From Algoriphagus sp. NG3 (GTDB taxonomy: Bacteria > Bacteroidota > Bacteroidia > Cytophagales > Cyclobacteriaceae), in assembly GCF_034119865.1 (NCBI RefSeq), contig NZ_CP139421.1:2356001-2420000 (forward strand): DNA of 64,000 nucleotides, written 5' to 3'. How positions within the stretch are numbered: position 1 is the first letter of the stretch; each line of letters starts with the position of its first letter. The translations under genes and the position numbers were made by a program. Positions 1 through 64,000 of this stretch are shown here, in pieces. The notes under the pieces are model-generated. The model was not told the origin of the DNA. It saw only the letters and a program-made list of their open reading frames with translations, and searched no databases.

Positions 1-1
1 A

Positions 2-331
2 ATCGCTACGATAGATTTAAACAGACAGCAAATCGACGGTGCCACCAAGGATATCATGAACTTGATAGACCTTAGAGCGAAATATGAGTCTTTTGGCTGG
101 GTAGTGAATGATATCTTCCAGGGCAATGACATGAAGTCTGTGATAGAAGGACTAGAGGAAGCTAAAAAGCTAAGCAGAAAAGGTAAGCCTGTGCTAAATC
201 TCCTTCATACCGAGATGGGCTATGGAGTGGATTTCATGGTAGGGACACATAAATGGCATGGCGTAGCACCAAGTGATGAGCAATTGGAAGAGGCTTTGGC
301 CCAATTACCGGAAACCTTGGGCGATTATTGA
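2..331 (+). CDS. transketolase, N-terminal subunit (3' part only)
   Basis: The frame is open from base 2, so the start lies before the window. An internal ATG at 56 is not the likely start, because the residues before it (IDLNRQQIDG) continue the family. What remains is the end of the thiamine-diphosphate-binding half of a split transketolase, which acts in the non-oxidative pentose phosphate pathway in the cytosol. The motif THKWHGVAPSDEQ close to the C-terminus is typical of this subunit. The partner C-terminal subunit follows 37 bp downstream on the same strand, so the two halves should form one operon and one enzyme. The role is well supported by the neighbour; the N-terminal sequence is not visible. 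Confidence 0.93.
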   Translation: MATIDLNRQQIDGATKDIMNLIDLRAKYESFGWVVNDIFQGNDMKSVIEGLEEAKKLSRKGKPVLNLLHTEMGYGVDFMVGTHKWHGVAPSDEQLEEALAQLPETLGDY

Positions 332-368
332 TCAAAGCTATTTTTAGACCCTTCAACAAAAAGAAAAC

Positions 369-1337
369 ATGGAAAAGACATTGGATTTAAAATTCAACTA
401 TACAGAAAAAAAAGATACACGCTCAGGATTTGGTGATGGCTTTCTGGAAGCCGGACGTAAAAATCCGAATGTGGTAGGACTTTGTGCTGATCTGATCGGT
501 TCATTGAAAATGGGAGCATTCCAAAAGGAATTCCCTGAAAGATTCTTCCAGACAGGTATCGCAGAAGCCAATATGATGGGCATTGCTGCCGGACTGTCCA
601 TAAACGGGAAAATTCCTTTCACCGGGACGTTTGCCAATTTCTCAACCGGACGTGTATATGATCAGATTCGGCAATCGATCGCATACTCCAGCAAAAACGT
701 AAAAATCTGTGCATCCCACGCGGGGTTGACGCTAGGAGAAGATGGTGCAACACACCAGATTCTGGAAGATGTGGGTATGATGAAAATGCTTCCTCATATG
801 ACAGTAATCAATCCTTGCGATTACAATCAGACTAAAGCCGCAACCATTGCTATAGCAGATTATGAAGGGCCGGTATATTTACGATTTGGGCGTCCTTCCT
901 GGCCGATTTTCACTGATCCGGCTCAGAAGTTTGAGATTGGCAAGGCTTGGAAAATGATCGAAGGAACTGATGTGACTATTTTCGCAACTGGTCATTTGGT
1001 ATGGGAAGCAGTAGTAGCTGAGGCTATGCTGAGAAACGAAGGAATTTCTGCTGAGGTGATCAACATCCATACGATCAAGCCATTGGATGAAGAGGCTATT
1101 TTAGACTCTGTGGCCAAAACAGGGTGCGCAGTGACTGCTGAGGAGCATCAGTACAATGGTGGGCTTGGTGACAGTGTGGCACAGACGTTGGCCAGACATA
1201 ATCCGGCACCGGTGGAATATGTAGGTGTAAATGACAGCTTCGGTGAGTCAGGAACCCCTACCCAGCTATTGGACAAGTACGGACTGGACGCAGCGAATAT
1301 TGTAGCGGCTGCCAAGAAAGTGTTGGCTAGAAAGTAA
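369..1337 (+). CDS. transketolase, C-terminal subunit
   Basis: A 322-residue pyrimidine-binding plus C-terminal domain subunit that pairs with the upstream N-terminal subunit to transfer two-carbon ketol units between sugar phosphates. The family hallmark FQTGIAEANMMGIAAGLS, with the conserved glutamate that activates thiamine diphosphate, is near residues 57-74. The transketolase C-terminal domain runs from about residue 190 to the end (GHLVWEAVV, GGLGDSVAQ, GESGTPTQLLDKYGL). Split transketolases of this size are common in Bacteroidota and Archaea. The family resembles 1-deoxyxylulose-5-phosphate synthase C-terminal halves, but the two-subunit arrangement favours transketolase. A MITE-like element begins 3 bp after the stop and separates the gene from its terminator. 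Confidence 0.95.
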   Translation: MEKTLDLKFNYTEKKDTRSGFGDGFLEAGRKNPNVVGLCADLIGSLKMGAFQKEFPERFFQTGIAEANMMGIAAGLSINGKIPFTGTFANFSTGRVYDQIRQSIAYSSKNVKICASHAGLTLGEDGATHQILEDVGMMKMLPHMTVINPCDYNQTKAATIAIADYEGPVYLRFGRPSWPIFTDPAQKFEIGKAWKMIEGTDVTIFATGHLVWEAVVAEAMLRNEGISAEVINIHTIKPLDEEAILDSVAKTGCAVTAEEHQYNGGLGDSVAQTLARHNPAPVEYVGVNDSFGESGTPTQLLDKYGLDAANIVAAAKKVLARK

Positions 1338-1339
1338 AA

Positions 1340-1627
1340 TAGGGCATGCTGAAAAACGCCAGTAATAAATCAAAAGCTATCATTTCGAATGATTAACCCT
1401 TTTTTCATGCGTAGGGTTTTTAAGCAAGTGCAAGCTTATTGAGGAGAATAGGCCTTTATCCATGCATCAGAAAATCTCAAAGTCGAGATTTTCGGGCTAG
1501 TCTCAGGCATACCATCTTCTATGTTGGCCTCATTCGAGGTATCATCATACATCTTTACTCGGCCGCCTTGAACCTGCCTGTCCGGTAGGCAGGCCTGGCA
1601 TACCTGAGACTTTTTCAGCAAGCCCTA
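1340..1627. mobile_element. MITE-like element, family 1, copy A
   Basis: A 284-bp non-coding element bounded by imperfect 16-bp inverted repeats, AGGGCATGCTGAAAAA (1341-1356) and TTTTTCAGCAAGCCCT (1611-1626), with TA at each outer edge as expected for TA-targeting IS630/mariner-type elements. Copies B (9476-9742) and C (38379-38532, truncated) share most of the interior. It carries a nested palindrome at 1573-1593 that copy B lacks. No transposase is encoded, so mobility would need one supplied in trans. The TA may be part of the inverted repeat and not a true duplication. Confidence 0.75.
1573..1593. repeat. nested REP-like palindrome (CCTGCCT ... AGGCAGG)
   Basis: Two 7-bp complementary arms around a 7-nt loop (GTCCGGT). 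Copy B of the surrounding element reads straight through this point (CCTTGAAACTGGCATA), so the palindrome appears as an insertion of about 21 bp. Related palindromes lie at 1771-1791, 3064-3082, 15149-15168 and 31156-31178. Confidence 0.7.
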
Positions 1628-1677
1628 AAATAATCAGGATGCAGCTTCTGCGGAAGCAACATAAACCATAAATAGAT

Positions 1678-1712
1678 AAAACCACAGTTTGGAAACAGGC
1701 TGTGGTTTTTTA
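1678..1712 (+). terminator. rho-independent terminator of the transketolase operon
   Basis: A 10-bp stem (AAAACCACAG/CTGTGGTTTT) with a 12-nt loop, followed by a T-run. It lies 340 bp after the transketolase stop because MITE copy A sits in between. The A-run on the left may let it work in both directions. Confidence 0.75.
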
Positions 1713-1715
1713 ATT

Positions 1716-1937
1716 ATTGTGATCATCCACAAAAATGCCTATAGTCATATTTTCTTTGTTTTACTGGATGCCTGCTTGGCCGGTAGGCAGGGAAGACCTG
1801 ACCCGTCAGACAGGCATGGAGGACGATACTTCGACTTCGCTCAGTACAAGTGACCGAAGTGGCCTTGACCTCTAGTGTTGTGGGAATTCGAGTATGCTTT
1901 TTATTGCTTTAGTGGCAGAAAAGCAGATATACATATT
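1716..1937. mobile_element. MITE-like element, family 2, copy 1
   Basis: Family 2 is defined by edges resembling ATATGATTATCCGC on the left and GCGGATATACATAT on the right, which are near-complementary, plus shared interior blocks (AATGATGCC, TTTGTTTTACTGG, GAAGACCGAAG, ATTGCTTTA). Copy 1 has diverged edges (TGTGATCATCCAC and GCAGATATACATATT) and contains a 21-bp palindrome at 1771-1791 (arms CCTGCTT/AGGCAGG). It also carries CTTCGACTTCGCTCAG, a string seen again at 16563. No coding capacity. Confidence 0.6.
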
Positions 1938-1954
1938 ACTTATACGATTAAGTT

Positions 1955-2060
1955 AATTACTGATCGTGCCGTTGGCACTCTTTTGGGGATACAAGTATTG
2001 AAAACCCAGAATTTCGCTTCGCTGTATTCTGGGTTGATATCGTGAATGCCGTTGGCATTC
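1955..2060 (+). repeat. composite REP-like element (GTGCCGTTGGCAC type)
   Basis: An array of three palindromes: GTGCCGTTGGCAC (1966-1978), a hairpin with arms AACCCAGAAT/ATTCTGGGTT (about 2003-2036), and AATGCCGTTGGCATT (2044-2058). The flank ATTACTGATC before the first palindrome recurs, inverted, at about 3522 and 21710. The arrangement resembles REP elements that depend on RAYT (REP-associated tyrosine) transposases. No such transposase is in the window. The remaining sequence to 2287 holds only a palindrome at 2171-2192 (CTTGAAAAA/TTTTTCAAG) and no gene. Confidence 0.6.
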
Positions 2061-2287
2061 TTTGATAAGCCATTAAATATTAACGTTGCATTACTTGGTT
2101 GATACGGTTTATACCGCTGGGATTGCTTAAAAGGTTACCAAGCAACCCAATGCAAAATGGTAGCTAAAATCTTGAAAAAAATATTTTTCAAGACCAATGA
2201 AATTCATTTCTTTGAACTGTAATCAGCTTTGATCGAACCATCAAAATTGAAGTCTAAACTTACCACACCACCCGCCCTAGCCTATTC

Positions 2288-2827
2288 ATGATCAAACTAA
2301 CTGAAGACCTGAGTATTGCCAGGATAAATCCTGAAGAACAGCCTGAATTGATAGAGCTGATGAAGGAAATCTATATACCTTCCTATAAACATATCTGGTC
2401 AGATGATGGGAAGTGGTATTTGGATCAGATGTACAACCCAGAGATTTTCAAACAGGATCTGGCTAATCCAAACAGTCATTATTACTTTGTCCTCTATGAG
2501 GGCTGGAGAATAGGCGTGCTTAAATACGATTTTCCCGAATCTCCGGAAGTAGTACACTTTCCCAATGCTCTCAAACTGCATAGATTATACCTGAGCAAGG
2601 ATTATCAAGGCCGGGGTATAGCCGCCCAACTTATGAGATGGGTGGAAGCCGTGGCCAGAGAACGAGGCCTTCAATACATGTGGCTGGAAGTGATGGACAC
2701 TCAGCTGCAGGCGCAGAAGTTTTATAGAAAAGTGGGGTTCGAATGGATCTTTACCTACCACTTGGATTATACGAAAATGCTCAGCAAATACAGGGGAATC
2801 CAGATTTGGAGAAAATCGCTGAATTGA
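2288..2827 (+). CDS. GNAT-family N-acetyltransferase
   Basis: A 179-residue cytosolic protein of the GCN5-related acetyltransferase fold, expected to transfer an acetyl group from acetyl-CoA to an amine. The acetyl-CoA-binding motif A is visible near residues 98-120 (LHRLYLSKDYQGRGIAAQLM, with Q-G-R-G-I-A as the pyrophosphate loop). Motif B follows with LEVMDTQLQAQKFYRKVGFE. The substrate cannot be read from sequence. The ATG at 2288 gives the usual family length. The gene stands alone between repeat-rich gaps, so it has no operon context, and it may be accessory. Confidence 0.9.
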   Translation: MIKLTEDLSIARINPEEQPELIELMKEIYIPSYKHIWSDDGKWYLDQMYNPEIFKQDLANPNSHYYFVLYEGWRIGVLKYDFPESPEVVHFPNALKLHRLYLSKDYQGRGIAAQLMRWVEAVARERGLQYMWLEVMDTQLQAQKFYRKVGFEWIFTYHLDYTKMLSKYRGIQIWRKSLN

Positions 2828-3416
2828 AGTTGGAGGTTAGAAGTGGGAAGTTGGAAGTTGGAAGTAAGAAAGATGAAATCTAAAAACTGAATGAGTCTGA
2901 AGACGGGCACTAGATCATTTCGAGACTTAACATTTGATTGTCAACCGCACAAAATGGAATGCCATTGTAATGTCATCTCTCTCCGCCGCGGCGGAGAGAT
3001 CTAAAGCTATGCTACATTCATCACAATTCCCAAACACGTCATTGGTACGGGCAGAGGGAGGAGCCTGCCTACGGTAGGTAGGAAATCTCCACCATCAATT
3101 GGAATGTGGCTTTAGCCCATTCCAAAAAGAGAAAACCCCAACTCCCATGGGGCTTTAGCCCACATCTAAACCCATTATCGGTGTGATTGATTCTCATTTC
3201 ATTCAAAGATGTATGAGGTGGCTAAAGCCGGAAAACATCTGCCGATGGGTATTGACCTCCAGCTAAAGCAGGAGGGAATTGATGAGGTATGATTGCCCCC
3301 TTTGACAATGGATCTATTTCATAAAAGGAACTTGAAGTTAAAGGGGGAGTTTGGCAGGTGCTGGATTTGGCGCTGAGATAGAAATTAGTCGTTCGTGTCA
3401 CAGGAACTCTGGTGTA

Positions 3417-3522
3417 GGATGCCAAAGGCATTCCAAGTGCCAACCGCAAATCCAGCGAAGCGAAATTTGGGGGAACTAGAACACCGATGAATACATAAGA
3501 GTGCCAACGGCACGATCAGTAA
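3417..3522 (-). repeat. composite REP-like element, inverted copy
   Basis: Inverted and degraded counterpart of the array at 1955-2060. It has TGCCAAAGGCA near 3420, a degraded GTGCCAACCGCA, CCAGCGAAGCGAAATTTGGG, and GTGCCAACGGCAC followed by GATCAGTAAT (about 3511-3533). Confidence 0.5.
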
Positions 3523-3633
3523 TAAACAGAATCTGGATTAGCATATTATCCTCTGGATAATACAATCCTTACTACACCCCACAATTGGATTTACAAACCT
3601 TGCCTTTCACAAAGAGGATTAGCCATATTTAAG

Positions 3634-3930
3634 GGCAGTCTGAAGACGGCATTGTTATAGGCACAAGCCCGAAGACTTTGCGCCAACTAATCTAATAACC
3701 AAGTCTGGTTCAAGTCTATTGACTTGGACCCAAAATACTGCAGTCTCCAGACTGCCTTTCATTGATCGTAGCCTTTGTCAATAACCTCTGCTTAAAACTC
3801 AATGTCAAATTGTGCATAGTGGAAGCATATATCTGAATGTAAAATGTATAGCAGTCCGAAGACTGCATTTTCCCCGGCTCAAGTCATGAGACTTGCGCCA
3901 ATTAGGTCAAGAAGGCTTGCGTCAACTACG
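3634..3930. repeat. REP-like array with GCAGTC/GACTGC and CAAGTC/GACTTG palindromes
   Basis: At least five short palindromes in 300 bp: GCAGTCTGAAGACGGC (3635-3650, degraded), CAAGTCTATTGACTTG (3711-3726), GCAGTCTCCAGACTGC (3740-3755), GCAGTCCGAAGACTGC (3851-3866) and CAAGTCATGAGACTTG (3880-3895, followed by CGCC). Two palindrome types alternate. The array ends 4 bp from the stop codon of the CHAT gene and could also serve as its 3' end structure. Confidence 0.6.
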
Positions 3931-3933
3931 TTT

Positions 3934-6900
3934 TTAATCCATTTCAGTCAAGGCGCTCTTTAATTCCAAAACAACGGTTCTAACAGTATCTGACTTTTCA
4001 GCTGATATCCTGTTCAATATAGCTTCAATAATTTCCAACTGCTCTATTTCTGCTTCTTTATGCCCCTTATGTCCCGCTTTCTTCCAAAGCATACTATAAG
4101 CATCTGTTACACTTTCGGTTCGTAGCGACGATTTACTTATAAGGAATGTAGTTAGCGTCAGACCTGCGTAATGGGCTATAGTCCAATAGTCATCCGAGTC
4201 TTTTATGTTTTGGGAGTAATCCTCATAAATTTTCTTCAAGGAAGTCAATCCTTCTTTCTGGGCTTTACTTAAATAGGTTTTCCGTTCTAACCACATTTTT
4301 AGCCGGAGAAGAACCAGCCAGTTGCAGAGCGGGTACGGATCTGAATTATTGCATCTTTCACTTGCTGATTGGTAAGCTGAAATGGCAAGATCCAAAGCCT
4401 CAAAATCTTCGTCGCCTCCTAGTAAAGTAAGCTGAAGTTTTCGTTTATAGGCACTTCCAAGAAGAGAAATCCTATTCCCTGTTTCCCCCAATAATCTACT
4501 CAAATCCAGTAGCTCCTGAATGACCGTCTCAATCACTTCCAGTGCCTTATCTATTTCAAGTTTTTTATCAACATATTGTCTCACTGCAAGCTTAGCCCGG
4601 ATATTACAATATTGCTCAAAAGCTCTCACAGAGTAACCTGCTCTTTCGGACTCAAATAGTTTCCTGTAACTAGCGCATGCCTTGCCATAATCCGTAAGAC
4701 CTGCGTAGATTCCTGCAGCCAATTCCAGAATTTTACTGCTGCTTCTGGACTTTTCCACTGCAATCCTATACATCTCCTCTACCCTAGTGCTTACATAGTC
4801 GTGGTCAAATTCATTTGCTGACATTAATTCAAGCAGATTCTCCAGTTCAATCTCAATCTCCTCCATACAAAGATCCTCATTCAATGAATCTCCTGCCCCA
4901 CCTATTATCAATTTAAAAAATGGATCTCCATAGCATTGAAACGCACCCCAGGTATTGTTTTTAAATTTTTTGAATATGGTTCTTCTAGCCTCTTTTATAG
5001 CTTTTCCAAACCCATATCCGGCAAACATGTACTTGTAAAACACCATGGAAAACTCCAGGGCCGCAGCATCATCCACTGCCCAGCCGGCCACTATAACAGC
5101 ACGCGCTCCATTATTGATGAGTTGGGTACCTATATTGGCAGCAAACTTATTGCTCTGCTGACTCATGAGCTCTGCAGAATTATCCATTTGACCCAAATAG
5201 CAGCAGTTTACAAACACTAACTCAGCAGAGGAGCTCATCCCTGCTATTTGCCCTGGAGTGAGAAAGGTATTGTGGCCGATCACCATTCCCGTGGAATTCT
5301 TGTCTCCATAGCGGAATACACCATGCCCAGCGAGGTGTATGATTTTATGGTTTTTGGAAAACAATGCCATGACTATATCCGGGGCATAGGCATTGATAAG
5401 GCTTATTGTTTGATAATCCTGACGTCTAAGTATAGTGCCTACCGCCTCCGCTTCTTGTCTAGCTCCGGGTAATTGAGTCATATAGCCCTCAAGAATAGGA
5501 TCTCCAATGATCAGCGCTGTGGGCTCAGGTACTTTCGCTATTTTCATACGGGAGTGGGAAGTAGCCAATTGTCTTACCATGCCCATATTTACGCAGAGTG
5601 GATCTGAATCCACACTCTCCATCAGCATCTCCCAAGGATAAGCTGCTGTAGCCCCATCCACAACCCAGTTGATGTTATTCAACTGCTTTATCAGTTCCTT
5701 GAACTGGAATGGGATCAGTAGCTCAAACATAGCTTTTGCTATTTCAGGAGAAAATTGATTTCTGGTAGTCATCTGCCTGAGTAAAATATCAAGGGTTTGG
5801 TCACTAGATGGTATATGTTCTACTTTTTCGCTTGCTCCGTCTGTTGTAATCGCCATCCTGATCATCTCCATATTTTCATCCTGGTGATAATTTCTGTTAA
5901 CCAAGCTTATGGTGATTCTCGTCCACCAGTCTAAGGAATTGTCCACCGGAATTCTTCGCTGTTTGCCCAAGCTGTATTTAAGCCCATTGGCATGGAAAAC
6001 AATATTAAAGTCTTTCTGACTATCTGAGCTTAAACGTTGGACAGATTTCAGGATTGTAAGAGCTCTATCGTGGTAGAGCTCTATGATTTCCACCTCCTCT
6101 ATCCCCCGTATACTTCCTTTGTAAACCTCATATATATTTCTATTCGCCCTCTGCACACCTGTTAAAATCGCCCTGATCGAACTTTCTATGGAAAGGCCTC
6201 CAAAATTGTTGGCTATGGCGATAAATGATATACCATTAAGGCTAAAATCCTGACGGGAGTCAGCTTCGGGATCTTGTTCTTTCTTAATAGTAAGATACCT
6301 AGAGACACCTTTTTCAACCGAATTGATGAGGTAATAGTTGGAAAGCTCTCCCTGAGGCCCTAACCCAATAATAACACCCCCTTTGAAAGTCGAATGTAAG
6401 GTAGAGCCACTGAGAACAGTCTGGCTGGAACCAATAGCGCCAGGATACAAGCCTAACGCATGTAATCTGCTAAGTTCCCAATTAAGATGTTTATCAATGG
6501 CACGCTCTGCATTGAGAATAGCATCGTTTTCGAAATGCCCCGCCACTACTGGATATTTGGAATATTTCAGATCCCCATGCGTCACTAGGACATTTATTGG
6601 TTTCTCATCCTGCCAGGTTTCTTCCTCTTGATGAATACCCAGTATGGTAGCTACTAGGTTTTCCTCAGAGATATCGAATACTTCCATTTCCTGAGGAACA
6701 AAGCTTTCCTGATCCCCTCTGCTTGTCGGCAAGCTATTTTGAAGCCTTTTTGTACTTCCAAAAATCAACAATTCCTCAATGGCTGTGAAAAGGTTTTTCT
6801 CTTTTGACAGATTGCCGTGCGTGACATTGGCATAATACACTTGATTGCCCGCCCTCATACTTTTAGGGATTCCTGAGGCCCAGGTGACGGATTCGTCTCC

Positions 6901-9315
6901 CTGATTGGTGGCGTAGAACACGAGTTTCCCCTCTTCTATGGCCAGATTGGAGACTGTGAAATTTTTCTTGCCGCTTTGCCCTGCGATGTAGGTGAAATTA
7001 GAAAAATCTATATCGTCGTTCTTTTTCCAAATCTCCTGCTGATGCGCTCCAAATTCCGTCAATATTTCCTTGGAGGGGATAGGCCAATCCTCATCCCCAA
7101 AGGCCGTACGCATCTTTTCCCATAGTTTGATGTCCGAAAAATCATATTGTCCTTCAGGGTCTATAGGAAGTAGGTTCAGGATACCGGGGAAATTACAGAA
7201 GATCCCAAGCAGCTCTTTGGTGCTGTGCTTGATATCTATTTTCCCCAATAGTTTGATGAGGCTATCCTTCCCGAAGAGAACATACGGAATCCTGAACGAA
7301 CCGCCCAAAGGTGACCCGAGAAATACTCCGCGAAATCCAGCTGATTTATTCAGTTTCTGCCAGGTGTCCCCGTGATAAATACTAAAGTCCCTAACCAATA
7401 CCCCACCCATACTATGGGCTACTATTTTTATTGGCTGGTTTTTGGCCAGCAAATCCTTAACTCTCAGATCAAACGCAGCCGCGGTTTCCTTGAGTGGTTT
7501 TCTCCAATCAAACTGAAAAGTGACCACGTCATAAGTTTTGGCTAGGCGCTCACCCAAATTCCGGTAGGAAGTCTTGATAAGCGAGTGTGCCGTTAGCTCA
7601 CTCACTGGTTGGGGAAAAAGTGCCAATTCCGCTAATTGACCTTTAAAAAAACCTAGGTAATCTATCCATACCAGGTCATTATTTCCCTTAGGGACATAAG
7701 CCTTCCTGCCGATGTTGGAACCCATAATCCCAGGAATCAGTAATAAAACCGGCTTATTCCCACTGACGGTGTCCTCTAGGTAAGAACCGTGTTCAATCCC
7801 CAAAATCCCACGTTTTTTGGATTTGCTTCGCAGGGTGAATTCAGCTGGGATCACACCTGGGTCTGCTGATATTCCTGCAACTACCGCATTTAAAGTAGTG
7901 GGAGTACAGAAGTACTTGAAATGGTCAATTTTACCGCTTTGTTCTATAAAGATGCCCACTTGATCATCATTCCTGCGGGATCCCCATTTCATACTTTCCG
8001 TATCAACGACCAGATCATTTTTTCCCCTGAAGAAAAACTTACCCAGAAGCACCACTAGGGTTTTGAAACTCACGCTCAACTCTGAACTTCCTCCTACTAC
8101 TAGGAGAGGAAAGTTAATCTGTATATCAGAACTTTGGTTATTTAACACCTTGATAAATGGAGACTTAGGATTCATGGATTCAAGCCCCGGAAGAACATCC
8201 ACATCGTCCTTGCAAGCCACTGCTTCCATTATAAATTCCTTGAAAGCCACAAAAATTGGGTTGCCCACATGTCCTACTGCAAGACCTATAAGATTGAAGG
8301 TGACATTTAGGTAAATATTCAGCCTATTGGATGCCAAAGTGGTACCGTTTGCCGGCCCCGCCACACGGACCATTGAACGGACTCTTATCCCTCTACCAGT
8401 TATATTTTCTCTGATTTCCCTGATTACCTCCCGGTCTCTTATCCGGTCAGATTTCAGCAAGAGTGCGTCTTCGACCGGATCAAACCCCATAGGATCCGCA
8501 CAAAATCTAGCCAAAAGCTCTGCCAAAAGCCCTCCTCGTGATTGGCTCAAAAGATCCAGTTCTATGTTATCCGGAAGACTCTTCACCAAGCCCAGAATAT
8601 TTTCCAGTGGACTGGCTGTCAGTGATCTATGCTGAAAAGCCAGCAAATTCCCTTCTTTATACTTAGATGATTGACTACTACCATCAAAAAGATTCCGCCA
8701 ATCCCCTGAGTCTTTCAGATCTCCGAAGGAATTTTGGGTGGAAGAGGCTGTACCATGAAGCAACAATAAATAAGGGGAAGAAACATCGATCTTGGCGACA
8801 CCGGAAGGGTCAAATTCCAGACTACTCAACTCGATAGCAGTCGAACATCTAGTTAAGACCCCAAATTGTACCTGCTGATATTCCACTCCAGGAAAAGCCA
8901 GTTGTTTATTTTCCAGATTGGTAGCCATCTCCCGAATCTTGGGTTTGATGATTTTCTTTTTGACAAAAATCTTTACCAGTTTAATACCAATTTTCTTAAA
9001 AATGCCCCTATCCTGTTGATCAGATTCCAATTCATCAGGCAGATAGAATTCATCCCCATCGGCTGATCGCTTGACATCCTTGGGAAAAAGTGTGCGGATA
9101 GTCTCACTATCCCCCATCCATACGGTATCGTCCTCAAACTCAAACTCGATGATGGTCTGCTCGTCCATCTCAATGTTTTGCTCGGGGACATCACCCCTGG
9201 TAGGACTGACCACTGTAAAAGCCTGGCGAAGCCGGTATAAACCAAAGCCTGAGTCCTCACCCGTCACATAGGGAAGATGATCCTGTCCTTTAAGCTTTAT
9301 CTTCAAAATAGCCAT
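3934..9315 (-). CDS. CHAT-domain protein with two alpha/beta-hydrolase modules
   Basis: A 1793-residue protein without a signal peptide, so probably cytosolic. Module 1 (about 150-400) is hydrolase-like: LLLLHG with H187, then S-Q-S259-R-G-G, a GxSxG-type nucleophile elbow with Ser for the first Gly. Module 2 (about 515-790) is PGAP1/lipase-like: PGIMGS at 528-533, then A-H-S635-M-G-G. A middle region (about 900-1080) has THGDLKYSKYPVVAGHF with H927, then GVIIGLGPQGEL. I read it tentatively as macro- or M17-N-like. The CHAT domain (about 1245-1410) keeps the caspase-like His (LAGHG, H1331) and Cys (NCCYLG, C1372). The C-terminus is helical and TPR-like. Known CHAT proteins include proteases in bacterial conflict and cell-death systems; that role here is inference. 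Alternatives are a lipase or a regulator. The gene stands alone among repeats, with a perfect 15-bp inverted repeat upstream. Confidence 0.85.
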   Translation of the reverse strand: MAILKIKLKGQDHLPYVTGEDSGFGLYRLRQAFTVVSPTRGDVPEQNIEMDEQTIIEFEFEDDTVWMGDSETIRTLFPKDVKRSADGDEFYLPDELESDQQDRGIFKKIGIKLVKIFVKKKIIKPKIREMATNLENKQLAFPGVEYQQVQFGVLTRCSTAIELSSLEFDPSGVAKIDVSSPYLLLLHGTASSTQNSFGDLKDSGDWRNLFDGSSQSSKYKEGNLLAFQHRSLTASPLENILGLVKSLPDNIELDLLSQSRGGLLAELLARFCADPMGFDPVEDALLLKSDRIRDREVIREIRENITGRGIRVRSMVRVAGPANGTTLASNRLNIYLNVTFNLIGLAVGHVGNPIFVAFKEFIMEAVACKDDVDVLPGLESMNPKSPFIKVLNNQSSDIQINFPLLVVGGSSELSVSFKTLVVLLGKFFFRGKNDLVVDTESMKWGSRRNDDQVGIFIEQSGKIDHFKYFCTPTTLNAVVAGISADPGVIPAEFTLRSKSKKRGILGIEHGSYLEDTVSGNKPVLLLIPGIMGSNIGRKAYVPKGNNDLVWIDYLGFFKGQLAELALFPQPVSELTAHSLIKTSYRNLGERLAKTYDVVTFQFDWRKPLKETAAAFDLRVKDLLAKNQPIKIVAHSMGGVLVRDFSIYHGDTWQKLNKSAGFRGVFLGSPLGGSFRIPYVLFGKDSLIKLLGKIDIKHSTKELLGIFCNFPGILNLLPIDPEGQYDFSDIKLWEKMRTAFGDEDWPIPSKEILTEFGAHQQEIWKKNDDIDFSNFTYIAGQSGKKNFTVSNLAIEEGKLVFYATNQGDESVTWASGIPKSMRAGNQVYYANVTHGNLSKEKNLFTAIEELLIFGSTKRLQNSLPTSRGDQESFVPQEMEVFDISEENLVATILGIHQEEETWQDEKPINVLVTHGDLKYSKYPVVAGHFENDAILNAERAIDKHLNWELSRLHALGLYPGAIGSSQTVLSGSTLHSTFKGGVIIGLGPQGELSNYYLINSVEKGVSRYLTIKKEQDPEADSRQDFSLNGISFIAIANNFGGLSIESSIRAILTGVQRANRNIYEVYKGSIRGIEEVEIIELYHDRALTILKSVQRLSSDSQKDFNIVFHANGLKYSLGKQRRIPVDNSLDWWTRITISLVNRNYHQDENMEMIRMAITTDGASEKVEHIPSSDQTLDILLRQMTTRNQFSPEIAKAMFELLIPFQFKELIKQLNNINWVVDGATAAYPWEMLMESVDSDPLCVNMGMVRQLATSHSRMKIAKVPEPTALIIGDPILEGYMTQLPGARQEAEAVGTILRRQDYQTISLINAYAPDIVMALFSKNHKIIHLAGHGVFRYGDKNSTGMVIGHNTFLTPGQIAGMSSSAELVFVNCCYLGQMDNSAELMSQQSNKFAANIGTQLINNGARAVIVAGWAVDDAAALEFSMVFYKYMFAGYGFGKAIKEARRTIFKKFKNNTWGAFQCYGDPFFKLIIGGAGDSLNEDLCMEEIEIELENLLELMSANEFDHDYVSTRVEEMYRIAVEKSRSSSKILELAAGIYAGLTDYGKACASYRKLFESERAGYSVRAFEQYCNIRAKLAVRQYVDKKLEIDKALEVIETVIQELLDLSRLLGETGNRISLLGSAYKRKLQLTLLGGDEDFEALDLAISAYQSASERCNNSDPYPLCNWLVLLRLKMWLERKTYLSKAQKEGLTSLKKIYEDYSQNIKDSDDYWTIAHYAGLTLTTFLISKSSLRTESVTDAYSMLWKKAGHKGHKEAEIEQLEIIEAILNRISAEKSDTVRTVVLELKSALTEMD

Positions 9316-9406
9316 AGGTAAAAATCGTTAGGTTATAACTAAATTTTATATAACAATCATTCGCGATATCAGCCAATACTCAGTATATCGCCTAAATAAG
9401 TACTAT

Positions 9407-9443
9407 GGGTTGTAAAAAATCACCCCAGGATTTTTTACAACCC
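9407..9443. repeat. perfect 15-bp inverted repeat upstream of the CHAT gene
   Basis: GGGTTGTAAAAAATC (9407-9421) and its exact complement GATTTTTTACAACCC (9429-9443) with a 7-nt loop, about 92 bp upstream of the CHAT start codon. It could be an operator, a hairpin in the leader, or a terminator for transcription entering from the MITE side. There is no clear T-run outside the stem, which weakens the terminator reading. Confidence 0.75.
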
Positions 9444-9475
9444 CTTCAGCGCCGACCTAAATCCATGGCATATAC

Positions 9476-9742
9476 TAGGGCATGCTGAAAAACGCCAGTA
9501 ATAGATTAAAAGCTTTCATTTTGAATGATTAGCCCATTATTCATGCGAACGGTTTTTCAGCAAATGCAAGCCTTTTGACTACAATAGGTATTTATCCATG
9601 CACCGGAAACTCCCAGGACCGTGATTTTGATGCTAGCCTCAGCCATACCATCTTCTTCGTTGGCCTCATTCGAACTATAAGCATACATCATCACTCGGCC
9701 GCCTTGAAACTGGCATAGCTGAGACTTTTTCAGTAGGCCCTA
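9476..9742. mobile_element. MITE-like element, family 1, copy B
   Basis: Shares the left inverted repeat AGGGCATGCTGAAAAA (9477-9492) exactly with copy A and ends in TTTTTCAGTAGGCCCT (9726-9741), with TA at both outer edges. Interior blocks match copy A (GTTGGCCTCATTCGA, CACTCGGCCGCCTTGAA). It lacks the nested palindrome and so shows the empty site. Non-coding. Confidence 0.75.
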
Positions 9743-10116
9743 CTTACCATAGAATCCATTACAAATTAGGAAATATAACAGAATAATTAAGCATCATTAC
9801 AGAATAAAACAAACGAAAACAATCAAATAACAGAACATTTATTAGTTAAAGTGATTATATGACAGGACAGCATTTTGCTAGACCTTTGCATTACTGATCG
9901 TCATTGCGTACTCTAAACCTGCCAGGTTTTCCTGTTGGGGGCGCTAAATAACCAGCTTTTTTTGCCAGACCTGAAGATGTAAACCTGGCAGGTTTTTATG
10001 GAACACCGGAATCCACGGATCAACTGGTCACACGTTCACAGAAAACAAGAGGATATGGCTAGATGATACTCTCTGGAATACAACATAGAGAAGTTGTTTA
10101 ATCCAGAGAGATGGAT
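9743..10116. other. gene-free gap with a paired palindrome repeat
   Basis: No coding frame. Two related palindromes, AAACCTGCCAGGTTTT (9915-9930) and AAACCTGGCAGGTTTTT (from 9981), flank a 50-bp spacer. ATTACTGATCG at about 9891 recalls the flank of the GTGCC-type REP arrays. The rest is A+T-rich and featureless. Confidence 0.55.
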
Positions 10117-10515
10117 CTATTCTATTGTATAACCAACATAAAAATCTATTTGAGCCTTTCTGTTCCTTGGAATCTCCCCAGTATTGATTTCTACCATCAG
10201 CCTTTCCCAATAATTTCCTGCACGTTGACAACTTAAACTGTATGCTCCTGCTGTGGTTTTTAGAGAGTAGAAACCACTGGTATCAGTCTTGCTGGCCAGG
10301 TCGGAATTTTTCATCCGCACTTCAAATTCATTGTCTAAATAAGTATGGTTGTCAAGGGAGTTTATTCTATACACATTCCCGAAAATCTCTATGGAATCAT
10401 TGAGCGGAGCATCTGTAATGGATACAATCTCTGCTCTACCCTCAACAAATTCTCTATCCACGCAGGACATAGCTAGAAGTAAAGATGAAAGCATCAAAAA
10501 TCTCAAAATTTGCAT
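10117..10515 (-). CDS. small lipoprotein with a carboxypeptidase-regulatory-like fold
   Basis: 132 residues with a lipoprotein signal ending in LAMSC (lipidated C18), so it is probably anchored to the inner or outer membrane facing the periplasm or the surface. The mature part resembles a short beta-sandwich such as carboxypeptidase-regulatory or transthyretin-like domains, judged from the pattern KTDTSGFYSLKTTAGAYSLSC. The assignment is weak and no enzyme motif is visible. It lies downstream of the tricorn-type protease on the same strand, but a terminator separates them, so it is probably transcribed alone. Confidence 0.7.
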   Translation of the reverse strand: MQILRFLMLSSLLLAMSCVDREFVEGRAEIVSITDAPLNDSIEIFGNVYRINSLDNHTYLDNEFEVRMKNSDLASKTDTSGFYSLKTTAGAYSLSCQRAGNYWERLMVEINTGEIPRNRKAQIDFYVGYTIE

Positions 10516-10602
10516 AGTCTGTGTATTTTCATTCTAATTTACCGGAAACACCGAATAGAAACAAACACCTATTTATCAATTAATTACGACACAAACTTTC
10601 TT

Positions 10603-10644
10603 AAAAAAAGCCCCCTTCGGACAAACTTTCCAAAGAGGGCTTTT
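10603..10644 (-). terminator. terminator downstream of the tricorn-type protease gene
   Basis: On the minus strand, AAAAGCCCTCTTTGG pairs with CCGAAGGGGGCTTTTTTT around a short loop, leaving a T-run. It lies between the protease stop (10808) and the lipoprotein start (10515). Confidence 0.7.
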
Positions 10645-10807
10645 AAGTAATAAAAGGTAAATCTACTAATCAGGGACTAATGTTTTTCTTAAGAACAAAA
10701 AGTACCTGATAAACCTGAGGTTAGCCAGTAGCAAGCTAAAAACCAGCTTATCCATCAAAAACCGATGGTATAAACCTAATCGGTTTTGGTTAACAATACA
10801 CTGTTTT

Positions 10808-13800
10808 TTAATTTCTGTCCTCGTAGGCCGGCCTTGCAGGCATTTTAAAGCGATCAGTACTGTTTAAAAGCCGTAGAACTTCCTGAATTGCCGCTTCTAG
10901 CTGGGCATCAGTACCCTTAGCCAGGCTTTCAAAATCCTCAACCACTTCCAAATCTGGATCTACCCCATAACCTTCTTTGAACCAGGTACCATCAGGATCA
11001 TACATCCTAAAGGTAGGTACAGTCACCGAACCGCCGTCAATCAAACTTGGGGCTCCGGAAATACCGATCAGCCCTCCCCAGGTGCGGGTACCGATGAGTG
11101 GACCGATTTCTCTCTTGCGGAAATAGTCCGGGAATGCATCTCCTCCAGAACCAGAAAACCCGTTGATAAGCATCACCTTGGGACCAAAGTTTCCAGAAGG
11201 TGGCCATGCCCAATCCTGCCCGTCACGAACTGCCCAGAATGCAAGAGGCTTCCGATCAAGTAGCTCTACAAATCGATCGGGAATCTGACCTCCATTATTG
11301 AATCGCTCATCGATGATCATTCCTTCTTTTTCCATTTGCCCATAGAACTGACGGAACAATTCATTCTGGCCATCAACTCCAGTACTAGGCACGAAGATGT
11401 AGCCGATCTTCCCGTCCGTGGCCTCATCCACCCTGGTACGGAAACCATTGATCCAGGACAGATTACGAAGCCTGGCTTCAGACCTTAGTGGCTCCACCAA
11501 CACAGTTTTAGCTCCGTTTTGTGAGGCTGAACTGTTCACTGTAAGTTGAACAGTTTTCCCAGCCAGTCCCTGGAAGGCGGCAAAAATGGATTTACTGGTA
11601 TCAATAGTCTGGCCATTGACTGCAAGTATATAATCCCCTTCTTTCACATCCACACCCGGTCTGCTTAGCGGTGAGCGTACTTCGACATCCCATGGAGCTC
11701 CATTGATGATCTTCGCAATTTTATAGGCTCCATTTTCCAGGGTGAAATCAGCTCCAAGATAGCCTACAGAAAGGCTTGGTCCGGAATCCAAGTCTCCTCC
11801 ACCATTGTAGGTGTGGGAAGCGTTAAGCTCGGCGATCAAGTCGCCAATGATGATGTTCACATCTCTTCTGGAGCCAGCCTGGTCAACTAATTCGCCGTAG
11901 CGATTTCGCATCAGATCCCAATCTACTCCATGCATAGTAGAATCATAAAAATAGTCCCTTTCGAATCTCCAAACATCATTGAAGATCTGCTTCCATTCCT
12001 CAGCAGGAACAACTGTCATCTGCATATCGGCCAGAGGTACGGTTTCCTCGATTTTCTGTCCCGGAGCCGGATCTATTACGGCAAGTTTTCCTTGGGAGAA
12101 AACCATCACCTTTTTCCGGTCAGCAGAAAGTGAAAAGCCACCCACTCCATCGATCACGGTCTTGGATTCCTCCTCTTCAAAGTCATACAATTCCAGTTTG
12201 CTTTTTGATCCATCCCCTTCCCCGGTGTTGGGATAGCGAACATATAAGAGTTTACCTTTAAGCGAAGCTAGACCACCTATGTTGCCGGAAGGGATGTCCA
12301 GCATCTCTATCCTATTCTCGAATGCAGTGGTTTCGAACGCTATTCCTTTGGGCTCTTCCTTCTCCTTCTTTTTCCCGTTTTCCTCTTTCTCTTCTGCCTT
12401 CTCCTCTTCCAGATTGATCTCGTCATTTTCAAGAGCTATCAGAGAAGGAATTGAGTTATCCAAAGTTCCCACAGCCACTCCAGTGGTATTGGAATAGATA
12501 AACGTATTGTCTAAATCCGAATATTGGGGATCAAAGTTCCTGTTGGTGGTAAAGAAAAGATACTTCCCGTCTTCACTGAATGTAGGATTCTGGTCAGCAT
12601 AGAAACCCGAGGTGATTTGTGAGGTTTTGCCAGATTTAGTATCAAAAACGTACAGTTCAGCAGTAGCTCTGTTTTTCTTAGAGAGGCTATAAGCTACGTA
12701 TCGATTATCCGGAGACCAGCTTACACTAAAACCCTGGAGATTACCTTCAAACATATACTTTCCTTGATCTATCACTTGAACAACTCCTGAGATAGCATCT
12801 ATCAGCATAACTTGCATTGCCTGGTTGACGCTCACCATATTTTTACTGTCCGGAGACCAGTAGATGTTGTACCCGAAACCTTTCTTGAAATTGGTCAAAG
12901 TCTTGGTTTCGCCGTCAGCAGCCAATGATTTAGTGGTCAGTTGATATTCACCGGTAGCATCTGACCAGTAGGCGATTTTTTTGCCATCAGGAGCTATTTC
13001 AGGATATCGCTCAGCCACTCCAGAGGTATTGCTCAGGTTGGTGACAAAGCCTTTCTTGGCTGGAAGGTTAAAGATCTCACCCCGTGCGTTGGCGATGACA
13101 CGGTTTCCATCAGGAGAAATACTGGCCGACATGAGACCTGACTCCACACTTACGATTTTGGGGATCATAGGCTTTTGGTCTGAAATGATCTGTATCTCTA
13201 CTCGCTTGGACTGCCCGGAAGCCAGGTCAAAGAGGTATAAACTTCCTCCTGCCTCAAAAACGATCTCTTTATCACTATTGGAGGGGAATGTGATATCAAA
13301 ATCAGTAAACTCGGTCAACTGGATGTTTTCTTTGGTTTTAAGATCATATTTCCAGAGGTTGTTTCTCTTCTCCGGTCCATTATCAGACATGTAATATACC
13401 GCATCACCTATCCACATGGGCAGTTCATCGTTGGCAGCGTTGTCTGTGATGTTCTCAGTTTTATAAGATGTCAAATCAAAAATAAGTATGTCAGGTGCTG
13501 TTCCCCCACGGTACCTTTTCCAATTGCGGTTTACCCTACTTCGGTCAGTGTACGCAAACTTCTTCCCATCTGGAGAATAAGACGCAAACTCACCATATGG
13601 CACGGGCAGCTTGCCAGGCAATCCTCCAGTCACTGGTACTGTATAGAATTGATTAAAGCGCTCCTTGCCACTTTCCCTTCCTGAGGTAAACAAGATGGAT
13701 TGTCCATCAGGAGTCCAGCCCTGCACATAATCAGGCATACCATGATAAGTAAGACGGGTAGGCACTCCTCCAGAAGCTGGCATTACATACACATCAACAT

Positions 13801-14053
13801 TTCCATTGTAATTGGCAGAAAAAGCAATCTGCTTCCCATCCGGAGAAAATCTTGGATACATTTCAGGTCCAGCGGGGGAAGTGAGCCGCTGGGCGACGCC
13901 CCCTTCTTTGTCCACTACCCAAATATCGTCTCCGTAGGTGAACGTAATTTGTGTTTCTGATACATCGGGCAACTGCATTAGCCTGGCGTCCGTTTGGGCC
14001 TGACTTAGCATGGGACTTGCCATAATAGACAAGCAAAGAATAAGTTTTCTCAT
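10808..14053 (-). CDS. tricorn-like S41 family serine protease
   Basis: 1081 residues with a cleavable signal peptide (about 1-19, ending SQAQ), so the enzyme is exported to the periplasm. Order: beta-propeller repeats of the TolB/WD40 type (about 25-540, recurring PDGKKI-type strands); a charged linker rich in E and K (about 545-575); the tricorn core; a PDZ-like region (GDYILAVNGQ, about 805); and the S41 catalytic domain. Tricorn catalytic positions are conserved: S746-H747 in NASHTY, and nucleophile S969 in GFSGSGGDAFPDYF. The numbering nearly equals that of Thermoplasma tricorn (S745, H746, S965). The family degrades peptides of proteasome-product size; the role in Bacteroidota is not established, and general periplasmic peptide turnover is my inference. 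Confidence 0.93.
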   Translation of the reverse strand: MRKLILCLSIMASPMLSQAQTDARLMQLPDVSETQITFTYGDDIWVVDKEGGVAQRLTSPAGPEMYPRFSPDGKQIAFSANYNGNVDVYVMPASGGVPTRLTYHGMPDYVQGWTPDGQSILFTSGRESGKERFNQFYTVPVTGGLPGKLPVPYGEFASYSPDGKKFAYTDRSRVNRNWKRYRGGTAPDILIFDLTSYKTENITDNAANDELPMWIGDAVYYMSDNGPEKRNNLWKYDLKTKENIQLTEFTDFDITFPSNSDKEIVFEAGGSLYLFDLASGQSKRVEIQIISDQKPMIPKIVSVESGLMSASISPDGNRVIANARGEIFNLPAKKGFVTNLSNTSGVAERYPEIAPDGKKIAYWSDATGEYQLTTKSLAADGETKTLTNFKKGFGYNIYWSPDSKNMVSVNQAMQVMLIDAISGVVQVIDQGKYMFEGNLQGFSVSWSPDNRYVAYSLSKKNRATAELYVFDTKSGKTSQITSGFYADQNPTFSEDGKYLFFTTNRNFDPQYSDLDNTFIYSNTTGVAVGTLDNSIPSLIALENDEINLEEEKAEEKEENGKKKEKEEPKGIAFETTAFENRIEMLDIPSGNIGGLASLKGKLLYVRYPNTGEGDGSKSKLELYDFEEEESKTVIDGVGGFSLSADRKKVMVFSQGKLAVIDPAPGQKIEETVPLADMQMTVVPAEEWKQIFNDVWRFERDYFYDSTMHGVDWDLMRNRYGELVDQAGSRRDVNIIIGDLIAELNASHTYNGGGDLDSGPSLSVGYLGADFTLENGAYKIAKIINGAPWDVEVRSPLSRPGVDVKEGDYILAVNGQTIDTSKSIFAAFQGLAGKTVQLTVNSSASQNGAKTVLVEPLRSEARLRNLSWINGFRTRVDEATDGKIGYIFVPSTGVDGQNELFRQFYGQMEKEGMIIDERFNNGGQIPDRFVELLDRKPLAFWAVRDGQDWAWPPSGNFGPKVMLINGFSGSGGDAFPDYFRKREIGPLIGTRTWGGLIGISGAPSLIDGGSVTVPTFRMYDPDGTWFKEGYGVDPDLEVVEDFESLAKGTDAQLEAAIQEVLRLLNSTDRFKMPARPAYEDRN

Positions 14054-14331
14054 AGAAAGTAATTAGTTGGATTTAAGTACATAATAGGTCTTAGGGTTAT
14101 CTATTTTGTATTCCGTCTCAAAGAGACAGGTCGTTATTTTTCTATTGATCAGCATGGAAAAAATTTCTGAGTAGGTACAAGTTATAGAAAAAACAGTACC
14201 ATTTGGCATATCAAGATCTTAAGTAGCTGACAATAAACCAGGTGAACAAATCGGACCATTCCCACCTGTTCCATAAGCGAACAGTATTTACGTTCGATAT
14301 CACACAATCCACTCCTTTAGCTTAAAATATT

Positions 14332-15066
14332 TTGAAAGGTTTTTCGTCTAGGAAAAAGACAATTATTGAAAATCAGCCTAACCGGTACAGCACATTGAGT
14401 TTAAGGATTATCACCATTCCCCTATTGTTTTTCGCTAAAAGCTTACTAGCCCAAACATGGATCCCCTCTGATTACAAGCGCTTTACTCCAACCCAATTTT
14501 TCCAGTTGGCTGCTGTCCATGAAACCATCAATTACAGGCAGCTTGACAGGGGCCTGTTGCAGGCGGCGATGTTCCATGTCACCAATGAAGAACGTATCAA
14601 GCATGGGTTGCAACCATTTGAGTACTCAGCCACAATAGAAAAAGTGGCTTCCGACCATGCTGCTGATATGGTGAAACATAACTTCTATGGGCATATCAGT
14701 ACTGTAAAAGGCAAAAAAACAATCAGCGATAGACTTGCCCTGGAGGGGATAAAGAAGACTTATTTCGGCGAAAATATCAGTTCAAGCATAGGTTTGCAGT
14801 ATCAGGAAGGCAGGAAAATCAATATTCCGAAAAGTGGGGGCACGTACACCTATGCCTCTTCCAGACGTGAGGTGATTCTCCCACATACCTATTTGAGCTA
14901 TGCCCGGGAAGCGGTGAAACTCTGGATGAACTCCCCTCCCCACAGAAAGAACATCCTGAACACGAATTTCACCCAGCTGGGATGTGGAGCCCAGAGCTAT
15001 AGAAACGTCGATTCCTACAATGTCCCGTACCTCATGGGCGTTCAGTGTTTTGGCAGTGAGAAGTAA
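14332..15066 (+). CDS. secreted CAP-domain (SCP/PR-1-like) protein
   Basis: Up to 244 residues. A hydrophobic signal segment (LRIITIPLLFFAKSLLAQT) is followed by a CAP domain with the usual landmarks: NEERIKHGLQPFEYS, DHAADMVKHNFYGH, YFGENI, and a C-terminal EAVKLWMNSPPHRKNILN. CAP proteins are extracytoplasmic; enzymatic function is debated, and some bind lipids or cell wall. The longest frame starts at TTG 14332, but a second in-frame TTG at 14395 would give a signal peptide of normal length, and the sequence ATATTTTG overlapping 14332 could be a -7 promoter element. The later start is therefore plausible. There is no operon partner. Confidence 0.88.
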   Translation: MKGFSSRKKTIIENQPNRYSTLSLRIITIPLLFFAKSLLAQTWIPSDYKRFTPTQFFQLAAVHETINYRQLDRGLLQAAMFHVTNEERIKHGLQPFEYSATIEKVASDHAADMVKHNFYGHISTVKGKKTISDRLALEGIKKTYFGENISSSIGLQYQEGRKINIPKSGGTYTYASSRREVILPHTYLSYAREAVKLWMNSPPHRKNILNTNFTQLGCGAQSYRNVDSYNVPYLMGVQCFGSEK

Positions 15067-15079
15067 TCCTTTTATATTT

Positions 15080-15250
15080 AATATGATTATCCGCAATGAT
15101 GTCAGTCACCTTAGATCCTTTGCTGGTCTGGTCGGAAGACCGATGATGCCTGCCTTCCGGCAGGCAGGGAAGACCGAAGCAGTGTCAAGGTTTACCATAT
15201 CCTATGTTGCTTTTGACTATTTACTGTCAGGAAAGCGTATATACATATTG
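15080..15250. mobile_element. MITE-like element, family 2, copy 2
   Basis: The clearest family 2 edges in the window: ATATGATTATCCGC (15081-15094) and GCGTATATACATATT (15235-15249), near-complementary. It contains a palindrome with arms CCTGCCT/AGGCAGG at 15149-15168 between two GAAGACCGA blocks. Non-coding. Confidence 0.65.
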
Positions 15251-15360
15251 TTTAAAATCTGGATAGAAAGTAGCTGGACAGAGTCAAATTTAATAGTTAG
15301 ATTTTTTATTGGATTTCCTGCACAATTTCGGGAAATTACATCACACAAACTTTGACCATC

Positions 15361-15867
15361 ATGCTAGATCAATTGTTAAATATGGCGGAAGTCCCACTTC
15401 AGGAAATGCTTGCTGGAATGAATCAAACCCAAGATGGAGTTTCTGGCCCAGTACTGAAAGATTCTATTGCTGCAGGCTTACAGAAACAGATAGCCTCCGG
15501 GAATCTCAATGGAATAAAGGAAATGTTTTCCGGAAAGGAGACCTCCCCGGATGCGCCTGCAATCAACACCCTCCAAAGTGACGTATCCCAAAACCTTATG
15601 GATAAACTGGGGATTTCGAAGGAACAAGCCATGGGAATAGCAGCTGCTGCGCTGCCGATGATCATGAATTATTTCAACAAGCGTGTAAATGATGCACCCC
15701 AGGACAACAATGACATCATGTCCTCCTTGATATCCTCAATGCAGGGAGGCAAAAGCAATATCAATCCCACGGACTTGCTGGGCTCTCTGATGGGTAATGG
15801 CGACGGAGGAAAGGGAGGAATGGATATAGGGGGTCTGATGGACTTTGGAAAGGGACTTTTCAAGTAA
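15361..15867 (+). CDS. hypothetical protein, DUF937/YidB-like
   Basis: 168 residues from the ATG at 15361. An in-frame TTG at 15352 is possible but less likely. There is no signal peptide. The N-terminal half is helical and amphipathic. The block SQNLMDKLGISKEQAMGIAAAALPMIMNYF (about residues 77-106) resembles the alanine-rich helices of DUF937/YidB proteins, whose function is unknown. The C-terminal third is rich in Gly, Asp and Met (GNGDGGKGGMDIGG) and probably flexible. The gene is flanked by two family 2 repeat copies. The family assignment is tentative. Confidence 0.7.
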   Translation: MLDQLLNMAEVPLQEMLAGMNQTQDGVSGPVLKDSIAAGLQKQIASGNLNGIKEMFSGKETSPDAPAINTLQSDVSQNLMDKLGISKEQAMGIAAAALPMIMNYFNKRVNDAPQDNNDIMSSLISSMQGGKSNINPTDLLGSLMGNGDGGKGGMDIGGLMDFGKGLFK

Positions 15868-15871
15868 TTCT

Positions 15872-16012
15872 TTGTAATTGTCCCCAATGATGCCAGTAGC
15901 CATATTTCACTTGTTTTACTGGACGGAAGACCGAAGACGAAGTGGCTCTAGTGTTTTCCGAATCCTATGATACTTTTATCGTTTTACTGGCAGAAAGGCG
16001 GATATTCATATA
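15872..16012. mobile_element. MITE-like element, family 2, copy 3
   Basis: Short copy with the interior blocks AATGATGCCAGTAGCC, CTTGTTTTACTGG, GGAAGACCGAAG and a right edge GGCGGATATTCATAT. It has no palindrome at the point where copies 1 and 2 carry one, and so shows the empty site. It directly precedes the next gene (ATG 16037). Confidence 0.55.
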
Positions 16013-16036
16013 ATTCTTAAATCAAATCTCATAACC

Positions 16037-16450
16037 ATGAAAAGAATCAAATTTATCTTAGGCATTGCAATTTTAATCATGCTTTCTGCACATGTAAATG
16101 CACAAACTATTCCATCTGTCAAATCTCCAAAAATGGATTTGCCTGAAATGGATCTTTCCAGCCAAGTTTTGGGTATTCTGAACACTACAGACGGCTTAGA
16201 TCTTACTGCTGATCAAAAGGATAAGCTCACCAAAGAAAACAGCAGCTTTGTAGATCAACTGATGAACATCAGCAAAAGCGGTAAATCTGACGATGATAAA
16301 AAAACTGCATTTCTTGGCTTGAAAAACAATAGAACCAAATTCCTTACAAGCTTGCTAGGCAATGACCTATTCAAAAAATATTCTGGCCAGATTCTGAAAT
16401 CCATCAATCCGCTGAAAAGCAAATTAGGATTAGCGGCATTGGCCTTCTAG
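16037..16450 (+). CDS. small exported hypothetical protein
   Basis: 137 residues with a clear signal peptide (MKRIKFILGIAILIMLSAHVNAQ, cleavage after about 22), so it is periplasmic or secreted. The mature part is a mostly helical domain (TADQKDKLTKENSSFVDQL, KTAFLGLKNNRTKFLTSLLG) with no motif I recognise. It resembles small secreted Bacteroidota proteins of unknown function that lie beside DUF937-like genes, which fits the upstream neighbour. Its promoter would lie inside or at the edge of repeat copy 3. Confidence 0.75.
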   Translation: MKRIKFILGIAILIMLSAHVNAQTIPSVKSPKMDLPEMDLSSQVLGILNTTDGLDLTADQKDKLTKENSSFVDQLMNISKSGKSDDDKKTAFLGLKNNRTKFLTSLLGNDLFKKYSGQILKSINPLKSKLGLAALAF

Positions 16451-16474
16451 CATTATATAATTGCCAGAAAAGCC

Positions 16475-16613
16475 GCTGTCTCGTAACTCATAATTGTCAC
16501 ATTGAGCACTTGAGAGACGAAAGTCTCGAAATCGAAATGGGCTTAATTAGCGCATAAAAGGCTTCGACTTCGCTCAGCCTGACAAGAAAACTTACCTACG
16601 AGACAGCCTCTTT
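16475..16613 (+). terminator. long hairpin repeat with T-run (GCTGTCTCGTA arms)
   Basis: GCTGTCTCGTA (16475-16485) is complementary to TACGAGACAGC (16597-16607), which is followed by CTCTTTTTTA. The 111-nt interior includes CTTCGACTTCGCTCAGCCTGACAAG, a string widespread in Bacteroidota genomes. It may end transcription of the upstream gene and may also be a dispersed element. Confidence 0.55.
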
Positions 16614-16686
16614 TTTATATGAATTGGCAGTTTACATGTCTTGACAACCATAAAAATCTTGATTATCAATACTTAAAACCCTAACA

Positions 16687-18027
16687 CTATATCTTTGGCA
16701 ATTTCCAGCCATTATGGTAATCCGCTTTCATTAGTCGGTTAGCTTCAGCATCAGTGAACTGATTTTTGCCCTCATTCCAATAGATTTTCTTACCGGTTTT
16801 ATATGCGATATTTCCCATCTGGGCATTGATGGCCGCAATACTTCCTGTTTGGATAGCGCAGTTAAGAAGTTTAGGATCGTTTGCAGTGATGGCCTCTACA
16901 AAATTCACCGCATGTAGATCCAGCGCGGATCCTACTCCAGGAGTATGAGGCACCTCGGCTACTTTGCCCACACGCTCACCGTCCTTGTTTTCGGTTTCAG
17001 GAATCACTTTCCATCCTCCCCTGTTTACTACAAGAGTGGCATTGTTACCGATGAACGCGATTCCTTCCGAAGTGCCATAATTGCCCCCATCTATACCGGT
17101 GGCATGTTCCCAAAGCATATTGAAGCCTTCGTATTCATAGACGGTCTGCAGTGTATCAGGAGTTTCAGAAGCATCATCAGGATAGGCAAATTTCCCTCCT
17201 GACGCCATCACGGATTTTGGAGCTGTGACACCCATTGCAAATAGTGCAATATCAATCTCATGTACTCCCCAATCCGTCATCAGTCCTCCGGCATAGTCCC
17301 AAAACCAACGGAAATTAAAATGAAACCGGTTGGGATTAAAAGGTTTTTTGGGAGCAGGCCCTAGCCACATATCATAATCCACCCCTTCAGGAACAGACCC
17401 ATCTGGGAGAACCGGAACAGGTTTCATCCAGCCTTGGTATGCCCAGCATTTCACAAGGCGGATTTGTCCAAGTTTACCGGATTTCACATAATCTATAGCC
17501 TCAGCATACTGTGAACCCGAGCGCTGCCACTGCCCTACCTGCACTATTTTGCCATATCGTTCTTGAGCCTTGACCATGAGTTGGCACTCTTCGATGGTAT
17601 TGGCAATGGGTTTCTCTACATACACGTGTTTACCCGCCGAGACAGCATCGCACATGTTGAGGCAATGCCAGTGGTCCGGAGTGCCTATGATGACTACATC
17701 AATATCCGGGTCTTCCAATAACTTTCTGTAGTCTTTGTATTGCTTTGGCCGTGTGCCACGTAGTTTAAACACATCTTCTGATCGCTGTTCCAGCACACTC
17801 TGGTCAATATCAGCCAGTGCGACACAGTTCACCTGAGGCAGTTTGAGATGGGCATTCATATTAGACCATCCCATCCCTTTGCAGCCTATCAGACCATAGT
17901 TTAATTGGTCTGAAGCTTTGATTTTCCGAGTAAATGTCCCGAAATCGGCAGCAGTGAGGAGATTGGGCAAACTTAGTCCCGCTCCCAGCAGCATGGTGTT
18001 TTGGATAAATTTTCTTCTTGATGACAT
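16687..18027 (-). CDS. Gfo/Idh/MocA-family oxidoreductase, exported
   Basis: 446 residues. The N-terminus (SSRRKFIQNTMLLGAGLSLP) has a twin-arginine signal, so the enzyme is probably exported folded with its NAD(P) cofactor. The Rossmann domain follows (LNYGLIGCKGMGWSN, about 42-56), with the family EKP motif in HVYVEKPIANT (near residue 138) holding the catalytic lysine. The C-terminal alpha/beta domain shows WFWDYAGGLMTDWGVHEID. Members oxidise sugars or related polyols. The gene lies downstream of a DUF1080 gene in the same direction. This pairing recurs in 3-keto-sugar metabolism of Bacteroidota, so oxidation at a sugar C3 is a reasonable but unproven role. Confidence 0.9.
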   Translation of the reverse strand: MSSRRKFIQNTMLLGAGLSLPNLLTAADFGTFTRKIKASDQLNYGLIGCKGMGWSNMNAHLKLPQVNCVALADIDQSVLEQRSEDVFKLRGTRPKQYKDYRKLLEDPDIDVVIIGTPDHWHCLNMCDAVSAGKHVYVEKPIANTIEECQLMVKAQERYGKIVQVGQWQRSGSQYAEAIDYVKSGKLGQIRLVKCWAYQGWMKPVPVLPDGSVPEGVDYDMWLGPAPKKPFNPNRFHFNFRWFWDYAGGLMTDWGVHEIDIALFAMGVTAPKSVMASGGKFAYPDDASETPDTLQTVYEYEGFNMLWEHATGIDGGNYGTSEGIAFIGNNATLVVNRGGWKVIPETENKDGERVGKVAEVPHTPGVGSALDLHAVNFVEAITANDPKLLNCAIQTGSIAAINAQMGNIAYKTGKKIYWNEGKNQFTDAEANRLMKADYHNGWKLPKI

Positions 18028-18053
18028 GGTATTTTGGGTTATAGAGTATAAAT

Positions 18054-18091
18054 AAAAAAGGAGCAGAATTTAAAAAACTCTACTCCTTTTA
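18054..18091 (-). terminator. terminator between the DUF1080 and Gfo/Idh genes
   Basis: On the minus strand, AAAAGGAGTAGAG pairs with CTCCTTTT-type arms (an 8-bp core AAAAGGAG/CTCCTTTT plus AGA/TCT), followed by TTTTTTATTTAT. It may only partly reduce read-through into the oxidoreductase gene. Confidence 0.65.
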
Positions 18092-18099
18092 AGGATCAT

Positions 18100-18867
18100 T
18101 TAAAGCTCCCTCACCCAGATATTCCTGAATCTTACAGGATTGCCATGATCCTGTAATTTGATTGGGAGTTTTTCAGGGTGTGCCTTATAATTCGGGATAC
18201 CAATATATTCCGTCGGACCTTTTAGAATCACATGGTTTTGTACCAACACACCGTTCATCAGTACAGTCACGGTGGCAGGAGAAGTAAGAATACCATCTTT
18301 ATTGAAGCGTGGCGCCTTGAAGATAATATCGTAATAGTTCCACTCACCCGCTGGTCTCAATGCCATAGCCAAAGGAGGAAATTGCTTATAGATACTACCA
18401 GCTTGTCCGTTTGTGTAGGTTTTGCTCTCGTAGCTATCCAATATCTGCACTTCATACATGCCCATTAGAAAGAACCCTGAATTGCCTCTGCCCTGTCCTT
18501 CGCCCACGATTTCGGTAGGAGCTGACCATTCTACATGGTATTGTGCATCCCCGAAAGCTAATTTGGACTGGATATCACCTTTGCCTTTGGTCACTACCAA
18601 CTCCCCGTTTTCAATTGTCCATTCGGCAGGACCGCTACCATCCTTAGCGCTTACAAACCCATTCAGACTGCTTCCATCAAAAAGCACAATAGCATCAGAA
18701 GGAGGAGCTGTATTATTGGCTCCGGGAGTTACTTTAGGTGGAACAGGGGTATAAAATTCCGTTGCTTCAGGCTTCATTGCCGGAGGTGTTTTCTCCTGGG
18801 CCACCGCCAAAGAGCTCAAAGTCATAGCACTTACAGTCGCCGCAAGTGTAAAGATTCTCATTGTCAT
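18100..18867 (-). CDS. exported DUF1080 (3-keto-disaccharide hydrolase-like) protein
   Basis: 255 residues with a signal peptide ending AVAQE. The mature protein is a concanavalin/laminarinase-like beta-sandwich of the DUF1080 family: IVLFDGSSLNGFV, ENGELVVTKGKGDIQSK, GNSGFFLMGMYEVQILDSY, GEWNYYDIIFKAPRF and a final VRFRNIWVREL. Characterised relatives cleave 3-keto-glycosides. The presence of an oxidoreductase gene downstream supports a role in oxidising and then cleaving glycosides in the periplasm. A second in-frame ATG two codons in is equally possible as the start. The family is confident; the substrate is not known. Confidence 0.92.
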   Translation of the reverse strand: MTMRIFTLAATVSAMTLSSLAVAQEKTPPAMKPEATEFYTPVPPKVTPGANNTAPPSDAIVLFDGSSLNGFVSAKDGSGPAEWTIENGELVVTKGKGDIQSKLAFGDAQYHVEWSAPTEIVGEGQGRGNSGFFLMGMYEVQILDSYESKTYTNGQAGSIYKQFPPLAMALRPAGEWNYYDIIFKAPRFNKDGILTSPATVTVLMNGVLVQNHVILKGPTEYIGIPNYKAHPEKLPIKLQDHGNPVRFRNIWVREL

Positions 18868-18979
18868 ATCTTAGATTATTTAGGGATAAGAACTTGGGGG
18901 GATAAATTACTCCAAATTACGCTTATTCAAAAAACCGCTGATGGATTTTATGTTTGGAGAATATACATTCCCCACCAAC

Positions 18980-19420
18980 CTATCTGGTGTAGGTTAGGGT
19001 AATTTCTCCCACTAGGTCACCATCGGGCGTTTCTAAAGTAACTTTATGTCGGGTCACCAGTTTAGTATCCGTGACTTGTACCAATTTATATACCTGTTCA
19101 AAATCATTTTCGGCTTTGGTAAACAAAAGATCCTTATCAACCAACCAAACACCATTTCCATTAGCATATTCTCCTACAAATTTCTGATAAGCCCCATCTT
19201 CCGCAAAAATCAATTTACTGCGCAAATGCTGTTCTAGACCTCCATTGATTGTAAGCACTAGATCAGGACCTTCGGTTTTATGGAAAAGAAAATCACTGCC
19301 TTGCCAGGTGCCTATAAGTTTCTCTTCCAGATCAGATGAACAGGAAAAAACACCTATGGACAGAATCAGGCACAAAAAAACAAGAACCCTAGATTGAGTG
19401 ATTTTGGTGAGTAGGCCCAT
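18980..19420 (-). CDS. small lipoprotein, lipocalin-like
   Basis: 146 residues with a lipobox ending in VFSC (C27). The mature region begins LEEKLIGTWQGSDF and alternates beta strands (LVLTINGG, RSKLIFAEDGAYQKFVG, LVTRHKVTLET, VGEITLTYTR), the usual pattern of lipocalin-like Bacteroidota lipoproteins of unknown ligand. It stands alone, with a terminator-like hairpin between it and the upstream-lying M56 gene. Confidence 0.75.
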   Translation of the reverse strand: MGLLTKITQSRVLVFLCLILSIGVFSCSSDLEEKLIGTWQGSDFLFHKTEGPDLVLTINGGLEQHLRSKLIFAEDGAYQKFVGEYANGNGVWLVDKDLLFTKAENDFEQVYKLVQVTDTKLVTRHKVTLETPDGDLVGEITLTYTR

Positions 19421-19471
19421 TAATTAACAGGAAGAATAATATGCGCTAAACTACGTCAATACCCCTTAAAC

Positions 19472-19505
19472 AAAAAAATCACCCGAAGAAACTCCGGATG
19501 TTTTT
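19472..19505 (-). terminator. terminator after the M56-TonB gene
   Basis: On the minus strand, ACATCCGGAG pairs with TTCGGGTGAT-type sequence (including G-U pairs), and the T-run TTTTTTTG follows. It sits 25 bp beyond the stop of the M56 gene. Confidence 0.6.
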
Positions 19506-19529
19506 CCAATTAATTAAAACTTAACTCTT

Positions 19530-20867
19530 TTAGATGGAAGAAGGGAATTGTATGGTTTCCGGAAACTCATCTACACTTTTTATATCTTTTTGTGCAACAT
19601 CCCCTCCCAGCTTAAACCGTATCGGCAACCTCATTCTGGTATTGACTGGTGTGCCATCCTGCTTGCCTGGTATCCAATCTTTAGCGTTCTCAATGACCCT
19701 AACAGCTTCCTCATCAGCGCCACCGCCTATTCCTCTGAGAATATCTATATCAGATAACGAACCGTCTGTATTGACTACAAAGACTACGATCACCGTACCT
19801 TCAATTCCCAAATTCTTTGCCTCAGCAGGATAAATTAGGTTATTACTTAGGTATGCATTCCAAGCCTCCATTCCTCCTTCAGGTTGAGGTTGATTTTCTA
19901 CTACATCAAAAATCATTTCCCCGTCCTTGGCCACTTTCCTTGCGGCTATGTCAGCAGGGCCTATCTTGGCTTCAGTGGAGTCTCCCATCATCGTAGGACC
20001 ATCCACTTCTTCCTCCGCAGTGAGTTCGCAGGAAAACACCGCAAACATTGCTACCATTACAGGAATGGCGAGCAAGAACCTTCGCATTTCGCTTTTTTGG
20101 GATTGTGGTTTACTCATCATAATTATCCTTTTTTTGGTTTGAAATTGGTTAAAGTTATTCATGAAGTGCCAGCCTTGTCCTCCTTTGATCATCTGCAGCA
20201 AAAGACCTGAATACTCCTTTTTCGAGTAAGTTGAAGTCACCCCCTGATCAGCCTGGTATTCATGCACCTCTCTAAGGGACTTTTCAAACTGGTAGATAAG
20301 TGGATTGAACCAAAAGACTATTTTGGCAAACTGGATCAGCAGTAGATCCCAGCTGTGCTTTAGACGCACATGCACAGATTCGTGCAGCACAATTTGCTTC
20401 TGCTCTGATCTGCTGGGATCAAAGTCAGGCAACAATATGTAACTGAAAAAAGAAGCAGGGATAAATTTAGGATGGACAGCAATCCAGAAGTCCTGATACC
20501 GCATGAGTCTTGACTTACCCAGCAATCTCTGGGAAGTAAAAAAGCCCAAAATCAAATGGATGGTCATCACTACAACTCCAGCAAGATAGGTGAAGAACAG
20601 GATTTCCTGCCAGGAATAGGTAGCAGATTGCTCGGCTACCTCACTTCCTACCAGAAATTCAGGAAGTACAAATTCGGCTGTGCTGATAGCCCTAACCCCA
20701 AAATCAAAGGAAAGCATTGGGATGATAAAGGAGAGCATCAACATACTGAGCAAAATCACCCGGTTAAGTGTAAAAAATGTCAGTTCACTCAACACCAACC
20801 TGTAGAAGAGCACTGTGATGGCAACACAGGTACTTGCTTGCAATAGATAAATCAGGATTGCGTTCAT
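19530..20867 (-). CDS. BlaR1-like M56 metallopeptidase with C-terminal TonB domain
   Basis: 445 residues. The N-terminal part has four hydrophobic spans and a cytoplasmic zinc protease site HESVH (H162, H166), as in BlaR1/MecR1 antirepressors. A further membrane span near 265-280 leads to a periplasmic part with a TonB C-terminal domain (about 345-435: AWNAYLSNNLIYPAEA, GIEGTVIVVFVVNTDGS, VNTRMRLPIRFKLG). In the classical system a signal outside triggers cleavage of BlaI. Here the sensor is a TonB-like domain and not a penicillin-binding domain, so the signal is unlikely to be a beta-lactam; envelope state is my guess. The start overlaps the BlaI stop by one base (TAATG), so translation is probably coupled. 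Confidence 0.9.
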   Translation of the reverse strand: MNAILIYLLQASTCVAITVLFYRLVLSELTFFTLNRVILLSMLMLSFIIPMLSFDFGVRAISTAEFVLPEFLVGSEVAEQSATYSWQEILFFTYLAGVVVMTIHLILGFFTSQRLLGKSRLMRYQDFWIAVHPKFIPASFFSYILLPDFDPSRSEQKQIVLHESVHVRLKHSWDLLLIQFAKIVFWFNPLIYQFEKSLREVHEYQADQGVTSTYSKKEYSGLLLQMIKGGQGWHFMNNFNQFQTKKRIIMMSKPQSQKSEMRRFLLAIPVMVAMFAVFSCELTAEEEVDGPTMMGDSTEAKIGPADIAARKVAKDGEMIFDVVENQPQPEGGMEAWNAYLSNNLIYPAEAKNLGIEGTVIVVFVVNTDGSLSDIDILRGIGGGADEEAVRVIENAKDWIPGKQDGTPVNTRMRLPIRFKLGGDVAQKDIKSVDEFPETIQFPSSI

Positions 20868-21238
20868 TATTCAGCGGGTTTGTCCATATCATCGATCATC
20901 TTCTGCAGATCTTCGATTTCCTTGTCAGAAATCTTATTTTCCTTGACCATAAAGGACAGGAAATTCCCCACTGAGCCTTCGAAATAATGTTTCACCAATT
21001 GATTCACGCTTTTCTTGCTGTATTCAGCCTGGCTGATCAATGGAAAATACTGGTGTGTGGTGCCGTAAGCTTTGTGATCCAAGTAGCCTTTTTTCTCCAG
21101 TAGCTTGATGGAAGAAGCCAAAGTCGTGTAAGGTGGCTTTGGGTCAGGTAGCTCCTCTAATACATCCCGGACCAGCGCTTTTTCGAGTCTCCAAAAAATC
21201 CGCATGATCCTTTCTTCGTTGCTGTTTAATTCGTTCAT
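20867..21238 (-). CDS. BlaI/MecI/CopY-family transcriptional repressor
   Basis: 123 residues: a winged helix at about 1-75 (NSNEERIMRIFWRLEKALVRDV, PPYTTLASSIKLLEKKGYL, AYGTTHQYFPLIS) and a C-terminal dimerisation helix pair (about 78-120). This matches the BlaI/MecI layout in which cleavage by the partner M56 protease relieves repression. The gene is first in a two-gene operon with the M56-TonB protein. Autoregulation is usual in the family, but I do not see a convincing classical operator. The only dyad upstream (around 21253-21275) is weak. Confidence 0.92.
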   Translation of the reverse strand: MNELNSNEERIMRIFWRLEKALVRDVLEELPDPKPPYTTLASSIKLLEKKGYLDHKAYGTTHQYFPLISQAEYSKKSVNQLVKHYFEGSVGNFLSFMVKENKISDKEIEDLQKMIDDMDKPAE

Positions 21239-22093
21239 ACCCCCAAGGTATATACGGAATTTTAAGAATCCTACGATTTTTTCGTAAAAAGAAAGGATGG
21301 ATTTATAAGATCAGTTGGACAATATTTTATGGGTCGGTCTTAAAAGTTTTTTTTTGGGGGGGGGGTAAAAATGCTTGACTTTGCAGATAACTTTTGTTTG
21401 GAAACATAACTACCTAGCTATCAAAGTATTTACTAGAAACACAGCCCCCCCCAGCTCTAGGATTAATCCAGAATTTACCGAACGTGCCGTTGGCACTTTT
21501 GGTGGATTCATCCGGATTGCCCAACCCTGAATTTCGCTTTGCTGCATTCAGGGCAGTTACCTGTTGTGCCTTTGGCACAAAGACTCAAATCAACCGGAAA
21601 CTGGCAAAATGATTTTCCTTGCTACAGGCAAGGCCTGTAAATGCCCAGAATGCAATTCTGGGTTAATGAAGCAGATGTGTTTTCAGAGTGCCAACGGCAC
21701 GATCAGTAATGTAAAGGGATTTGTGATCAGCCCAGTAAAATGTGTTGACCATAAAGCGTATAGCCCCAGCGCACAAGGAGCAGAATAACATAGCTTACAA
21801 ACTAGGAGTTTCATCCTGGGGAAATGAAAGACGATGTTAGGGGTATAAAAAGCGGATATATACAATTTTCCACAGAACGGTACAGAACACATCCTCAGCT
21901 TTTAGGGTTGCTCCTATTTTATAACCATTTATTTATCAATGACTAGCCACAGATCATATAAAGTAAAAAACTATCAAAGAAGAAGAAATAACAAAGTTTC
22001 TCAAAACCAGATTAACAACAGATAATGTGAATTTCGAACATAGTAGACTGCCTTTCCGCTAGACAAGCGGCCCACAATTGCCATTAATACCAA
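21239..22093. other. gene-free gap with homopolymer tract and REP-like repeats
   Basis: No credible gene. A T9-G10 run (21347-21365) and a C8 run (21445-21452) lie 110-215 bp upstream of the BlaI start. They are followed by a REP-like array (21476-21581) and a second GTGCCAACGGCAC with GATCAGTAAT (about 21690-21712). A 74-codon frame here runs through the repeats and is not counted. GCGGATATATACAA near 21852 resembles a family 2 edge. Confidence 0.6.
21476..21600 (+). repeat. composite REP-like element (GTGCC type), second direct copy
   Basis: Same order as at 1955-2060: GTGCCGTTGGCAC (21484-21496), a hairpin with arms CCCTGAAT/ATTCAGGG around TTCGCTTTGCTGC, then TTGTGCCTTTGGCACAA. The sequence differs enough that the copies are not recent duplicates. 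Confidence 0.6.
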
Positions 22094-22930
22094 TCACTCA
22101 TTCTCAGGTTCTATTATCACTTTTTCCCGCAGGACAGACATCACACTGAAGTATCCCACAACTTCCTTATCCCCTTTAAGGTCTTCAATATTTGTTTCAG
22201 GGTTCTGGGGTGGCGGGGAAAAAAGCCCCCCATCGGAGTAGAAGAGATTTACCAGCTGGACGAAGTAATTGTATGGCTTCTTGTTCATCCTGTAAAGCTC
22301 CAGCTGCACAGTATCCTTAGCATCAAAAGCATAGCCCAGCTCCAGCCCATTCTCGAAAAACTTCAGGCCAAAAGTATCATCAAACAAGAGATAGTCACTT
22401 CTTCTATCCTTTAACGTATCATTCTCTATGACCCGTATCCTGTAATAATTATCCTCCTCATAAGGAATCTTCCCATATACTTTTATGTAATACCCTTCAT
22501 CTCTGAACAACCTCTCTTCTTCATACTTATAGGTAAGGCTATCTAAAATAGGCGGAGGCAAAAGAATCCCTTCTGATTGAAATTCATAATCATCCCATTG
22601 TACATTGAGTTGGTACGTCTCCCCGATCACTCCTACCGCACCAGAGCGCTGTGCCCGATAACTTCCTGATTCTTCAAAGAATCTAAAAGGAAAAACTGTA
22701 CTTCCATCCGCTGTACTTATAGTAACTTCAGCATTTTTAATAAGTAGGTTTTCAGTGGTGTCCAGGTAGTTTTTAGCCAAGGAAACCTTGACTTCATTGT
22801 AAAAATTATTGTCAGTCCATACTCCTTCTATCACTGGCACTTCCCCCTTGATAGTTGCCAACGGCAAATTCACTTCCTCCTGGCAGGATGCTATAACGAA
22901 CACTAGTAGAATCAATCCAAATAACCTCAT
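22094..22930 (-). CDS. DUF4249-family lipoprotein
   Basis: 278 residues from the ATG at 22930; an upstream TTG at 22942 is less likely. The lipobox ends in IASC (C16), followed by QEE, an acidic stretch that in Bacteroidota can direct lipoproteins to the cell surface. The DUF4249 pattern is visible: PVIEGVWTDNNFYNEVKVSLAKNYLDT, AEVTISTADGS, GETYQLNV. It starts 1 nt after the stop of the TonB-dependent receptor gene and surely shares its mRNA. Such pairs are thought to be a receptor and its surface accessory protein. The substrate is unknown. Confidence 0.9.
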   Translation of the reverse strand: MRLFGLILLVFVIASCQEEVNLPLATIKGEVPVIEGVWTDNNFYNEVKVSLAKNYLDTTENLLIKNAEVTISTADGSTVFPFRFFEESGSYRAQRSGAVGVIGETYQLNVQWDDYEFQSEGILLPPPILDSLTYKYEEERLFRDEGYYIKVYGKIPYEEDNYYRIRVIENDTLKDRRSDYLLFDDTFGLKFFENGLELGYAFDAKDTVQLELYRMNKKPYNYFVQLVNLFYSDGGLFSPPPQNPETNIEDLKGDKEVVGYFSVMSVLREKVIIEPENE

Positions 22931-22931
22931 A

Positions 22932-25334
22932 TCAAAATTCAAAATTATAGGTAAGTGAAGGCAAGAAAGTGAATAAATAAGTCATCACTATTCCATTCCG
23001 GGAAGTGGTGGCAGGACCACTTTCATCGGAATCAAAGTTTATATCCTCATTGTAGATTTTCTTAAACTCATAGGAAAAAGGGTTCTTTCTTCCATACAGA
23101 TTGTATATGCTGAAATTCCAGCTTCCTCTCCACTTTCTTCCTTTATCGGCATTTTTCCAGGTGACAGAAGCATCCATTCTATGATAATCAGGAAAGCGGT
23201 CATCATTTCTGAATTTAGAATAATACGGCACGCTTTGGCCATCGACTTCATAAAGTCCGTTTGGAAAGGAAACAGCCTGCCCGGTAGTATAAATGAAGGT
23301 GACACCTGCTGACCAGGTAGGAGAAAACTCATGATTTAGCACCAAGGTCACATCATGTGGACGATCATAACGGGGATTGTACCTCAGCCCTTCAGAAACA
23401 CCAGGGGTGACCCTCCAAGATCTAGACCATGTATAGGATAGCCACCCGGTGGTTTTCCCCACATTTTTTCTTAATAGAAACTCAAGACCATATGCGTACC
23501 CATCCCCTTTCAATATTTCAGTTTCCACCCGATCAGTAAATAATACCTGCGCACCGTTTCTAAGATCTATGATGTTTTTAAAATCCTTATAATACCCCTC
23601 TACTGACAACTCCCAGCGATTATTGTCAAAATTCCTAAATACCCCCAGTGAAAACTGGTCTGAGCGAATAGGTGGGACATAAGTCCCTGCAAGTAACCAT
23701 CGGTCTATAGGCAGTCCGGCAGAGCTATTGGATGCGATCTGTACGTATTGGAAGTTGCGGTTGTAGGCAGTTTTGATCGAAAGTTGGTCGTTGATCAAAT
23801 ACCGAAATGCCACCCTGGGCTCCAGCCCTTGATAATAGTTGATCTTTTCAAAAGTGTCGTAAGTCACAGAGTCAATAACATCTGCATCGGGATCAGGCAC
23901 ACCCCCATCATAGACATAATCAATCCCTTTTCCTACTTGATTATATAGGCCCCATCTAAGCCCTATTTCCGAACTGAGCTTAGGAGTGATTTCATAGGTG
24001 GCACCTCCAAAAATACTGGTAAGCACACCGTTTTTAGGACTGGTAGTTATAGACTGAATATTGCTATCTGGTGCAGGGTTCAATTCTATAGGGGCAAAAT
24101 GGTAAAACTGGCTATGAACGCCTGCATACATTTGCAAAGACTCATTTTTCACATAGGTCAAAATAGCTTTCATCCCGGATTCAGAAAGTTTATTCTGCCA
24201 CTCGAAGCCATTTTCAGGGTCGGTAAAATCTACCTGATAAGAATATATGGAGTGGTATCCCTGCAGATCAAAATAAAGACGGTCTGAAATATTCCTATTC
24301 CAGTTGGCCGAGGAAATCCAGTTGGTCCACCCCAACCCGAATTCATCATCAAGCCCAAGAAAATCCCTTCCCTGATAACTGGATATGGTAAGTTTGTCCC
24401 GATCACTCAGCAGGAATGAGAGTTTCCCACTCAAATCATGGAAATTGAGTTTATTATTATTGATTTCCGGATCGTTGGATAGTTTTAAGAACATATCCGC
24501 ATAAGTTCTTCTGCCTGAAATCACAAAAGTGGATTTATCAGTAAAAAGAGGCCCATCAAGCGTAATTCTGGAAGAAATCGTCCCTATGCCCCCCTGTCCA
24601 TGGATTTTTTGGTTATTCCCTTCACGAAGGGACACATCGATAAGAGAGGAAAGCCTACCTCCAAATGAGGCAGGCATATTTCCTTTATAGAGCTCCACCT
24701 TTTCCAGTGCATCAGGATTGAACACCGAAAAGAACCCGAAAAAATGTGAGGGATTGTAAATAGGCGCACCGTCGAGTTGCACCAGATTCTGGTCTGCCGA
24801 TCCCCCCCGAACAAAGAGGCCGGTAGTGCCCTCCCCTGCCGTCTGTACGCCTGGCAGCAATTGTAAACTCCTCAATAAATCCACTTCCCCAAAAAGTGCG
24901 GGGATATTTTTGATTGTGGCAATAGGAAGGGAAGCCTTGCCTGTCTCCATACTTCTCACCTGTTCGTCAGCTTTTCTCCCCTGGATAGTAACTTCCTCCA
25001 GTGACATTTCCTCGGGTTTCAAGAAAAAACGCTGTTCCTTTTCCAGATCCTTTAGATTAATCTGTCGGGAGGAGGTTTCAAAACCAATATAGGAAACCAC
25101 TATGCGCATGGGCAGGGATTTGACTTTGATCCGAAAAACCCCGTCCTCATCACTGATTACTCCGGAAGCCATCTCATTTTCCCAATATACACTAGCACCC
25201 GGAAGCGGAGTGGAATTGCTTGCATCCAGGACTTTTGCGGAAAAAACGTTCGATTCCTGTGCAAAAACCTCTGAAAAAGTTAAAACTAAAATAGAAAGTA
25301 TAATTAATCTGGCTTGGGTTGCGGTAGCCCTCAT
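22932..25334 (-). CDS. TonB-dependent outer-membrane receptor with carboxypeptidase-like N-domain
   Basis: 800 residues. Signal peptide to about 25 (EVFAQE); carboxypeptidase-D regulatory-like domain (about 30-110: FSAKVLDASNSTPLPGASV, ISDEDGVFRIKV, VVSYIGFETSSRQI); plug domain (about 125-245: LLRSLQLLPGVQTAGEGTTGLFVRGGSADQNLVQLDG); then a 22-strand-type beta-barrel to the C-terminal FEF. It takes up a substrate across the outer membrane using TonB energy. It is not SusC-like in length or in its partner, so a glycan substrate is not indicated. The DUF4249 gene follows directly; the Bat-like operon is divergent. Confidence 0.94.
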   Translation of the reverse strand: MRATATQARLIILSILVLTFSEVFAQESNVFSAKVLDASNSTPLPGASVYWENEMASGVISDEDGVFRIKVKSLPMRIVVSYIGFETSSRQINLKDLEKEQRFFLKPEEMSLEEVTIQGRKADEQVRSMETGKASLPIATIKNIPALFGEVDLLRSLQLLPGVQTAGEGTTGLFVRGGSADQNLVQLDGAPIYNPSHFFGFFSVFNPDALEKVELYKGNMPASFGGRLSSLIDVSLREGNNQKIHGQGGIGTISSRITLDGPLFTDKSTFVISGRRTYADMFLKLSNDPEINNNKLNFHDLSGKLSFLLSDRDKLTISSYQGRDFLGLDDEFGLGWTNWISSANWNRNISDRLYFDLQGYHSIYSYQVDFTDPENGFEWQNKLSESGMKAILTYVKNESLQMYAGVHSQFYHFAPIELNPAPDSNIQSITTSPKNGVLTSIFGGATYEITPKLSSEIGLRWGLYNQVGKGIDYVYDGGVPDPDADVIDSVTYDTFEKINYYQGLEPRVAFRYLINDQLSIKTAYNRNFQYVQIASNSSAGLPIDRWLLAGTYVPPIRSDQFSLGVFRNFDNNRWELSVEGYYKDFKNIIDLRNGAQVLFTDRVETEILKGDGYAYGLEFLLRKNVGKTTGWLSYTWSRSWRVTPGVSEGLRYNPRYDRPHDVTLVLNHEFSPTWSAGVTFIYTTGQAVSFPNGLYEVDGQSVPYYSKFRNDDRFPDYHRMDASVTWKNADKGRKWRGSWNFSIYNLYGRKNPFSYEFKKIYNEDINFDSDESGPATTSRNGIVMTYLFTFLPSLTYNFEF

Positions 25335-25477
25335 GTTCCTTATTTTGATATAACAATCCTAAAGCTAGACGTTTCAAAAAAATTAATGTTTGTTAATTAT
25401 TAAGAACATTTGAAATTAGCTCCAGCTCTTTTAGGAATCTACCTTTTAAAGTAAGCTTTATTTTATAATTTCAGGCT

Positions 25478-26443
25478 ATGATTTGGGCATATCCGGACGT
25501 AAAACTCACCCTCTTGCTGGCCGGCATTTTCGGCTTGCTTTATTTTATCTATTTATTCCGCTACTGGAAGATCAACCAAAAACTGGTCGTGCAGAAGCGA
25601 AGGCTATTTACTAAGCTAGTGATCAGGACATTATATTTTATACTGTTTCTGATAGCTCTTGCAGGCCCCTCTGTAGGCACTTCTCTTAAGGAAATCCAAG
25701 AAGAAGGTAAGGACATCTTCATCGCTGTGGATCTCTCCCAATCCATGAATGCGACAGACATCGGGCCTAGCAGACTGCAGCGTATTAAGTTTGAGTTGAA
25801 AAACTTAACGAAAAGTTTTCCTTCCGATAGAATAGGATTGATTATTTTCAGTTCCGAAGCCTTTATGCAGTGTCCGCTTACTTTCGATCAAAGCGTGCTA
25901 CAGCTGTATATTGACGGATTGAATACCGGTCTGGCACCCAATTTCGGGACAGATCTTTCAGGGCCGTTAAGAATGGCAGAAGAAAGATTCTTAAGTGACG
26001 AAAGCAAGGAGCTGAAATCCAAAACCATTATATTAATCTCAGATGGGGAAAATTTCGGGGATGACCTGGACGATGTAGGGAGCCGATTAAAAAATGAAGG
26101 GATAAAAGTGTTTTCCCTGGGAGTAGGAACTGAAGCAGGAAGTAGTATTCCCCGGGGAAATGGAGTAGTGATAGATCCCCAAACCGGCAAACCTGCCCAG
26201 ACTGTGTTGGAGCGTGGGCCTCTACAGCAGATAGCTGCTGACACGGACGGCCAATATTTTGAAATTTCGGATGAAGTATCAGAAGTCGGAGACTTGACTG
26301 CTGCCTTGGAGCGTGTGGAAGGCGGAGTGACCGGATCCAGACTGGTAGAAGCTTCTGCAAATAAATATTTCTATTTTCTATTGGCCGGCTTAGCCCTTTC
26401 TTTGCTGGACATGATGTTACCGATCAAAACTATCAAACTATAA
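25478..26443 (+). CDS. BatB-like membrane protein with von Willebrand factor A domain
   Basis: 321 residues. Two N-terminal membrane spans (about 8-26 and 48-66) and one near the C-terminus (about 297-315) surround a periplasmic VWA domain. The MIDAS metal site is complete: D85-L-S87-Q-S89, GTDLS and SDGEN. This is the layout of BatA/BatB of the Bacteroides aerotolerance cluster, often tied to MoxR ATPases and envelope stress. Its stop codon directly abuts the ATG of the next gene. No MoxR, DUF58, BatA, BatD or BatE gene is next to it, so the cluster is split or reduced. Confidence 0.88.
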   Translation: MIWAYPDVKLTLLLAGIFGLLYFIYLFRYWKINQKLVVQKRRLFTKLVIRTLYFILFLIALAGPSVGTSLKEIQEEGKDIFIAVDLSQSMNATDIGPSRLQRIKFELKNLTKSFPSDRIGLIIFSSEAFMQCPLTFDQSVLQLYIDGLNTGLAPNFGTDLSGPLRMAEERFLSDESKELKSKTIILISDGENFGDDLDDVGSRLKNEGIKVFSLGVGTEAGSSIPRGNGVVIDPQTGKPAQTVLERGPLQQIAADTDGQYFEISDEVSEVGDLTAALERVEGGVTGSRLVEASANKYFYFLLAGLALSLLDMMLPIKTIKL

Positions 26444-27091
26444 ATGAGTTGGACTAAGCTAACCTTGGCCTTATTTCTCCTGATACCTGCTTCTTGGACG
26501 GAGGTTTCCAGACTGAATTCCGCCATAGATCTGGCAGGTGAAAGCTACGCCAAAGCTGAATACGAACAGTCAATCACCAACCATCAGATCCTAGTTGATG
26601 AATTTGCCTATTCTTCCCCTGAGCTGGATTACAACCTAGGTCTTAGTAATCAATATGCAGAAAAACCAGACGAGGCCAGTGAGTATTACGACAAGGCTTC
26701 CATCTCATCAAATAAAACACTTGCATCCTTTGCTTTCAATCAAGGCGGCGTGATCCTAGGGAATAAAAAAGAATATGAAGAAGCGCTGTCAAAATTCAAA
26801 TCAGCACTTATCCAGGATCCAAACAATGAGGTAGCCAGACACAACTATGAATTACTGGCAAGGTGGCTGCAACGCGATGAGGAACGCAAGAACGAAGAGC
26901 AGAACAAACCAGAGCCTTCAGATTTTGCTAAACGTAAAAAAGCAGAAGCGGACCGTCTGGTGGAACAATTCCGCTTCAAAGATGCGTTGAATACAATGAA
27001 CGAAGCGCTGCAACAGGATCAAACCGTAGCGGCATATCAGGATTTCATCACGAGTTTACAAGAAATCACGGAGATCGATGAGCAACTATAG
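26444..27091 (+). CDS. Bat-cluster TPR protein
   Basis: 215 residues with an N-terminal hydrophobic segment (KLTLALFLLIPASW) that may be a signal or anchor. TPR-like repeats span about 30-140 (ESYAKAEYEQSITNHQILV, ELDYNLGLSNQYAEKPDEASEYYDKA, EYEEALSKFKSALIQDPNNEVARHNYELLARWL). A charged linker follows, then another helical repeat. It is probably a periplasmic scaffold for the VWA protein. It begins immediately after the VWA stop and its own end overlaps the next gene by 14 bp, so translation of all three is likely coupled. Confidence 0.82.
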   Translation: MSWTKLTLALFLLIPASWTEVSRLNSAIDLAGESYAKAEYEQSITNHQILVDEFAYSSPELDYNLGLSNQYAEKPDEASEYYDKASISSNKTLASFAFNQGGVILGNKKEYEEALSKFKSALIQDPNNEVARHNYELLARWLQRDEERKNEEQNKPEPSDFAKRKKAEADRLVEQFRFKDALNTMNEALQQDQTVAAYQDFITSLQEITEIDEQL

Positions 27092-27710
27092 ACTACTTAT
27101 ATTACTGGGTTTTGCTTTCTCACTTTGTATATCAACCGGGATAGCACAAACTTCCGGTGAGTACTTCAACAGAGCTGCAAGATCCTATGTGAAAACAGAA
27201 AAGGATCAGGCCTTGGCAACGGTAAATGATGGGCTGTCAAAATATCCTGGCGACTCCAAACTTCAAGCCTTGAAAGAAAAACTGGAGAAAGAGCAGGAAG
27301 AACAGGATAAGCAAGATCAACAAAACCAGCAGAATCAAGACCAAGAAAACCAAGAACAGAAAGAGCAACAGCAGGATAACTCCAGCCAGGGTGAAGATGG
27401 TGAGCAGCAGGAGTCCAAAGAGGATGGGGATAAAACCAACGAAGATAAGGCTAAGGATTCCCAGGTAGGTGATCCCTCAGAGCAAAGTGAGGACAAACCG
27501 GGTGAAAATGCCAATGACCAGATGGATGCCAATTTAGCTGATAAGCAGAAAGCGATGGAAGAATTCAAGGAAAAACTGAAAGCAATGAATCTTACCCCAG
27601 AGCAAGCTGCACAAATCCTTGAAAGCATGAACGCTGCTGAATTACGCTACATCCAACAAAATAAAAAGAAAGCCACAGAAAGGCCTAAAAGAGGGATTCC
27701 TGATTGGTAA
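27078..27710 (+). CDS. BatC-like TPR protein with Q/E/D-rich linker
   Basis: 210 residues: signal peptide (ending TGIAQ), one or two TPR-like helices (EYFNRAARSYVKTEKDQALATVNDGLSKYPGDSKL), then a very polar low-complexity stretch of about 90 residues rich in Gln, Glu and Asp, and a helical C-terminus ending KATERPKRGIPDW, an ending typical of BatC-like proteins. The linker is probably disordered. Third gene of the VWA-TPR-TPR operon, overlapping the previous gene. Confidence 0.83.
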   Translation: MSNYRLLILLGFAFSLCISTGIAQTSGEYFNRAARSYVKTEKDQALATVNDGLSKYPGDSKLQALKEKLEKEQEEQDKQDQQNQQNQDQENQEQKEQQQDNSSQGEDGEQQESKEDGDKTNEDKAKDSQVGDPSEQSEDKPGENANDQMDANLADKQKAMEEFKEKLKAMNLTPEQAAQILESMNAAELRYIQQNKKKATERPKRGIPDW

Positions 27711-27724
27711 AATGGCGGATGCTG

Positions 27725-27769
27725 GATGCAGGATGTCCGATGAACCATCAACATCGGACATCCTGCATC
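27725..27769. repeat. perfect 18-bp inverted repeat between Bat cluster and thiolase
   Basis: GATGCAGGATGTCCGATG (27725-27742) and its exact complement (27752-27769) with a 9-nt loop. There is no T-run on the + strand, so it is not a standard terminator; a dispersed palindrome or mRNA-end structure fits better. The arms themselves contain the direct repeat GGATGC/GGATGT. Confidence 0.75.
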
Positions 27770-27802
27770 GGTCACCTAACATCAACAAAAACCCAAATTA
27801 AC

Positions 27803-28984
27803 ATGATCAAAGAAGTTTATATCGTATCAGCTGTCCGTACTCCGCTTGGAAGTTTCGGGGGCAAATTAGCCGGACTTACAGCCGTGGAGCTGGGCAGTAC
27901 CGCCATCAAAGGCGCTCTTGAAAAAGCGGGTGTGAAAGCCGAGTCAGTTCAGGAAGTCTTCATGGGCAATGTAATCTCCGCCAACCTTGGACAAGCCCCT
28001 GCTAGGCAAGCATCCATAGGCGCTGGAATTGGTCATAATGTACCTTGTACCACAGTAAACAAAGTATGCGCTTCTGGGATGAAGGCAGTAATGTTTGGTG
28101 CCCAATCCATCATGCTGGGGATTAATGATGTGGTAGTGGCAGGAGGAATGGAAAGCATGTCCAACGTGCCATTTTATGTCCCAAAAGCCAGGTTTGGGTA
28201 TAAATATGGGAATGCGGAATTTGTGGATGGCCTGGTGAAAGATGGGCTTTTTGAAGTTTACTATAAATTCCCGATGGGTAACTGTGCGGATAACACTGCC
28301 AGGGAAATGAATATTACCAGAGAAGAACAGGATGCCTACGCCATACAATCTTATCAGCGCTCGGCAGATTCCTGGGCAAAGGGATATTTCGAAGACGAAG
28401 TAGTCCCCGTGGAAATAAAAAGCAGAAAAGGTGAAATCATCCTGATAGATGAGGATGAGGAATATAAAAACGTGATGTTTGATAAAATCCCCTCCTTACG
28501 TCCTGTTTTTGACAAGGAAGGAACAGTAACTGCTGCCAATGCATCCACTATGAACGATGGCGCTTCAGCCCTCGTGTTGGTGAGCAAAGAAAAAGCAGAA
28601 GAACTGGGGTTAACCCCGCTGGCAAAGATCCGAGGTTTTGCCGATGCTGCTACCGATCCACTATGGTTCACCACGGCTCCTGCCTTGGCTATTCCCAAAG
28701 CACTGCAGCATGCGGGATTGAAAGCGGAAGATGTGGACTTCTATGAGATCAACGAAGCCTTCTCAGCTGTGGCACTGGCTAATCAACGGGAACTGAATCT
28801 TGACAATAACAAAGTGAATGTATTTGGTGGAGCTGTTTCGCTTGGTCACCCACTAGGCGCATCAGGCGCCAGGATTATCAGCACATTAAACTCGGTACTG
28901 CAGCGGAAGAACGGAAAAATCGGCGTTGCAGGGATTTGCAATGGGGGTGGCGGAGCATCTGCATTAGTTATCGAAAAAATGTAA
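27803..28984 (+). CDS. acetyl-CoA C-acetyltransferase (thiolase)
   Basis: 393 residues, the standard thiolase length, from the ATG at 27803. An upstream in-frame ATG at 27704 would add a tail through the palindrome and is rejected. Both thiolase catalytic regions are present: C89 in VNKVCASGMKAV, H in GGAVSLGHPLGASGARI, and the second cysteine in GICNGGGGASAL. The N-terminus VYIVSAVRTPLGSFGGKL is typical. It condenses or cleaves acetoacetyl-CoA or 3-ketoacyl-CoA in the cytosol; biosynthetic acetyl-CoA acetyltransferase is the closest reading. It is a single-gene unit with its own terminator. Confidence 0.95.
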   Translation: MIKEVYIVSAVRTPLGSFGGKLAGLTAVELGSTAIKGALEKAGVKAESVQEVFMGNVISANLGQAPARQASIGAGIGHNVPCTTVNKVCASGMKAVMFGAQSIMLGINDVVVAGGMESMSNVPFYVPKARFGYKYGNAEFVDGLVKDGLFEVYYKFPMGNCADNTAREMNITREEQDAYAIQSYQRSADSWAKGYFEDEVVPVEIKSRKGEIILIDEDEEYKNVMFDKIPSLRPVFDKEGTVTAANASTMNDGASALVLVSKEKAEELGLTPLAKIRGFADAATDPLWFTTAPALAIPKALQHAGLKAEDVDFYEINEAFSAVALANQRELNLDNNKVNVFGGAVSLGHPLGASGARIISTLNSVLQRKNGKIGVAGICNGGGGASALVIEKM

Positions 28985-29002
28985 TTCCCCCTACCTTTTA
29001 CT

Positions 29003-29037
29003 AACCGCAAGGCTCATTGTCTTGCGGTTTCTTTTTT
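29003..29037 (+). terminator. terminator of the thiolase gene
   Basis: Perfect 9-bp stem AACCGCAAG/CTTGCGGTT with a 9-nt loop, followed by TTCTTTTTT. It ends only 3 bp before the ATG of the MORN gene, so transcription of that gene must start close to or inside the hairpin, or depend on read-through. Confidence 0.85.
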
Positions 29038-29040
29038 ACT

Positions 29041-30126
29041 ATGAACAAATACCTCATTCTTATAGCTTTCAGCATACTTTCCACCAGTGCCTGGGCTCAG
29101 GACACTATCCGCACCTATTATGATGAGGAGGAAACCATGCTCAAAGAATTGTTTTTCATGGTGAATGGAAAAGCGAACGGTGAAATCAGACGGTTTGATG
29201 AAGATGGCAACCTCGTACTAGTGGGACACCTGAAAGATGACCAGAGAGACGGCTTGTTTGTAGATCTGAATCCCCACTCGGGAGACACGGTGAGAATCAT
29301 TCCCTTTGTGAATAATATCCGTTCCGGGAAATCCAACAGTTATTTTCCCAGTGGAGAGCTAAAGCAAACATCCACCTATGTTGCCGACCAGATCGAGGGG
29401 GAAGTGATCACCTACTATGAGTCGGGTCAGATCAGGGATAAAACAACCTTTAAAAATAATAAACCTGAAGGTCTAAGCGAAACATTCTATGAATCGGGAA
29501 AGCAAGCTTCCAAGGTTCATTTCCTCAACGGCAAATACGATGGACTATTCGAAGAATTTGCAGAAAGCGGACAAATTCTGGTTTCTGCTATGTATTCAGA
29601 CGGGGAGCTCCATGGCAAAGAAATCCAATACTACGAAGATGGGCAGGTACTTTCCATGATTAACTTTTCAAGAGGGCTTTTGGATGGTACCTATGAGCTA
29701 AATTATCCCGATGGAGCACCTAAACGAAGAGGTGTCTATAAGAAAGGACGTGAGGAAGGTGTGCTTATCTCCTATTATCAAAACGGGGAAATAAGAGAGA
29801 AAGCAACGTTCAAAAAAGGGATACCGACCCAGCCGACTGAAAAATATTACTCTTCCGGTGCAATCGAGCAAAAAAAGAGCTTTGACAAACAGGGTAATCC
29901 TACTCTGGAAATCAATTACTTTGAAAACGGCCAAGTTAATTTTGCAGTCCCTTATCTAAACAGCAAACCAGAAGGAGAAGTGAGGGTTTACAGAGAAAAC
30001 GGTTCACTTGAGGAAGTCAGAAGATATAAGGGAGGAAAACTGGATGGAAAGAGGGATTTTTTTGATGAAAAAGAAAAGCTCACCTCTACCGAAATCTACG
30101 AAATGGGTAATAAAATCAATAAATAA
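29041..30126 (+). CDS. exported MORN-repeat protein (YwqK-like)
   Basis: 361 residues from the ATG at 29041; an in-frame TTG at 29017 lies inside the terminator and is rejected. A signal peptide (ending SAWAQD) is followed by about a dozen MORN/YwqK-type repeats of the form G-x-x-x-x-Y-x-x-G-x-x-x-x (for example EVITYYESGQIRDKTTFKNN, GKEIQYYEDGQVLSMINF, EGVLISYYQNGEIREKATFK). These make an extended beta structure found in envelope proteins of Bacteroidota. Automatic pipelines often label such proteins 'YwqK family antitoxin', but nothing here suggests a toxin partner. Function unknown. Confidence 0.88.
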   Translation: MNKYLILIAFSILSTSAWAQDTIRTYYDEEETMLKELFFMVNGKANGEIRRFDEDGNLVLVGHLKDDQRDGLFVDLNPHSGDTVRIIPFVNNIRSGKSNSYFPSGELKQTSTYVADQIEGEVITYYESGQIRDKTTFKNNKPEGLSETFYESGKQASKVHFLNGKYDGLFEEFAESGQILVSAMYSDGELHGKEIQYYEDGQVLSMINFSRGLLDGTYELNYPDGAPKRRGVYKKGREEGVLISYYQNGEIREKATFKKGIPTQPTEKYYSSGAIEQKKSFDKQGNPTLEINYFENGQVNFAVPYLNSKPEGEVRVYRENGSLEEVRRYKGGKLDGKRDFFDEKEKLTSTEIYEMGNKINK

Positions 30127-30160
30127 TAGAGCTAGCTAGAGAGGAAAGAAAAAGCTTTTC

Positions 30161-30168
30161 TATTTTTG
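30161..30168 (+). promoter_or_regulatory. candidate Bacteroidota -7 element before purC
   Basis: TATTTTTG matches the TAnnTTTG consensus and lies 17 nt before the purC start codon. No clear TTTG is found at the -33 position, so this is only half a promoter. Confidence 0.4.
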
Positions 30169-30184
30169 CCCAAACGAAAACAGC

Positions 30185-31123
30185 ATGAGTAACGCAATCA
30201 AAGAAACCCATTTTCAGTTCCCAGGTCAACAGGGATTTTACAAAGGCAAAGTGCGTGACGTCTATATGTTTGACAAAGAACTGGTTGTGGTAGCATCTGA
30301 CAGGATTTCCGCCTTTGACGTAGTTCTGCCTCGGGCCATACCTTATAAAGGCCAAGTCTTGAACCAGATTGCGGCCAAGTTTCTTGCAGCTACAGCTGAC
30401 ATAGTCCCCAACTGGGTCACCTCCACTCCTGATCCCAACGTCACTATAGGTACGCGCTGTGAACCGTTTAAAGTAGAAATGGTGATCCGAGGATACATGT
30501 CCGGTCATGCGGCCAGGGAGTATAAAGCCGGCAAACGTATGTTATGCGGTGTGGCCATGCCAGACGGTATGCGTGAAAACGACGCTTTCCCAGAACCGAT
30601 CATCACTCCTACTACCAAAGCGGACGAAGGACATGATGAGGATATTTCCCGCAAAGAAATACTCAGGCAGGGAATTGTCAGCGAGACAGATTATCTGCAA
30701 TTGGAAAAATACACGAGAGCGTTATTCCAGAGAGGTCAGGAAATGGCCAATGAAATGGGGTTAATCTTAGTGGACACCAAATATGAGTTTGGGAAGTTCG
30801 GAGATAAAATATTGTTGATCGACGAAATCCATACCCCTGATTCTTCCCGGTACTTCTATGCAGATGGGTATGAAGAAAATCAGGAAAAGGGTATAGCCCA
30901 AAAGCAACTTAGCAAAGAATTCGTGAGACAGTGGCTAATAGCCAATGGATTTCAGGGCAAGGACGGACAATCTGTGCCGGAAATGACTGATGAAATTGTA
31001 GAAAGCATCTCTGATCGCTATATTGAGCTATTCGAAAAAATTACCGGAGAAAAATTCCAAAAGGCAAATACAACGGAAATTGAGTCTAGAATAGAAAAGG
31101 CTATCCTTACCCATCTAGGCTAA
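30185..31123 (+). CDS. purC: phosphoribosylaminoimidazole-succinocarboxamide synthase
   Basis: 312 residues, the longer PurC type. It joins aspartate to CAIR using ATP, the eighth step of IMP synthesis, in the cytosol. Landmarks: [13 protein letters not shown] (substrate and ATP loop), [62 protein letters not shown] and [18 protein letters not shown]. All conserved blocks are present. The gene is single, with a TAnnTTTG element just upstream. I saw no purine riboswitch. Confidence 0.97.
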
Positions 31124-31155
31124 AGAAGCAACTTAAAAAAACAGTAAGCGATCGA

Positions 31156-31178
31156 GCCTGCCTATCGGACAGGCAGGC
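31156..31178. repeat. REP-like palindrome (GCCTGCCT ... AGGCAGGC)
   Basis: 8-bp arms around a 7-nt loop, 33 bp after the purC stop. Same family as the palindrome nested in the MITE copies. It could also cap the purC mRNA, but no T-run follows. Confidence 0.65.
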
Positions 31179-31345
31179 ATGATTCAAAGCATCAGACACT
31201 AGGGCGGAAAGACTAAGACTAGATTCAAAATGACAATAAAATTATCATAAACACATGAAATCGAGCCTATCGAAAACGACGCACACTGGGATGATTATCC
31301 TATATGCGAGATTCCATATGGCCTTTAAAAACAAATTATAATCAT

Positions 31346-31729
31346 ATGAAATACTCAATAGATAAAAAAGAGCAGTATGTAATCTTCACTCCACAGGAGG
31401 AAAAACTGGACTCATTACTTGCTCCGGTATTAAAATCTGAATTATTGACCATTCATGCTGAAGGGTTCGAAAACCTGGTTTTGGACATGAGCGAAGTGAA
31501 GTACGTAGACTCTTCGGGGCTTAGTGCATTACTGGTTGGAGATAGAGAATTTGGCAAAAACGGCGGTATCTTCATCATATCAGGGGTACAGGATCATGTG
31601 CTGAAACTGCTGAAAATCTCCATGCTTGATAAGAAATTGAATTTGGTAAGTTCCCTCGAAGAAGCCAGTGAAGCTATCTTCATGCATGCGATAGAAAACG
31701 GGGAGGAAGAAGAGGAGGAGGAAGGTTGA
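31346..31729 (+). CDS. STAS-domain protein (anti-anti-sigma factor type)
   Basis: 127 residues from the ATG at 31346; an in-frame start at 31304 would add unrelated residues. The STAS fold is clear: strand FENLVLDMSEVKYVDSSGLSALLV, with the phosphorylatable serine pair in D-S-S-G. In the family these proteins bind anti-sigma kinases or act in partner switching. No kinase or sigma factor is adjacent. The C-terminus is an acidic tail (NGEEEEEEEG) whose codons also form the purine-rich ribosome-binding region of the next gene, rnz, which it overlaps. STAS-rnz linkage suggests co-translation more than a shared pathway. Confidence 0.9.
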   Translation: MKYSIDKKEQYVIFTPQEEKLDSLLAPVLKSELLTIHAEGFENLVLDMSEVKYVDSSGLSALLVGDREFGKNGGIFIISGVQDHVLKLLKISMLDKKLNLVSSLEEASEAIFMHAIENGEEEEEEEG

Positions 31730-32643
31730 TACCGGACTTTGAAGTCACCATTTTAGGAAACACCTCTTCCATTCCAGTTCATGGAAGGCATCATACTGCC
31801 CAAGTCGTAAGATTTGGGCAGGATTTTTTACTGCTCGATTGTGGAGAAGGCATGCAGCTACAAGCCCGTGCCTACAAGGTCAAAGTCTCCAAAATCAATA
31901 CTATTTTCATATCCCACCTACACGGGGATCACTACTACGGATTGATCGGATTGCTTTCGAGCTACAGTTTAGGAAAGCGGACTACACCTTTGACCATTTT
32001 TGGGCCAAAGGGTCTTGATGAGATTATTACAACTAATTTCAGATACAGCAATACGAAGTTACCCTATCCCCTGGAATTTGTAGAGACGGATAATAAGGGG
32101 ATGAACCTACTGCTACAGACACCCAGGTACGATGTATTCAGCTTCCCACTAAAACATAGACTTCCCACAACTGGGTTTCTGATCAAGGAAAAACATGGTT
32201 TGAGAAGTATGATCAAAGAAAAACTTCAGGAAAACAAAGTTCCCCTAGAGGCTATTCAATCCCTCAGACAAGGTATTGATTACACAGACGCAAAAGGAAA
32301 ATCATATAAAGTAAAGGCTTTCACACACCCTTTGCCCCCACTCCGCTCCTATGCCTACTGCTCGGACACTATCTACAATCCGGAACTCAAGCAATACATA
32401 CAGCATGCAGACCTTCTCTATCACGAATCCACATTTATGGAAGATAATGTAGAGAGAGCGGCAACTACCTATCATAGCACTGCCAAGCAAGCAGCGGAAA
32501 TCGCCAAACTGAGTAATGTAAAAAAACTACTTTTAGGACATTTTTCCTCGCGATATACAGAACTCAATCCTTTGTTGCAGGAAGCTAAAAGTGTATTCCC
32601 TAATAGTATTTTAAGTGAAGAAGGCCAGACGTACGTAGTATGA
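31726..32643 (+). CDS. rnz: ribonuclease Z
   Basis: 305 residues. It removes the 3' trailer of tRNA precursors. The zinc site HxHxDH is at H64-L-H66-G-D68-H69, with later metal ligands in FLIKEKHGL, DLLYHESTF and LLLGHFSSRY. The start is TTG at 31726, overlapping the STAS stop (TTGA), with a strong AGGAGGAGG sequence just before it. A TTG start is unusual, but no other in-frame start keeps the N-terminal strand FEVTILGNTSSIP. The end overlaps yhhQ by ATGA. Confidence 0.95.
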   Translation: MIPDFEVTILGNTSSIPVHGRHHTAQVVRFGQDFLLLDCGEGMQLQARAYKVKVSKINTIFISHLHGDHYYGLIGLLSSYSLGKRTTPLTIFGPKGLDEIITTNFRYSNTKLPYPLEFVETDNKGMNLLLQTPRYDVFSFPLKHRLPTTGFLIKEKHGLRSMIKEKLQENKVPLEAIQSLRQGIDYTDAKGKSYKVKAFTHPLPPLRSYAYCSDTIYNPELKQYIQHADLLYHESTFMEDNVERAATTYHSTAKQAAEIAKLSNVKKLLLGHFSSRYTELNPLLQEAKSVFPNSILSEEGQTYVV

Positions 32644-33431
32644 ACAAACACCAAAATTCACGGAAGACTAATTTATTCATAGTCTTGGGCGGCATATTCC
32701 TGACCAATGCCTTGTTAGCTGAGATCATAGGAGTGAAAATTTTTTCTGCTGAAAAGACTCTCGGCTTTGCCCCGGTCAACTGGACTTTCTTTGGTGAATA
32801 TTTACTGGACTTTAACCTCACAGCCGGTGCTGTGATCTGGCCTGTGGTCTTTATTACCACAGATATTATCAATGAATACTTTGGCAAAAAAGGAGTGAAG
32901 AAAATCTCATTCCTCACGGCAGGATTGATTGCCTATTCTTTTGTGGTGATCAGTGTAGTCACAATTTTGACACCGGCTGATTTCTGGCTGAATGTGAATG
33001 CCTCTACGCCCACAGGGGATAGTTTTGATATCAGTTATGCATTCAATACGATTTTCCGCCAAGGTTTGGGAATCATCATCGGGTCACTCACGGCATTCCT
33101 ACTTGGACAACTGATCGACGTATATGTGTTTCAAAAGCTTAGAGCTATCACCGGGGAAAGCAAAATCTGGCTCAGAGCTACAGGCTCTACCTTGGTTAGT
33201 CAGTTTATTGATTCTTTCGTGGTGTTGGGGATCGCTTTTTATGTATTCGGAAACTGGAGCCTCAACCAGATCATTGCAGTGGGCATCATGAATTACCTTT
33301 ATAAGATGGTAGTGGCTATTGTGCTTACTCCTCTTCTCTACCTTGGACATGGCATCATTGACCGATACTTGGGCAAAGAGCTGGCGGAGGAAATGACCGC
33401 GGAAGCGAGCGAGGATAGGTCGTTTTTGTAA
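32640..33431 (+). CDS. queuosine precursor transporter (YhhQ/VUT family)
   Basis: 263 residues with about six or seven membrane spans and the VUT/YhhQ signatures ILTNALLAEI-type (FLTNALLAEIIG), VVFITTDIINEYFGKK and STLVSQFIDSFVV. Members import preQ0/preQ1 for queuosine, a tRNA modification, across the inner membrane. It overlaps the rnz stop by 4 bp. A link with tRNA maturation is thematically consistent. It is longer than the E. coli homologue by an N-terminal helix region. Confidence 0.92.
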   Translation: MNKHQNSRKTNLFIVLGGIFLTNALLAEIIGVKIFSAEKTLGFAPVNWTFFGEYLLDFNLTAGAVIWPVVFITTDIINEYFGKKGVKKISFLTAGLIAYSFVVISVVTILTPADFWLNVNASTPTGDSFDISYAFNTIFRQGLGIIIGSLTAFLLGQLIDVYVFQKLRAITGESKIWLRATGSTLVSQFIDSFVVLGIAFYVFGNWSLNQIIAVGIMNYLYKMVVAIVLTPLLYLGHGIIDRYLGKELAEEMTAEASEDRSFL

Positions 33432-33525
33432 AATAAAATTGGAAGATTGAAGTATTGGAAGATTGGAAAATTAACTATATCAAGAAATTGGCTAATTATT
33501 TAAATATCTTTGGGTAATAAAAACT

Positions 33526-33731
33526 TTGCGGCTAGATATATCAATAACTGATCTGAAGAAATCACTTAGAAGTCTGTCCAACGTGGACAAACAGGAACTC
33601 TATTTTTCTTAGAAAATGAGCTTACCAGTGATAAAGTTGAAGAACCTTCTGTGATACATTACGCATCGGAAAAATCCCTAGCCAAAGATTGGCTATCAAA
33701 AGAAGAAGATGAGCAATGGAAGGGTTTGTAA
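33526..33731 (+). pseudogene. broken antitoxin gene (frameshifted)
   Basis: From TTG 33526 the frame reads LDISITDLKKSLRSLSNV, DKQELYF, then hits a stop at a T-run near 33601-33611. In the next frame the protein continues FLENELTSDKVEEPSVIHY, ASEKSLAKDWLSKEEDEQW and KGL, ending at TAA 33729-33731. The C-terminal block (SEKxLAKDWLSKEEDEAW-like) is typical of small Bacteroidota antitoxins beside PemK/MazF toxins. A one-base change in the T-run explains the shift. Its tail overlaps the start of the toxin remnant by 16 bp, as in intact toxin-antitoxin operons. Confidence 0.8.
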
Positions 33732-34045
33732 AAGGTGATATCGTTGTAGTTTCTTTTCCCTTTTCAGATTTAAGCGTCTCAAAAAGACGGCCTGCTCTAG
33801 TTTTAGCTGATGCGGAGAATGGAGATTATTGACTTTGCCAAATCACGTCTAAATCTATAAAGGATAAATAGGCATTAGTACTACCTGAAAATCAAATTAT
33901 TGAAGGATCACTTTTTAGATCAAGTAACATACGATCAAACCGGATTTTCACAGCAGATCAACGAATCATACTTTATAGAGCAGGATGTATTGATTCATTA
34001 TTTCATGCTAGAGTAGTAAAGAAAATAATCAAACTCATATCTTAA
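33716..34045 (+). pseudogene. PemK/MazF-type toxin pseudogene (two in-frame stops)
   Basis: One continuous frame of 109 codons reads EGFVKGDIVVVSFPFSDL, KRRPALVLADAENGDY, then TGA (33830-33832), LCQITSKSIKDK, TAG (33869-33871), and ALVLPENQII, EGSLFRSSNIRSNRIFTADQ to TAA. The blocks GDIVVVxFPFSD and RPALVL are those of the PemK/MazF mRNA interferase fold. Length and order are complete, and only the two nonsense codons break it. With its antitoxin also broken, the locus looks dead, in the order expected if toxin loss came first or together. Confidence 0.85.
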
Positions 34046-34152
34046 ATCTCAATATAATCCTTGGGAAACCTGCCTTCTAATTTCTCGCACCAAATAATTT
34101 TCTCCCAAAACCACTAATTTTTATCGATTCTTCTAAAAACTTTAGGGATCAG

Positions 34153-34184
34153 TTTGGTATTCCAAATTATTAATCTTACTTTTG
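34153..34184 (+). promoter_or_regulatory. candidate promoter of the DEAD-box helicase gene
   Basis: TTTG (34153-34156), a 20-nt spacer, then TACTTTTG (34177-34184), a full match to the Bacteroidota TTTG/TAnnTTTG pattern. It predicts a 5' leader of about 100 nt before the ATG at 34289. Long leaders are common on cold-regulated helicase mRNAs, but no known element is recognised here. Confidence 0.65.
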
Positions 34185-34288
34185 TGCCGTCAATAAGACA
34201 TAGAACAATTTTTCGTGCCGTGAATTCCTTACTGTCGCTTGTCGGGATATTTACTAGGACCGAATGGCAGGGAAATTAAGGAAACATC

Positions 34289-36037
34289 ATGGATCAAACA
34301 CTCAAGTTCTCAGACTTGGGGATTTCTGCGGAAATTCTTAAGTCAGTGGAAGAGATGGGCTATACCCAACCTTCCCCAATTCAAACGCAATCAATCCCTT
34401 TTATCCTGCAAGGAAGAGATGTCATAGGACAGGCTCAGACTGGCACAGGCAAAACAGCGGCTTTTGCTATCCCTATCATCGACCTAGTCGATTCGGATTT
34501 CAACAAGCCTCAGGCAATCATCCTATGCCCTACCCGTGAGCTAGCAGTTCAGGTAGAAGGAGAAATCCAAAAACTTGCCAAATATCACAGAAAAATAAAT
34601 TCTGTGGCAATCTACGGTGGTGAGTCTATCGACCGTCAGATCAGAGTGCTTCGCAAAGGCGTTCAGATCGTAGTAGGTACTCCAGGCCGTGTGCAAGATC
34701 ACATCAACCGTGGCACATTAAAGCTTGATTCAGTAGGCATCCTAGTTTTGGATGAGGCTGATGAGATGCTGGACATGGGCTTTAGAGATGATATAGAGGC
34801 TATTTTGCAAGAAATGCCAGAAGAAAGGCAAACCGTTTTCTTCTCAGCTACCATGGCCAAGCCTATCATGGACTTGACCAGAAAATATCAGACAAATCCT
34901 GAGATTGTAAAAATCGACAGGAAGGAATTGACTGTATCAAACATAGAACAAACGTATTACGAAGTCAAAAATCCATTGAAACTGGAATTGATGGCCCGTT
35001 TGATGAACGTTCACAATATCAACCTAAGCGTGGTATTCTGTAATACCAAAAGAATGGTGGATGAGGTTACCGAAGGCTTGATAGCAAGAGGAATTGCTGC
35101 TGACGCCCTTCACGGTGATCTTTCCCAAGCTCAGCGGGACAAAGTAATGGGCAAGTTCCGTAAAGGACACTGCAAAGTACTTGTCGCAACTGACGTAGCT
35201 GCAAGAGGAATTGACGTAGATAATGTAGAGGCTGTATTCAACTACGATCTTCCATTGGACGAAGAATATTACGTGCACAGAATCGGACGTACTGGCCGTG
35301 CAGGAAGAAATGGTAAAGCCATCAACTTCGTAACAGGCAGAAGAGACAGCTTCAAGATGAGAGATTTGGAAAGATACACCAAAGCCACCATCACCAAGAT
35401 GTCCCCCCCTTCTGCAGCAGAATTAATTGAGCTTAAAAAAGCTCAGTTCATCCAAAAAGTAACTGAACAAGTTCAAAAAGAAGAAGACAACCAAATCTTC
35501 GAAGCAACCATCGGTCAGATGCTGGCAGAAGGTCTTACGCTGGATCAAGTAGCAGTAGGCCTAATCAAAATCGTAATGGGCGACTCAGTGAAAGAAATGA
35601 GCGAGCAGAACTTTAGCATTGACACCTACGGTGGGGACAGAAGAAGAGAAGGCAGCCGTGACGGAGGAAGATTCGAAAGAGGCGGACGTGGCGATAGAGG
35701 AGGAAGAAATGAAAGAGGTGGTGAGAGAAGAAGAGAATTCGGAAACCGTGAAGGAGGATCTAGAGATGGTGGTAAAAGACCTGAAAGAGCCCGTGAAGCG
35801 AATATGACCCGCTTATTCTTGAATCTTGGTAAAAAAGACAGAATCCGCCCAAATGATATCGTAGGTGCGATTGCCGGTGAGACTGGTGTCCCAGGACGAA
35901 GCATCGGAGGAATCGATATCTATGACAACTTCTCTTTTGTGGATGTTCCTTCTAAAGATGCAGATCAGGTGATCAACGGAATGAAAAACAACACCATCAA
36001 AGGCAAAAGTGTCAGTATGGAAGTTTCAAAAGGATAA
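34289..36037 (+). CDS. DEAD-box RNA helicase with DbpA-type RNA-binding domain
   Basis: 582 residues. The helicase core has the Q motif (YTQPSPIQTQSIP), motif I AQTGTGKT, PTRELA, TPGR, DEAD, SAT and the C-terminal HRIGRTGRAG. A linker of about 60 residues is rich in Arg, Gly and Glu (RGG-like, about 450-510). A C-terminal DbpA/CsdA-like RNA-binding domain follows (MTRLFLNLGKKDRIRPNDIVGAI to the end). It unwinds structured RNA, probably in ribosome assembly or mRNA decay; CsdA/DeaD is the nearest type. It has its own promoter and a strong terminator, so it is a single-gene unit. Confidence 0.95.
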   Translation: MDQTLKFSDLGISAEILKSVEEMGYTQPSPIQTQSIPFILQGRDVIGQAQTGTGKTAAFAIPIIDLVDSDFNKPQAIILCPTRELAVQVEGEIQKLAKYHRKINSVAIYGGESIDRQIRVLRKGVQIVVGTPGRVQDHINRGTLKLDSVGILVLDEADEMLDMGFRDDIEAILQEMPEERQTVFFSATMAKPIMDLTRKYQTNPEIVKIDRKELTVSNIEQTYYEVKNPLKLELMARLMNVHNINLSVVFCNTKRMVDEVTEGLIARGIAADALHGDLSQAQRDKVMGKFRKGHCKVLVATDVAARGIDVDNVEAVFNYDLPLDEEYYVHRIGRTGRAGRNGKAINFVTGRRDSFKMRDLERYTKATITKMSPPSAAELIELKKAQFIQKVTEQVQKEEDNQIFEATIGQMLAEGLTLDQVAVGLIKIVMGDSVKEMSEQNFSIDTYGGDRRREGSRDGGRFERGGRGDRGGRNERGGERRREFGNREGGSRDGGKRPERAREANMTRLFLNLGKKDRIRPNDIVGAIAGETGVPGRSIGGIDIYDNFSFVDVPSKDADQVINGMKNNTIKGKSVSMEVSKG

Positions 36038-36058
36038 ATAGAAGCATTCCTTCTACTA

Positions 36059-36091
36059 AAGCACATTTCTTCATGGAAATGTGCTTTTTTT
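36059..36091 (+). terminator. terminator of the helicase gene
   Basis: 10-bp perfect stem AAGCACATTT/AAATGTGCTT with an 8-nt loop, then a run of seven T. It ends 19 bp before the rsmE start. Confidence 0.85.
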
Positions 36092-36110
36092 GTGTTATAG
36101 TTAATTGTAT

Positions 36111-36815
36111 ATGCAGCTTTTTTTTCAAGAAAACATCACCCCTCCCCTAATCACGCTGGAAGCAGATGAATCCAAGCATCTTTGTAAAGTACTTCGCAAA
36201 AAACAAGGCGATCATGTCTTTGTAACAAATGGAGAAGGAACTCTTTTCGAATGTGTGATCCTGGAGGCTAACCCAAAAGAAACCAACCTTAAAGTACTAT
36301 ATTCCAGCAAAGTAGAAGAAGATACTTTCCGTATCCATTTAGCCATAGCCCCCACCAAAAGCCCGGATAGAATGGAATGGATGGTAGAGAAGGTCACAGA
36401 GATTGGTTTTCATGAACTCACCCTTCTAGAAACCATGAATTCGGAAAGAAGTTACCTTAAAACTGACAGGTTGGAGAAAAAGATAATTTCCGCTTGCAAG
36501 CAAAGTTTGAAATACCGCATCCCTAAACTTCATCCTGTCACCAAACTAGATGAAATTCTAGGTTCTGGGGAATTTGAGGGATTTCAGAAGTTTATCGCTT
36601 ACGTGGATGAGCATCATGACCATCATCTATTTGACTTAGCTGAGCCAAATGGGAAGTACCTCGTTATGATTGGGCCGGAAGGGGATTTTGATCCCTCGGA
36701 AATCCGAAAAGCAATGGACTGCGGCTTTAACGCAGTTTCCTTGGGCAAGGCAAGATTGCGTACTGAAACAGCGGGATTGGCTGCAGTACAGATGCTTCAG
36801 ACACTAAACCGGTAG
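36111..36815 (+). CDS. rsmE: 16S rRNA (uracil(1498)-N(3))-methyltransferase
   Basis: 234 residues from the ATG at 36111; a TTG at 36105 is in frame but less likely. The N-terminal PUA-like domain (LITLEADESKHLCKVLRKKQGDHVFVTNGEG) is followed by the SPOUT methyltransferase knot: IAPTKSPDRMEWMVEKVTEIG, MIGPEGDFDPSEI and SLGKARLRTETAGLAAVQML. The enzyme methylates U1498 of the small-subunit rRNA using S-adenosylmethionine. Its place after an RNA helicase is consistent with ribosome maturation, but the terminator between them argues for separate transcription. Confidence 0.96.
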   Translation: MQLFFQENITPPLITLEADESKHLCKVLRKKQGDHVFVTNGEGTLFECVILEANPKETNLKVLYSSKVEEDTFRIHLAIAPTKSPDRMEWMVEKVTEIGFHELTLLETMNSERSYLKTDRLEKKIISACKQSLKYRIPKLHPVTKLDEILGSGEFEGFQKFIAYVDEHHDHHLFDLAEPNGKYLVMIGPEGDFDPSEIRKAMDCGFNAVSLGKARLRTETAGLAAVQMLQTLNR

Positions 36816-36903
36816 AAAAATCGTTTTTTTCTTGAGTAGTTCAAGTTCTTATTGAAGAAACTATTGCATTTTCATTAATTTAGAGTCAAAGATCATTTTT
36901 ACC

Positions 36904-37257
36904 GTGCCGTACAAAGAGCGAGAAATAGAAAAAAAATATCATTCCATTGGTGAAGTTGCGCAAATGTTCAAAGTTGCGCCTTCACTCATCAGGTATTGGG
37001 AAGGGGAATTTGACATCATCCGCCCCAAAAAAGACCGAAAAGGAAACAGGAGATACACCAAAGTAGATATACAGAAGATAAAGTACATCTATCATCTGGT
37101 GAAAGAGAAGGGATATACGCTTCAAGGTGCGCAAGAAGTGATCAAAGCTGGTAAAGAGCACGGATTTGATAAAGTGCAGGCCGTACAAAGACTCCAGGAA
37201 ATCAAGGATTTTTTAATCAATATCCGGGACGAATTCAATGCAAAGTCAGGATCATGA
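36904..37257 (+). CDS. MerR-family transcriptional regulator
   Basis: 117 residues from a GTG start (36904). The MerR winged helix-turn-helix is at about 14-80: HSIGEVAQMFKVAPSLIRYWEGEFDIIRPKKDRKGNRRYTKVDIQKI. The C-terminal part is a short helix with no cysteine metal site or large effector domain, so the signal is unknown. This small type is common in Bacteroidota. Its end overlaps the dprA start by 20 bp, suggesting coupled translation. Confidence 0.92.
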   Translation: MPYKEREIEKKYHSIGEVAQMFKVAPSLIRYWEGEFDIIRPKKDRKGNRRYTKVDIQKIKYIYHLVKEKGYTLQGAQEVIKAGKEHGFDKVQAVQRLQEIKDFLINIRDEFNAKSGS

Positions 37258-38353
37258 AGAGTTACGATATTACCTTGCATTAGCGCTAGCTCCAAAAGTA
37301 GGATCTGGGGTATTCAAAGCCATAATCGCCTATTCGGGCTCTGCCAAGCAATTTTTCAAACTTCCTAAGGGCAAAGTAGCCAAAACTCCAAAAGTAGGTA
37401 CCAAATTGCTAGATCTTCGAAACCAAGAAGAGCAGTTACTTCGAAAGGCAGACGAGTTAATCCAAGAAAGCACAAAAAAAAACTTTCATATACTTACTCC
37501 TTTTCACCCTGACTTCCCCAAGCGATTCAAACTCCAGGAAGACAGTCCTGTGGTGCTGTTTGCCCAAGGCAAGACAGATTTGAATTTGGAGCGTACCGTA
37601 GGCATAGTGGGCACTCGAAGTGCTACACCTTATGGTAAATCCGCTACTAGGAAAATCATAGAAGACCTTGCGATCTACCAGCCTGCCATCATATCCGGCC
37701 TGGCATATGGAATAGATATAGAGGCACACAGAGCGGCATTGGCGTATAACCTACCTACCATAGCAGTAATGGGATCGCCGATTGACCGCATATACCCGGC
37801 TGTTCACAGAAAAACTGCTGAGTCTATCATGGGGACCGGGGCTTTGATCAGTGAATATTCCCCCGGAAGCACGATGGTTCCAGGAAATTTCCCTGCCAGG
37901 AACAGGATCATTGCGAGTCTGTCCGATGCACTAATAGTAGTGGAAGCAGCTGAAAAGGGAGGCGCTTTGATCACTGCTGAGATAGCCTATAGCTACGACA
38001 AGGAAATTTTTGCAGTACCGGGAAATCTGCAGTCCCAGTATAGTGAGGGCTGCAACCTACTTATCAAAAAGATGAAAGCCAATATCTACACGGGACCAAA
38101 TGATGTAGCAGAGGCGCTTTTTTGGAGTAAGCCTGGAGAAGTGAAAACCCAAAAAACACTCTTAGACTTTACTAATCGGGATGCTGACGAGCGGAAGATT
38201 TTGGAAATTCTGCAGAAAAAAGGGGAAGTGGAGATTGATTTCCTAAGCATATCCACCGAAATCCCCCTAGGGCTTCTTTCATCCAAACTCCTTGCCCTGG
38301 AATTTGAGGGAATTGTAAAATCCCTCCCTGGTAAGAAATATAAATTACTTTAA
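37238..38353 (+). CDS. dprA: DNA-processing protein DprA
   Basis: 371 residues. DprA loads RecA on incoming single-stranded DNA during natural transformation and protects it. The extended Rossmann domain is present (GIVGTRSATPYGKSATRKI, ISGLAYGIDIEAHRAAL, GNFPARNRIIASLSDALIVVEAAEKGGALITAEIA), with an N-terminal helical part (about 1-70) and a C-terminal winged-helix-like domain (about 305-371). Translation starts inside the MerR gene. No other competence genes are adjacent. Confidence 0.96.
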   Translation: MQSQDHEELRYYLALALAPKVGSGVFKAIIAYSGSAKQFFKLPKGKVAKTPKVGTKLLDLRNQEEQLLRKADELIQESTKKNFHILTPFHPDFPKRFKLQEDSPVVLFAQGKTDLNLERTVGIVGTRSATPYGKSATRKIIEDLAIYQPAIISGLAYGIDIEAHRAALAYNLPTIAVMGSPIDRIYPAVHRKTAESIMGTGALISEYSPGSTMVPGNFPARNRIIASLSDALIVVEAAEKGGALITAEIAYSYDKEIFAVPGNLQSQYSEGCNLLIKKMKANIYTGPNDVAEALFWSKPGEVKTQKTLLDFTNRDADERKILEILQKKGEVEIDFLSISTEIPLGLLSSKLLALEFEGIVKSLPGKKYKLL

Positions 38354-38378
38354 CAGGCCTAACGTACGAAACTGTAAC

Positions 38379-38532
38379 TAGGGTCATGCTGAAAAACGCA
38401 ATAATAGATTAAAAGCTATCCTTTTGACTGATTAGCTCATTTTTCATGCGTGTGGTTTTCAGCAAGTGCAAGCTTTTTGATGAAAAGAGGTCTTTATCCA
38501 TGTATGAGAAAATCCGAAACAGGGATTTTCAC
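38379..38532. mobile_element. MITE-like element, family 1, copy C (truncated)
   Basis: Left end AGGGTCATGCTGAAAAACGC with TA before it, and interior blocks shared with copies A and B (ATAGATTAAAAGCTA, TTTATCCATG). The right half, with its inverted repeat, is missing. Similarity stops about 7 bp from the stop codon of the HMG-CoA lyase-like gene. Confidence 0.7.
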
Positions 38533-38538
38533 TCAGTA

Positions 38539-39390
38539 CTATTGGTTGAAAACAAACTTGGCCAACTTCAATGCTTCAGCAAGTTCTGTTTTATTCAGGT
38601 TAAGTTCATAGCCTTTTGATTCCAGACATTCAATCATAGATTCTGTGGCAATATTACCTACCAACTCATCGTCTGCCATAGGGCAACCTCCGAAGCCGAC
38701 TAAAGCTCCATCAAAGCGACGGCAACCCACCTCAACACCTGCATTAATCTTTTCTGCGATACTATCCGCTCTGCTGTGAAGGTGTGCTCCAAATTCAATA
38801 TGGGGAAATTCTGATATCTGTGCCTGCAAGAGTTTTTTGATAGAATCAGGAGATGCCAGTCCTACTGTATCAGACAAAGACACGATTTTCACCTCCAGCT
38901 GATCCAGCTTTTCCACCAATCCGGCAATGACTTCTGCGGAGTAGGGATCACCATAGGGATTGCCAAAGCCCATACTTAAATAAGTTACCAATGTCTTCCC
39001 TTTCACTTCGCACAGATTCTGGATTTCCTCTACCATACCCAACGCTTTTCCTATGCTTGCATTTGTATTTCTTTGCTGAAAAGTCTCAGACGCAGACAGT
39101 GGAAATCCCAAGTAATCAATTTGAGGGAAAAGCAAAGCGTCGCTTGCTCCCCTAACATTTGCCACTATTGCCAGTAGTTTGCTTTTTGACTGGTGTAAAT
39201 CGAGTAATTCCAACACCTCAGCGGTGTCCCTCAATTGAGGGACTGCCTTTGGACTCACAAAACTCCCAAAATCAACGGTATCAAACCCAACTTCCAGGAG
39301 TTGATTGATATAAGCAGCTTTTATAGCAGTATCTATGAATACGGGCAAACCTTGCATGGCATCCCGTGGACATTCTATCAATTTAATCAT
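38539..39390 (-). CDS. hydroxymethylglutaryl-CoA lyase-like enzyme
   Basis: 283 residues from the ATG at 39390; an upstream TTG at 39405 is not needed. A TIM-barrel enzyme of the HMGL/DRE family: IKLIECPRDAMQGLPVFI at the N-terminus with the metal-binding residues, VSLSDTVGLASPDSI, HIEFGAHLHSR (metal His-x-His) and FDGALVGFGGCPMADDELVGNIATE with the catalytic cysteine loop. It splits HMG-CoA into acetoacetate and acetyl-CoA in leucine breakdown. Related aldolases cannot be fully excluded. It is transcribed alone; the opposite-strand gene dprA ends upstream. Confidence 0.92.
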   Translation of the reverse strand: MIKLIECPRDAMQGLPVFIDTAIKAAYINQLLEVGFDTVDFGSFVSPKAVPQLRDTAEVLELLDLHQSKSKLLAIVANVRGASDALLFPQIDYLGFPLSASETFQQRNTNASIGKALGMVEEIQNLCEVKGKTLVTYLSMGFGNPYGDPYSAEVIAGLVEKLDQLEVKIVSLSDTVGLASPDSIKKLLQAQISEFPHIEFGAHLHSRADSIAEKINAGVEVGCRRFDGALVGFGGCPMADDELVGNIATESMIECLESKGYELNLNKTELAEALKLAKFVFNQ

Positions 39391-39816
39391 GACCAAAGTT
39401 ACCAAAGATCAGTTAGACCTGAATAGCTATCTATAAAGAAGTAGAAAAGGAAGGTTTAAAATCATTGTATATTTTAGGTATTCATAAAGGCAATCCTGCT
39501 TAAATCCCAAAACCTTGAATATGCACAGGTTCGCCTAATGCAGTCTTTCAAATCTGTTTGAGATCAATGTTTGGGCATGAATGTTTTCCAAAACGCACTA
39601 TAAATGGAAAAATTGGGTAAAAATTCACATAATATGGGGAAAGTCAACCAGACCAAGTATTTTTTTAGAATTTATTAAAACCATGATTTAAACCCTATAT
39701 AAGCATATTTCCCCTATTAACGACCGGATAACGTAAGGTTGGAAACAGTATTGCACCATATTTAATTAAACTAAGCAAAACCAACCTTAATCGTTAAAAA
39801 CAAAACCAATCTAAAA
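39391..39816. other. gene-free gap, leader with inverted repeat
   Basis: No coding frame. TAAGGTTGG (39734-39742) is complementary to CCAACCTTA (39781-39789), and the pairing extends through AACG/CGTT with small bulges, giving a stem around a 38-nt A+T-rich loop just before the ATG at 39817. It may be a 5' leader structure of the lipoprotein gene. The rest is featureless. Confidence 0.5.
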
Positions 39817-40338
39817 ATGAAAACTAAAGCAACGTTAATAATCGGAGCAGCAGTTGTAGCGATGTATTCATGTGATACAAGAAACTATACTGAAGAAGAT
39901 CGAATACAGGTCACGGAGAGACTAGAGAGCTTCGTTGACAGTGTCGAAAGTGCGACCAAAATAGTTCCTGTCCATAACTGGAGTGTGATAGAAGAACGTT
40001 ACGATAGCTTAGATTCCAGGGCAGAAAAAGTGTACAATGATCTGAAGGTAGAGGATGAGCCATTGGAAAGAATAGAAGAGCGCTACGAAACAGCCATTAA
40101 AAACGCAAAAGCAGAGTCCGAAAATTTTGAGAGAACTGCGGAAATGCATATGAACAATGTAGAATCATGGTGGGAAAAGACTACTGCGGACGTGGAAAAA
40201 GGAACCCAAAATACTGCTGAGGATATAGAAACCGCCACCAAAGAAAGCCTGGATTGGTTAGAAAAAAACTTTGACAAACTAGGTGATGAGACTAAAAAGA
40301 AATACGAGGAAATCACCAGAGAGTTAAACAAAGATTAA
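39817..40338 (+). CDS. coiled-coil lipoprotein
   Basis: 173 residues with a lipobox ending in AMYSC (C19) and Asp at +2. The mature part is almost wholly charged alpha-helix with heptad-like spacing (QVTERLESFVDSVESATKIV, ERYDSLDSRAEKVYNDLK, ETAIKNAKAESENFERTAEM, TATKESLDWLEKNFDKLGDE), so an elongated periplasmic coiled coil is likely. It resembles Bacteroidota lipoproteins of unknown function induced by stress, but I cannot name a function. It has a structured leader and its own terminator. Confidence 0.82.
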   Translation: MKTKATLIIGAAVVAMYSCDTRNYTEEDRIQVTERLESFVDSVESATKIVPVHNWSVIEERYDSLDSRAEKVYNDLKVEDEPLERIEERYETAIKNAKAESENFERTAEMHMNNVESWWEKTTADVEKGTQNTAEDIETATKESLDWLEKNFDKLGDETKKKYEEITRELNKD

Positions 40339-40356
40339 AAAACTACCAATCAGCAA

Positions 40357-40387
40357 AGAAGGTCGCAATTGCGACCTTCTTTTTTTG
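40357..40387 (+). terminator. terminator of the coiled-coil lipoprotein gene
   Basis: A perfect palindrome, AGAAGGTCGC paired with GCGACCTTCT around AATT, followed by a T-run. It probably works in both directions and also ends the convergent metF transcript. Confidence 0.88.
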
Positions 40388-40431
40388 ATTTTGTACAGCA
40401 TGCATGCGGTATAAGGAACGGTTTTTATATC

Positions 40432-41385
40432 CTAGAATATTTCCTTGGCTATTTTATAGGTCGTATCTGCTTTACTCATGGTGTAGAAATGCAGGGAAGG
40501 TACGTTTTTACGGACTAGTTCCTTACATTGTTCTATAGCCCATTTTATTCCTACTTCTTTCACATCGGCATTATTCTTACACTTTTCCAACTCATCCATC
40601 AGCGGATCAGGCAAATCCAAAAAGAAGGTTCTTGGAAGCATGGTAATCTGATTTAAGGTCGTAATGGGTTTTATACCAGGAATAATAGGAGCCGTAATAC
40701 CGGCGGCACGGACATCATCCACAAATTGGAAATATTTTTCATTATCAAAAAACATCTGGGTCACGATGTATTCGGCACCCTTGTCGATTTTTTCTTTCAG
40801 ATACTTCAGATCAAACCTCATAGAAGGTGCTTCAAAATGCTTCTCAGGATAGCCTGCTACTCCTACACAAAAATCAGTTTGGAATCCAATTTCAGTTTCT
40901 TCATGTAGGTATCTTCCTTCATTCATCCTAATGATCTGCTCCACCAGCTGGCTGGCATAGCCATGCCCATCTGCTTCTGGAATGAATTTCCCCTCAGTCT
41001 TCGGAGCATCTCCCCTGAGTGCCAGCACATTCTCTACACCGATGAAGTTTAAGTCTATCAGCGCATTTTCAGTTTCTTCCTTTGTGAATCCTCCACAGAG
41101 GATATGCGGAACAGCATCTACCTGAAATCGATTCATAATAGCAGCGCAGATCCCTACAGTGCCTGGGCGCTTTTTAGTGCTTATTTTTTCCAATAATCCA
41201 TTGGGATGCTTCTTATAAATGTATTCTTCTCTGTGGTAGGTTACATCTACAAATGGAGGGTTGAAATCCATCAATGGAGCAATACCTTCCAACAATTGAT
41301 TGAGACTTTGGCCTTTTAGGGGAGGTAAAATTTCAAAGGAAAACAGCGTGCTTTTGGCGTTTCCTAAGTGTTCGGTTATTTTCAT
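40432..41385 (-). CDS. metF: methylenetetrahydrofolate reductase
   Basis: 317 residues, a TIM-barrel flavoprotein that makes 5-methyl-tetrahydrofolate for methionine synthase. Landmarks: FSFEILPPLKGQ with the catalytic glutamate, FVDVTYH, PHILCGGFTKEETENALIDL, NVLALRGDAP, IGVAGYPEKH-type (CVGVAGYPEKHFEAPS), and YIVTQMFFDNEKYFQFV. It starts 10 bp after the metH C-terminal gene and is the last gene of the methionine operon under the S-box riboswitch. Confidence 0.97.
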   Translation of the reverse strand: MKITEHLGNAKSTLFSFEILPPLKGQSLNQLLEGIAPLMDFNPPFVDVTYHREEYIYKKHPNGLLEKISTKKRPGTVGICAAIMNRFQVDAVPHILCGGFTKEETENALIDLNFIGVENVLALRGDAPKTEGKFIPEADGHGYASQLVEQIIRMNEGRYLHEETEIGFQTDFCVGVAGYPEKHFEAPSMRFDLKYLKEKIDKGAEYIVTQMFFDNEKYFQFVDDVRAAGITAPIIPGIKPITTLNQITMLPRTFFLDLPDPLMDELEKCKNNADVKEVGIKWAIEQCKELVRKNVPSLHFYTMSKADTTYKIAKEIF

Positions 41386-41395
41386 GAAACAGGTT

Positions 41396-44080
41396 CTATA
41401 CTAAGGTTAAATTAGGTTGATATGCGAGGTTTGGAGAGAGCAGTCGCTCCGCGTCCCTGAGAGAGATTCCTTTGCGGGCTGCATAGCTGGAGACCTGATC
41501 CTCCCCTATTTTGCCAAGCCCAAAATATTTGCTTTCAGGATGTCCAAAGAAATAGCCGGACACAGAAGACGTTGGGTACATAGCAAAGCTGGAAGTAAGC
41601 TCTATTCCGACTTGGTTTTCCATATCCAGAAGCTGGGAAATAGTTGTTTTTTCGGAATGCTCAGGACATGCAGGATAACCGGGAGCTGGTCTGATACCAG
41701 GGTATTCTTCCCGGATCAAAGAATCATTTTCAAGATTCTCGTCCTTAGAATAGCCCCAGTATTCTTTCCTTACCAGTTCATGAATATACTCCGCAGCTGC
41801 CTCAGCAAGTCTATCGGCTATTGATTTGAACATAATATCGTTGTAGTCATCCCCTGCTTTTTGGAACTCGGCGAGCTTTTTCTCCATTCCAATCCCTGAA
41901 GTCACAGCAAAACATCCCAAGAAATCTTGCTGATCAGGATGTAAATAATCTGCAAGGGAGCGATTAGGTACCCCTTTTCCTTTTTTGCCTTGCTGGCGTA
42001 AAAAATGGAATGATGCAGTAGGCTTCCCTTCACTATCCAAGACCGTAACATCATCATCCGCTCTCTGAACAGGATAAAGACCAAATACAGCATTGGCTGA
42101 AAGCCACTTCTCAGCTATAGCTCTATCCAGCATTTCGTTGGCCTCATCATAAACTTTCTTGGCTTCTCCCCCTACTACCGGATCAGAGAAGATTTTCGGA
42201 AACTTGCCGCTAAGCATCCATGTACTAAAGAATGGAGTCCAGTCAATGTACTTCCGGATAATGTTCAAATCCAGATCATTAAGTACAGTTCTTCCAAGTT
42301 TAGCAGGAACAACGGGCTGGTAGTCCGACCAATCAATTTCTACCGGATTTGCTTTAGCTTCCGCATAGGATACTAGTTGCTTTAATGATTGCTTGGCTTC
42401 ATGCTCTACACGAAGCTGTCTGTATATTTCTTTGTACTTAAGACGATAAGCCTCTTTAGTCTCTTCGGAAATAGCTTCCCCGGCAATAGGAACAGACTTA
42501 CTGGCATCCATTACGTGAATCACTGTTCCGCTATATACCGGATCTATCTTCACTGCAGTGTGAATTCTGGAAGTGGTCGCCCCCCCTATCAGCAATGGGA
42601 TTTTGACCCCCTGCCTCTCCATCTCAGAAGCCACGTTCACCATTTCATCCAAAGAAGGTGTAATCAACCCACTAAGGCCTATGATATCTACCTTATTTTT
42701 GACTGCCTCGTCTATAATCTTCTGAGCATCGACCATCACTCCCAGATCTATGATCTGGTAGCTGTTACAGGCCAACACTACTCCTACAATATTCTTTCCG
42801 ATATCATGTACATCCCCTTTAACAGTGGCCAAGAGTATTTTCTTCAGAGAGGACTCTTCCTGTCCCTCCTCCGGCAATGGCATAAAGGGCTCTAAGTAGG
42901 CTACTGCCTTTTTCATCACCCGGGCAGATTTCACCACCTGAGGGAGAAACATCTTACCCTCTCCAAACAGATCCCCAACTACGTTCATCCCATCCATCAG
43001 AGGGCCTTCTATCACTTTCAATGGGTTTTTCAGCAGGATCCGGGCTTCTTCCGTGTCTTCAACTATGAAATCCAGAATCCCCTTCACCAAAGCATGCTCC
43101 ATGCGCTTAGCTACCGGATCCGATCTCCAGGCTTCATTTACGATTTCTTTCTTATCGGCAGACTTGACCGTTTCTGCAAAATCCAGCATTCTTTCGGTAG
43201 CATCTTCCCTTCTATCAAAAAGCACATCCTCCACTCTCTCCAGAAGGTCTTTAGGGATATCGTCATAGATTTCCAACATCGTTGGATTCACAATCCCCAT
43301 ATCCATTCCACTCTTGATCGCATGGTACAAGAAAGCAGCATGCATGGCTTCCCTCACCGGATTATTCCCTCTGAATGAAAAACTCACATTACTGACCCCT
43401 CCACTGACTTTAGCTCCGGGCAGATTACTTTTTATCCATTTAGTCGCATTGAAGAAATCCAAGGCATTCTTGCGATGCTCGTCCATTCCTGTAGCCACAG
43501 GAAAGATATTGGGATCGAAAATAATATCCTGAGGATTGAACTTCACCTGATCAACCAATATCCTATAGCTTCTCTCACAGATTTCAATTCTCCTTTCATA
43601 GGTATCAGCTTGACCATCTTCATCAAAAGCCATTACTACTACCGCTGCACCGAATTTCTTGATGATCTTAGCCTGCTGGATATATTCCTCTTCCCCGTTT
43701 TTCAAAGAGATGGAATTAACAATACCTTTCCCCTGCACACACTTCAATCCAGCTACGATGATTTTCCACTTGGAACTATCGATCATGATGGGTATTCTGG
43801 AGATCTCCGGTTCTGATGCGATCAGATTCAGGAACTTGACCATTGCAAATTCCCCGTCAAGCATCCCTTCATCCATGCAGACATCGAGTATCTGCGCACC
43901 TCCACGTACCTGATCCAAAGCCACTTCAAGTGCCTCGTCATAGTTACCGTTCAATATCAGGCGTGCAAACTTTTTAGAACCGGTAATATTGGTCCGTTCA
44001 CCTACATTGACAAAATTAAGTTCGGGGGTAAAAACCAAAGGCTCTAAGCCTGAGAGTTTCAAGTAATTGTTTTTAGCCAT
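41396..44080 (-). CDS. metH: methionine synthase, pterin/cobalamin/activation part
   Basis: 894 residues that hold three of the four MetH modules: the methyltetrahydrofolate-binding TIM barrel (about 15-280: [28 protein letters not shown]-like), the cobalamin-binding cap and Rossmann part with GDVHDIGKN (H425 is the lower cobalt ligand), and the AdoMet-dependent activation domain to the C-terminus ([42 protein letters not shown]). It completes MetH with the separately encoded homocysteine domain upstream, 4 bp away. The two together equal the length of a one-piece MetH. Confidence 0.95.
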
Positions 44081-44084
44081 CTTC

Positions 44085-45137
44085 TCAGTCCAACTTTTCT
44101 TCTAATTCTTCTTGATTTAATTTTCTAGGCTGATAATTGGATGCCATTCCTGCCAAAGCTGAAATATGCTCCGGAGTGGTTCCACAACATCCACCAATGA
44201 TGTTCAGCATTCCTTCTTTCAAAAAATCCCTAACCTGACCAGCCATTTCACCCGCATCCTGGTCATATTGCCCAAATTCATTGGGAAGACCGGCGTTTGG
44301 GTACGCACTCACATAGAATGGGGCCTTTTGCGCCAGTACTTTTAAATACGGTCTCAATTCCTTAGCACCTAAGGCACAATTCAGCCCGACCGAAAGCAAA
44401 GGGACATGTGATATTGAGATCAAAAAAGCCTCTGTAGTCTGTCCAGAAAGTGTACGCCCTGAGGCATCAGTAATAGTACCGGAAATCATAATAGGTATCC
44501 CACCTTCATGTGGCTCCAATGGAATATTCCTCTCTTCGTAAACCTCCTGAATGGCATACAAAGCTGCTTTTGCATTCAAGGTATCAAAGATAGTCTCCAC
44601 CAAAATTATATCCACACCTCCATCCAATAATCCCCGTACTTGCTCAGCGTAGGCCTCTGCCAGCTGATCAAAGGTAATCGCACGGTATCCAGGATCGTTC
44701 ACATCCGGAGAAAGTGAGGCGGTTCGGTTTGTAGGGCCTATAGCTCCTGCTACAAAGCGGGGTTTCTCGGGATTTTTGGCTGTAAAGGTTGCCGCTACTT
44801 CCCTTGCTAGCTTGGCTGATTCATAGTTGATCGAGTAAGCTAAATGCGAAAGATCGTAATCTGCCTGGGCAATAGTAGTAGCCGAGAATGTATTAGTCTC
44901 TATGATATCGGCTCCAGCCTCAAAGTACTCGGCATGGATATCCTTGATAATGTCCGGACGGCTCAATGAAAGCAGGTCGTTATTTCCTTTTAATGACTTA
45001 GGATGATTGGCTAAATCCGGGGTACGAAAATCATCCTCCGTCAAGGTATATCTCTGAATCATGGTTCCCATAGCTCCATCGAGAATCAAGATTCGTTGAG
45101 AAAGTTGTTGAAGTAAGGATTCCGTTCTGTTTTGCAT
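44085..45137 (-). CDS. metH: methionine synthase, homocysteine-binding part
   Basis: 350 residues from the ATG at 45137; an in-frame TTG at 45191 would begin 12 bp beyond the riboswitch and is less likely. The homocysteine S-methyltransferase barrel is seen from [15 protein letters not shown] to the zinc-binding [17 protein letters not shown]. This is the first MetH module as its own gene, a split found in several Bacteroidota. The gene order riboswitch, metH-N, metH-C, metF makes a complete remethylation operon repressed when S-adenosylmethionine is plentiful. Confidence 0.95.
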
Positions 45138-45202
45138 ACTGTTTTTTGTTAATAAAAAAGCTTGTCGAGCAAAACACGGAGAAAAGTACAAAGTACTAGT
45201 CC

Positions 45203-45299
45203 GCTCATCTGTTTCCGATAAATCGGAATGGGAGTTAGCACCTTGGCTACAGGTTGCTAAGACGTCGCAGGGCCCTTCCCTCAGTCTTTCTCGATAAGC
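45203..45299 (-). ncRNA. SAM-I (S-box) riboswitch upstream of metH
   Basis: On the minus strand the S-box core is easy to read: CTTATCGAGAAAGACTGAGGGA-like 5' side, GGGCCCTGCGACGTCTTAGC, AACC, AAGGTGCTAACTCC, and CAGATGAGC. The P1 stem pairs GCTTATC (45299-45293) with GATGAGC (45209-45203) in seven pairs. It binds S-adenosylmethionine and controls the met operon. The stretch between the aptamer and the ATG at 45137 has no strong terminator, so translational control or a weak hairpin near 45150-45165 is possible. Confidence 0.95.
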
Positions 45300-45303
45300 A
45301 ACC

Positions 45304-45311
45304 CAAAGGTA
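45304..45311 (-). promoter_or_regulatory. candidate -7 element of the met operon promoter
   Basis: On the minus strand, TACCTTTG matches TAnnTTTG and lies 5 nt upstream of the riboswitch 5' end, where a transcription start would be expected. The -33 box is degenerate. Confidence 0.55.
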
Positions 45312-45391
45312 ATATCATTTTGACAATAAAACAGGAGAATCCATTAAAAGGATATTACAAAAAAAACCACGGTATTGCTCAAAACATATAG

Positions 45392-46708
45392 TTATGGCCT
45401 TACTCCTATCCCAAAGCTCAGATAAGACCCTGCCATATAGCTCGACATGCTATAGTCTGCAAGTTTATAATTAGCAAGGGGAATTTCATACCCTGCCGAA
45501 GCCGTTAATACCATATCGAAAAGCTTCCTTTTAGTCATCGGGATCCCATATTCAATAAAAACCTCAGGCTTAAGCATTAGCCCACTGTTTTTTAAATATC
45601 CATCAAACTCTCTTTGCTCAAAAAGTTCAGGGAAATCAGGTTTTGATGCCTGAAGATGGGTGTAGCGAATATTGCCATAACCCAGTCCTCCTAAAGCCCC
45701 CACACCAAAATTCCTGAACTGCAAAAGATTATACCCCATATTGGCATATACTCTAAGGCTATTCAGGCTATGGGTATGATCAGCGTTTGCTTTTCCGCTC
45801 ATGGCCAGATTATACAGTTCTGCTCCATAGAGAAGACGTTCGGTATTGCCTAAAATCCGTAAGCCCCAATTGGAAGGCATTCCTGTTAGTGGGTTGATAC
45901 CTGCCTCTTTCAGTTTTTCATTGAAACCCTTGGGGCTGGTAAAATGTACGCCTCGGAACATCGATATACCTATACTGGCATCTTTGTAGAAAAAATTCCT
46001 GTCAGGTAGTGAGATTCCTGCTCCCACCCGTATGAATGCCCCACTTTGTGCGTTGTCGAAAGAAATCCCGTTCATATTCCATTTTCCTTCCAGAGGGCTG
46101 AATGAGTAGCCCATTTTGGTAATGAGCTGTATTGCCTCTCTTCTGCCGGGCAGGTCAAAATCATAACTTAGCTGAAAGCCGATTTCCGTAAGAAAATTAC
46201 CATAATTCGAGGTTCCTTTTTGAATATCCTTTTCCCTGAGAATGAACCCCTGCTTAGGATTGTCCAGAAAAACATCCAGTTCATCGGGAGAATTAGCGGG
46301 AAGCATCTGAAAATTGAGAAACCCTACTCCAAGAGACATGTAATGTATCAATTGAAACCTGGATTCTTCAGTAAGTGCATACCCAACATTCAACAAGGCT
46401 CTGGAGGTACGATAATTCATCCTAAAATCATCCAGTTCACTTACCCCCCCCCTATTGTGAATTACATCCATCCCAAGCACAAAATCGTTGATCCTGGCCT
46501 GATATCCCAGACCAACCGTTTGATACTTATTTCGTAGCCCAGACAGTCCACGCTCAGCCAACATATTATCAAATTGGTTCAGCTTACCTCCTGAAATACC
46601 CCCTACAACATAAAAAGAGGATCGCTTAGACATTAATTGCTGCGCTTGGGTATTGGCAACAAACAAAAAAATCACAAGCAGGAAAATATATCTATTAAAA
46701 AGAGGCAT
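45392..46708 (-). CDS. probable outer-membrane beta-barrel protein
   Basis: 438 residues from the ATG at 46708; a GTG at 46744 is in frame but would place polar residues before the signal peptide. The signal peptide (PLFNRYIFLLVIFLFVANTQAQ) is followed by alternating amphipathic strands (SFYVVGGISGGKL, TVGLGYQARINDFVLGMDVI, VGAGISLPDR, GSYLSFGIGVRP) and a C-terminal region suited to a barrel. No family is recognised beyond 'porin family/outer membrane protein'. It is single, convergent with nothing, and sits before the met operon without an evident link. Confidence 0.75.
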   Translation of the reverse strand: MPLFNRYIFLLVIFLFVANTQAQQLMSKRSSFYVVGGISGGKLNQFDNMLAERGLSGLRNKYQTVGLGYQARINDFVLGMDVIHNRGGVSELDDFRMNYRTSRALLNVGYALTEESRFQLIHYMSLGVGFLNFQMLPANSPDELDVFLDNPKQGFILREKDIQKGTSNYGNFLTEIGFQLSYDFDLPGRREAIQLITKMGYSFSPLEGKWNMNGISFDNAQSGAFIRVGAGISLPDRNFFYKDASIGISMFRGVHFTSPKGFNEKLKEAGINPLTGMPSNWGLRILGNTERLLYGAELYNLAMSGKANADHTHSLNSLRVYANMGYNLLQFRNFGVGALGGLGYGNIRYTHLQASKPDFPELFEQREFDGYLKNSGLMLKPEVFIEYGIPMTKRKLFDMVLTASAGYEIPLANYKLADYSMSSYMAGSYLSFGIGVRP

Positions 46709-46776
46709 TGAATTATCGATTGGATTAAGCTGGGTCAAACCCACAGCTCTAAGGCAAAATTAATGCTAAACCGATT

Positions 46777-48708
46777 TCAATTGCCATCTTTCGAATTAAG
46801 TTGTTCAATTAGTTTGCTATATAAAAGATCGGGATCGAAGGGTTTACCCACAAAACCATTGATTCTGTTTAGCTCCAGCTCTGTTTTGATCTCCTGATAA
46901 GAAGTTGCCGACAGCATTAAAATCGGGGTTTGGACTTTACCGGGATCCATGCTTGCCCGAATAAACTTAGCCACTGCAAAACCATCCAGAACCGGCATCT
47001 GAATATCCAGCAATACTAAATCAAAATCGTCATTCTGGAACTCATCTATAGCCTCTTGTCCGTTTGAAGCTACCACCAGCTTGCCTACCCGCCATAGTTT
47101 AAAGAATTTTTTAATCAGAATCTGATTCACAAGATTATCTTCTGCCAGTAGCACCTTAGCGTCATGTAAGGATGCTCTCCCCACTTCTACCTGAGAGTTC
47201 GGTTCGTTATTATAACTATCCATTCCTACTAGTGACAATGTGAAGTCAAATATAGTCCCTTTATCCAGAGTTGACGTCACGTTTATTTCAGAGCCATATA
47301 AGCGAACTAAATTTTTCACGATAGTTAGTCCTAATCCTGTCCCCCCATATTTTCGAGTAGTGTCGGAAGCAGCCTGAGTAAATGCTTCAAATATATCGTT
47401 AAGCTTGTCGGAGGGGATGCCAATTCCTGTATCCTCTACTTTAAAGTTTATAATATAATTCTCCTGACTACAGGAGATTACTTTTACCACAACTCTGACA
47501 AATCCCCTTTCAGTGAATTTTATGGCATTGGAAAGCAGATTGTTCAAAATTTGACTAAGTCGCACAGAATCCCCAATTACAACAGCAGGAACATTGTCTC
47601 CAATCTCAGTCAACAAATTCAATCCCTTATCTTTGGCCTTGTAACTGTGCGAATGCACTATTTGCTCAATGAGATCCCGGAGTCCAACAGGAGCTCTCTC
47701 CAATTCGATTTTTCCTGCCTCGATCTTGCTGAAGTCCAAGTGCTCATTGATCAATCCCATCAGATTCTCAGCAGAAAACCTCAAAGATTTCAGATTTTCC
47801 AACTGATCCAATCTTGGGTTTTCCTCCATGAGTAAATAAACCAATCCAATCACCGCATGCATAGGTGTTTTGATTTCATGGCTCATGATGGAGAGAAATT
47901 GGGACTTGATCTGGGAGGCCTCCTCAGCCTTTTCCTTTGCCTTTAACAATTCCCTCTGAGTTTGCTTCAACAACGTAATGTCTCTGGCAATCCCTGTGTA
48001 GAACCTCTTATCTACTTCTTTTTCGTGTACCATACGTCCATGAGAACTAAAAACCCTGTATTGTCCGTTTTTATGTTTCACCCGGAATTCCAAATATTGG
48101 TTCTCTTTTAGAAAATCACTGATCTCCCCTACCATAGAATAAAAAACATCCAAGTCTGCCGGATTTAAATAATCCAACACACTAGTACCTATAAATTCAT
48201 CTGCATCGTAACCTAAAAACTGCTTTACATTAGGAGAAATGTAAAAAACCATAAGAGTATCTGAGACTGAATATATAATCTCAGTGGATTCTTCAACCAA
48301 CGTTCTATATTTTTCTTCTGAGTGGAGGATTTCGTTTTTGGGCTGTAACAGCTTTTCCTTCTTTTCAGAATTACACCTGAGTTCATGGCCAGTAACTATC
48401 AGAAAGTGAGAAGCATAATCAGAAGGAAGTTTTGCAAATCTCCATTCAAATCCTTCTTTTTTTAGTGATTTATTAGCGATCTCTTCTAGATCTAATGAAT
48501 CTGGTGCGTTCCCCGTCTGAAAAAAGTTTTCGAAAGCAGAGACTATGCCTCCATCAGTTATCGTAGTTCTCCATGAATCCGGTATTTCCTGGAAGTTTTC
48601 ATTTACATACCTGTTACGGAAGATAATCTCATCCGAATCAATAATAAATAAAGGAAAATCGAATTCATTGAAAACATCTGAAATATCAAATTTATTGAAT
48701 TGAACCAT
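46777..48708 (-). CDS. hybrid sensor histidine kinase/response regulator with PAS domain
   Basis: 643 residues, no membrane span, so a cytosolic sensor. Order: an N-terminal PAS-like region (about 10-100), a PAS/PAC domain (about 130-250: YRTLVEESTEIIYSVSDTL, KHNGQYRVFSSHGRMV), a HisKA domain with H277 in MSHEIKTPMH, HATPase (NLLSNAIKFT, DTGIGIPSDKL, GGTGLGLTIV) and a receiver domain with D568 in LVLLDIQMPVLDGF. The kinase passes phosphate to its own receiver. No output gene is adjacent, so the downstream target is unknown. Confidence 0.95.
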   Translation of the reverse strand: MVQFNKFDISDVFNEFDFPLFIIDSDEIIFRNRYVNENFQEIPDSWRTTITDGGIVSAFENFFQTGNAPDSLDLEEIANKSLKKEGFEWRFAKLPSDYASHFLIVTGHELRCNSEKKEKLLQPKNEILHSEEKYRTLVEESTEIIYSVSDTLMVFYISPNVKQFLGYDADEFIGTSVLDYLNPADLDVFYSMVGEISDFLKENQYLEFRVKHKNGQYRVFSSHGRMVHEKEVDKRFYTGIARDITLLKQTQRELLKAKEKAEEASQIKSQFLSIMSHEIKTPMHAVIGLVYLLMEENPRLDQLENLKSLRFSAENLMGLINEHLDFSKIEAGKIELERAPVGLRDLIEQIVHSHSYKAKDKGLNLLTEIGDNVPAVVIGDSVRLSQILNNLLSNAIKFTERGFVRVVVKVISCSQENYIINFKVEDTGIGIPSDKLNDIFEAFTQAASDTTRKYGGTGLGLTIVKNLVRLYGSEINVTSTLDKGTIFDFTLSLVGMDSYNNEPNSQVEVGRASLHDAKVLLAEDNLVNQILIKKFFKLWRVGKLVVASNGQEAIDEFQNDDFDLVLLDIQMPVLDGFAVAKFIRASMDPGKVQTPILMLSATSYQEIKTELELNRINGFVGKPFDPDLLYSKLIEQLNSKDGN

Positions 48709-48978
48709 ACCCTAACCTATTAATGTATCCTATCCAGCGAAATAGGATTTCAAATACCCCAAACCATTCTTGCCTAATTATCAGTAAAATATAGGGATAA
48801 ATGGCGACAAACCAATTCATTTAGTTGAATGTAGTATGGAGTTTGTCTATCTGAGGATATGTGATGAAGATTTTAATATCATCGCATATTCTATGGGGAA
48901 TTAGAGGGTTAAACTTTTAAGAATGTATTTTCGTGAAGACTAAAGAAAAAGTATCTCATCACTTATTAACAAATTTGA

Positions 48979-49299
48979 ATGATAGTAACAACCACAAACT
49001 CCCTAGATGGCTACAGTGTAGAGCAATACTTGGGAATAGTTTCAGGGGAAACTATAATTGGAGCCAATGTTTTCAAGGATTTTTTCGCAAGCATTACAGA
49101 CATAGTAGGCGGAAGATCCTCTGCTTATGAGCGGGTCTTACGTGAAGCCAAAGCCACCGCCATGGCTGAAATGGAAATGCAGGCCAGGGCGTTTGGTGCG
49201 AATGCAGTGATAGGTATTGATTTAGACTACGAGACTATACGGGACGGCATGCTGATGGTCACTGCCAGCGGTACGGCAGTAAAAGTGTTGAAGAATTGA
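48979..49299 (+). CDS. YbjQ/UPF0145 family protein
   Basis: 106 residues, matching the compact YbjQ (DUF74) fold: [46 protein letters not shown] and [19 protein letters not shown]. Members form pentamers; their function is not settled. Single gene, convergent with the ferredoxin gene, and sharing a bidirectional terminator. Confidence 0.93.
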
Positions 49300-49302
49300 A
49301 AT

Positions 49303-49330
49303 AAGAGTCCTGGCTTATTCAGGACTTTTT
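49303..49330. terminator. bidirectional terminator between ybjQ and ferredoxin genes
   Basis: AGTCCTG (49306-49312) pairs with CAGGACT (49320-49326) around 7 nt, with an A-run before and a T-run after. The ferredoxin stop codon lies inside the stem. Confidence 0.75.
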
Positions 49331-49561
49331 TATTTGCTCCAGGACTTTATCCAAGGAGGTCTTCTTACAGAAATGATCTCCCACGATCACGTTTGGGGCA
49401 GTTTTACACATGTCCATGCATTTTGTTTTGATGATTTTGCAACTTCCTCTCAGAGGAGCCTCATCTAAAGCATCTTTGAGGGACTTGCATAGCTTTTTTG
49501 CCCCAGAATCTTTACAATCTGACCCGAGACAAATAAAAACCAGTTTTCTATTATGTTTCAT
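49319..49561 (-). CDS. thioredoxin-like [2Fe-2S] ferredoxin domain protein
   Basis: 80 residues from the ATG at 49561; an earlier in-frame start at 49597 would lie within the upstream gene. Four cysteines in the pattern CLGSDC ... CMDMC fit the thioredoxin-like 2Fe-2S ferredoxins related to the NuoE subunit. It may carry electrons or bind metal. The start overlaps the stop of the DUF819 gene by one base (TAATG), so the pair is co-translated. A functional link between the two is not known. Confidence 0.85.
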   Translation of the reverse strand: MKHNRKLVFICLGSDCKDSGAKKLCKSLKDALDEAPLRGSCKIIKTKCMDMCKTAPNVIVGDHFCKKTSLDKVLEQIKKS

Positions 49562-50814
49562 TATGCTATGGATACAGCCTGCATCATAAGTCCACAAAGG
49601 TACGCACCGTAAGTACCTGCAGCATATCCAAGCACAGCTAAAAGTACGCCAACTGGCGCTAAGGAAGCATCAAAAGCCGCCGCTACTATTGGTGCCGAAG
49701 CCGCTCCGCCTACATTAGCCTGAGAGCCTACTGCTACGTAGAAAAAGGGCGCTTTGATAATAAAAGCGACCAAAAGCATAATGATGATATGGAAAAGCAT
49801 CCACACTATACCTACTATAAACAACAATGGATTATCCAGCACTGCTCCCAGATCCATCTGCATCCCAATGGTAGCTATTAATACATAAAGCAATACACTC
49901 CCCAATCGTGAAGCACCGGCCCCTTCTAATTTTCTTGCTTTAGTAAATGAAAGGAGCAATCCACAGGTGGTGGCGATCACCACTATCCAAAAGAAAGCTG
50001 AATCTAGGGAATACTGACTAAGGCCGGGATAGTTCTCCCCAATATAGGGAGCGACTACATTTGCTAAAAGGTGAGCAATTCCAGTCACCCCAAACCCAAT
50101 TCCAAGGATAACCATCGTATCAGACAGTGTCGGAATTCTCATATTCCTTTTTCTAAATTCCTCTATTTTATCACGGAGCGCATAGATTTTGGTACTATCC
50201 GCCCTAAAAAGCTTATCGATTTTATCAGGCTTGGCAGCCCAATACAGCAAAACCGCCATCCATAAATTAGCGACCAGTACATCCACTGCTATCATTTGAC
50301 TAAAAAGTGCCGGGCTGGGACCAAATACCTCCAGCATCGCCGTTTGGTTTGCCCCCCCTCCTATCCATGATCCTGCAATCGTCGATAATCCTCTCCAGAC
50401 TTCATCAGGCCCTGCACCTCCCAAAAGCTCGGGAAAAAAGGCTCCAACAGTAAGCAAGGCTAATGGACCACCCAACATAATACCTAAAGTACCGGCCAAA
50501 AACATGGTCAAGGCTTTTGGGCCAAGTTTCAGTATCCCCTTGATGTCAATACTAATCGTAAAAAGAACTAAAGAGGCGGGAAGTAAATACCTGCTGGCTA
50601 CTCCGTAAAGCTGGGAATCCTCACCGGAAATAAGCCCAAATGAATTGGCAAGGGCAGGGATAAAATAGCAGAGCAATACCGTAGGCACTACGCCATAAAA
50701 TTTCTTCCAAAATGGCCTGTCTAGGGCAGAAGTGATAAATATTAGAGCAAGTATTGCCATAAGTAGTCCAAAGACCACTGCATCATTGGTAAGTAAAGGG
50801 GTATTCTCTTCCAT
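49561..50814 (-). CDS. DUF819 family membrane protein
   Basis: 417 residues with about ten to eleven membrane spans and the internal duplication typical of DUF819/YjcL transporters: ALDRPFWKKFYGVVPTVLLCYFIPALANSFGLI, SRYLLPASLVLFTISIDIKGIL, GSWIGGGANQTAM, and SQANVGGAASAPIVAAAF. It is probably an inner-membrane transporter of unknown substrate. First gene of a two-gene operon with a ferredoxin. Confidence 0.92.
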   Translation of the reverse strand: MEENTPLLTNDAVVFGLLMAILALIFITSALDRPFWKKFYGVVPTVLLCYFIPALANSFGLISGEDSQLYGVASRYLLPASLVLFTISIDIKGILKLGPKALTMFLAGTLGIMLGGPLALLTVGAFFPELLGGAGPDEVWRGLSTIAGSWIGGGANQTAMLEVFGPSPALFSQMIAVDVLVANLWMAVLLYWAAKPDKIDKLFRADSTKIYALRDKIEEFRKRNMRIPTLSDTMVILGIGFGVTGIAHLLANVVAPYIGENYPGLSQYSLDSAFFWIVVIATTCGLLLSFTKARKLEGAGASRLGSVLLYVLIATIGMQMDLGAVLDNPLLFIVGIVWMLFHIIIMLLVAFIIKAPFFYVAVGSQANVGGAASAPIVAAAFDASLAPVGVLLAVLGYAAGTYGAYLCGLMMQAVSIA

Positions 50815-50870
50815 TATATTCGGGTAATTGACTGCAACAATACCAACAATTGTCCAAAAAGCCCAGAATT

Positions 50871-51509
50871 CTAGTTTTTTCCATTTTCAAGAATCTGAAG
50901 CAGCTCCCCCAATATCATGGCTGTAGCACCCCACACCATCTCCTTGTCCACTTCAAAATACGGGGTATCCAAACGAAACGACTGACTGAATTCCAATACT
51001 TTCTGTTTTCGGAAACCAGCCTCATAGAGTGTGCTGACGGCAGCTTGTATAATCCTTGCCACCTCACTTTTTTCAGGCACAAAATCCGGTATTTGCTCTG
51101 AAAAACCCACTATGGGGCTTACCAAAAAGTTGCTGGCAGGAATAAACAAATCACTCATTTTTCCAATGATGTTTACCTGCTCAGGCCTCACCCCTACTTC
51201 CTCCCAAGCCTCCCTCAATGCTGTATCCACCTCGCTCTCATCCTCTTCTTCCATTTTACCCCCTGGAAAAGCAATCTGTCCACTATGCACACCGGGATAT
51301 TCCGGTCTTTTAATCAGCGGAAAAAAAGCCTGACCCTCCTTGGGATAAAGAAGTATGAGAACCGCACCTTTTCTATGATCTACCGGTAGGGAGGTCTCGA
51401 ACCTCTTATAGTCCACTGGAGTTGGAGACATGGAAAGTTGCGCTTCTTTGCCAGGGAGCGGATGTTTCATCCCATTTACCAGTAAGCTCAGTACGCTCAA
51501 GTAATCCAT
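50871..51509 (-). CDS. CoA pyrophosphatase-type NUDIX hydrolase
   Basis: 212 residues. The CoA-family signature LLYPKEGQAFFPLIKRPEYPGVHSGQIAFPGGKMEEEDESEVDTALREAWEEVGV holds the Nudix box, with the catalytic glutamates in REAWEEVG. NudL-like members cut CoA and its derivatives to phosphopantetheine and 3',5'-ADP. It starts 2 nt after the lipoprotein stop, so both share one mRNA. Substrate not proven. Confidence 0.92.
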   Translation of the reverse strand: MDYLSVLSLLVNGMKHPLPGKEAQLSMSPTPVDYKRFETSLPVDHRKGAVLILLYPKEGQAFFPLIKRPEYPGVHSGQIAFPGGKMEEEDESEVDTALREAWEEVGVRPEQVNIIGKMSDLFIPASNFLVSPIVGFSEQIPDFVPEKSEVARIIQAAVSTLYEAGFRKQKVLEFSQSFRLDTPYFEVDKEMVWGATAMILGELLQILENGKN

Positions 51510-51510
51510 A

Positions 51511-52197
51511 TTAACCTAAATCCACAAGTTTGATTTTGGTCTTGATGTACGACTGTGGCAGGTAATCATCCGTAGCCTTCACCAGTTGAAATTGTTTCAA
51601 CATATGGGTATCTACATTGATTAACCATGCCATGGGCCTAAATCCTGAATTTCCGTGGAAATAACCAAAAACCAAAAATTCTTGCTCATTTAACCACATC
51701 CCATCTTCAAACATTCCCGATGGCCCCATAAAAAGCAGGCGCTCTTTCATCCCATCCCTCCTATACCACGCCACTTCAGCATCAGGGCTCAAATAAGCAG
51801 TATCATCAGCTGCATGGGTGACTATCTTATAACTATAGATATCTATCACACCATCTCCTCTGGGATGGGGAAACTGGTAAGGAAAAAGAGGGTCATCTTT
51901 TAAAATAGGGTTCTTTTCCGGCATCTCCATAGAATCTATGGAGTCCGTCATAGTCAGTTCGAAAAGAGCCCCATCGATGTCATCACCCACTTCCTTGCTC
52001 CAGTGATCTTGCCAATCCTTCATTTGGCTCAACCCCTGATCTATCTGTGCCTTATTCCGGCTTAACTCTTCCTCATCAATTGGATAAATCCCTGATTCTT
52101 CGCCGGATTGCTCCTCTTTATTTTCACAGGCAGAAGTAATCAGAAGTATAGAACCTAGGAAGGTCAAATAAATGCATGTGTTAATCAGGCTCCTCAT
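51511..52197 (-). CDS. hypothetical lipoprotein
   Basis: 228 residues with a lipobox ending in TSAC (C24) followed by ENKEE, an acidic start that may favour surface display. The rest shows no known motif; it contains alternating strands (IDIYSYKIVTHAADDTAYLS, EVAWYRRDGMKERLLFMGPS, EFLVFGYFHGNSGFRPMAWL) and seems a single beta-rich domain. It is the first gene of the operon with the NUDIX hydrolase. Its leader carries a promoter and a terminator-like hairpin, so expression may be attenuated. Confidence 0.72.
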   Translation of the reverse strand: MRSLINTCIYLTFLGSILLITSACENKEEQSGEESGIYPIDEEELSRNKAQIDQGLSQMKDWQDHWSKEVGDDIDGALFELTMTDSIDSMEMPEKNPILKDDPLFPYQFPHPRGDGVIDIYSYKIVTHAADDTAYLSPDAEVAWYRRDGMKERLLFMGPSGMFEDGMWLNEQEFLVFGYFHGNSGFRPMAWLINVDTHMLKQFQLVKATDDYLPQSYIKTKIKLVDLG

Positions 52198-52244
52198 TGT
52201 AGTGTGTTTTCAAAAGGTTAAGCTAAGCCAGGGTACGCAAAAAA

Positions 52245-52277
52245 CAAAAAAGGCCTGGATAAAATCCTGGCCTTTTC
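52245..52277 (-). terminator. terminator-like hairpin in the leader of the lipoprotein-NUDIX operon
   Basis: On the minus strand, AAAAGGCC-A-GGAT pairs with ATCC-A-GGCCTTTT around TTT, and the T-rich run TTTTTTTGTTTTTT follows. It sits about 50 nt before the ATG at 52197 and about 60 nt after the predicted start of transcription. This is the position of an attenuator or of the end of a small RNA of about 80 nt. Confidence 0.65.
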
Positions 52278-52330
52278 CTGCTCTCAAACCTATTAAACCT
52301 ATTGTAGATATTCGTTTTATGAATACCTGC

Positions 52331-52362
52331 GAAAATTAGAAAATGTTTTCATATCCTCCAAA
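52331..52362 (-). promoter_or_regulatory. candidate promoter, minus strand
   Basis: Minus strand: TTTG (52362-52359), a 20-nt spacer, TAATTTTC (52338-52331), which matches the Bacteroidota consensus at all but the last base. It points to the hairpin and then to the lipoprotein gene. The rest of the 52198-52522 gap is A+T-rich, with a weaker TATTTTCG (52485-52492) before aceK on the + strand. Confidence 0.55.
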
Positions 52363-52522
52363 CAATCGATTGCGAAAGATTTTCAAAATTTTATTTTCCC
52401 AATGTTTTTAACTTATAAACCCTTAAAAATCAACGAAATTATATCTTAGCCGAACTGTAAAAAAATATAAAAAAAAATTCCTTTTATTTTCGACTGTAAA
52501 TCAATCCATCTTATTTCCCGAA

Positions 52523-54241
52523 ATGCCATCAATTCAAGTTGCCGATAAAATCTATACAGGCTTCATCACCTACATGGAGCTTTTCAATACCTATACCCGC
52601 CTGGCTCCAAAATATTTCAGTCAAAAAGCCTGGCACGCTACACAAATCAATAGCAGGCAGCGGCTCCGACTGTATAAGGATCTCCTGTTTCCACTTGCCG
52701 AAGAATGTGCACAACTCCTGGGAGATCAGGCTGGGAATTCGTTGAGTTGGAAAGCTATTAAATCCGAATACCAATCGTTGATAGCCGATCGGCCGGACAC
52801 GGAATTGGCAGAAACTTTTTTCAACTCTGTAATACGGAAGAGTTATCCAAAATTAACGGTAGATGAAGAGTTGATGTTTGTCATGGAAGGCTTCGATTCC
52901 TGTAGGGTGAGAGAAACAGAGAAACTACTGAGAACTTACCCTTCCTTCCTTGGGTTGGAGAAAAACATACGTCAGATACTCGATGATTATGATTTTGGAG
53001 CTCCTTTTATGGATAAAGAACAAGATATCAAATTCCTTATTTCCAGTGTAAAAAAGGTAATTCTTACCAGATATAGAGTAGGGTCGGACACAAAAACCCA
53101 AATATTAAAACCTGTCTTCTACAGAAACAAAGCTGCGTATTTGATAGGAAGGACATTTCTGGGTCATAAATGGATGCCTTTTATTATTCCAGTGCTACAC
53201 GGGCAAAAGGGTGTTTTTGTGGACACCTTGATTTTTGACCCTAACCTGATGAGTAGCATGTTCAGTTTTACCAGGTCTTACTTTATGGTAGAAGCAGAAA
53301 TCCCTTCCCAGGTGGTAGCCTTTCTCAATTCTGTGATCCCCCATAAAAAAATTCATGAACTCTATAATGCCATAGGGTTTAACAAACATGGAAAAACCCT
53401 GTTTTACAGGGATTTCCTATATCATCTCGACGCCAGTACTGATCAATTTGAAGTAGCGGCAGGGATCAAAGGCATGGTGATGACGGTTTTCACATTACCT
53501 TCGCTGAATATCGTTTTCAAACTGATAAAAGATCATTTTGAACCACCGAAAACGATGACCCGCCAAGAGGTCAGAGGGAAATACAAGTTGGTTTCCCTTC
53601 ATGACCGCGTGGGCAGAATGGCAGATACCCATGAGTTTGAATACTTTAGAATTCCCATTGACAGAATCAGTTCCGACTTGATGGCGGAACTGCGGAGAAC
53701 TACCAATTCACTTTTAAAGATAACGGATACTCATCTTATTATCAAGCATTTATATACAGAGAGGAGAATGGAGCCTTTAAATCTATTCTTGGAGCATTGT
53801 AGTACGGAAGAAGGCATGCGGGCCACCGAGGATTATGGAAGAGCTATACTCCAGCTGGCCCAGGCAAATATCTTCCCGGGTGATATGATGACCAAAAACT
53901 TCGGCCTCACCCGTCAAAAGAGAGTGATCTTTTATGATTATGATGAGATTGAATTTCTGACTGACATGAACTTCAGGATAAAGCCAAAAGCGGAGACTTA
54001 TGAGCAGATTTATGCATCGGAGCCATGGTATTCCATCGCTAAAAACGATGTTTTCCCAGAGGACTTTAGACGCTGGATGATTGGCCGCAAGGATCTCAAA
54101 GAGCATTTTCTTGAATACCATAAGAATCTGTTTGATCCGTCCTATTGGCAAAAAATACAGGAAAGAATACAGGAGGGGGAATTGATCCATGCCTTCCCCT
54201 ATCCAGATGAGATCCGTTTCCGGCCCGAGGAAAAGATATAA
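52523..54241 (+). CDS. aceK: isocitrate dehydrogenase kinase/phosphatase
   Basis: 572 residues, the usual AceK length. This bifunctional cytosolic enzyme phosphorylates and dephosphorylates isocitrate dehydrogenase to divert isocitrate to the glyoxylate shunt. Conserved parts: an N-terminal regulatory region, a kinase domain with YFRIPIDRISSDLMAELRRTT, HLYTERRMEPLNLFLE, GDMMTKNFGLTRQKRVIFYDYDEIEFLTD (catalytic and metal-binding Asp residues) and FPEDFRRWM. The isocitrate lyase and malate synthase genes are not in the window. AceK is best known from Proteobacteria, so its presence here is notable. Confidence 0.95.
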   Translation: MPSIQVADKIYTGFITYMELFNTYTRLAPKYFSQKAWHATQINSRQRLRLYKDLLFPLAEECAQLLGDQAGNSLSWKAIKSEYQSLIADRPDTELAETFFNSVIRKSYPKLTVDEELMFVMEGFDSCRVRETEKLLRTYPSFLGLEKNIRQILDDYDFGAPFMDKEQDIKFLISSVKKVILTRYRVGSDTKTQILKPVFYRNKAAYLIGRTFLGHKWMPFIIPVLHGQKGVFVDTLIFDPNLMSSMFSFTRSYFMVEAEIPSQVVAFLNSVIPHKKIHELYNAIGFNKHGKTLFYRDFLYHLDASTDQFEVAAGIKGMVMTVFTLPSLNIVFKLIKDHFEPPKTMTRQEVRGKYKLVSLHDRVGRMADTHEFEYFRIPIDRISSDLMAELRRTTNSLLKITDTHLIIKHLYTERRMEPLNLFLEHCSTEEGMRATEDYGRAILQLAQANIFPGDMMTKNFGLTRQKRVIFYDYDEIEFLTDMNFRIKPKAETYEQIYASEPWYSIAKNDVFPEDFRRWMIGRKDLKEHFLEYHKNLFDPSYWQKIQERIQEGELIHAFPYPDEIRFRPEEKI

Positions 54242-54256
54242 GCAGGTAAACTTCTG

Positions 54257-54468
54257 AATGTGATTATCCGCAATGATGCCTGTATAGATATTTTCTTTGC
54301 TCAGCTGGTCGCCTTCCTCTCGGTAGGCAAGGGTGACCGAAGACCGACACTTCGACTTCGCTCTGCACAGGTGACCTAAGTGTGTCTGACCTTACCTGAT
54401 TCTATTGTTGCTCAATAACTAAAATGCTTTACTTTCTTTCTTCGCAGAAAAACGGATATACATATTTC
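54257..54468. mobile_element. MITE-like element, family 2, copy 4
   Basis: Left edge AATGTGATTATCCGC, right edge ACGGATATACATATT; interior shares AATGATGCC, CTTTGCTCAG, GACCGAAGACCGA and CTTCGACTTCGCTC. It carries a decayed palindrome (CTCGGTAGGCAAGG). It begins 16 bp after the aceK stop and is followed directly by copy 5. Confidence 0.6.
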
Positions 54469-54471
54469 AGA

Positions 54472-54652
54472 ACATGGATACACGGAATGATGCCAGTAGC
54501 CTTAATTTCTTTGCTCAGCCGGACAGAAGACCGATACTTCGACTACACTCAGTACAAGTGACGGGTGACCGAAGCGTCTTAAATGCTAGCGTTAATCATA
54601 TTCTATTTTGCTTTAGCCTCATTACTGGTATAAAAGCGGATATACGTGTTTC
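54472..54652. mobile_element. MITE-like element, family 2, copy 5
   Basis: A head-to-tail neighbour of copy 4 with GGATACACGGAATGATGCC on the left and AAAAGCGGATATACGTGTT on the right. It has AGAAGACCGATACTTCGAC and ATTTTGCTTTAGCC but no palindrome. The two form a tandem pair filling the gap between the convergent aceK and TIGR02757 genes. Confidence 0.6.
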
Positions 54653-54709
54653 AGAATTTAACTATCCGATTTATCACTAAGGTGTTTAGAAAAAAACTTA
54701 ACAGCCTTG

Positions 54710-55477
54710 TTAAAATTTTTCCTCCAATCCCAACCCAAAAAGTGCAAAATCATATTTCACAGGATCGCTTGCATCAAATTCACGAAGTTTTTCCGTCAAT
54801 TCCAGGGCTGTCAGCCAATCGGTCTGCTTTCTGGAAATCAATCCCAACTTTCGCCCTACCCTATCTACATGCAAGTCGCAGGGGCAGATAAGCTGGGAAG
54901 GGGATATTTTCTTCCATAGACCAAAGTCAACCCCTTTTTTATCATCTCTCACCATCCATCGCAAATACATATTGATTCGCTTACAGGCTGCTTTACGCGC
55001 CGGAGTGGCTATATGCTTTCGTGTCCGCAGCGGGGAATCAGGCAATGAAAAGAACAACTCCTGAAAACTGATCAGGATTCCTTCCATGGCATCCAACTGA
55101 CCATTTTGCCCCAGGGTAAAAGCTTCTTCCAAAGAATTGTGTGTTTTGTAAAACCAGCTTAAGAAATGGATGAAGTACAGGGTATCTATGTCATTGAATG
55201 TCCTATGCTTAAAATTGAGGAAAGGCTTCAAATCCTCCTCCCGGTGATGCATCATAAAATCATGCGGAGCATCATCCATCATCTTGAACAATTCCAGGCA
55301 CTTATTGATTATCGTTTTGCGCTGTCCCCATGCCAAAATAGCTGCAAAAAACCCGGATATCTCTATGTCCTCTTTCTTAGAAAATCGATGGGGAATGGAA
55401 ATAGGATCTAGTGTGATAAAATCGGGACGGTTGTACTGCTCTACTTTCTGATCTAAAAACTCTTTAAGACTTTGCAT
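54710..55477 (-). CDS. TIGR02757 family protein
   Basis: 255 residues from the ATG at 55477. The frame could also begin at the TTG just before. Landmarks of the TIGR02757 (DUF2400) family are present: DPISIPHRFSKKEDIEISGFFAAILAWGQRKTI, FKHRTFNDIDTLYFIHFL, SPLRTRKHIATPARKAACKRINMYLRWMVR, VDFGLWKKISPSQLICPCDLHVDRVGRKL. The fold is likely related to HhH-GPD DNA glycosylases or DNA-binding helical domains. The function is unknown. Its start overlaps the upstream stop by one base (TGATG). Confidence 0.93.
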   Translation of the reverse strand: MQSLKEFLDQKVEQYNRPDFITLDPISIPHRFSKKEDIEISGFFAAILAWGQRKTIINKCLELFKMMDDAPHDFMMHHREEDLKPFLNFKHRTFNDIDTLYFIHFLSWFYKTHNSLEEAFTLGQNGQLDAMEGILISFQELFFSLPDSPLRTRKHIATPARKAACKRINMYLRWMVRDDKKGVDFGLWKKISPSQLICPCDLHVDRVGRKLGLISRKQTDWLTALELTEKLREFDASDPVKYDFALFGLGLEEKF

Positions 55478-56031
55478 CAAATGGCAACTTTGACTTCTCC
55501 ACCCTGCGTCCCATCAAACCATTTAAAGCTAAGCTCATTATCCACTTTATCCGCAACATGCCAGTCAAAACATTTGATGTTGGTAAGGGATCGGAGTGTA
55601 TCTTCATCCGGGTCGTAAAGACAAATATCAAAGTCCGGCAAATCTTTGGAATCGGTACTATTCCACTTTTCCAGGATAAATCCCTCTTCCAGAACTCTTA
55701 CTTTTTTCCCAAATACATAATCAGAAAGTACAGAAGGCACCCCATCTTTTCTTCGGAACTTGAAGCCTGATGGCCCAAAAACAATATGTTTAATCAGTTT
55801 GGCTTCTAGCAGCTCGTTGGAATAAGGCAGATCTTCCCACTCAGACTCCTTTAGCACAACTTTCTTTCCTTCCGGACGGAGTCTATTCAGGAATCTGGAC
55901 AGCAAAGAAAAGATATATGTCACACCTATAAACAGCAATCCGAAGCTAGCCAATATCGGATAGGAAACAATAAAGATCAGATTCCAGATAAAACGGAAAA
56001 TGTGATGGAAGACTAGTTGGACTTTGTTCAT
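55477..56031 (-). CDS. hypothetical membrane-anchored protein
   Basis: 184 residues. A strong N-terminal hydrophobic region of one or two membrane spans (about 8-45: FRFIWNLIFIVSYPILASFGLLFIG) is followed by a soluble domain with no recognised motif (EWEDLPYSNELLEAKLIKHIVF, FGPSGFKFRRKDGVPSVLSDY). It is co-translated with the TIGR02757 gene. I cannot assign a function. Confidence 0.75.
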   Translation of the reverse strand: MNKVQLVFHHIFRFIWNLIFIVSYPILASFGLLFIGVTYIFSLLSRFLNRLRPEGKKVVLKESEWEDLPYSNELLEAKLIKHIVFGPSGFKFRRKDGVPSVLSDYVFGKKVRVLEEGFILEKWNSTDSKDLPDFDICLYDPDEDTLRSLTNIKCFDWHVADKVDNELSFKWFDGTQGGEVKVAI

Positions 56032-56116
56032 AGCTCTGATTCAAAATTAACTTGGGTATTTCGGAAACCAAAATCCATTCTTAAAACCTAATGGTTAATT
56101 CAAAGGTTCAAAACGA

Positions 56117-56145
56117 ATAAAGACCGCCATTACTGACGGTCTTCA
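56117..56145 (-). terminator. possible terminator after the LysM gene
   Basis: Minus strand: AAGACCG and CGGTCTT form a 7-bp stem around 11 nt, followed by TATTCG. It is 120 bp beyond the LysM gene stop and weak. The remaining gap 56032-56266 shows no other feature. Confidence 0.45.
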
Positions 56146-56266
56146 AATATTCTTTGAGGTTGAACCTAGAATGCAAAAATCATTTTCTCTTAGGACAGCG
56201 AGGCTAGGCACAAGACGTACAGTACCCTCTCCAGCCTCCCACCAGGAGTCATCTTCAGCCTATTAA

Positions 56267-57439
56267 TCAATACATCACTTCCACAGGGAACCTGCCATTC
56301 ACTGCTTTTAGCTGATCATAAGCAGCCTGGGATAGTTTTATTATCAATTTGTTATTGTCCCCAGTCTCAGGCAGCGTTCCTACCACGCGTGCAAAGATAG
56401 TCACGTCATTTTCTTCGTTTTTCACACGCATCACAGTTCCTACCGGTGCTGTTCTATGGAGTACAAGATATTTTTTATGACCTCCGGTGCCCTCTATCAG
56501 TTCAGCCTGTCCAGTTTCCTTTATGTTTTTAAATCCGCCGGACGTGTTAGAGTCAGCTGGCTCCACCATCATTTCGTCTGCACTGGACACTACTCGTGGT
56601 GTTCCTATCACAGGCACAGTTGATTCCTGCATGGCTCCCCTTCCTACTTTAAGTACCTGGCCTTGCTGCAGGTTATTGGAAGTAAGTGCATTCCAGGTAA
56701 TCAAATCTTCTACCCGGGCTGAGTATTGACTTGCAATAGAAAACAACGTCTCGCCCACTTGGACGGTATGGGATCTCCATTCTCCTGGCACCATAGGCTT
56801 GCTGGTCTCCACTGCAGCCTTAGGAGAAGTAGTTTTTTCAGGCTCAGATTTTGGAGTAGAGGCTATAGTTTCATTTTGTTTTGGAGCTGCCTCAGTTTTT
56901 TTGGCCGGTTTTTCTTTCGCTTTGGACTCTGTCTTCGCCACCTCAGTGGAAGCGGCCACAGTCACCGCAGGCTCAGCTTTTTTCTCCACTGCTACCGGTA
57001 CAGCCGGCTCAATGATCAGAGACTGACCAACGCTTAGATCATTCCCCTTCAAACCATTTTGCTGCATTACGCTTTCTACGGTGACTCCATATTTTTTGGA
57101 TATAGAGAAAAGTGTTTCTCCTGGCACCACGTTATGCAGCACTGAACCTGCGGGCAGCTCTGCCATAGACACAAAGGGCACCTTGATCGTTTGACCTATT
57201 TTCAGCCCCTGTTTTAAAGCAGGGTTAGCCTCTATTATTTCGCTTACTGGGGATTTGTAGCGACGGGAGATTCCAAAAAGGGTTTCTTTGGGATCCACTT
57301 CATGTAAAATATACGATTGCTCTCCAATACGCTGAACACCTACTGAGTCTATAGAAGCCGACTCTGATGCCATTGAAAGTGAAGAAAATAACAAGGAAAT
57401 AAGAAAAAACGACCAGAAGAAAGGCGATCTATTGTTCAT
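56267..57439 (-). CDS. exported LysM protein with RlpA-like C-terminus
   Basis: 390 residues from the ATG at 57439; a start at 57508 would put a long extra segment before the signal peptide. A signal peptide (FFWSFFLISLLFSSLSMASES) is followed by three LysM domains (EVDPKETLFGISRRYKSPV, VVPGETLFSISKKYGVTV, VQVGETLFSIASQYSARV) that bind peptidoglycan. A Lys/Ala/Glu/Pro-rich linker (about 150-215) separates LysM 2 and 3. The C-terminal part (HRTAPVGTVMRVKNEENDVTIFARVVG) is like the double-psi beta-barrel of RlpA. The catalytic Asp of lytic RlpA proteins is not obvious, so it may only bind. Cell-wall maintenance is likely. Confidence 0.9.
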   Translation of the reverse strand: MNNRSPFFWSFFLISLLFSSLSMASESASIDSVGVQRIGEQSYILHEVDPKETLFGISRRYKSPVSEIIEANPALKQGLKIGQTIKVPFVSMAELPAGSVLHNVVPGETLFSISKKYGVTVESVMQQNGLKGNDLSVGQSLIIEPAVPVAVEKKAEPAVTVAASTEVAKTESKAKEKPAKKTEAAPKQNETIASTPKSEPEKTTSPKAAVETSKPMVPGEWRSHTVQVGETLFSIASQYSARVEDLITWNALTSNNLQQGQVLKVGRGAMQESTVPVIGTPRVVSSADEMMVEPADSNTSGGFKNIKETGQAELIEGTGGHKKYLVLHRTAPVGTVMRVKNEENDVTIFARVVGTLPETGDNNKLIIKLSQAAYDQLKAVNGRFPVEVMY

Positions 57440-57679
57440 AGGGATGTACTGAGTTGGGAGTAAACGAAATAGAAATACAAGATTAATTTCCAAAGTCAAG
57501 AGGCGCAAGAATTATGCTAGAAAAGAATTGCTGCCTCCCTTGAATATGCTTTGCCTGCAAAGATCGTAGAATAGTCCAAGAATCAGAATTGAGATAATAG
57601 AAATACCGCATCAACAAAGAAAATAACCACTTCTTGATGGTATTTCGTATCTTTTATCATTCGAAGATGAAATCATAAA

Positions 57680-59035
57680 ATGAAAACCTTTATTAATCTA
57701 TTACTGCTCTTACTACTATTTTCTCCTCAACTGGTTAAAGCCCAAATGGATACCACATCCTATACGAAAGTATTTACCTTCAAAATCGATAAAGATATCG
57801 ACCCTGCCATGACCAGACGGGTTAAACTGGCACTGGAAAAAGCTGAAGAAGTAGGGGCTGATCTCATCGTGATAGAGATGGACACTTATGGTGGAGCTGT
57901 GAATGACGCTGACGAAATCCGGACTATGATCCTCAATTCCGAGAAACCGGTATACGTTTTTATCAATAAAGACGCCGCATCGGCCGGAGCTCTCATCTCC
58001 ATAGCCACTGACAGTATCTATATGGCTCCGGGAGCCAGTATAGGTGCAGCCACAGTAGTCAACGGGGCAGACGGCGCAGCTGCGCCTGATAAATACCAAT
58101 CCTACATGCGGTCGATGATGAGAAGTACCGCTGAGGCCAAAGGCAGGGACCCAAAAATAGCTGAGGCTATGGTGGATGAGAAAATAGAGATTGAGGGGGT
58201 TTCAGAAGGGGGATCAGTAATCACTTTCTCTGTAGCTGAAGCGATAACACACGGGTTCTGTGAAGGGCAATATAACTCCATTGAAGCCATTCTTGAAGCC
58301 CAAGGCTTGGGTGATTTGGAGCTAATAACATACACTCCTCCCCAAACAGAACAGATTATTGCTTTCTTTTTGAATCCGGCCGTTAGCGGGTTTCTGATTC
58401 TGATAATTATTGGTGGCTTATACTTTGAGCTACAGACTCCGGGGGTAGGCTTCCCTATCCTTGCTTCAGTGGTAGCGGTCATGCTGTATTTCATACCGTA
58501 TTACCTTAATGGGCTTGCCGAGAACTGGGAAATCCTGGTTTTCTTTATAGGAGTGATCCTGCTGGCAGTAGAACTCTTTGTTGTTCCCGGATTTGGGATT
58601 TTCGGGATACTTGGCATCATTGGCATACTGACTGGCCTGGTTTTGGGAATGATCCCGAATCAGAATTTTAATTTTGATTTCGTCCCGGCAGGCGACTTAT
58701 TTACTGCTTTATTGACAGTTATTTTAGCATCCATTTTTTCAGTTGGCCTTGTATTTTGGCTCACTCCCAAAGTCAATGAATGGGGTGCCTTCAAGACGAT
58801 CTCTCTTGCCGGCACCCAGCAGAGAAGCGAGGGTTATACTTCCTCTTTTTATGCAGACACACTTAATGGAAAAACCGGGGTGGTACACTCCAGACTTCGT
58901 CCTAGTGGAAAAATCGAAATAGACGGGGAAATTTATGATGCCTATTCACGAGGTGATTTTATCGATCAGGGAGAAAAAATCATTGTTATATCTACCGAAG
59001 GCACCTCGCTAAAAGTTAAAAAATGGGAGGGTTAA
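57680..59035 (+). CDS. NfeD-family membrane protein with ClpP-like serine protease domain
   Basis: 451 residues. A signal peptide (ending VKAQM) is followed by a ClpP/SppA-like protease domain (about 30-230): VIEMDTYGGAVNDADEIR, and a Ser-Lys catalytic pair at S101 (in KDAASAGALIS) and K138, as in the stomatin-cleaving 1510-N type. Four to five membrane spans follow (about 235-385) and then an OB-fold NfeD domain (GKTGVVHSRLRPSGKIEIDGEIYDA). It is expected to cleave a stomatin-like partner in membrane quality control. No stomatin gene is adjacent in this window. Confidence 0.93.
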   Translation: MKTFINLLLLLLLFSPQLVKAQMDTTSYTKVFTFKIDKDIDPAMTRRVKLALEKAEEVGADLIVIEMDTYGGAVNDADEIRTMILNSEKPVYVFINKDAASAGALISIATDSIYMAPGASIGAATVVNGADGAAAPDKYQSYMRSMMRSTAEAKGRDPKIAEAMVDEKIEIEGVSEGGSVITFSVAEAITHGFCEGQYNSIEAILEAQGLGDLELITYTPPQTEQIIAFFLNPAVSGFLILIIIGGLYFELQTPGVGFPILASVVAVMLYFIPYYLNGLAENWEILVFFIGVILLAVELFVVPGFGIFGILGIIGILTGLVLGMIPNQNFNFDFVPAGDLFTALLTVILASIFSVGLVFWLTPKVNEWGAFKTISLAGTQQRSEGYTSSFYADTLNGKTGVVHSRLRPSGKIEIDGEIYDAYSRGDFIDQGEKIIVISTEGTSLKVKKWEG

Positions 59036-59057
59036 GAGAATTTGGTAAGTTTGCGGC

Positions 59058-59432
59058 ATGAATTCCCCTCAGACGATATACGAGCTTATCGGCGAAGAAC
59101 AAATCCGACAACTAAGTAAAGTCTTCTATCAGGAAGTAGCAAAAAATGATGAGTTAAGAAGACTCTATCCTGAAAATTTACAGCCTGCGGAAGAACGTTT
59201 GTATTTATTTTTGCTTCAGGTATTCGGAGGGCCGGAAATATACACTGAGCAAAGGGGCCATCCAAGGTTAAGAATGCGGCATGCCAAATGGAAAATCGAT
59301 TCCTCTATGCGTGATCACTGGATGAATGCTATGCTTGTGGCGTTAGATCATTTGAATATTGACCCCACTATCCGGGAAGCAATGATGAGTTATTTTGTCA
59401 AAGCTGCAAATCACATGATCAACCATGCGTAA
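59058..59432 (+). CDS. group II-type truncated hemoglobin
   Basis: 124 residues, the compact 2/2 globin fold: TIYELIGEEQIRQLSKVFYQEVAKNDELRRLYP at the start, YLFLLQVFGGPEIYTEQRGHPRLRMRH with the proximal histidine, and WMNAMLVALDHL with the conserved distal-side tryptophan. It binds oxygen or nitric oxide. It lies 22 bp after the NfeD gene and overlaps the acyltransferase gene by 8 bp, so the three are probably one transcript. A possible -7 element, TAAGTTTG, lies just before the ATG. Confidence 0.92.
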   Translation: MNSPQTIYELIGEEQIRQLSKVFYQEVAKNDELRRLYPENLQPAEERLYLFLLQVFGGPEIYTEQRGHPRLRMRHAKWKIDSSMRDHWMNAMLVALDHLNIDPTIREAMMSYFVKAANHMINHA

Positions 59433-60162
59433 TCTCGCCTCAAGACTGTATTCCATCTATGCAGCCGTAATTTTTGCAATCAGTTTTCTACTTATATTTC
59501 CATTTATCCTGATTTGCATATGGATACCGGGATGGAAAAAATATGGCAGGAAAATCAACCGTTATTGGGCAAGAGGATACTTTGCCTGTATTTTCCTCCC
59601 GGTTAAAATCCAAAAATCCGCTGACCTAGACCCAAGTAAACCTTATATCTATCTGGCAAATCACTTTAGCTATTTGGACATCCCTATGATGGGGTTTATC
59701 TCTGGGGATGTACTCTTTGTAGGAAAAGCTTCCATCCGTAAGGCGCCCCTATTCGGATATTATTTCAAAAATCTACATATCGCCGTGGACAGAGAACGGC
59801 TGAAAAGCCGGGCAGAAACTATGAAGCGAACCGATGAGGCGCTGGAATCCGGAAGCAGTATAATTATTTTTCCAGAAGGCGGGATATTTACTCAAAGTCC
59901 TCCTGAGATGATTCCCTTCAAAAATGGAGCATTCCGGATGGCCATGGAAAAACAAATCCCTATTATCCCTGTCACTTTATCCTATAATCACCTAATTTTG
60001 CCCGATGACGGGAAGCTGTTACTCCACTGGAGAAGTGCTAAAATGGTGCTTCATCAGCCTTTATATCCAGAAAGTTTTGAATCAGAAAGAGCATTGAAAG
60101 AAGAGTGCTTCCAAGTGATTCAGAACCAGCTTTTACTCGATAATCCAAACCATAAAAACTGA
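59425..60162 (+). CDS. 1-acyl-glycerol-3-phosphate acyltransferase (PlsC family)
   Basis: 245 residues. An N-terminal membrane span (about 10-32) anchors a PlsC acyltransferase domain with the catalytic HX4D motif H80-F-S-Y-L-D85, then FVGKASIRKAPLFGYYF, and FPEGGIFT (glycerol-phosphate-binding). It acylates lysophosphatidic acid or a related lysolipid at the membrane. Its start lies 8 bp inside the globin gene. Confidence 0.93.
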   Translation: MRNLASRLYSIYAAVIFAISFLLIFPFILICIWIPGWKKYGRKINRYWARGYFACIFLPVKIQKSADLDPSKPYIYLANHFSYLDIPMMGFISGDVLFVGKASIRKAPLFGYYFKNLHIAVDRERLKSRAETMKRTDEALESGSSIIIFPEGGIFTQSPPEMIPFKNGAFRMAMEKQIPIIPVTLSYNHLILPDDGKLLLHWRSAKMVLHQPLYPESFESERALKEECFQVIQNQLLLDNPNHKN

Positions 60163-60258
60163 CCGTGCCCGTAAAATACTTATTAGGTTGATTTAAAAGA
60201 CACAATCCCCACCTGCTAGAGTATAGCCATGGTGGTTAATAGAACCAAATTCAAATAA

Positions 60259-60546
60259 ATGAAAATAGATACCAACACCATTAAAAAAATCGCTCATCTA
60301 GCCCGCTTGGAATTCGATGAAAGAGGTACAGAAAAAATGTCAAAAGACATGAGTCAGATTTTGGATTGGGTAGAGCAGTTAAATGAAATTGACACCGAAG
60401 ACGTGGCTCCGTTGACCACTATGTCTTCAGAAATCAATGATATGCGCGAGGACAAGATCGGCCATCAATTGGATCATGAATCGGGATTAAAAAACGCTCC
60501 TAAGCGGGATGAAGACTATTTCCGCGTGCCGAAGGTGCTGGAATAA
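60259..60546 (+). CDS. gatC: Asp-tRNA(Asn)/Glu-tRNA(Gln) amidotransferase subunit C
   Basis: 95 residues, the standard GatC length: KIAHLARLEFDERGTEKMSKDMSQILDWVEQLNEIDTEDVAPL, MREDKIGHQLDHESGLKNAP, and DEDYFRVPKVLE. GatC holds GatA and GatB together in the amidotransferase that converts Glu-tRNA(Gln) or Asp-tRNA(Asn). GatA and GatB are not in the window. It is single, with a small gap to the next gene. Confidence 0.97.
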   Translation: MKIDTNTIKKIAHLARLEFDERGTEKMSKDMSQILDWVEQLNEIDTEDVAPLTTMSSEINDMREDKIGHQLDHESGLKNAPKRDEDYFRVPKVLE

Positions 60547-60567
60547 CATGTCTTTTAGAAAAAAATC

Positions 60568-63333
60568 TTGAACACTTACAGATTACTTAAAATCCTCACC
60601 TCCCTCTTTATTCTTCTCGGTGGGTTTCTTGCGCTTTATTACCTGATCATCGATCCCCTGCCTTATAAAAACATTCAGGCAGGCGCATTTTTGGATACCA
60701 TTGCCATTCCTTTCGATTGGGCTCAGGTCGGGCCTATTTCCTTTCCTATAAAAGTGGATAATTACCTGATATTTCAGGAATTTAAAACTTTAGCACCTAA
60801 AGCATATGTAAACGAATCATATATCTATGCAGTCACTGTATGGTTGGGAGTTATATCAATATTGACCTTACTGACAGAATTCAGGAAAACCTATTTTATC
60901 CTCGGAGGAATTATTTGGATAGTACTGCTTACACTCAGCAATTTCAATGGATTAAATATCGGAGGGCAAAGCGCAAATTATCCTCTGATCATATTGCTTT
61001 CCGCTACGCTGACCCCCATGGTTTGTTTCCATCTCTGGGGGCAGAGTGCGCATCTTATCCTAAAGTGGCTGGTGATAGCTGCGGCAACTTTTGCTTCGTT
61101 GGTTTTGCTGATTTTTCTGAGTCCCTTGCCCAAACCGTCGATCTACTTAGCTGAACATAGCCTGATGCCAGGCTTTGGTCTTGCGTTAGCTTGGGTATTT
61201 TGGAATGGGCATAGCATCCTGTCAGGAACTTATATACTGCTTGCCAGAGCAAACCGCCATTTAAACCTGAACATTACCTTACAAATCAGCTTGATTACAC
61301 TGATCTATTTGGGCACACTTTTTTCAATTTTTCTGGCGCTTCAGGGAGAGCTTCCTTTTCCTGTATTCTCACCACTTTATCTTCTTATCCCTATTGGAGT
61401 ACTTGGATACATTTCTATGAATGAAAAAGTAAGCCAAAGTGATCAGCCCGCATCTAGTCCTGCTGTCATCAAAGCCCTTCACCTACTTGGATTTGGTCTT
61501 GTATTGTGGCTAGTATGGAAACTCAAACTGTCAGGAAACCAGCCGGCAGAAGAACTTTTAAAACACTTACTCACCTATTCCCAGCTAGGGTTTTCGCTGT
61601 TCTTCTTTATTTATCTGATGGCTAACTTCATGTCAGTCATGAACTCAGGACAGGCAATTGACAAAATCCTTTACAAACCTTATTCACTTGTCTATTATCA
61701 CATTAGGATAGGCGGATTAATTGTAATTCTAGTCCTCACCACCTATACCGGCGGTATAGTGGGAGTTCAGGCCAATGCCATGACAAGTAATATTCTAGCT
61801 GAATATTACTACAAAACTGACCAGAAACTTGAAGCCAGTATTCTTTATGAAAATTCCTGGAAGCACTACCGCAAAAACCCAAAGGCAAAGTTTATAACTG
61901 CCCAATTGCTACTGGATCTCAAACAGCCCACCTTGGCCAAGGAACATCTTGAAGAAAGCTTCACTGAAGCCCCCCAAGTAGATAACATACTACTTCTGGC
62001 AGACAGGCTGCATCAGGAGAACAAGGTGTTTGAGTCGATTTATTACCTGGAAAAGGGGCTGCAGATTTTTCCTTCAGATAACTATCTAGCCAACAACTTA
62101 AGTTTACTATACACTAAAATCAACAAGTCAGCAGAGGCATTGGAATTACTGAATGAGGATGAAATAAGCAATCCTGTGCTGGCTTCTAACTTAGTAGCCC
62201 TAAAAACAAAGCTGGGTCAACCTGAGGAGGAAAAGAACTCTTCTACTGACCTAATCTCCCAGCTCAATGAGCTGGCTACCGTGAACGCCCTAGCTAATAT
62301 TCCTTCTTCCGAACTTATACTCTCAATAAGAAATAAACTTAAAACTGAAAATTCTCCCATGTTGCTCAATGCTGGTTGGAGAAATTTATTTTCAGAGATC
62401 AACAGAGCAAACCCCACAGAAGATTTAGAGTTTTTGGATAGTTTAGGACAACTACCTGAAATGACCCCCTACGTAATGTCTCTGCAGGAAACTGCGGTAA
62501 TCCGAAGTCTTGGTGCAGGACGTGTGACAGGGGCTGTTAAAAACCTAAATGGCCTGGCTTTTAGAAATCCCAATGATGCAGCATATTACCTTCAACTCTC
62601 TGGGAGTATCCTGGCAAAAAACATGGATTTTCAGAAAGCAGCCCTTGAATTTATAGCTGCTGAAGAAAAAGGATTTCAAGGATTTGGGTCCCATCATTGG
62701 AGTATTTTTGGGCTCGCAGGAATGCCTGAAAAATCCATAGAAATAAAAGAAAAGTATAGTATCCCATTGCCTGAATTTATTAAAGAAGAAGATACTGCAA
62801 TTGCACAATTCCTCTCGTTGATCAGCCGCTTTCATCAACAATCCCCGAAGAATTTACTGTCTCAATGGCGTTCATTTCCTGAAAATGCATTGAAAACGGA
62901 CATCGCAATTCGTCTTATTGCCTATAAGGCTCACGGCCTTAGCGGTGCTGAATTGAAAGAATTGGAAAAATTTATCAGCAATAAAATCGGCATACAGGAA
63001 CAACTTTCCAGCTACGTAAACAATCCTGATCTCACCAATAAGGAATCGGTCGCTTCTTTGGTATCTTGGTTGCGAGCAAGTAGTGACTTGACCGCAAACC
63101 CTTACCTTAGTCCATTAATTATTAGCGATTTAGCAACAAATAGTGATCCTTTAGATCAATATGAGATCTTAAATTCGGCTACAGAATTTAATCAAGATCC
63201 CATATTATGGGTGAAGAAAATCAAGGCCGCGAGAGAAAGCGGACTAGACAAATATGCGGATGAAGCCCAGGAAATCTTAAGGAAATGGGTGAGTGAAGAG
63301 GAACTTGAAACCCTGCAGAACTTGAACTATTGA
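60568..63333 (+). CDS. multi-span membrane protein with TPR-like C-terminus
   Basis: 921 residues. About ten to eleven membrane spans (about 5-410) are followed by TPR-like repeats (about 405-520: AEYYYKTDQKLEASILYENSWKHYRKNPKAKFITAQLL, FESIYYLEKGLQIFPSDNYLANNLSLLYTKINKSAEAL) and further helical repeats to the end (GRVTGAVKNLNGLAFRNPNDAAYYLQLS). I do not recognise the function. The start is TTG at 60568, since no ATG precedes it in frame before a stop. It follows gatC closely but the two are not obviously related. Confidence 0.82.
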   Translation: MNTYRLLKILTSLFILLGGFLALYYLIIDPLPYKNIQAGAFLDTIAIPFDWAQVGPISFPIKVDNYLIFQEFKTLAPKAYVNESYIYAVTVWLGVISILTLLTEFRKTYFILGGIIWIVLLTLSNFNGLNIGGQSANYPLIILLSATLTPMVCFHLWGQSAHLILKWLVIAAATFASLVLLIFLSPLPKPSIYLAEHSLMPGFGLALAWVFWNGHSILSGTYILLARANRHLNLNITLQISLITLIYLGTLFSIFLALQGELPFPVFSPLYLLIPIGVLGYISMNEKVSQSDQPASSPAVIKALHLLGFGLVLWLVWKLKLSGNQPAEELLKHLLTYSQLGFSLFFFIYLMANFMSVMNSGQAIDKILYKPYSLVYYHIRIGGLIVILVLTTYTGGIVGVQANAMTSNILAEYYYKTDQKLEASILYENSWKHYRKNPKAKFITAQLLLDLKQPTLAKEHLEESFTEAPQVDNILLLADRLHQENKVFESIYYLEKGLQIFPSDNYLANNLSLLYTKINKSAEALELLNEDEISNPVLASNLVALKTKLGQPEEEKNSSTDLISQLNELATVNALANIPSSELILSIRNKLKTENSPMLLNAGWRNLFSEINRANPTEDLEFLDSLGQLPEMTPYVMSLQETAVIRSLGAGRVTGAVKNLNGLAFRNPNDAAYYLQLSGSILAKNMDFQKAALEFIAAEEKGFQGFGSHHWSIFGLAGMPEKSIEIKEKYSIPLPEFIKEEDTAIAQFLSLISRFHQQSPKNLLSQWRSFPENALKTDIAIRLIAYKAHGLSGAELKELEKFISNKIGIQEQLSSYVNNPDLTNKESVASLVSWLRASSDLTANPYLSPLIISDLATNSDPLDQYEILNSATEFNQDPILWVKKIKAARESGLDKYADEAQEILRKWVSEEELETLQNLNY

Positions 63334-63412
63334 CTCCTATTAACGTTTTTTGTGAAGGTAGAAGTACAATTTCCGACCCTTATCTGTAAATTTAGCGAAA
63401 CCCCCAGCCAAT

Positions 63413-64000
63413 ATGAAAATTATAGAAACCCACGAAATCAATAAAACCTACAAAATGGGTTCGGAAGTAATCCAAGCGCTCAAGTCCGTTTCTATTACTG
63501 TTGATAAAGGTGAGTATGTAGCTTTCATGGGACCGTCGGGTTCTGGAAAATCCACTTTGATGAACATCATAGGTTGCTTGGACACTCCTACCTCAGGGAA
63601 CTATGTGCTGAACAACAAGGATGTTTCCGATATGACTGAAAATGAGCTGGCAGAGATCAGAAATAAAGAGATCGGATTTGTATTTCAGACCTTCAACCTT
63701 CTTCCTAGAGCAAGCTGTCTGGAAAACGTAGCCCTTCCCCTAGTATACGCAGGTATGAGTAAGTCAGACAGGGAGGAGATCGCCTTTCAGGCACTTACAA
63801 ATGTGGGATTGGGTGACAGGACTAAACACCGCCCAAATGAACTATCAGGCGGTCAGCGCCAGCGGGTCGCGATAGCCAGAGCATTGGTGAACAATCCAAG
63901 CATAATCCTAGCTGATGAACCTACCGGTAACCTGGATTCAAAGACATCATACGATATCATGGAGCTCTTCCATGAATTGCACTCCAAAGGCAACACCATC
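63413..64000 (+). CDS. ABC transporter ATP-binding protein (MacB/LolD type), 5' part
   Basis: The frame is open for 196 codons to the end of the window, so the gene is cut off. Walker [10 protein letters not shown], the Q-loop in [11 protein letters not shown], signature [15 protein letters not shown] and Walker [14 protein letters not shown] are all present. The [13 protein letters not shown] stretch after the Q-loop is typical of the MacB/LolD/FtsE group, which work with FtsX-like permeases in lipoprotein or peptide export. The permease is expected next but lies outside the window. Confidence 0.95.

Follow-up and report, generated by a model that had tools for sequence, protein, structure and literature searches.

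A CHAT protease fused to two lipase-like hydrolases in Algoriphagus: a probable TIR-linked immune-type effector

What might a bacterium do with a caspase-like protease and two lipid or ester hydrolases in a single chain? The question is raised by a gene of Algoriphagus sp. NG3 that lies in the window analysed here, a stretch of 64,000 nucleotides from a genome assembled as a single contig of 5.89 Mb. An earlier note had described one 1793-residue protein combining a CHAT domain with two alpha/beta-hydrolase modules, without stating the strand; the reading frame and the Pfam matches agree, and the gene is one intact open reading frame of 1,793 codons with an ATG start on the minus strand (table 1). 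An assembly or fusion artefact is ruled out by 24 intact full-length copies across 59 genomes of the genus, all in open frames of 1,776-1,831 aa that are stop-free within the match. A close relative, Algoriphagus sp. AGSA1, has a protein 88% identical to that of the window. A secreted toxin was considered and rejected: no signal peptide is apparent by eye, and the highest 19-residue mean hydropathy in the whole protein is 1.48.

Table 1. The gene, its modules and flanking genes in the window, and selected neighbours of related genes at other loci (L numbers).
Feature	Position	Strand	Description
Whole gene, 1,793 aa	3934..9315	minus	DUF7379 - LCAT/PLA2-like - macro/M17N-like - CHAT - TPR-S
N-terminal region, residues 1-165	8821..9315	minus	conserved, beta-rich, without family match
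Hydrolase 1, residues 166-500	7816..8820	minus	DUF7379, alpha/beta-hydrolase fold; proposed triad S259, D434, H465
Hydrolase 2, residues 512-862	6730..7782	minus	LCAT / group XV phospholipase A2-like; proposed triad S635, D807, H833
Middle domain, residues 904-1102	6010..6606	minus	macro-domain / Peptidase_M17_N fold
CHAT caspase-like protease, residues 1192-1466	4918..5742	minus	Pfam; dyad H1331/C1372
TPR-S sensor-type domain, residues 1483-1793	3937..4869	minus	ASK1 central-regulatory-region fold
179-aa gene flanking the CHAT gene	2288..2827	plus	outside the system
1,081-aa gene flanking the CHAT gene	10808..14053	minus	outside the system
ThsB-type TIR, L087	394 bp downstream		
TIR, L110	5 bp downstream		
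TIR, L111	10 bp upstream		
TIR, L116	second gene downstream		
TIR, L119	18 bp downstream		
CHASE2-TIR protein, L133	288 bp upstream		
FAD_binding_4-type gene	L116:12749-14269		
FAD_binding_4-type gene	L111:4522-6024		by BLAST only
FAD_binding_4-type gene	L135:14255-15859		
FAD_binding_4-type gene	L137:14447-16063		

In Pfam, the window protein matches DUF7379 at residues 183-269 (E 1.3e-26, 94.1 bits against a cut-off of 33), CHAT (PF12770) at 1192-1464 (E 5.9e-25, 88.7 bits against 24) and TPR-S (PF20308) at 1542-1670 (E 3.4e-13, 50.5 bits against 27.6), while LCAT at 596-717 lies barely above its cut-off (E 1.5e-4, 21.6 bits against 21). Hydrolase 2 joins this profile match to the fold of lysosomal phospholipase A2/LCAT and a conserved Ser-Asp-His set. 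The CHAT region matches the folds of SAVED-CHAT, caspase-7 and MALT1, with SAVED-CHAT 8tl0 as the top Foldseek match, and among solved structures the TPR-S C-terminus comes closest to the central regulatory region of ASK1, an animal kinase. Profile and fold together support the CHAT, LCAT/PGAP1-like and DUF7379 assignments suggested earlier, and the 'unclassified middle domain' and 'helical C-terminus' of the earlier note are both present and can now be assigned as macro/M17_N-like and TPR-S. The middle domain takes the macro-domain/M17-aminopeptidase-N fold in structure comparison, so that an M17 N-terminal identity holds for the window protein at the level of fold, but profile matches occur only in relatives: Peptidase_M17_N scores above cut-off in P0192, P0203 and P0238 and below it in P0173 and P0113, and neither it nor macro matches the window protein in Pfam at E<=1. 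In the first model the structure alignment draws chiefly on residues 514-858, in the second chiefly on model residues 43-241 and 393-613. NCBIfam gave no match for the window protein, a single-sequence comparison with the PDB found nothing, and the PADLOC defence models gave no match of weight (only PDC-S05, E 0.025 over 27 residues).

All three active sites are conserved. The positions of S259 (SQSRGG), S635 (AHSMGG), H1331 and C1372, named from the letters alone, were correct, and none of these residues varies across an alignment of 60 rows (the window protein and 59 homologues); H187-G-T, D434, H465, D807 and H833 are equally invariant. In a wider set of 266 sequences (240 listed proteins, 25 fetched loci and the window), the hydrolase 1 set is kept in 171 of 183, the hydrolase 2 set in 172 of 180 and the CHAT dyad in 259 of 266. 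The remaining cases have a gap at one position, except for a single G-D-P; all seven CHAT exceptions are gapped at the Cys, with zero substituted. The conservation and order of the Asp and His residues suggest their roles in each hydrolase triad.

The gene is widespread but patchy, as draws from genus, family and phylum make clear. Among the 59 genus genomes, 24 have a full-length copy, one has a copy that runs off its contig and two others show weak CHAT matches only. A draw of 148 genomes from the family, in which no more than three candidates per genome were scored, gave a near-full-length match only in the window's own genome, the rest being partial and mostly to CHAT. From the phylum, 395 genomes gave seven matches at E<=1e-30: the window's own, one from the same genus, three of full length from two further families and two of shorter length. 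Draws in these two further families gave matches in 17 of 150 and 9 of 199 genomes. A protein search with the window protein returned 464 homologues at E<=0.001, the best 120 of these 464 all near full length, and a second search listing names relatives from Anaerolineales, Acidobacteria, Nitrospirota and Pseudomonadota as well as many Bacteroidota. The two shorter relatives (L083 and L084, from two genomes of the same phylum outside the class) have hydrolase 2, a diverged middle domain and CHAT, without DUF7379 and TPR-S, and adjoin a gene that we presume to be thioredoxin-reductase-like. A 2,191-aa version in another family (L139:7697-14272) runs for some 400 residues past TPR-S, and this extra part has no Pfam match at E<=0.01.

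An account without immunity must be weighed against these data, namely a stress or envelope-maintenance enzyme for regulated lipid remodelling and proteolysis, inherited largely vertically, whose TIR neighbours in relatives (below) reflect chance or defence-island effects. Such an account fits the native composition of the gene (GC 0.435, window 0.426), on which a recent foreign insert was also rejected, and its recurrence beside one set of conserved genes in a group of the genus. The flanking 179-aa and 1,081-aa proteins of the window we take to be an acetyltransferase and a tricorn-like protease. When the flanks of 21 loci were compared (20 genus carriers and one further named strain), the acetyltransferase-like gene lay one or two genes downstream of the CHAT gene in 11, with the remaining loci elsewhere, and the tricorn-like gene lay upstream in 7 of those 11. 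The patchy presence of the gene in the genus (25 of 59 genomes, including the copy cut by a contig end) speaks against this account, as does a site found with and without it: carrier G024 and non-carrier G025 share the order of a presumed transketolase gene, the acetyltransferase-like gene, a gene of ~515 aa and the tricorn-like gene, the CHAT gene aside.

Ten non-carrier loci were fetched. G025 and G030 have all three flanking genes in order (in G030 with another gene in between), G021 has the acetyltransferase and tricorn-like genes, and in the other seven the tricorn-like gene does not adjoin the acetyltransferase gene. Since G024 and G025 differ in the CHAT gene within a shared order, the gene is gained or lost at fixed sites; the flanking acetyltransferase and tricorn-like proteins of G024, G025 and G030 are merely 34-43% identical to those of the window, so the finding applies to a slot of this kind and not to the window's exact site. 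The earlier note had placed the gene in a repeat-rich accessory stretch and had set a consistent housekeeping context against its own reading. Dispersed intergenic repeats are indeed present, but some members of the genus keep the same flanking genes; likewise, one genus group has the gene beside transketolase and acetyltransferase-like genes, but with patchy presence and the G024/G025 difference. The repeat is ~140-310 bp long and 78-91% identical between copies (window 1336-1645, 9476-9742 and 38376-38514, with another copy at ~3.55 Mb), and two copies form direct repeats flanking the acetyltransferase-like and CHAT genes.

The earlier note saw no visible partner gene. This is true in the window, but a comparison of neighbourhoods shows recurring partners in relatives, TIR genes above all (table 1). 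Two other families supplied 21 full-length loci (12 and 9); 6 of these have a TIR_2 gene no more than 5 kb away (expected 0.20) and 7 have one within 10 kb (expected 0.33), where the expectation is for random placement and ignores the clustering of TIR genes and kinship, and TIR was chosen after the neighbours had been seen. The count left out five first-family genomes (G609 and G712 with the short form; G694, G715 and G726 cut by contig ends), and in G591 and G687 the neighbourhood is partly lost beyond a contig end. The surroundings of L133 hold further TIR, pYEATS-TIR and patatin genes. On the side of a non-immune enzyme stand the 15 of 21 loci without TIR_2 within 5 kb and the genus itself, in which the 100 kb on either side of each of the 24 full-length copies, as far as the same contig reaches, hold no TIR_2 or ThsB match; in draft assemblies one may lie beyond a contig end. 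In the source genome the nearest TIR_2/ThsB matches are more than 1 Mb from the CHAT gene, and carrier G036 has neither match. On a tree of the middle-CHAT core, 72 of 500 shuffles cluster the TIR label at least as strongly as observed.

Within the genus, TIR proteins co-occur with the gene at a distance. A TIR domain like that of the L111 partner is found in 24 of 25 carriers against 8 of 34 non-carriers; in the 39 better genomes the figures are 21/22 and 7/17 (p 2.6e-4), in a size-matched subset 15/15 and 7/15 (p 0.002), and for any TIR_2 in the better genomes 21/22 and 11/17 (p 0.03), a weak co-occurrence, with kinship ignored in all three tests. The L111-like TIR of the source genome is a protein of 358 aa at ~0.99 Mb with an apparent membrane segment by eye. 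The same genome has two clusters at C1 ~3.537-3.545 Mb (L122:7118-9575 and L122:13574-14958), each with a Peptidase_C14 caspase adjoining a ThsB-type TIR, that look like type IV Thoeris-type pairs. At C1 ~224-232 kb (L123:4654-12174) it encodes a protein of 2,072 aa that matches CHAT twice, downstream of genes that we assume to encode a sigma factor and an anti-sigma factor.

The TIR linkage outside the genus, far above random placement, counts further against a non-immune enzyme, as do TPR-S and CHAT, two domains characteristic of conflict systems. We regard that account as unlikely. The recurring TIR neighbours in relatives point to immunity, and the window protein is probably a TIR-linked immune-type effector.

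How such an effector might work is suggested by precedents. Type IV Thoeris uses an ADP-ribose-type signal, of a sort that TIR enzymes can produce, to activate a caspase-like protease (PMC12847820, in part); in another type of Thoeris, ADPR is bound by macro domains, which oligomerise (PMC11204291, in part); and unlocking of a proenzyme by a protease occurs in other defence systems (PMC12799240, in part). The scheme that we favour combines type IV Thoeris, macro-domain Thoeris, protease-unlocked proenzymes and the TPR-S prediction given below. The signal produced by an activated TIR protein would most likely be a nucleotide of the ADP-ribose type; the macro-like domain, the ASK1-like TPR-S domain or both would sense it and gather copies together; this would turn on the CHAT protease, which would free or activate the two N-terminal hydrolases, whether within its own chain or from one copy to the next, and may cleave other proteins as well. 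The hydrolases would then attack membrane lipids, leading to death of the infected cell, and the whole would serve in phage defence. We give the general scheme, in which one cytoplasmic polypeptide acts as effector of a TIR-type immune pathway running from signal through sensing, CHAT and lipases to death, a probability of about 0.5. The sequences show the modules, their invariant active sites, the modularity of the family and the TIR linkage in some relatives; ligand, sequence of steps, gating (which the earlier note had also suggested as a possibility) and a role against phage are inferred. An ADP-ribose-type ligand is plausible at slightly under even odds, and gating of the lipases by the protease is less likely than that.

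The gating step has a competitor in which one sensor serves three independent warheads, so that a TIR-type signal activates the protein and protease and lipases each hit cell components without any gating. The conservation of all three active sites is in keeping with it, and so is modularity. Among the 266 sequences, all five modules occur in 156, the middle domain, CHAT and TPR-S only in 52, these three plus hydrolase 1 in 22 or plus hydrolase 2 in 17, CHAT with TPR-S in 11, all but TPR-S in 5 and other forms in 3, a mix shaped by the two queries used and in which some short forms are truncated genes. As short-architecture labels may include further truncated genes, the core tree (73 of 245 usable rows) was limited to listed proteins from contigs longer than ~20 kb plus fetched loci; on it, 16 or more changes of N-terminal architecture are required, so hydrolase modules come and go and the macro-CHAT core stays. 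The labels of P0192 and P0169 derive from partial hydrolase matches, L121_5 was left out and several end branches are long. One relative, P0113, has a pYEATS domain fused at its own N-terminus.

Against independent warheads stand the proenzyme precedents (PMC12799240, in part) and the proteins without CHAT. A search for the hydrolase pair gave 52 proteins, 47 of them new, and 31 of the 47 had no CHAT match; in 30 of these 31 no more than 90 residues follow the last matched module, the pattern expected of truncated ORFs, and P0251 has a 168-residue tail without family match. Because these proteins nearly all look truncated, the lipases hardly ever occur without the core, which itself occurs without lipases, and this suggests dependence on CHAT. 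An apparent natural split into hydrolase and protease in Salmonirosea aquatica (P0257 and P0173) was dropped: P0257 stops abruptly inside hydrolase 2, and the pair, found on a contig equal in length to that of the intact P0118, is likelier a broken second copy. We consider independent warheads rather improbable. Least likely of all, and very doubtful, is a CHAT that acts mainly in trans on separate partners, with the fused hydrolases as lipid-damage sensors, for which FAD_binding_4-type oxidase-like genes within three genes of the orthologue at 4 loci in two families (table 1), a ~410-aa family beside 4 loci (with PG_binding_1 in both members scanned, hence possible peptidoglycan-binding partners) and patatins near 2 loci can be adduced, but none of these families lies beside the 19 genus loci compared by BLAST, and the conserved serine triads argue for catalysis.

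How does the favoured effector compare with known systems? Craspase/Csx29 (TPR-CHAT), SAVED-CHAT and Borvo answer to RNA-guided or cyclic oligoadenylate signals, and we know of no fused hydrolases in them; the partner that marks Craspase is Cas7-11/gRAMP. TPR-S conflict proteins share the TPR-S domain with the window protein; Burroughs and Aravind reportedly predicted in 2020 that this domain reads NAD-derived signals and is related to ASK kinases, and the open literature searched yielded no paper on DUF7379 or PF20308/TPR-S. The C-terminal region shares its fold with ASK1, but the window protein is bacterial and has no kinase. Hydrolase 2 shares its fold and conserved Ser-Asp-His set with lysosomal phospholipase A2/LCAT and with Tle4, but is fused to a protease, has no visible export signal and is 15-19% identical to them. 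Like Craspase/Csx29, SAVED-CHAT (both with a sensor alongside) and Borvo, the window protein has a CHAT protease (PMC11417357 and, for Borvo, PMC10952713, each in part).

The nearest likeness is to Thoeris. Type IV Thoeris also has a caspase-fold protease, and TIR genes adjoin some relatives of the window protein; in contrast, the latter is CHAT by profile, carries two hydrolases, a macro-like domain and TPR-S in the same chain, and has no adjoining TIR, a distinction drawn from the published description of the system (PMC12847820, in part). TM-macro ThsA likewise has a macro-fold domain (PMC11204291, in part), here in a protein with TIR-linked relatives, but the window protein has no visible transmembrane part, carries a protease and lipases, and its relatives match Peptidase_M17_N, not macro. 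Type IV Thoeris is marked by a TIR in the same operon and by a protease that N7-cADPR activates; since the window gene lacks such a TIR, we do not class it as Thoeris, though it may work like Thoeris. This variant of TIR-linked caspase-like effectors, with built-in lipases and an ASK1-like sensor, is new as far as the open literature searched goes, in which we found no description of the CHAT-dihydrolase architecture; key subscription papers are outside that scope, and a prior description is possible.

A bolder reading, possible but on balance doubtful, is a new class of TIR effector in which a double sensor, macro-like and ASK1-like, drives a caspase-like protease and through it two built-in phospholipases, with the TIR of the window's lineage encoded elsewhere in the genome. 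If true, this would be a bacterial 'caspase-gated lipolysis' in one chain, with a sensor fold common to the animal cell-death kinase ASK1. The operon-like TIR/effector pairs of L110, L111 and L119, with gaps of 5-18 bp, offer two-gene test systems. If the reading is right, the cutting of proteins and of lipids, which animals split between caspases and membrane-damaging pathways, would be joined under TIR control, and the C-terminal fold shared with ASK1 would allow the idea that this signalling module began in bacteria to be put to the test.
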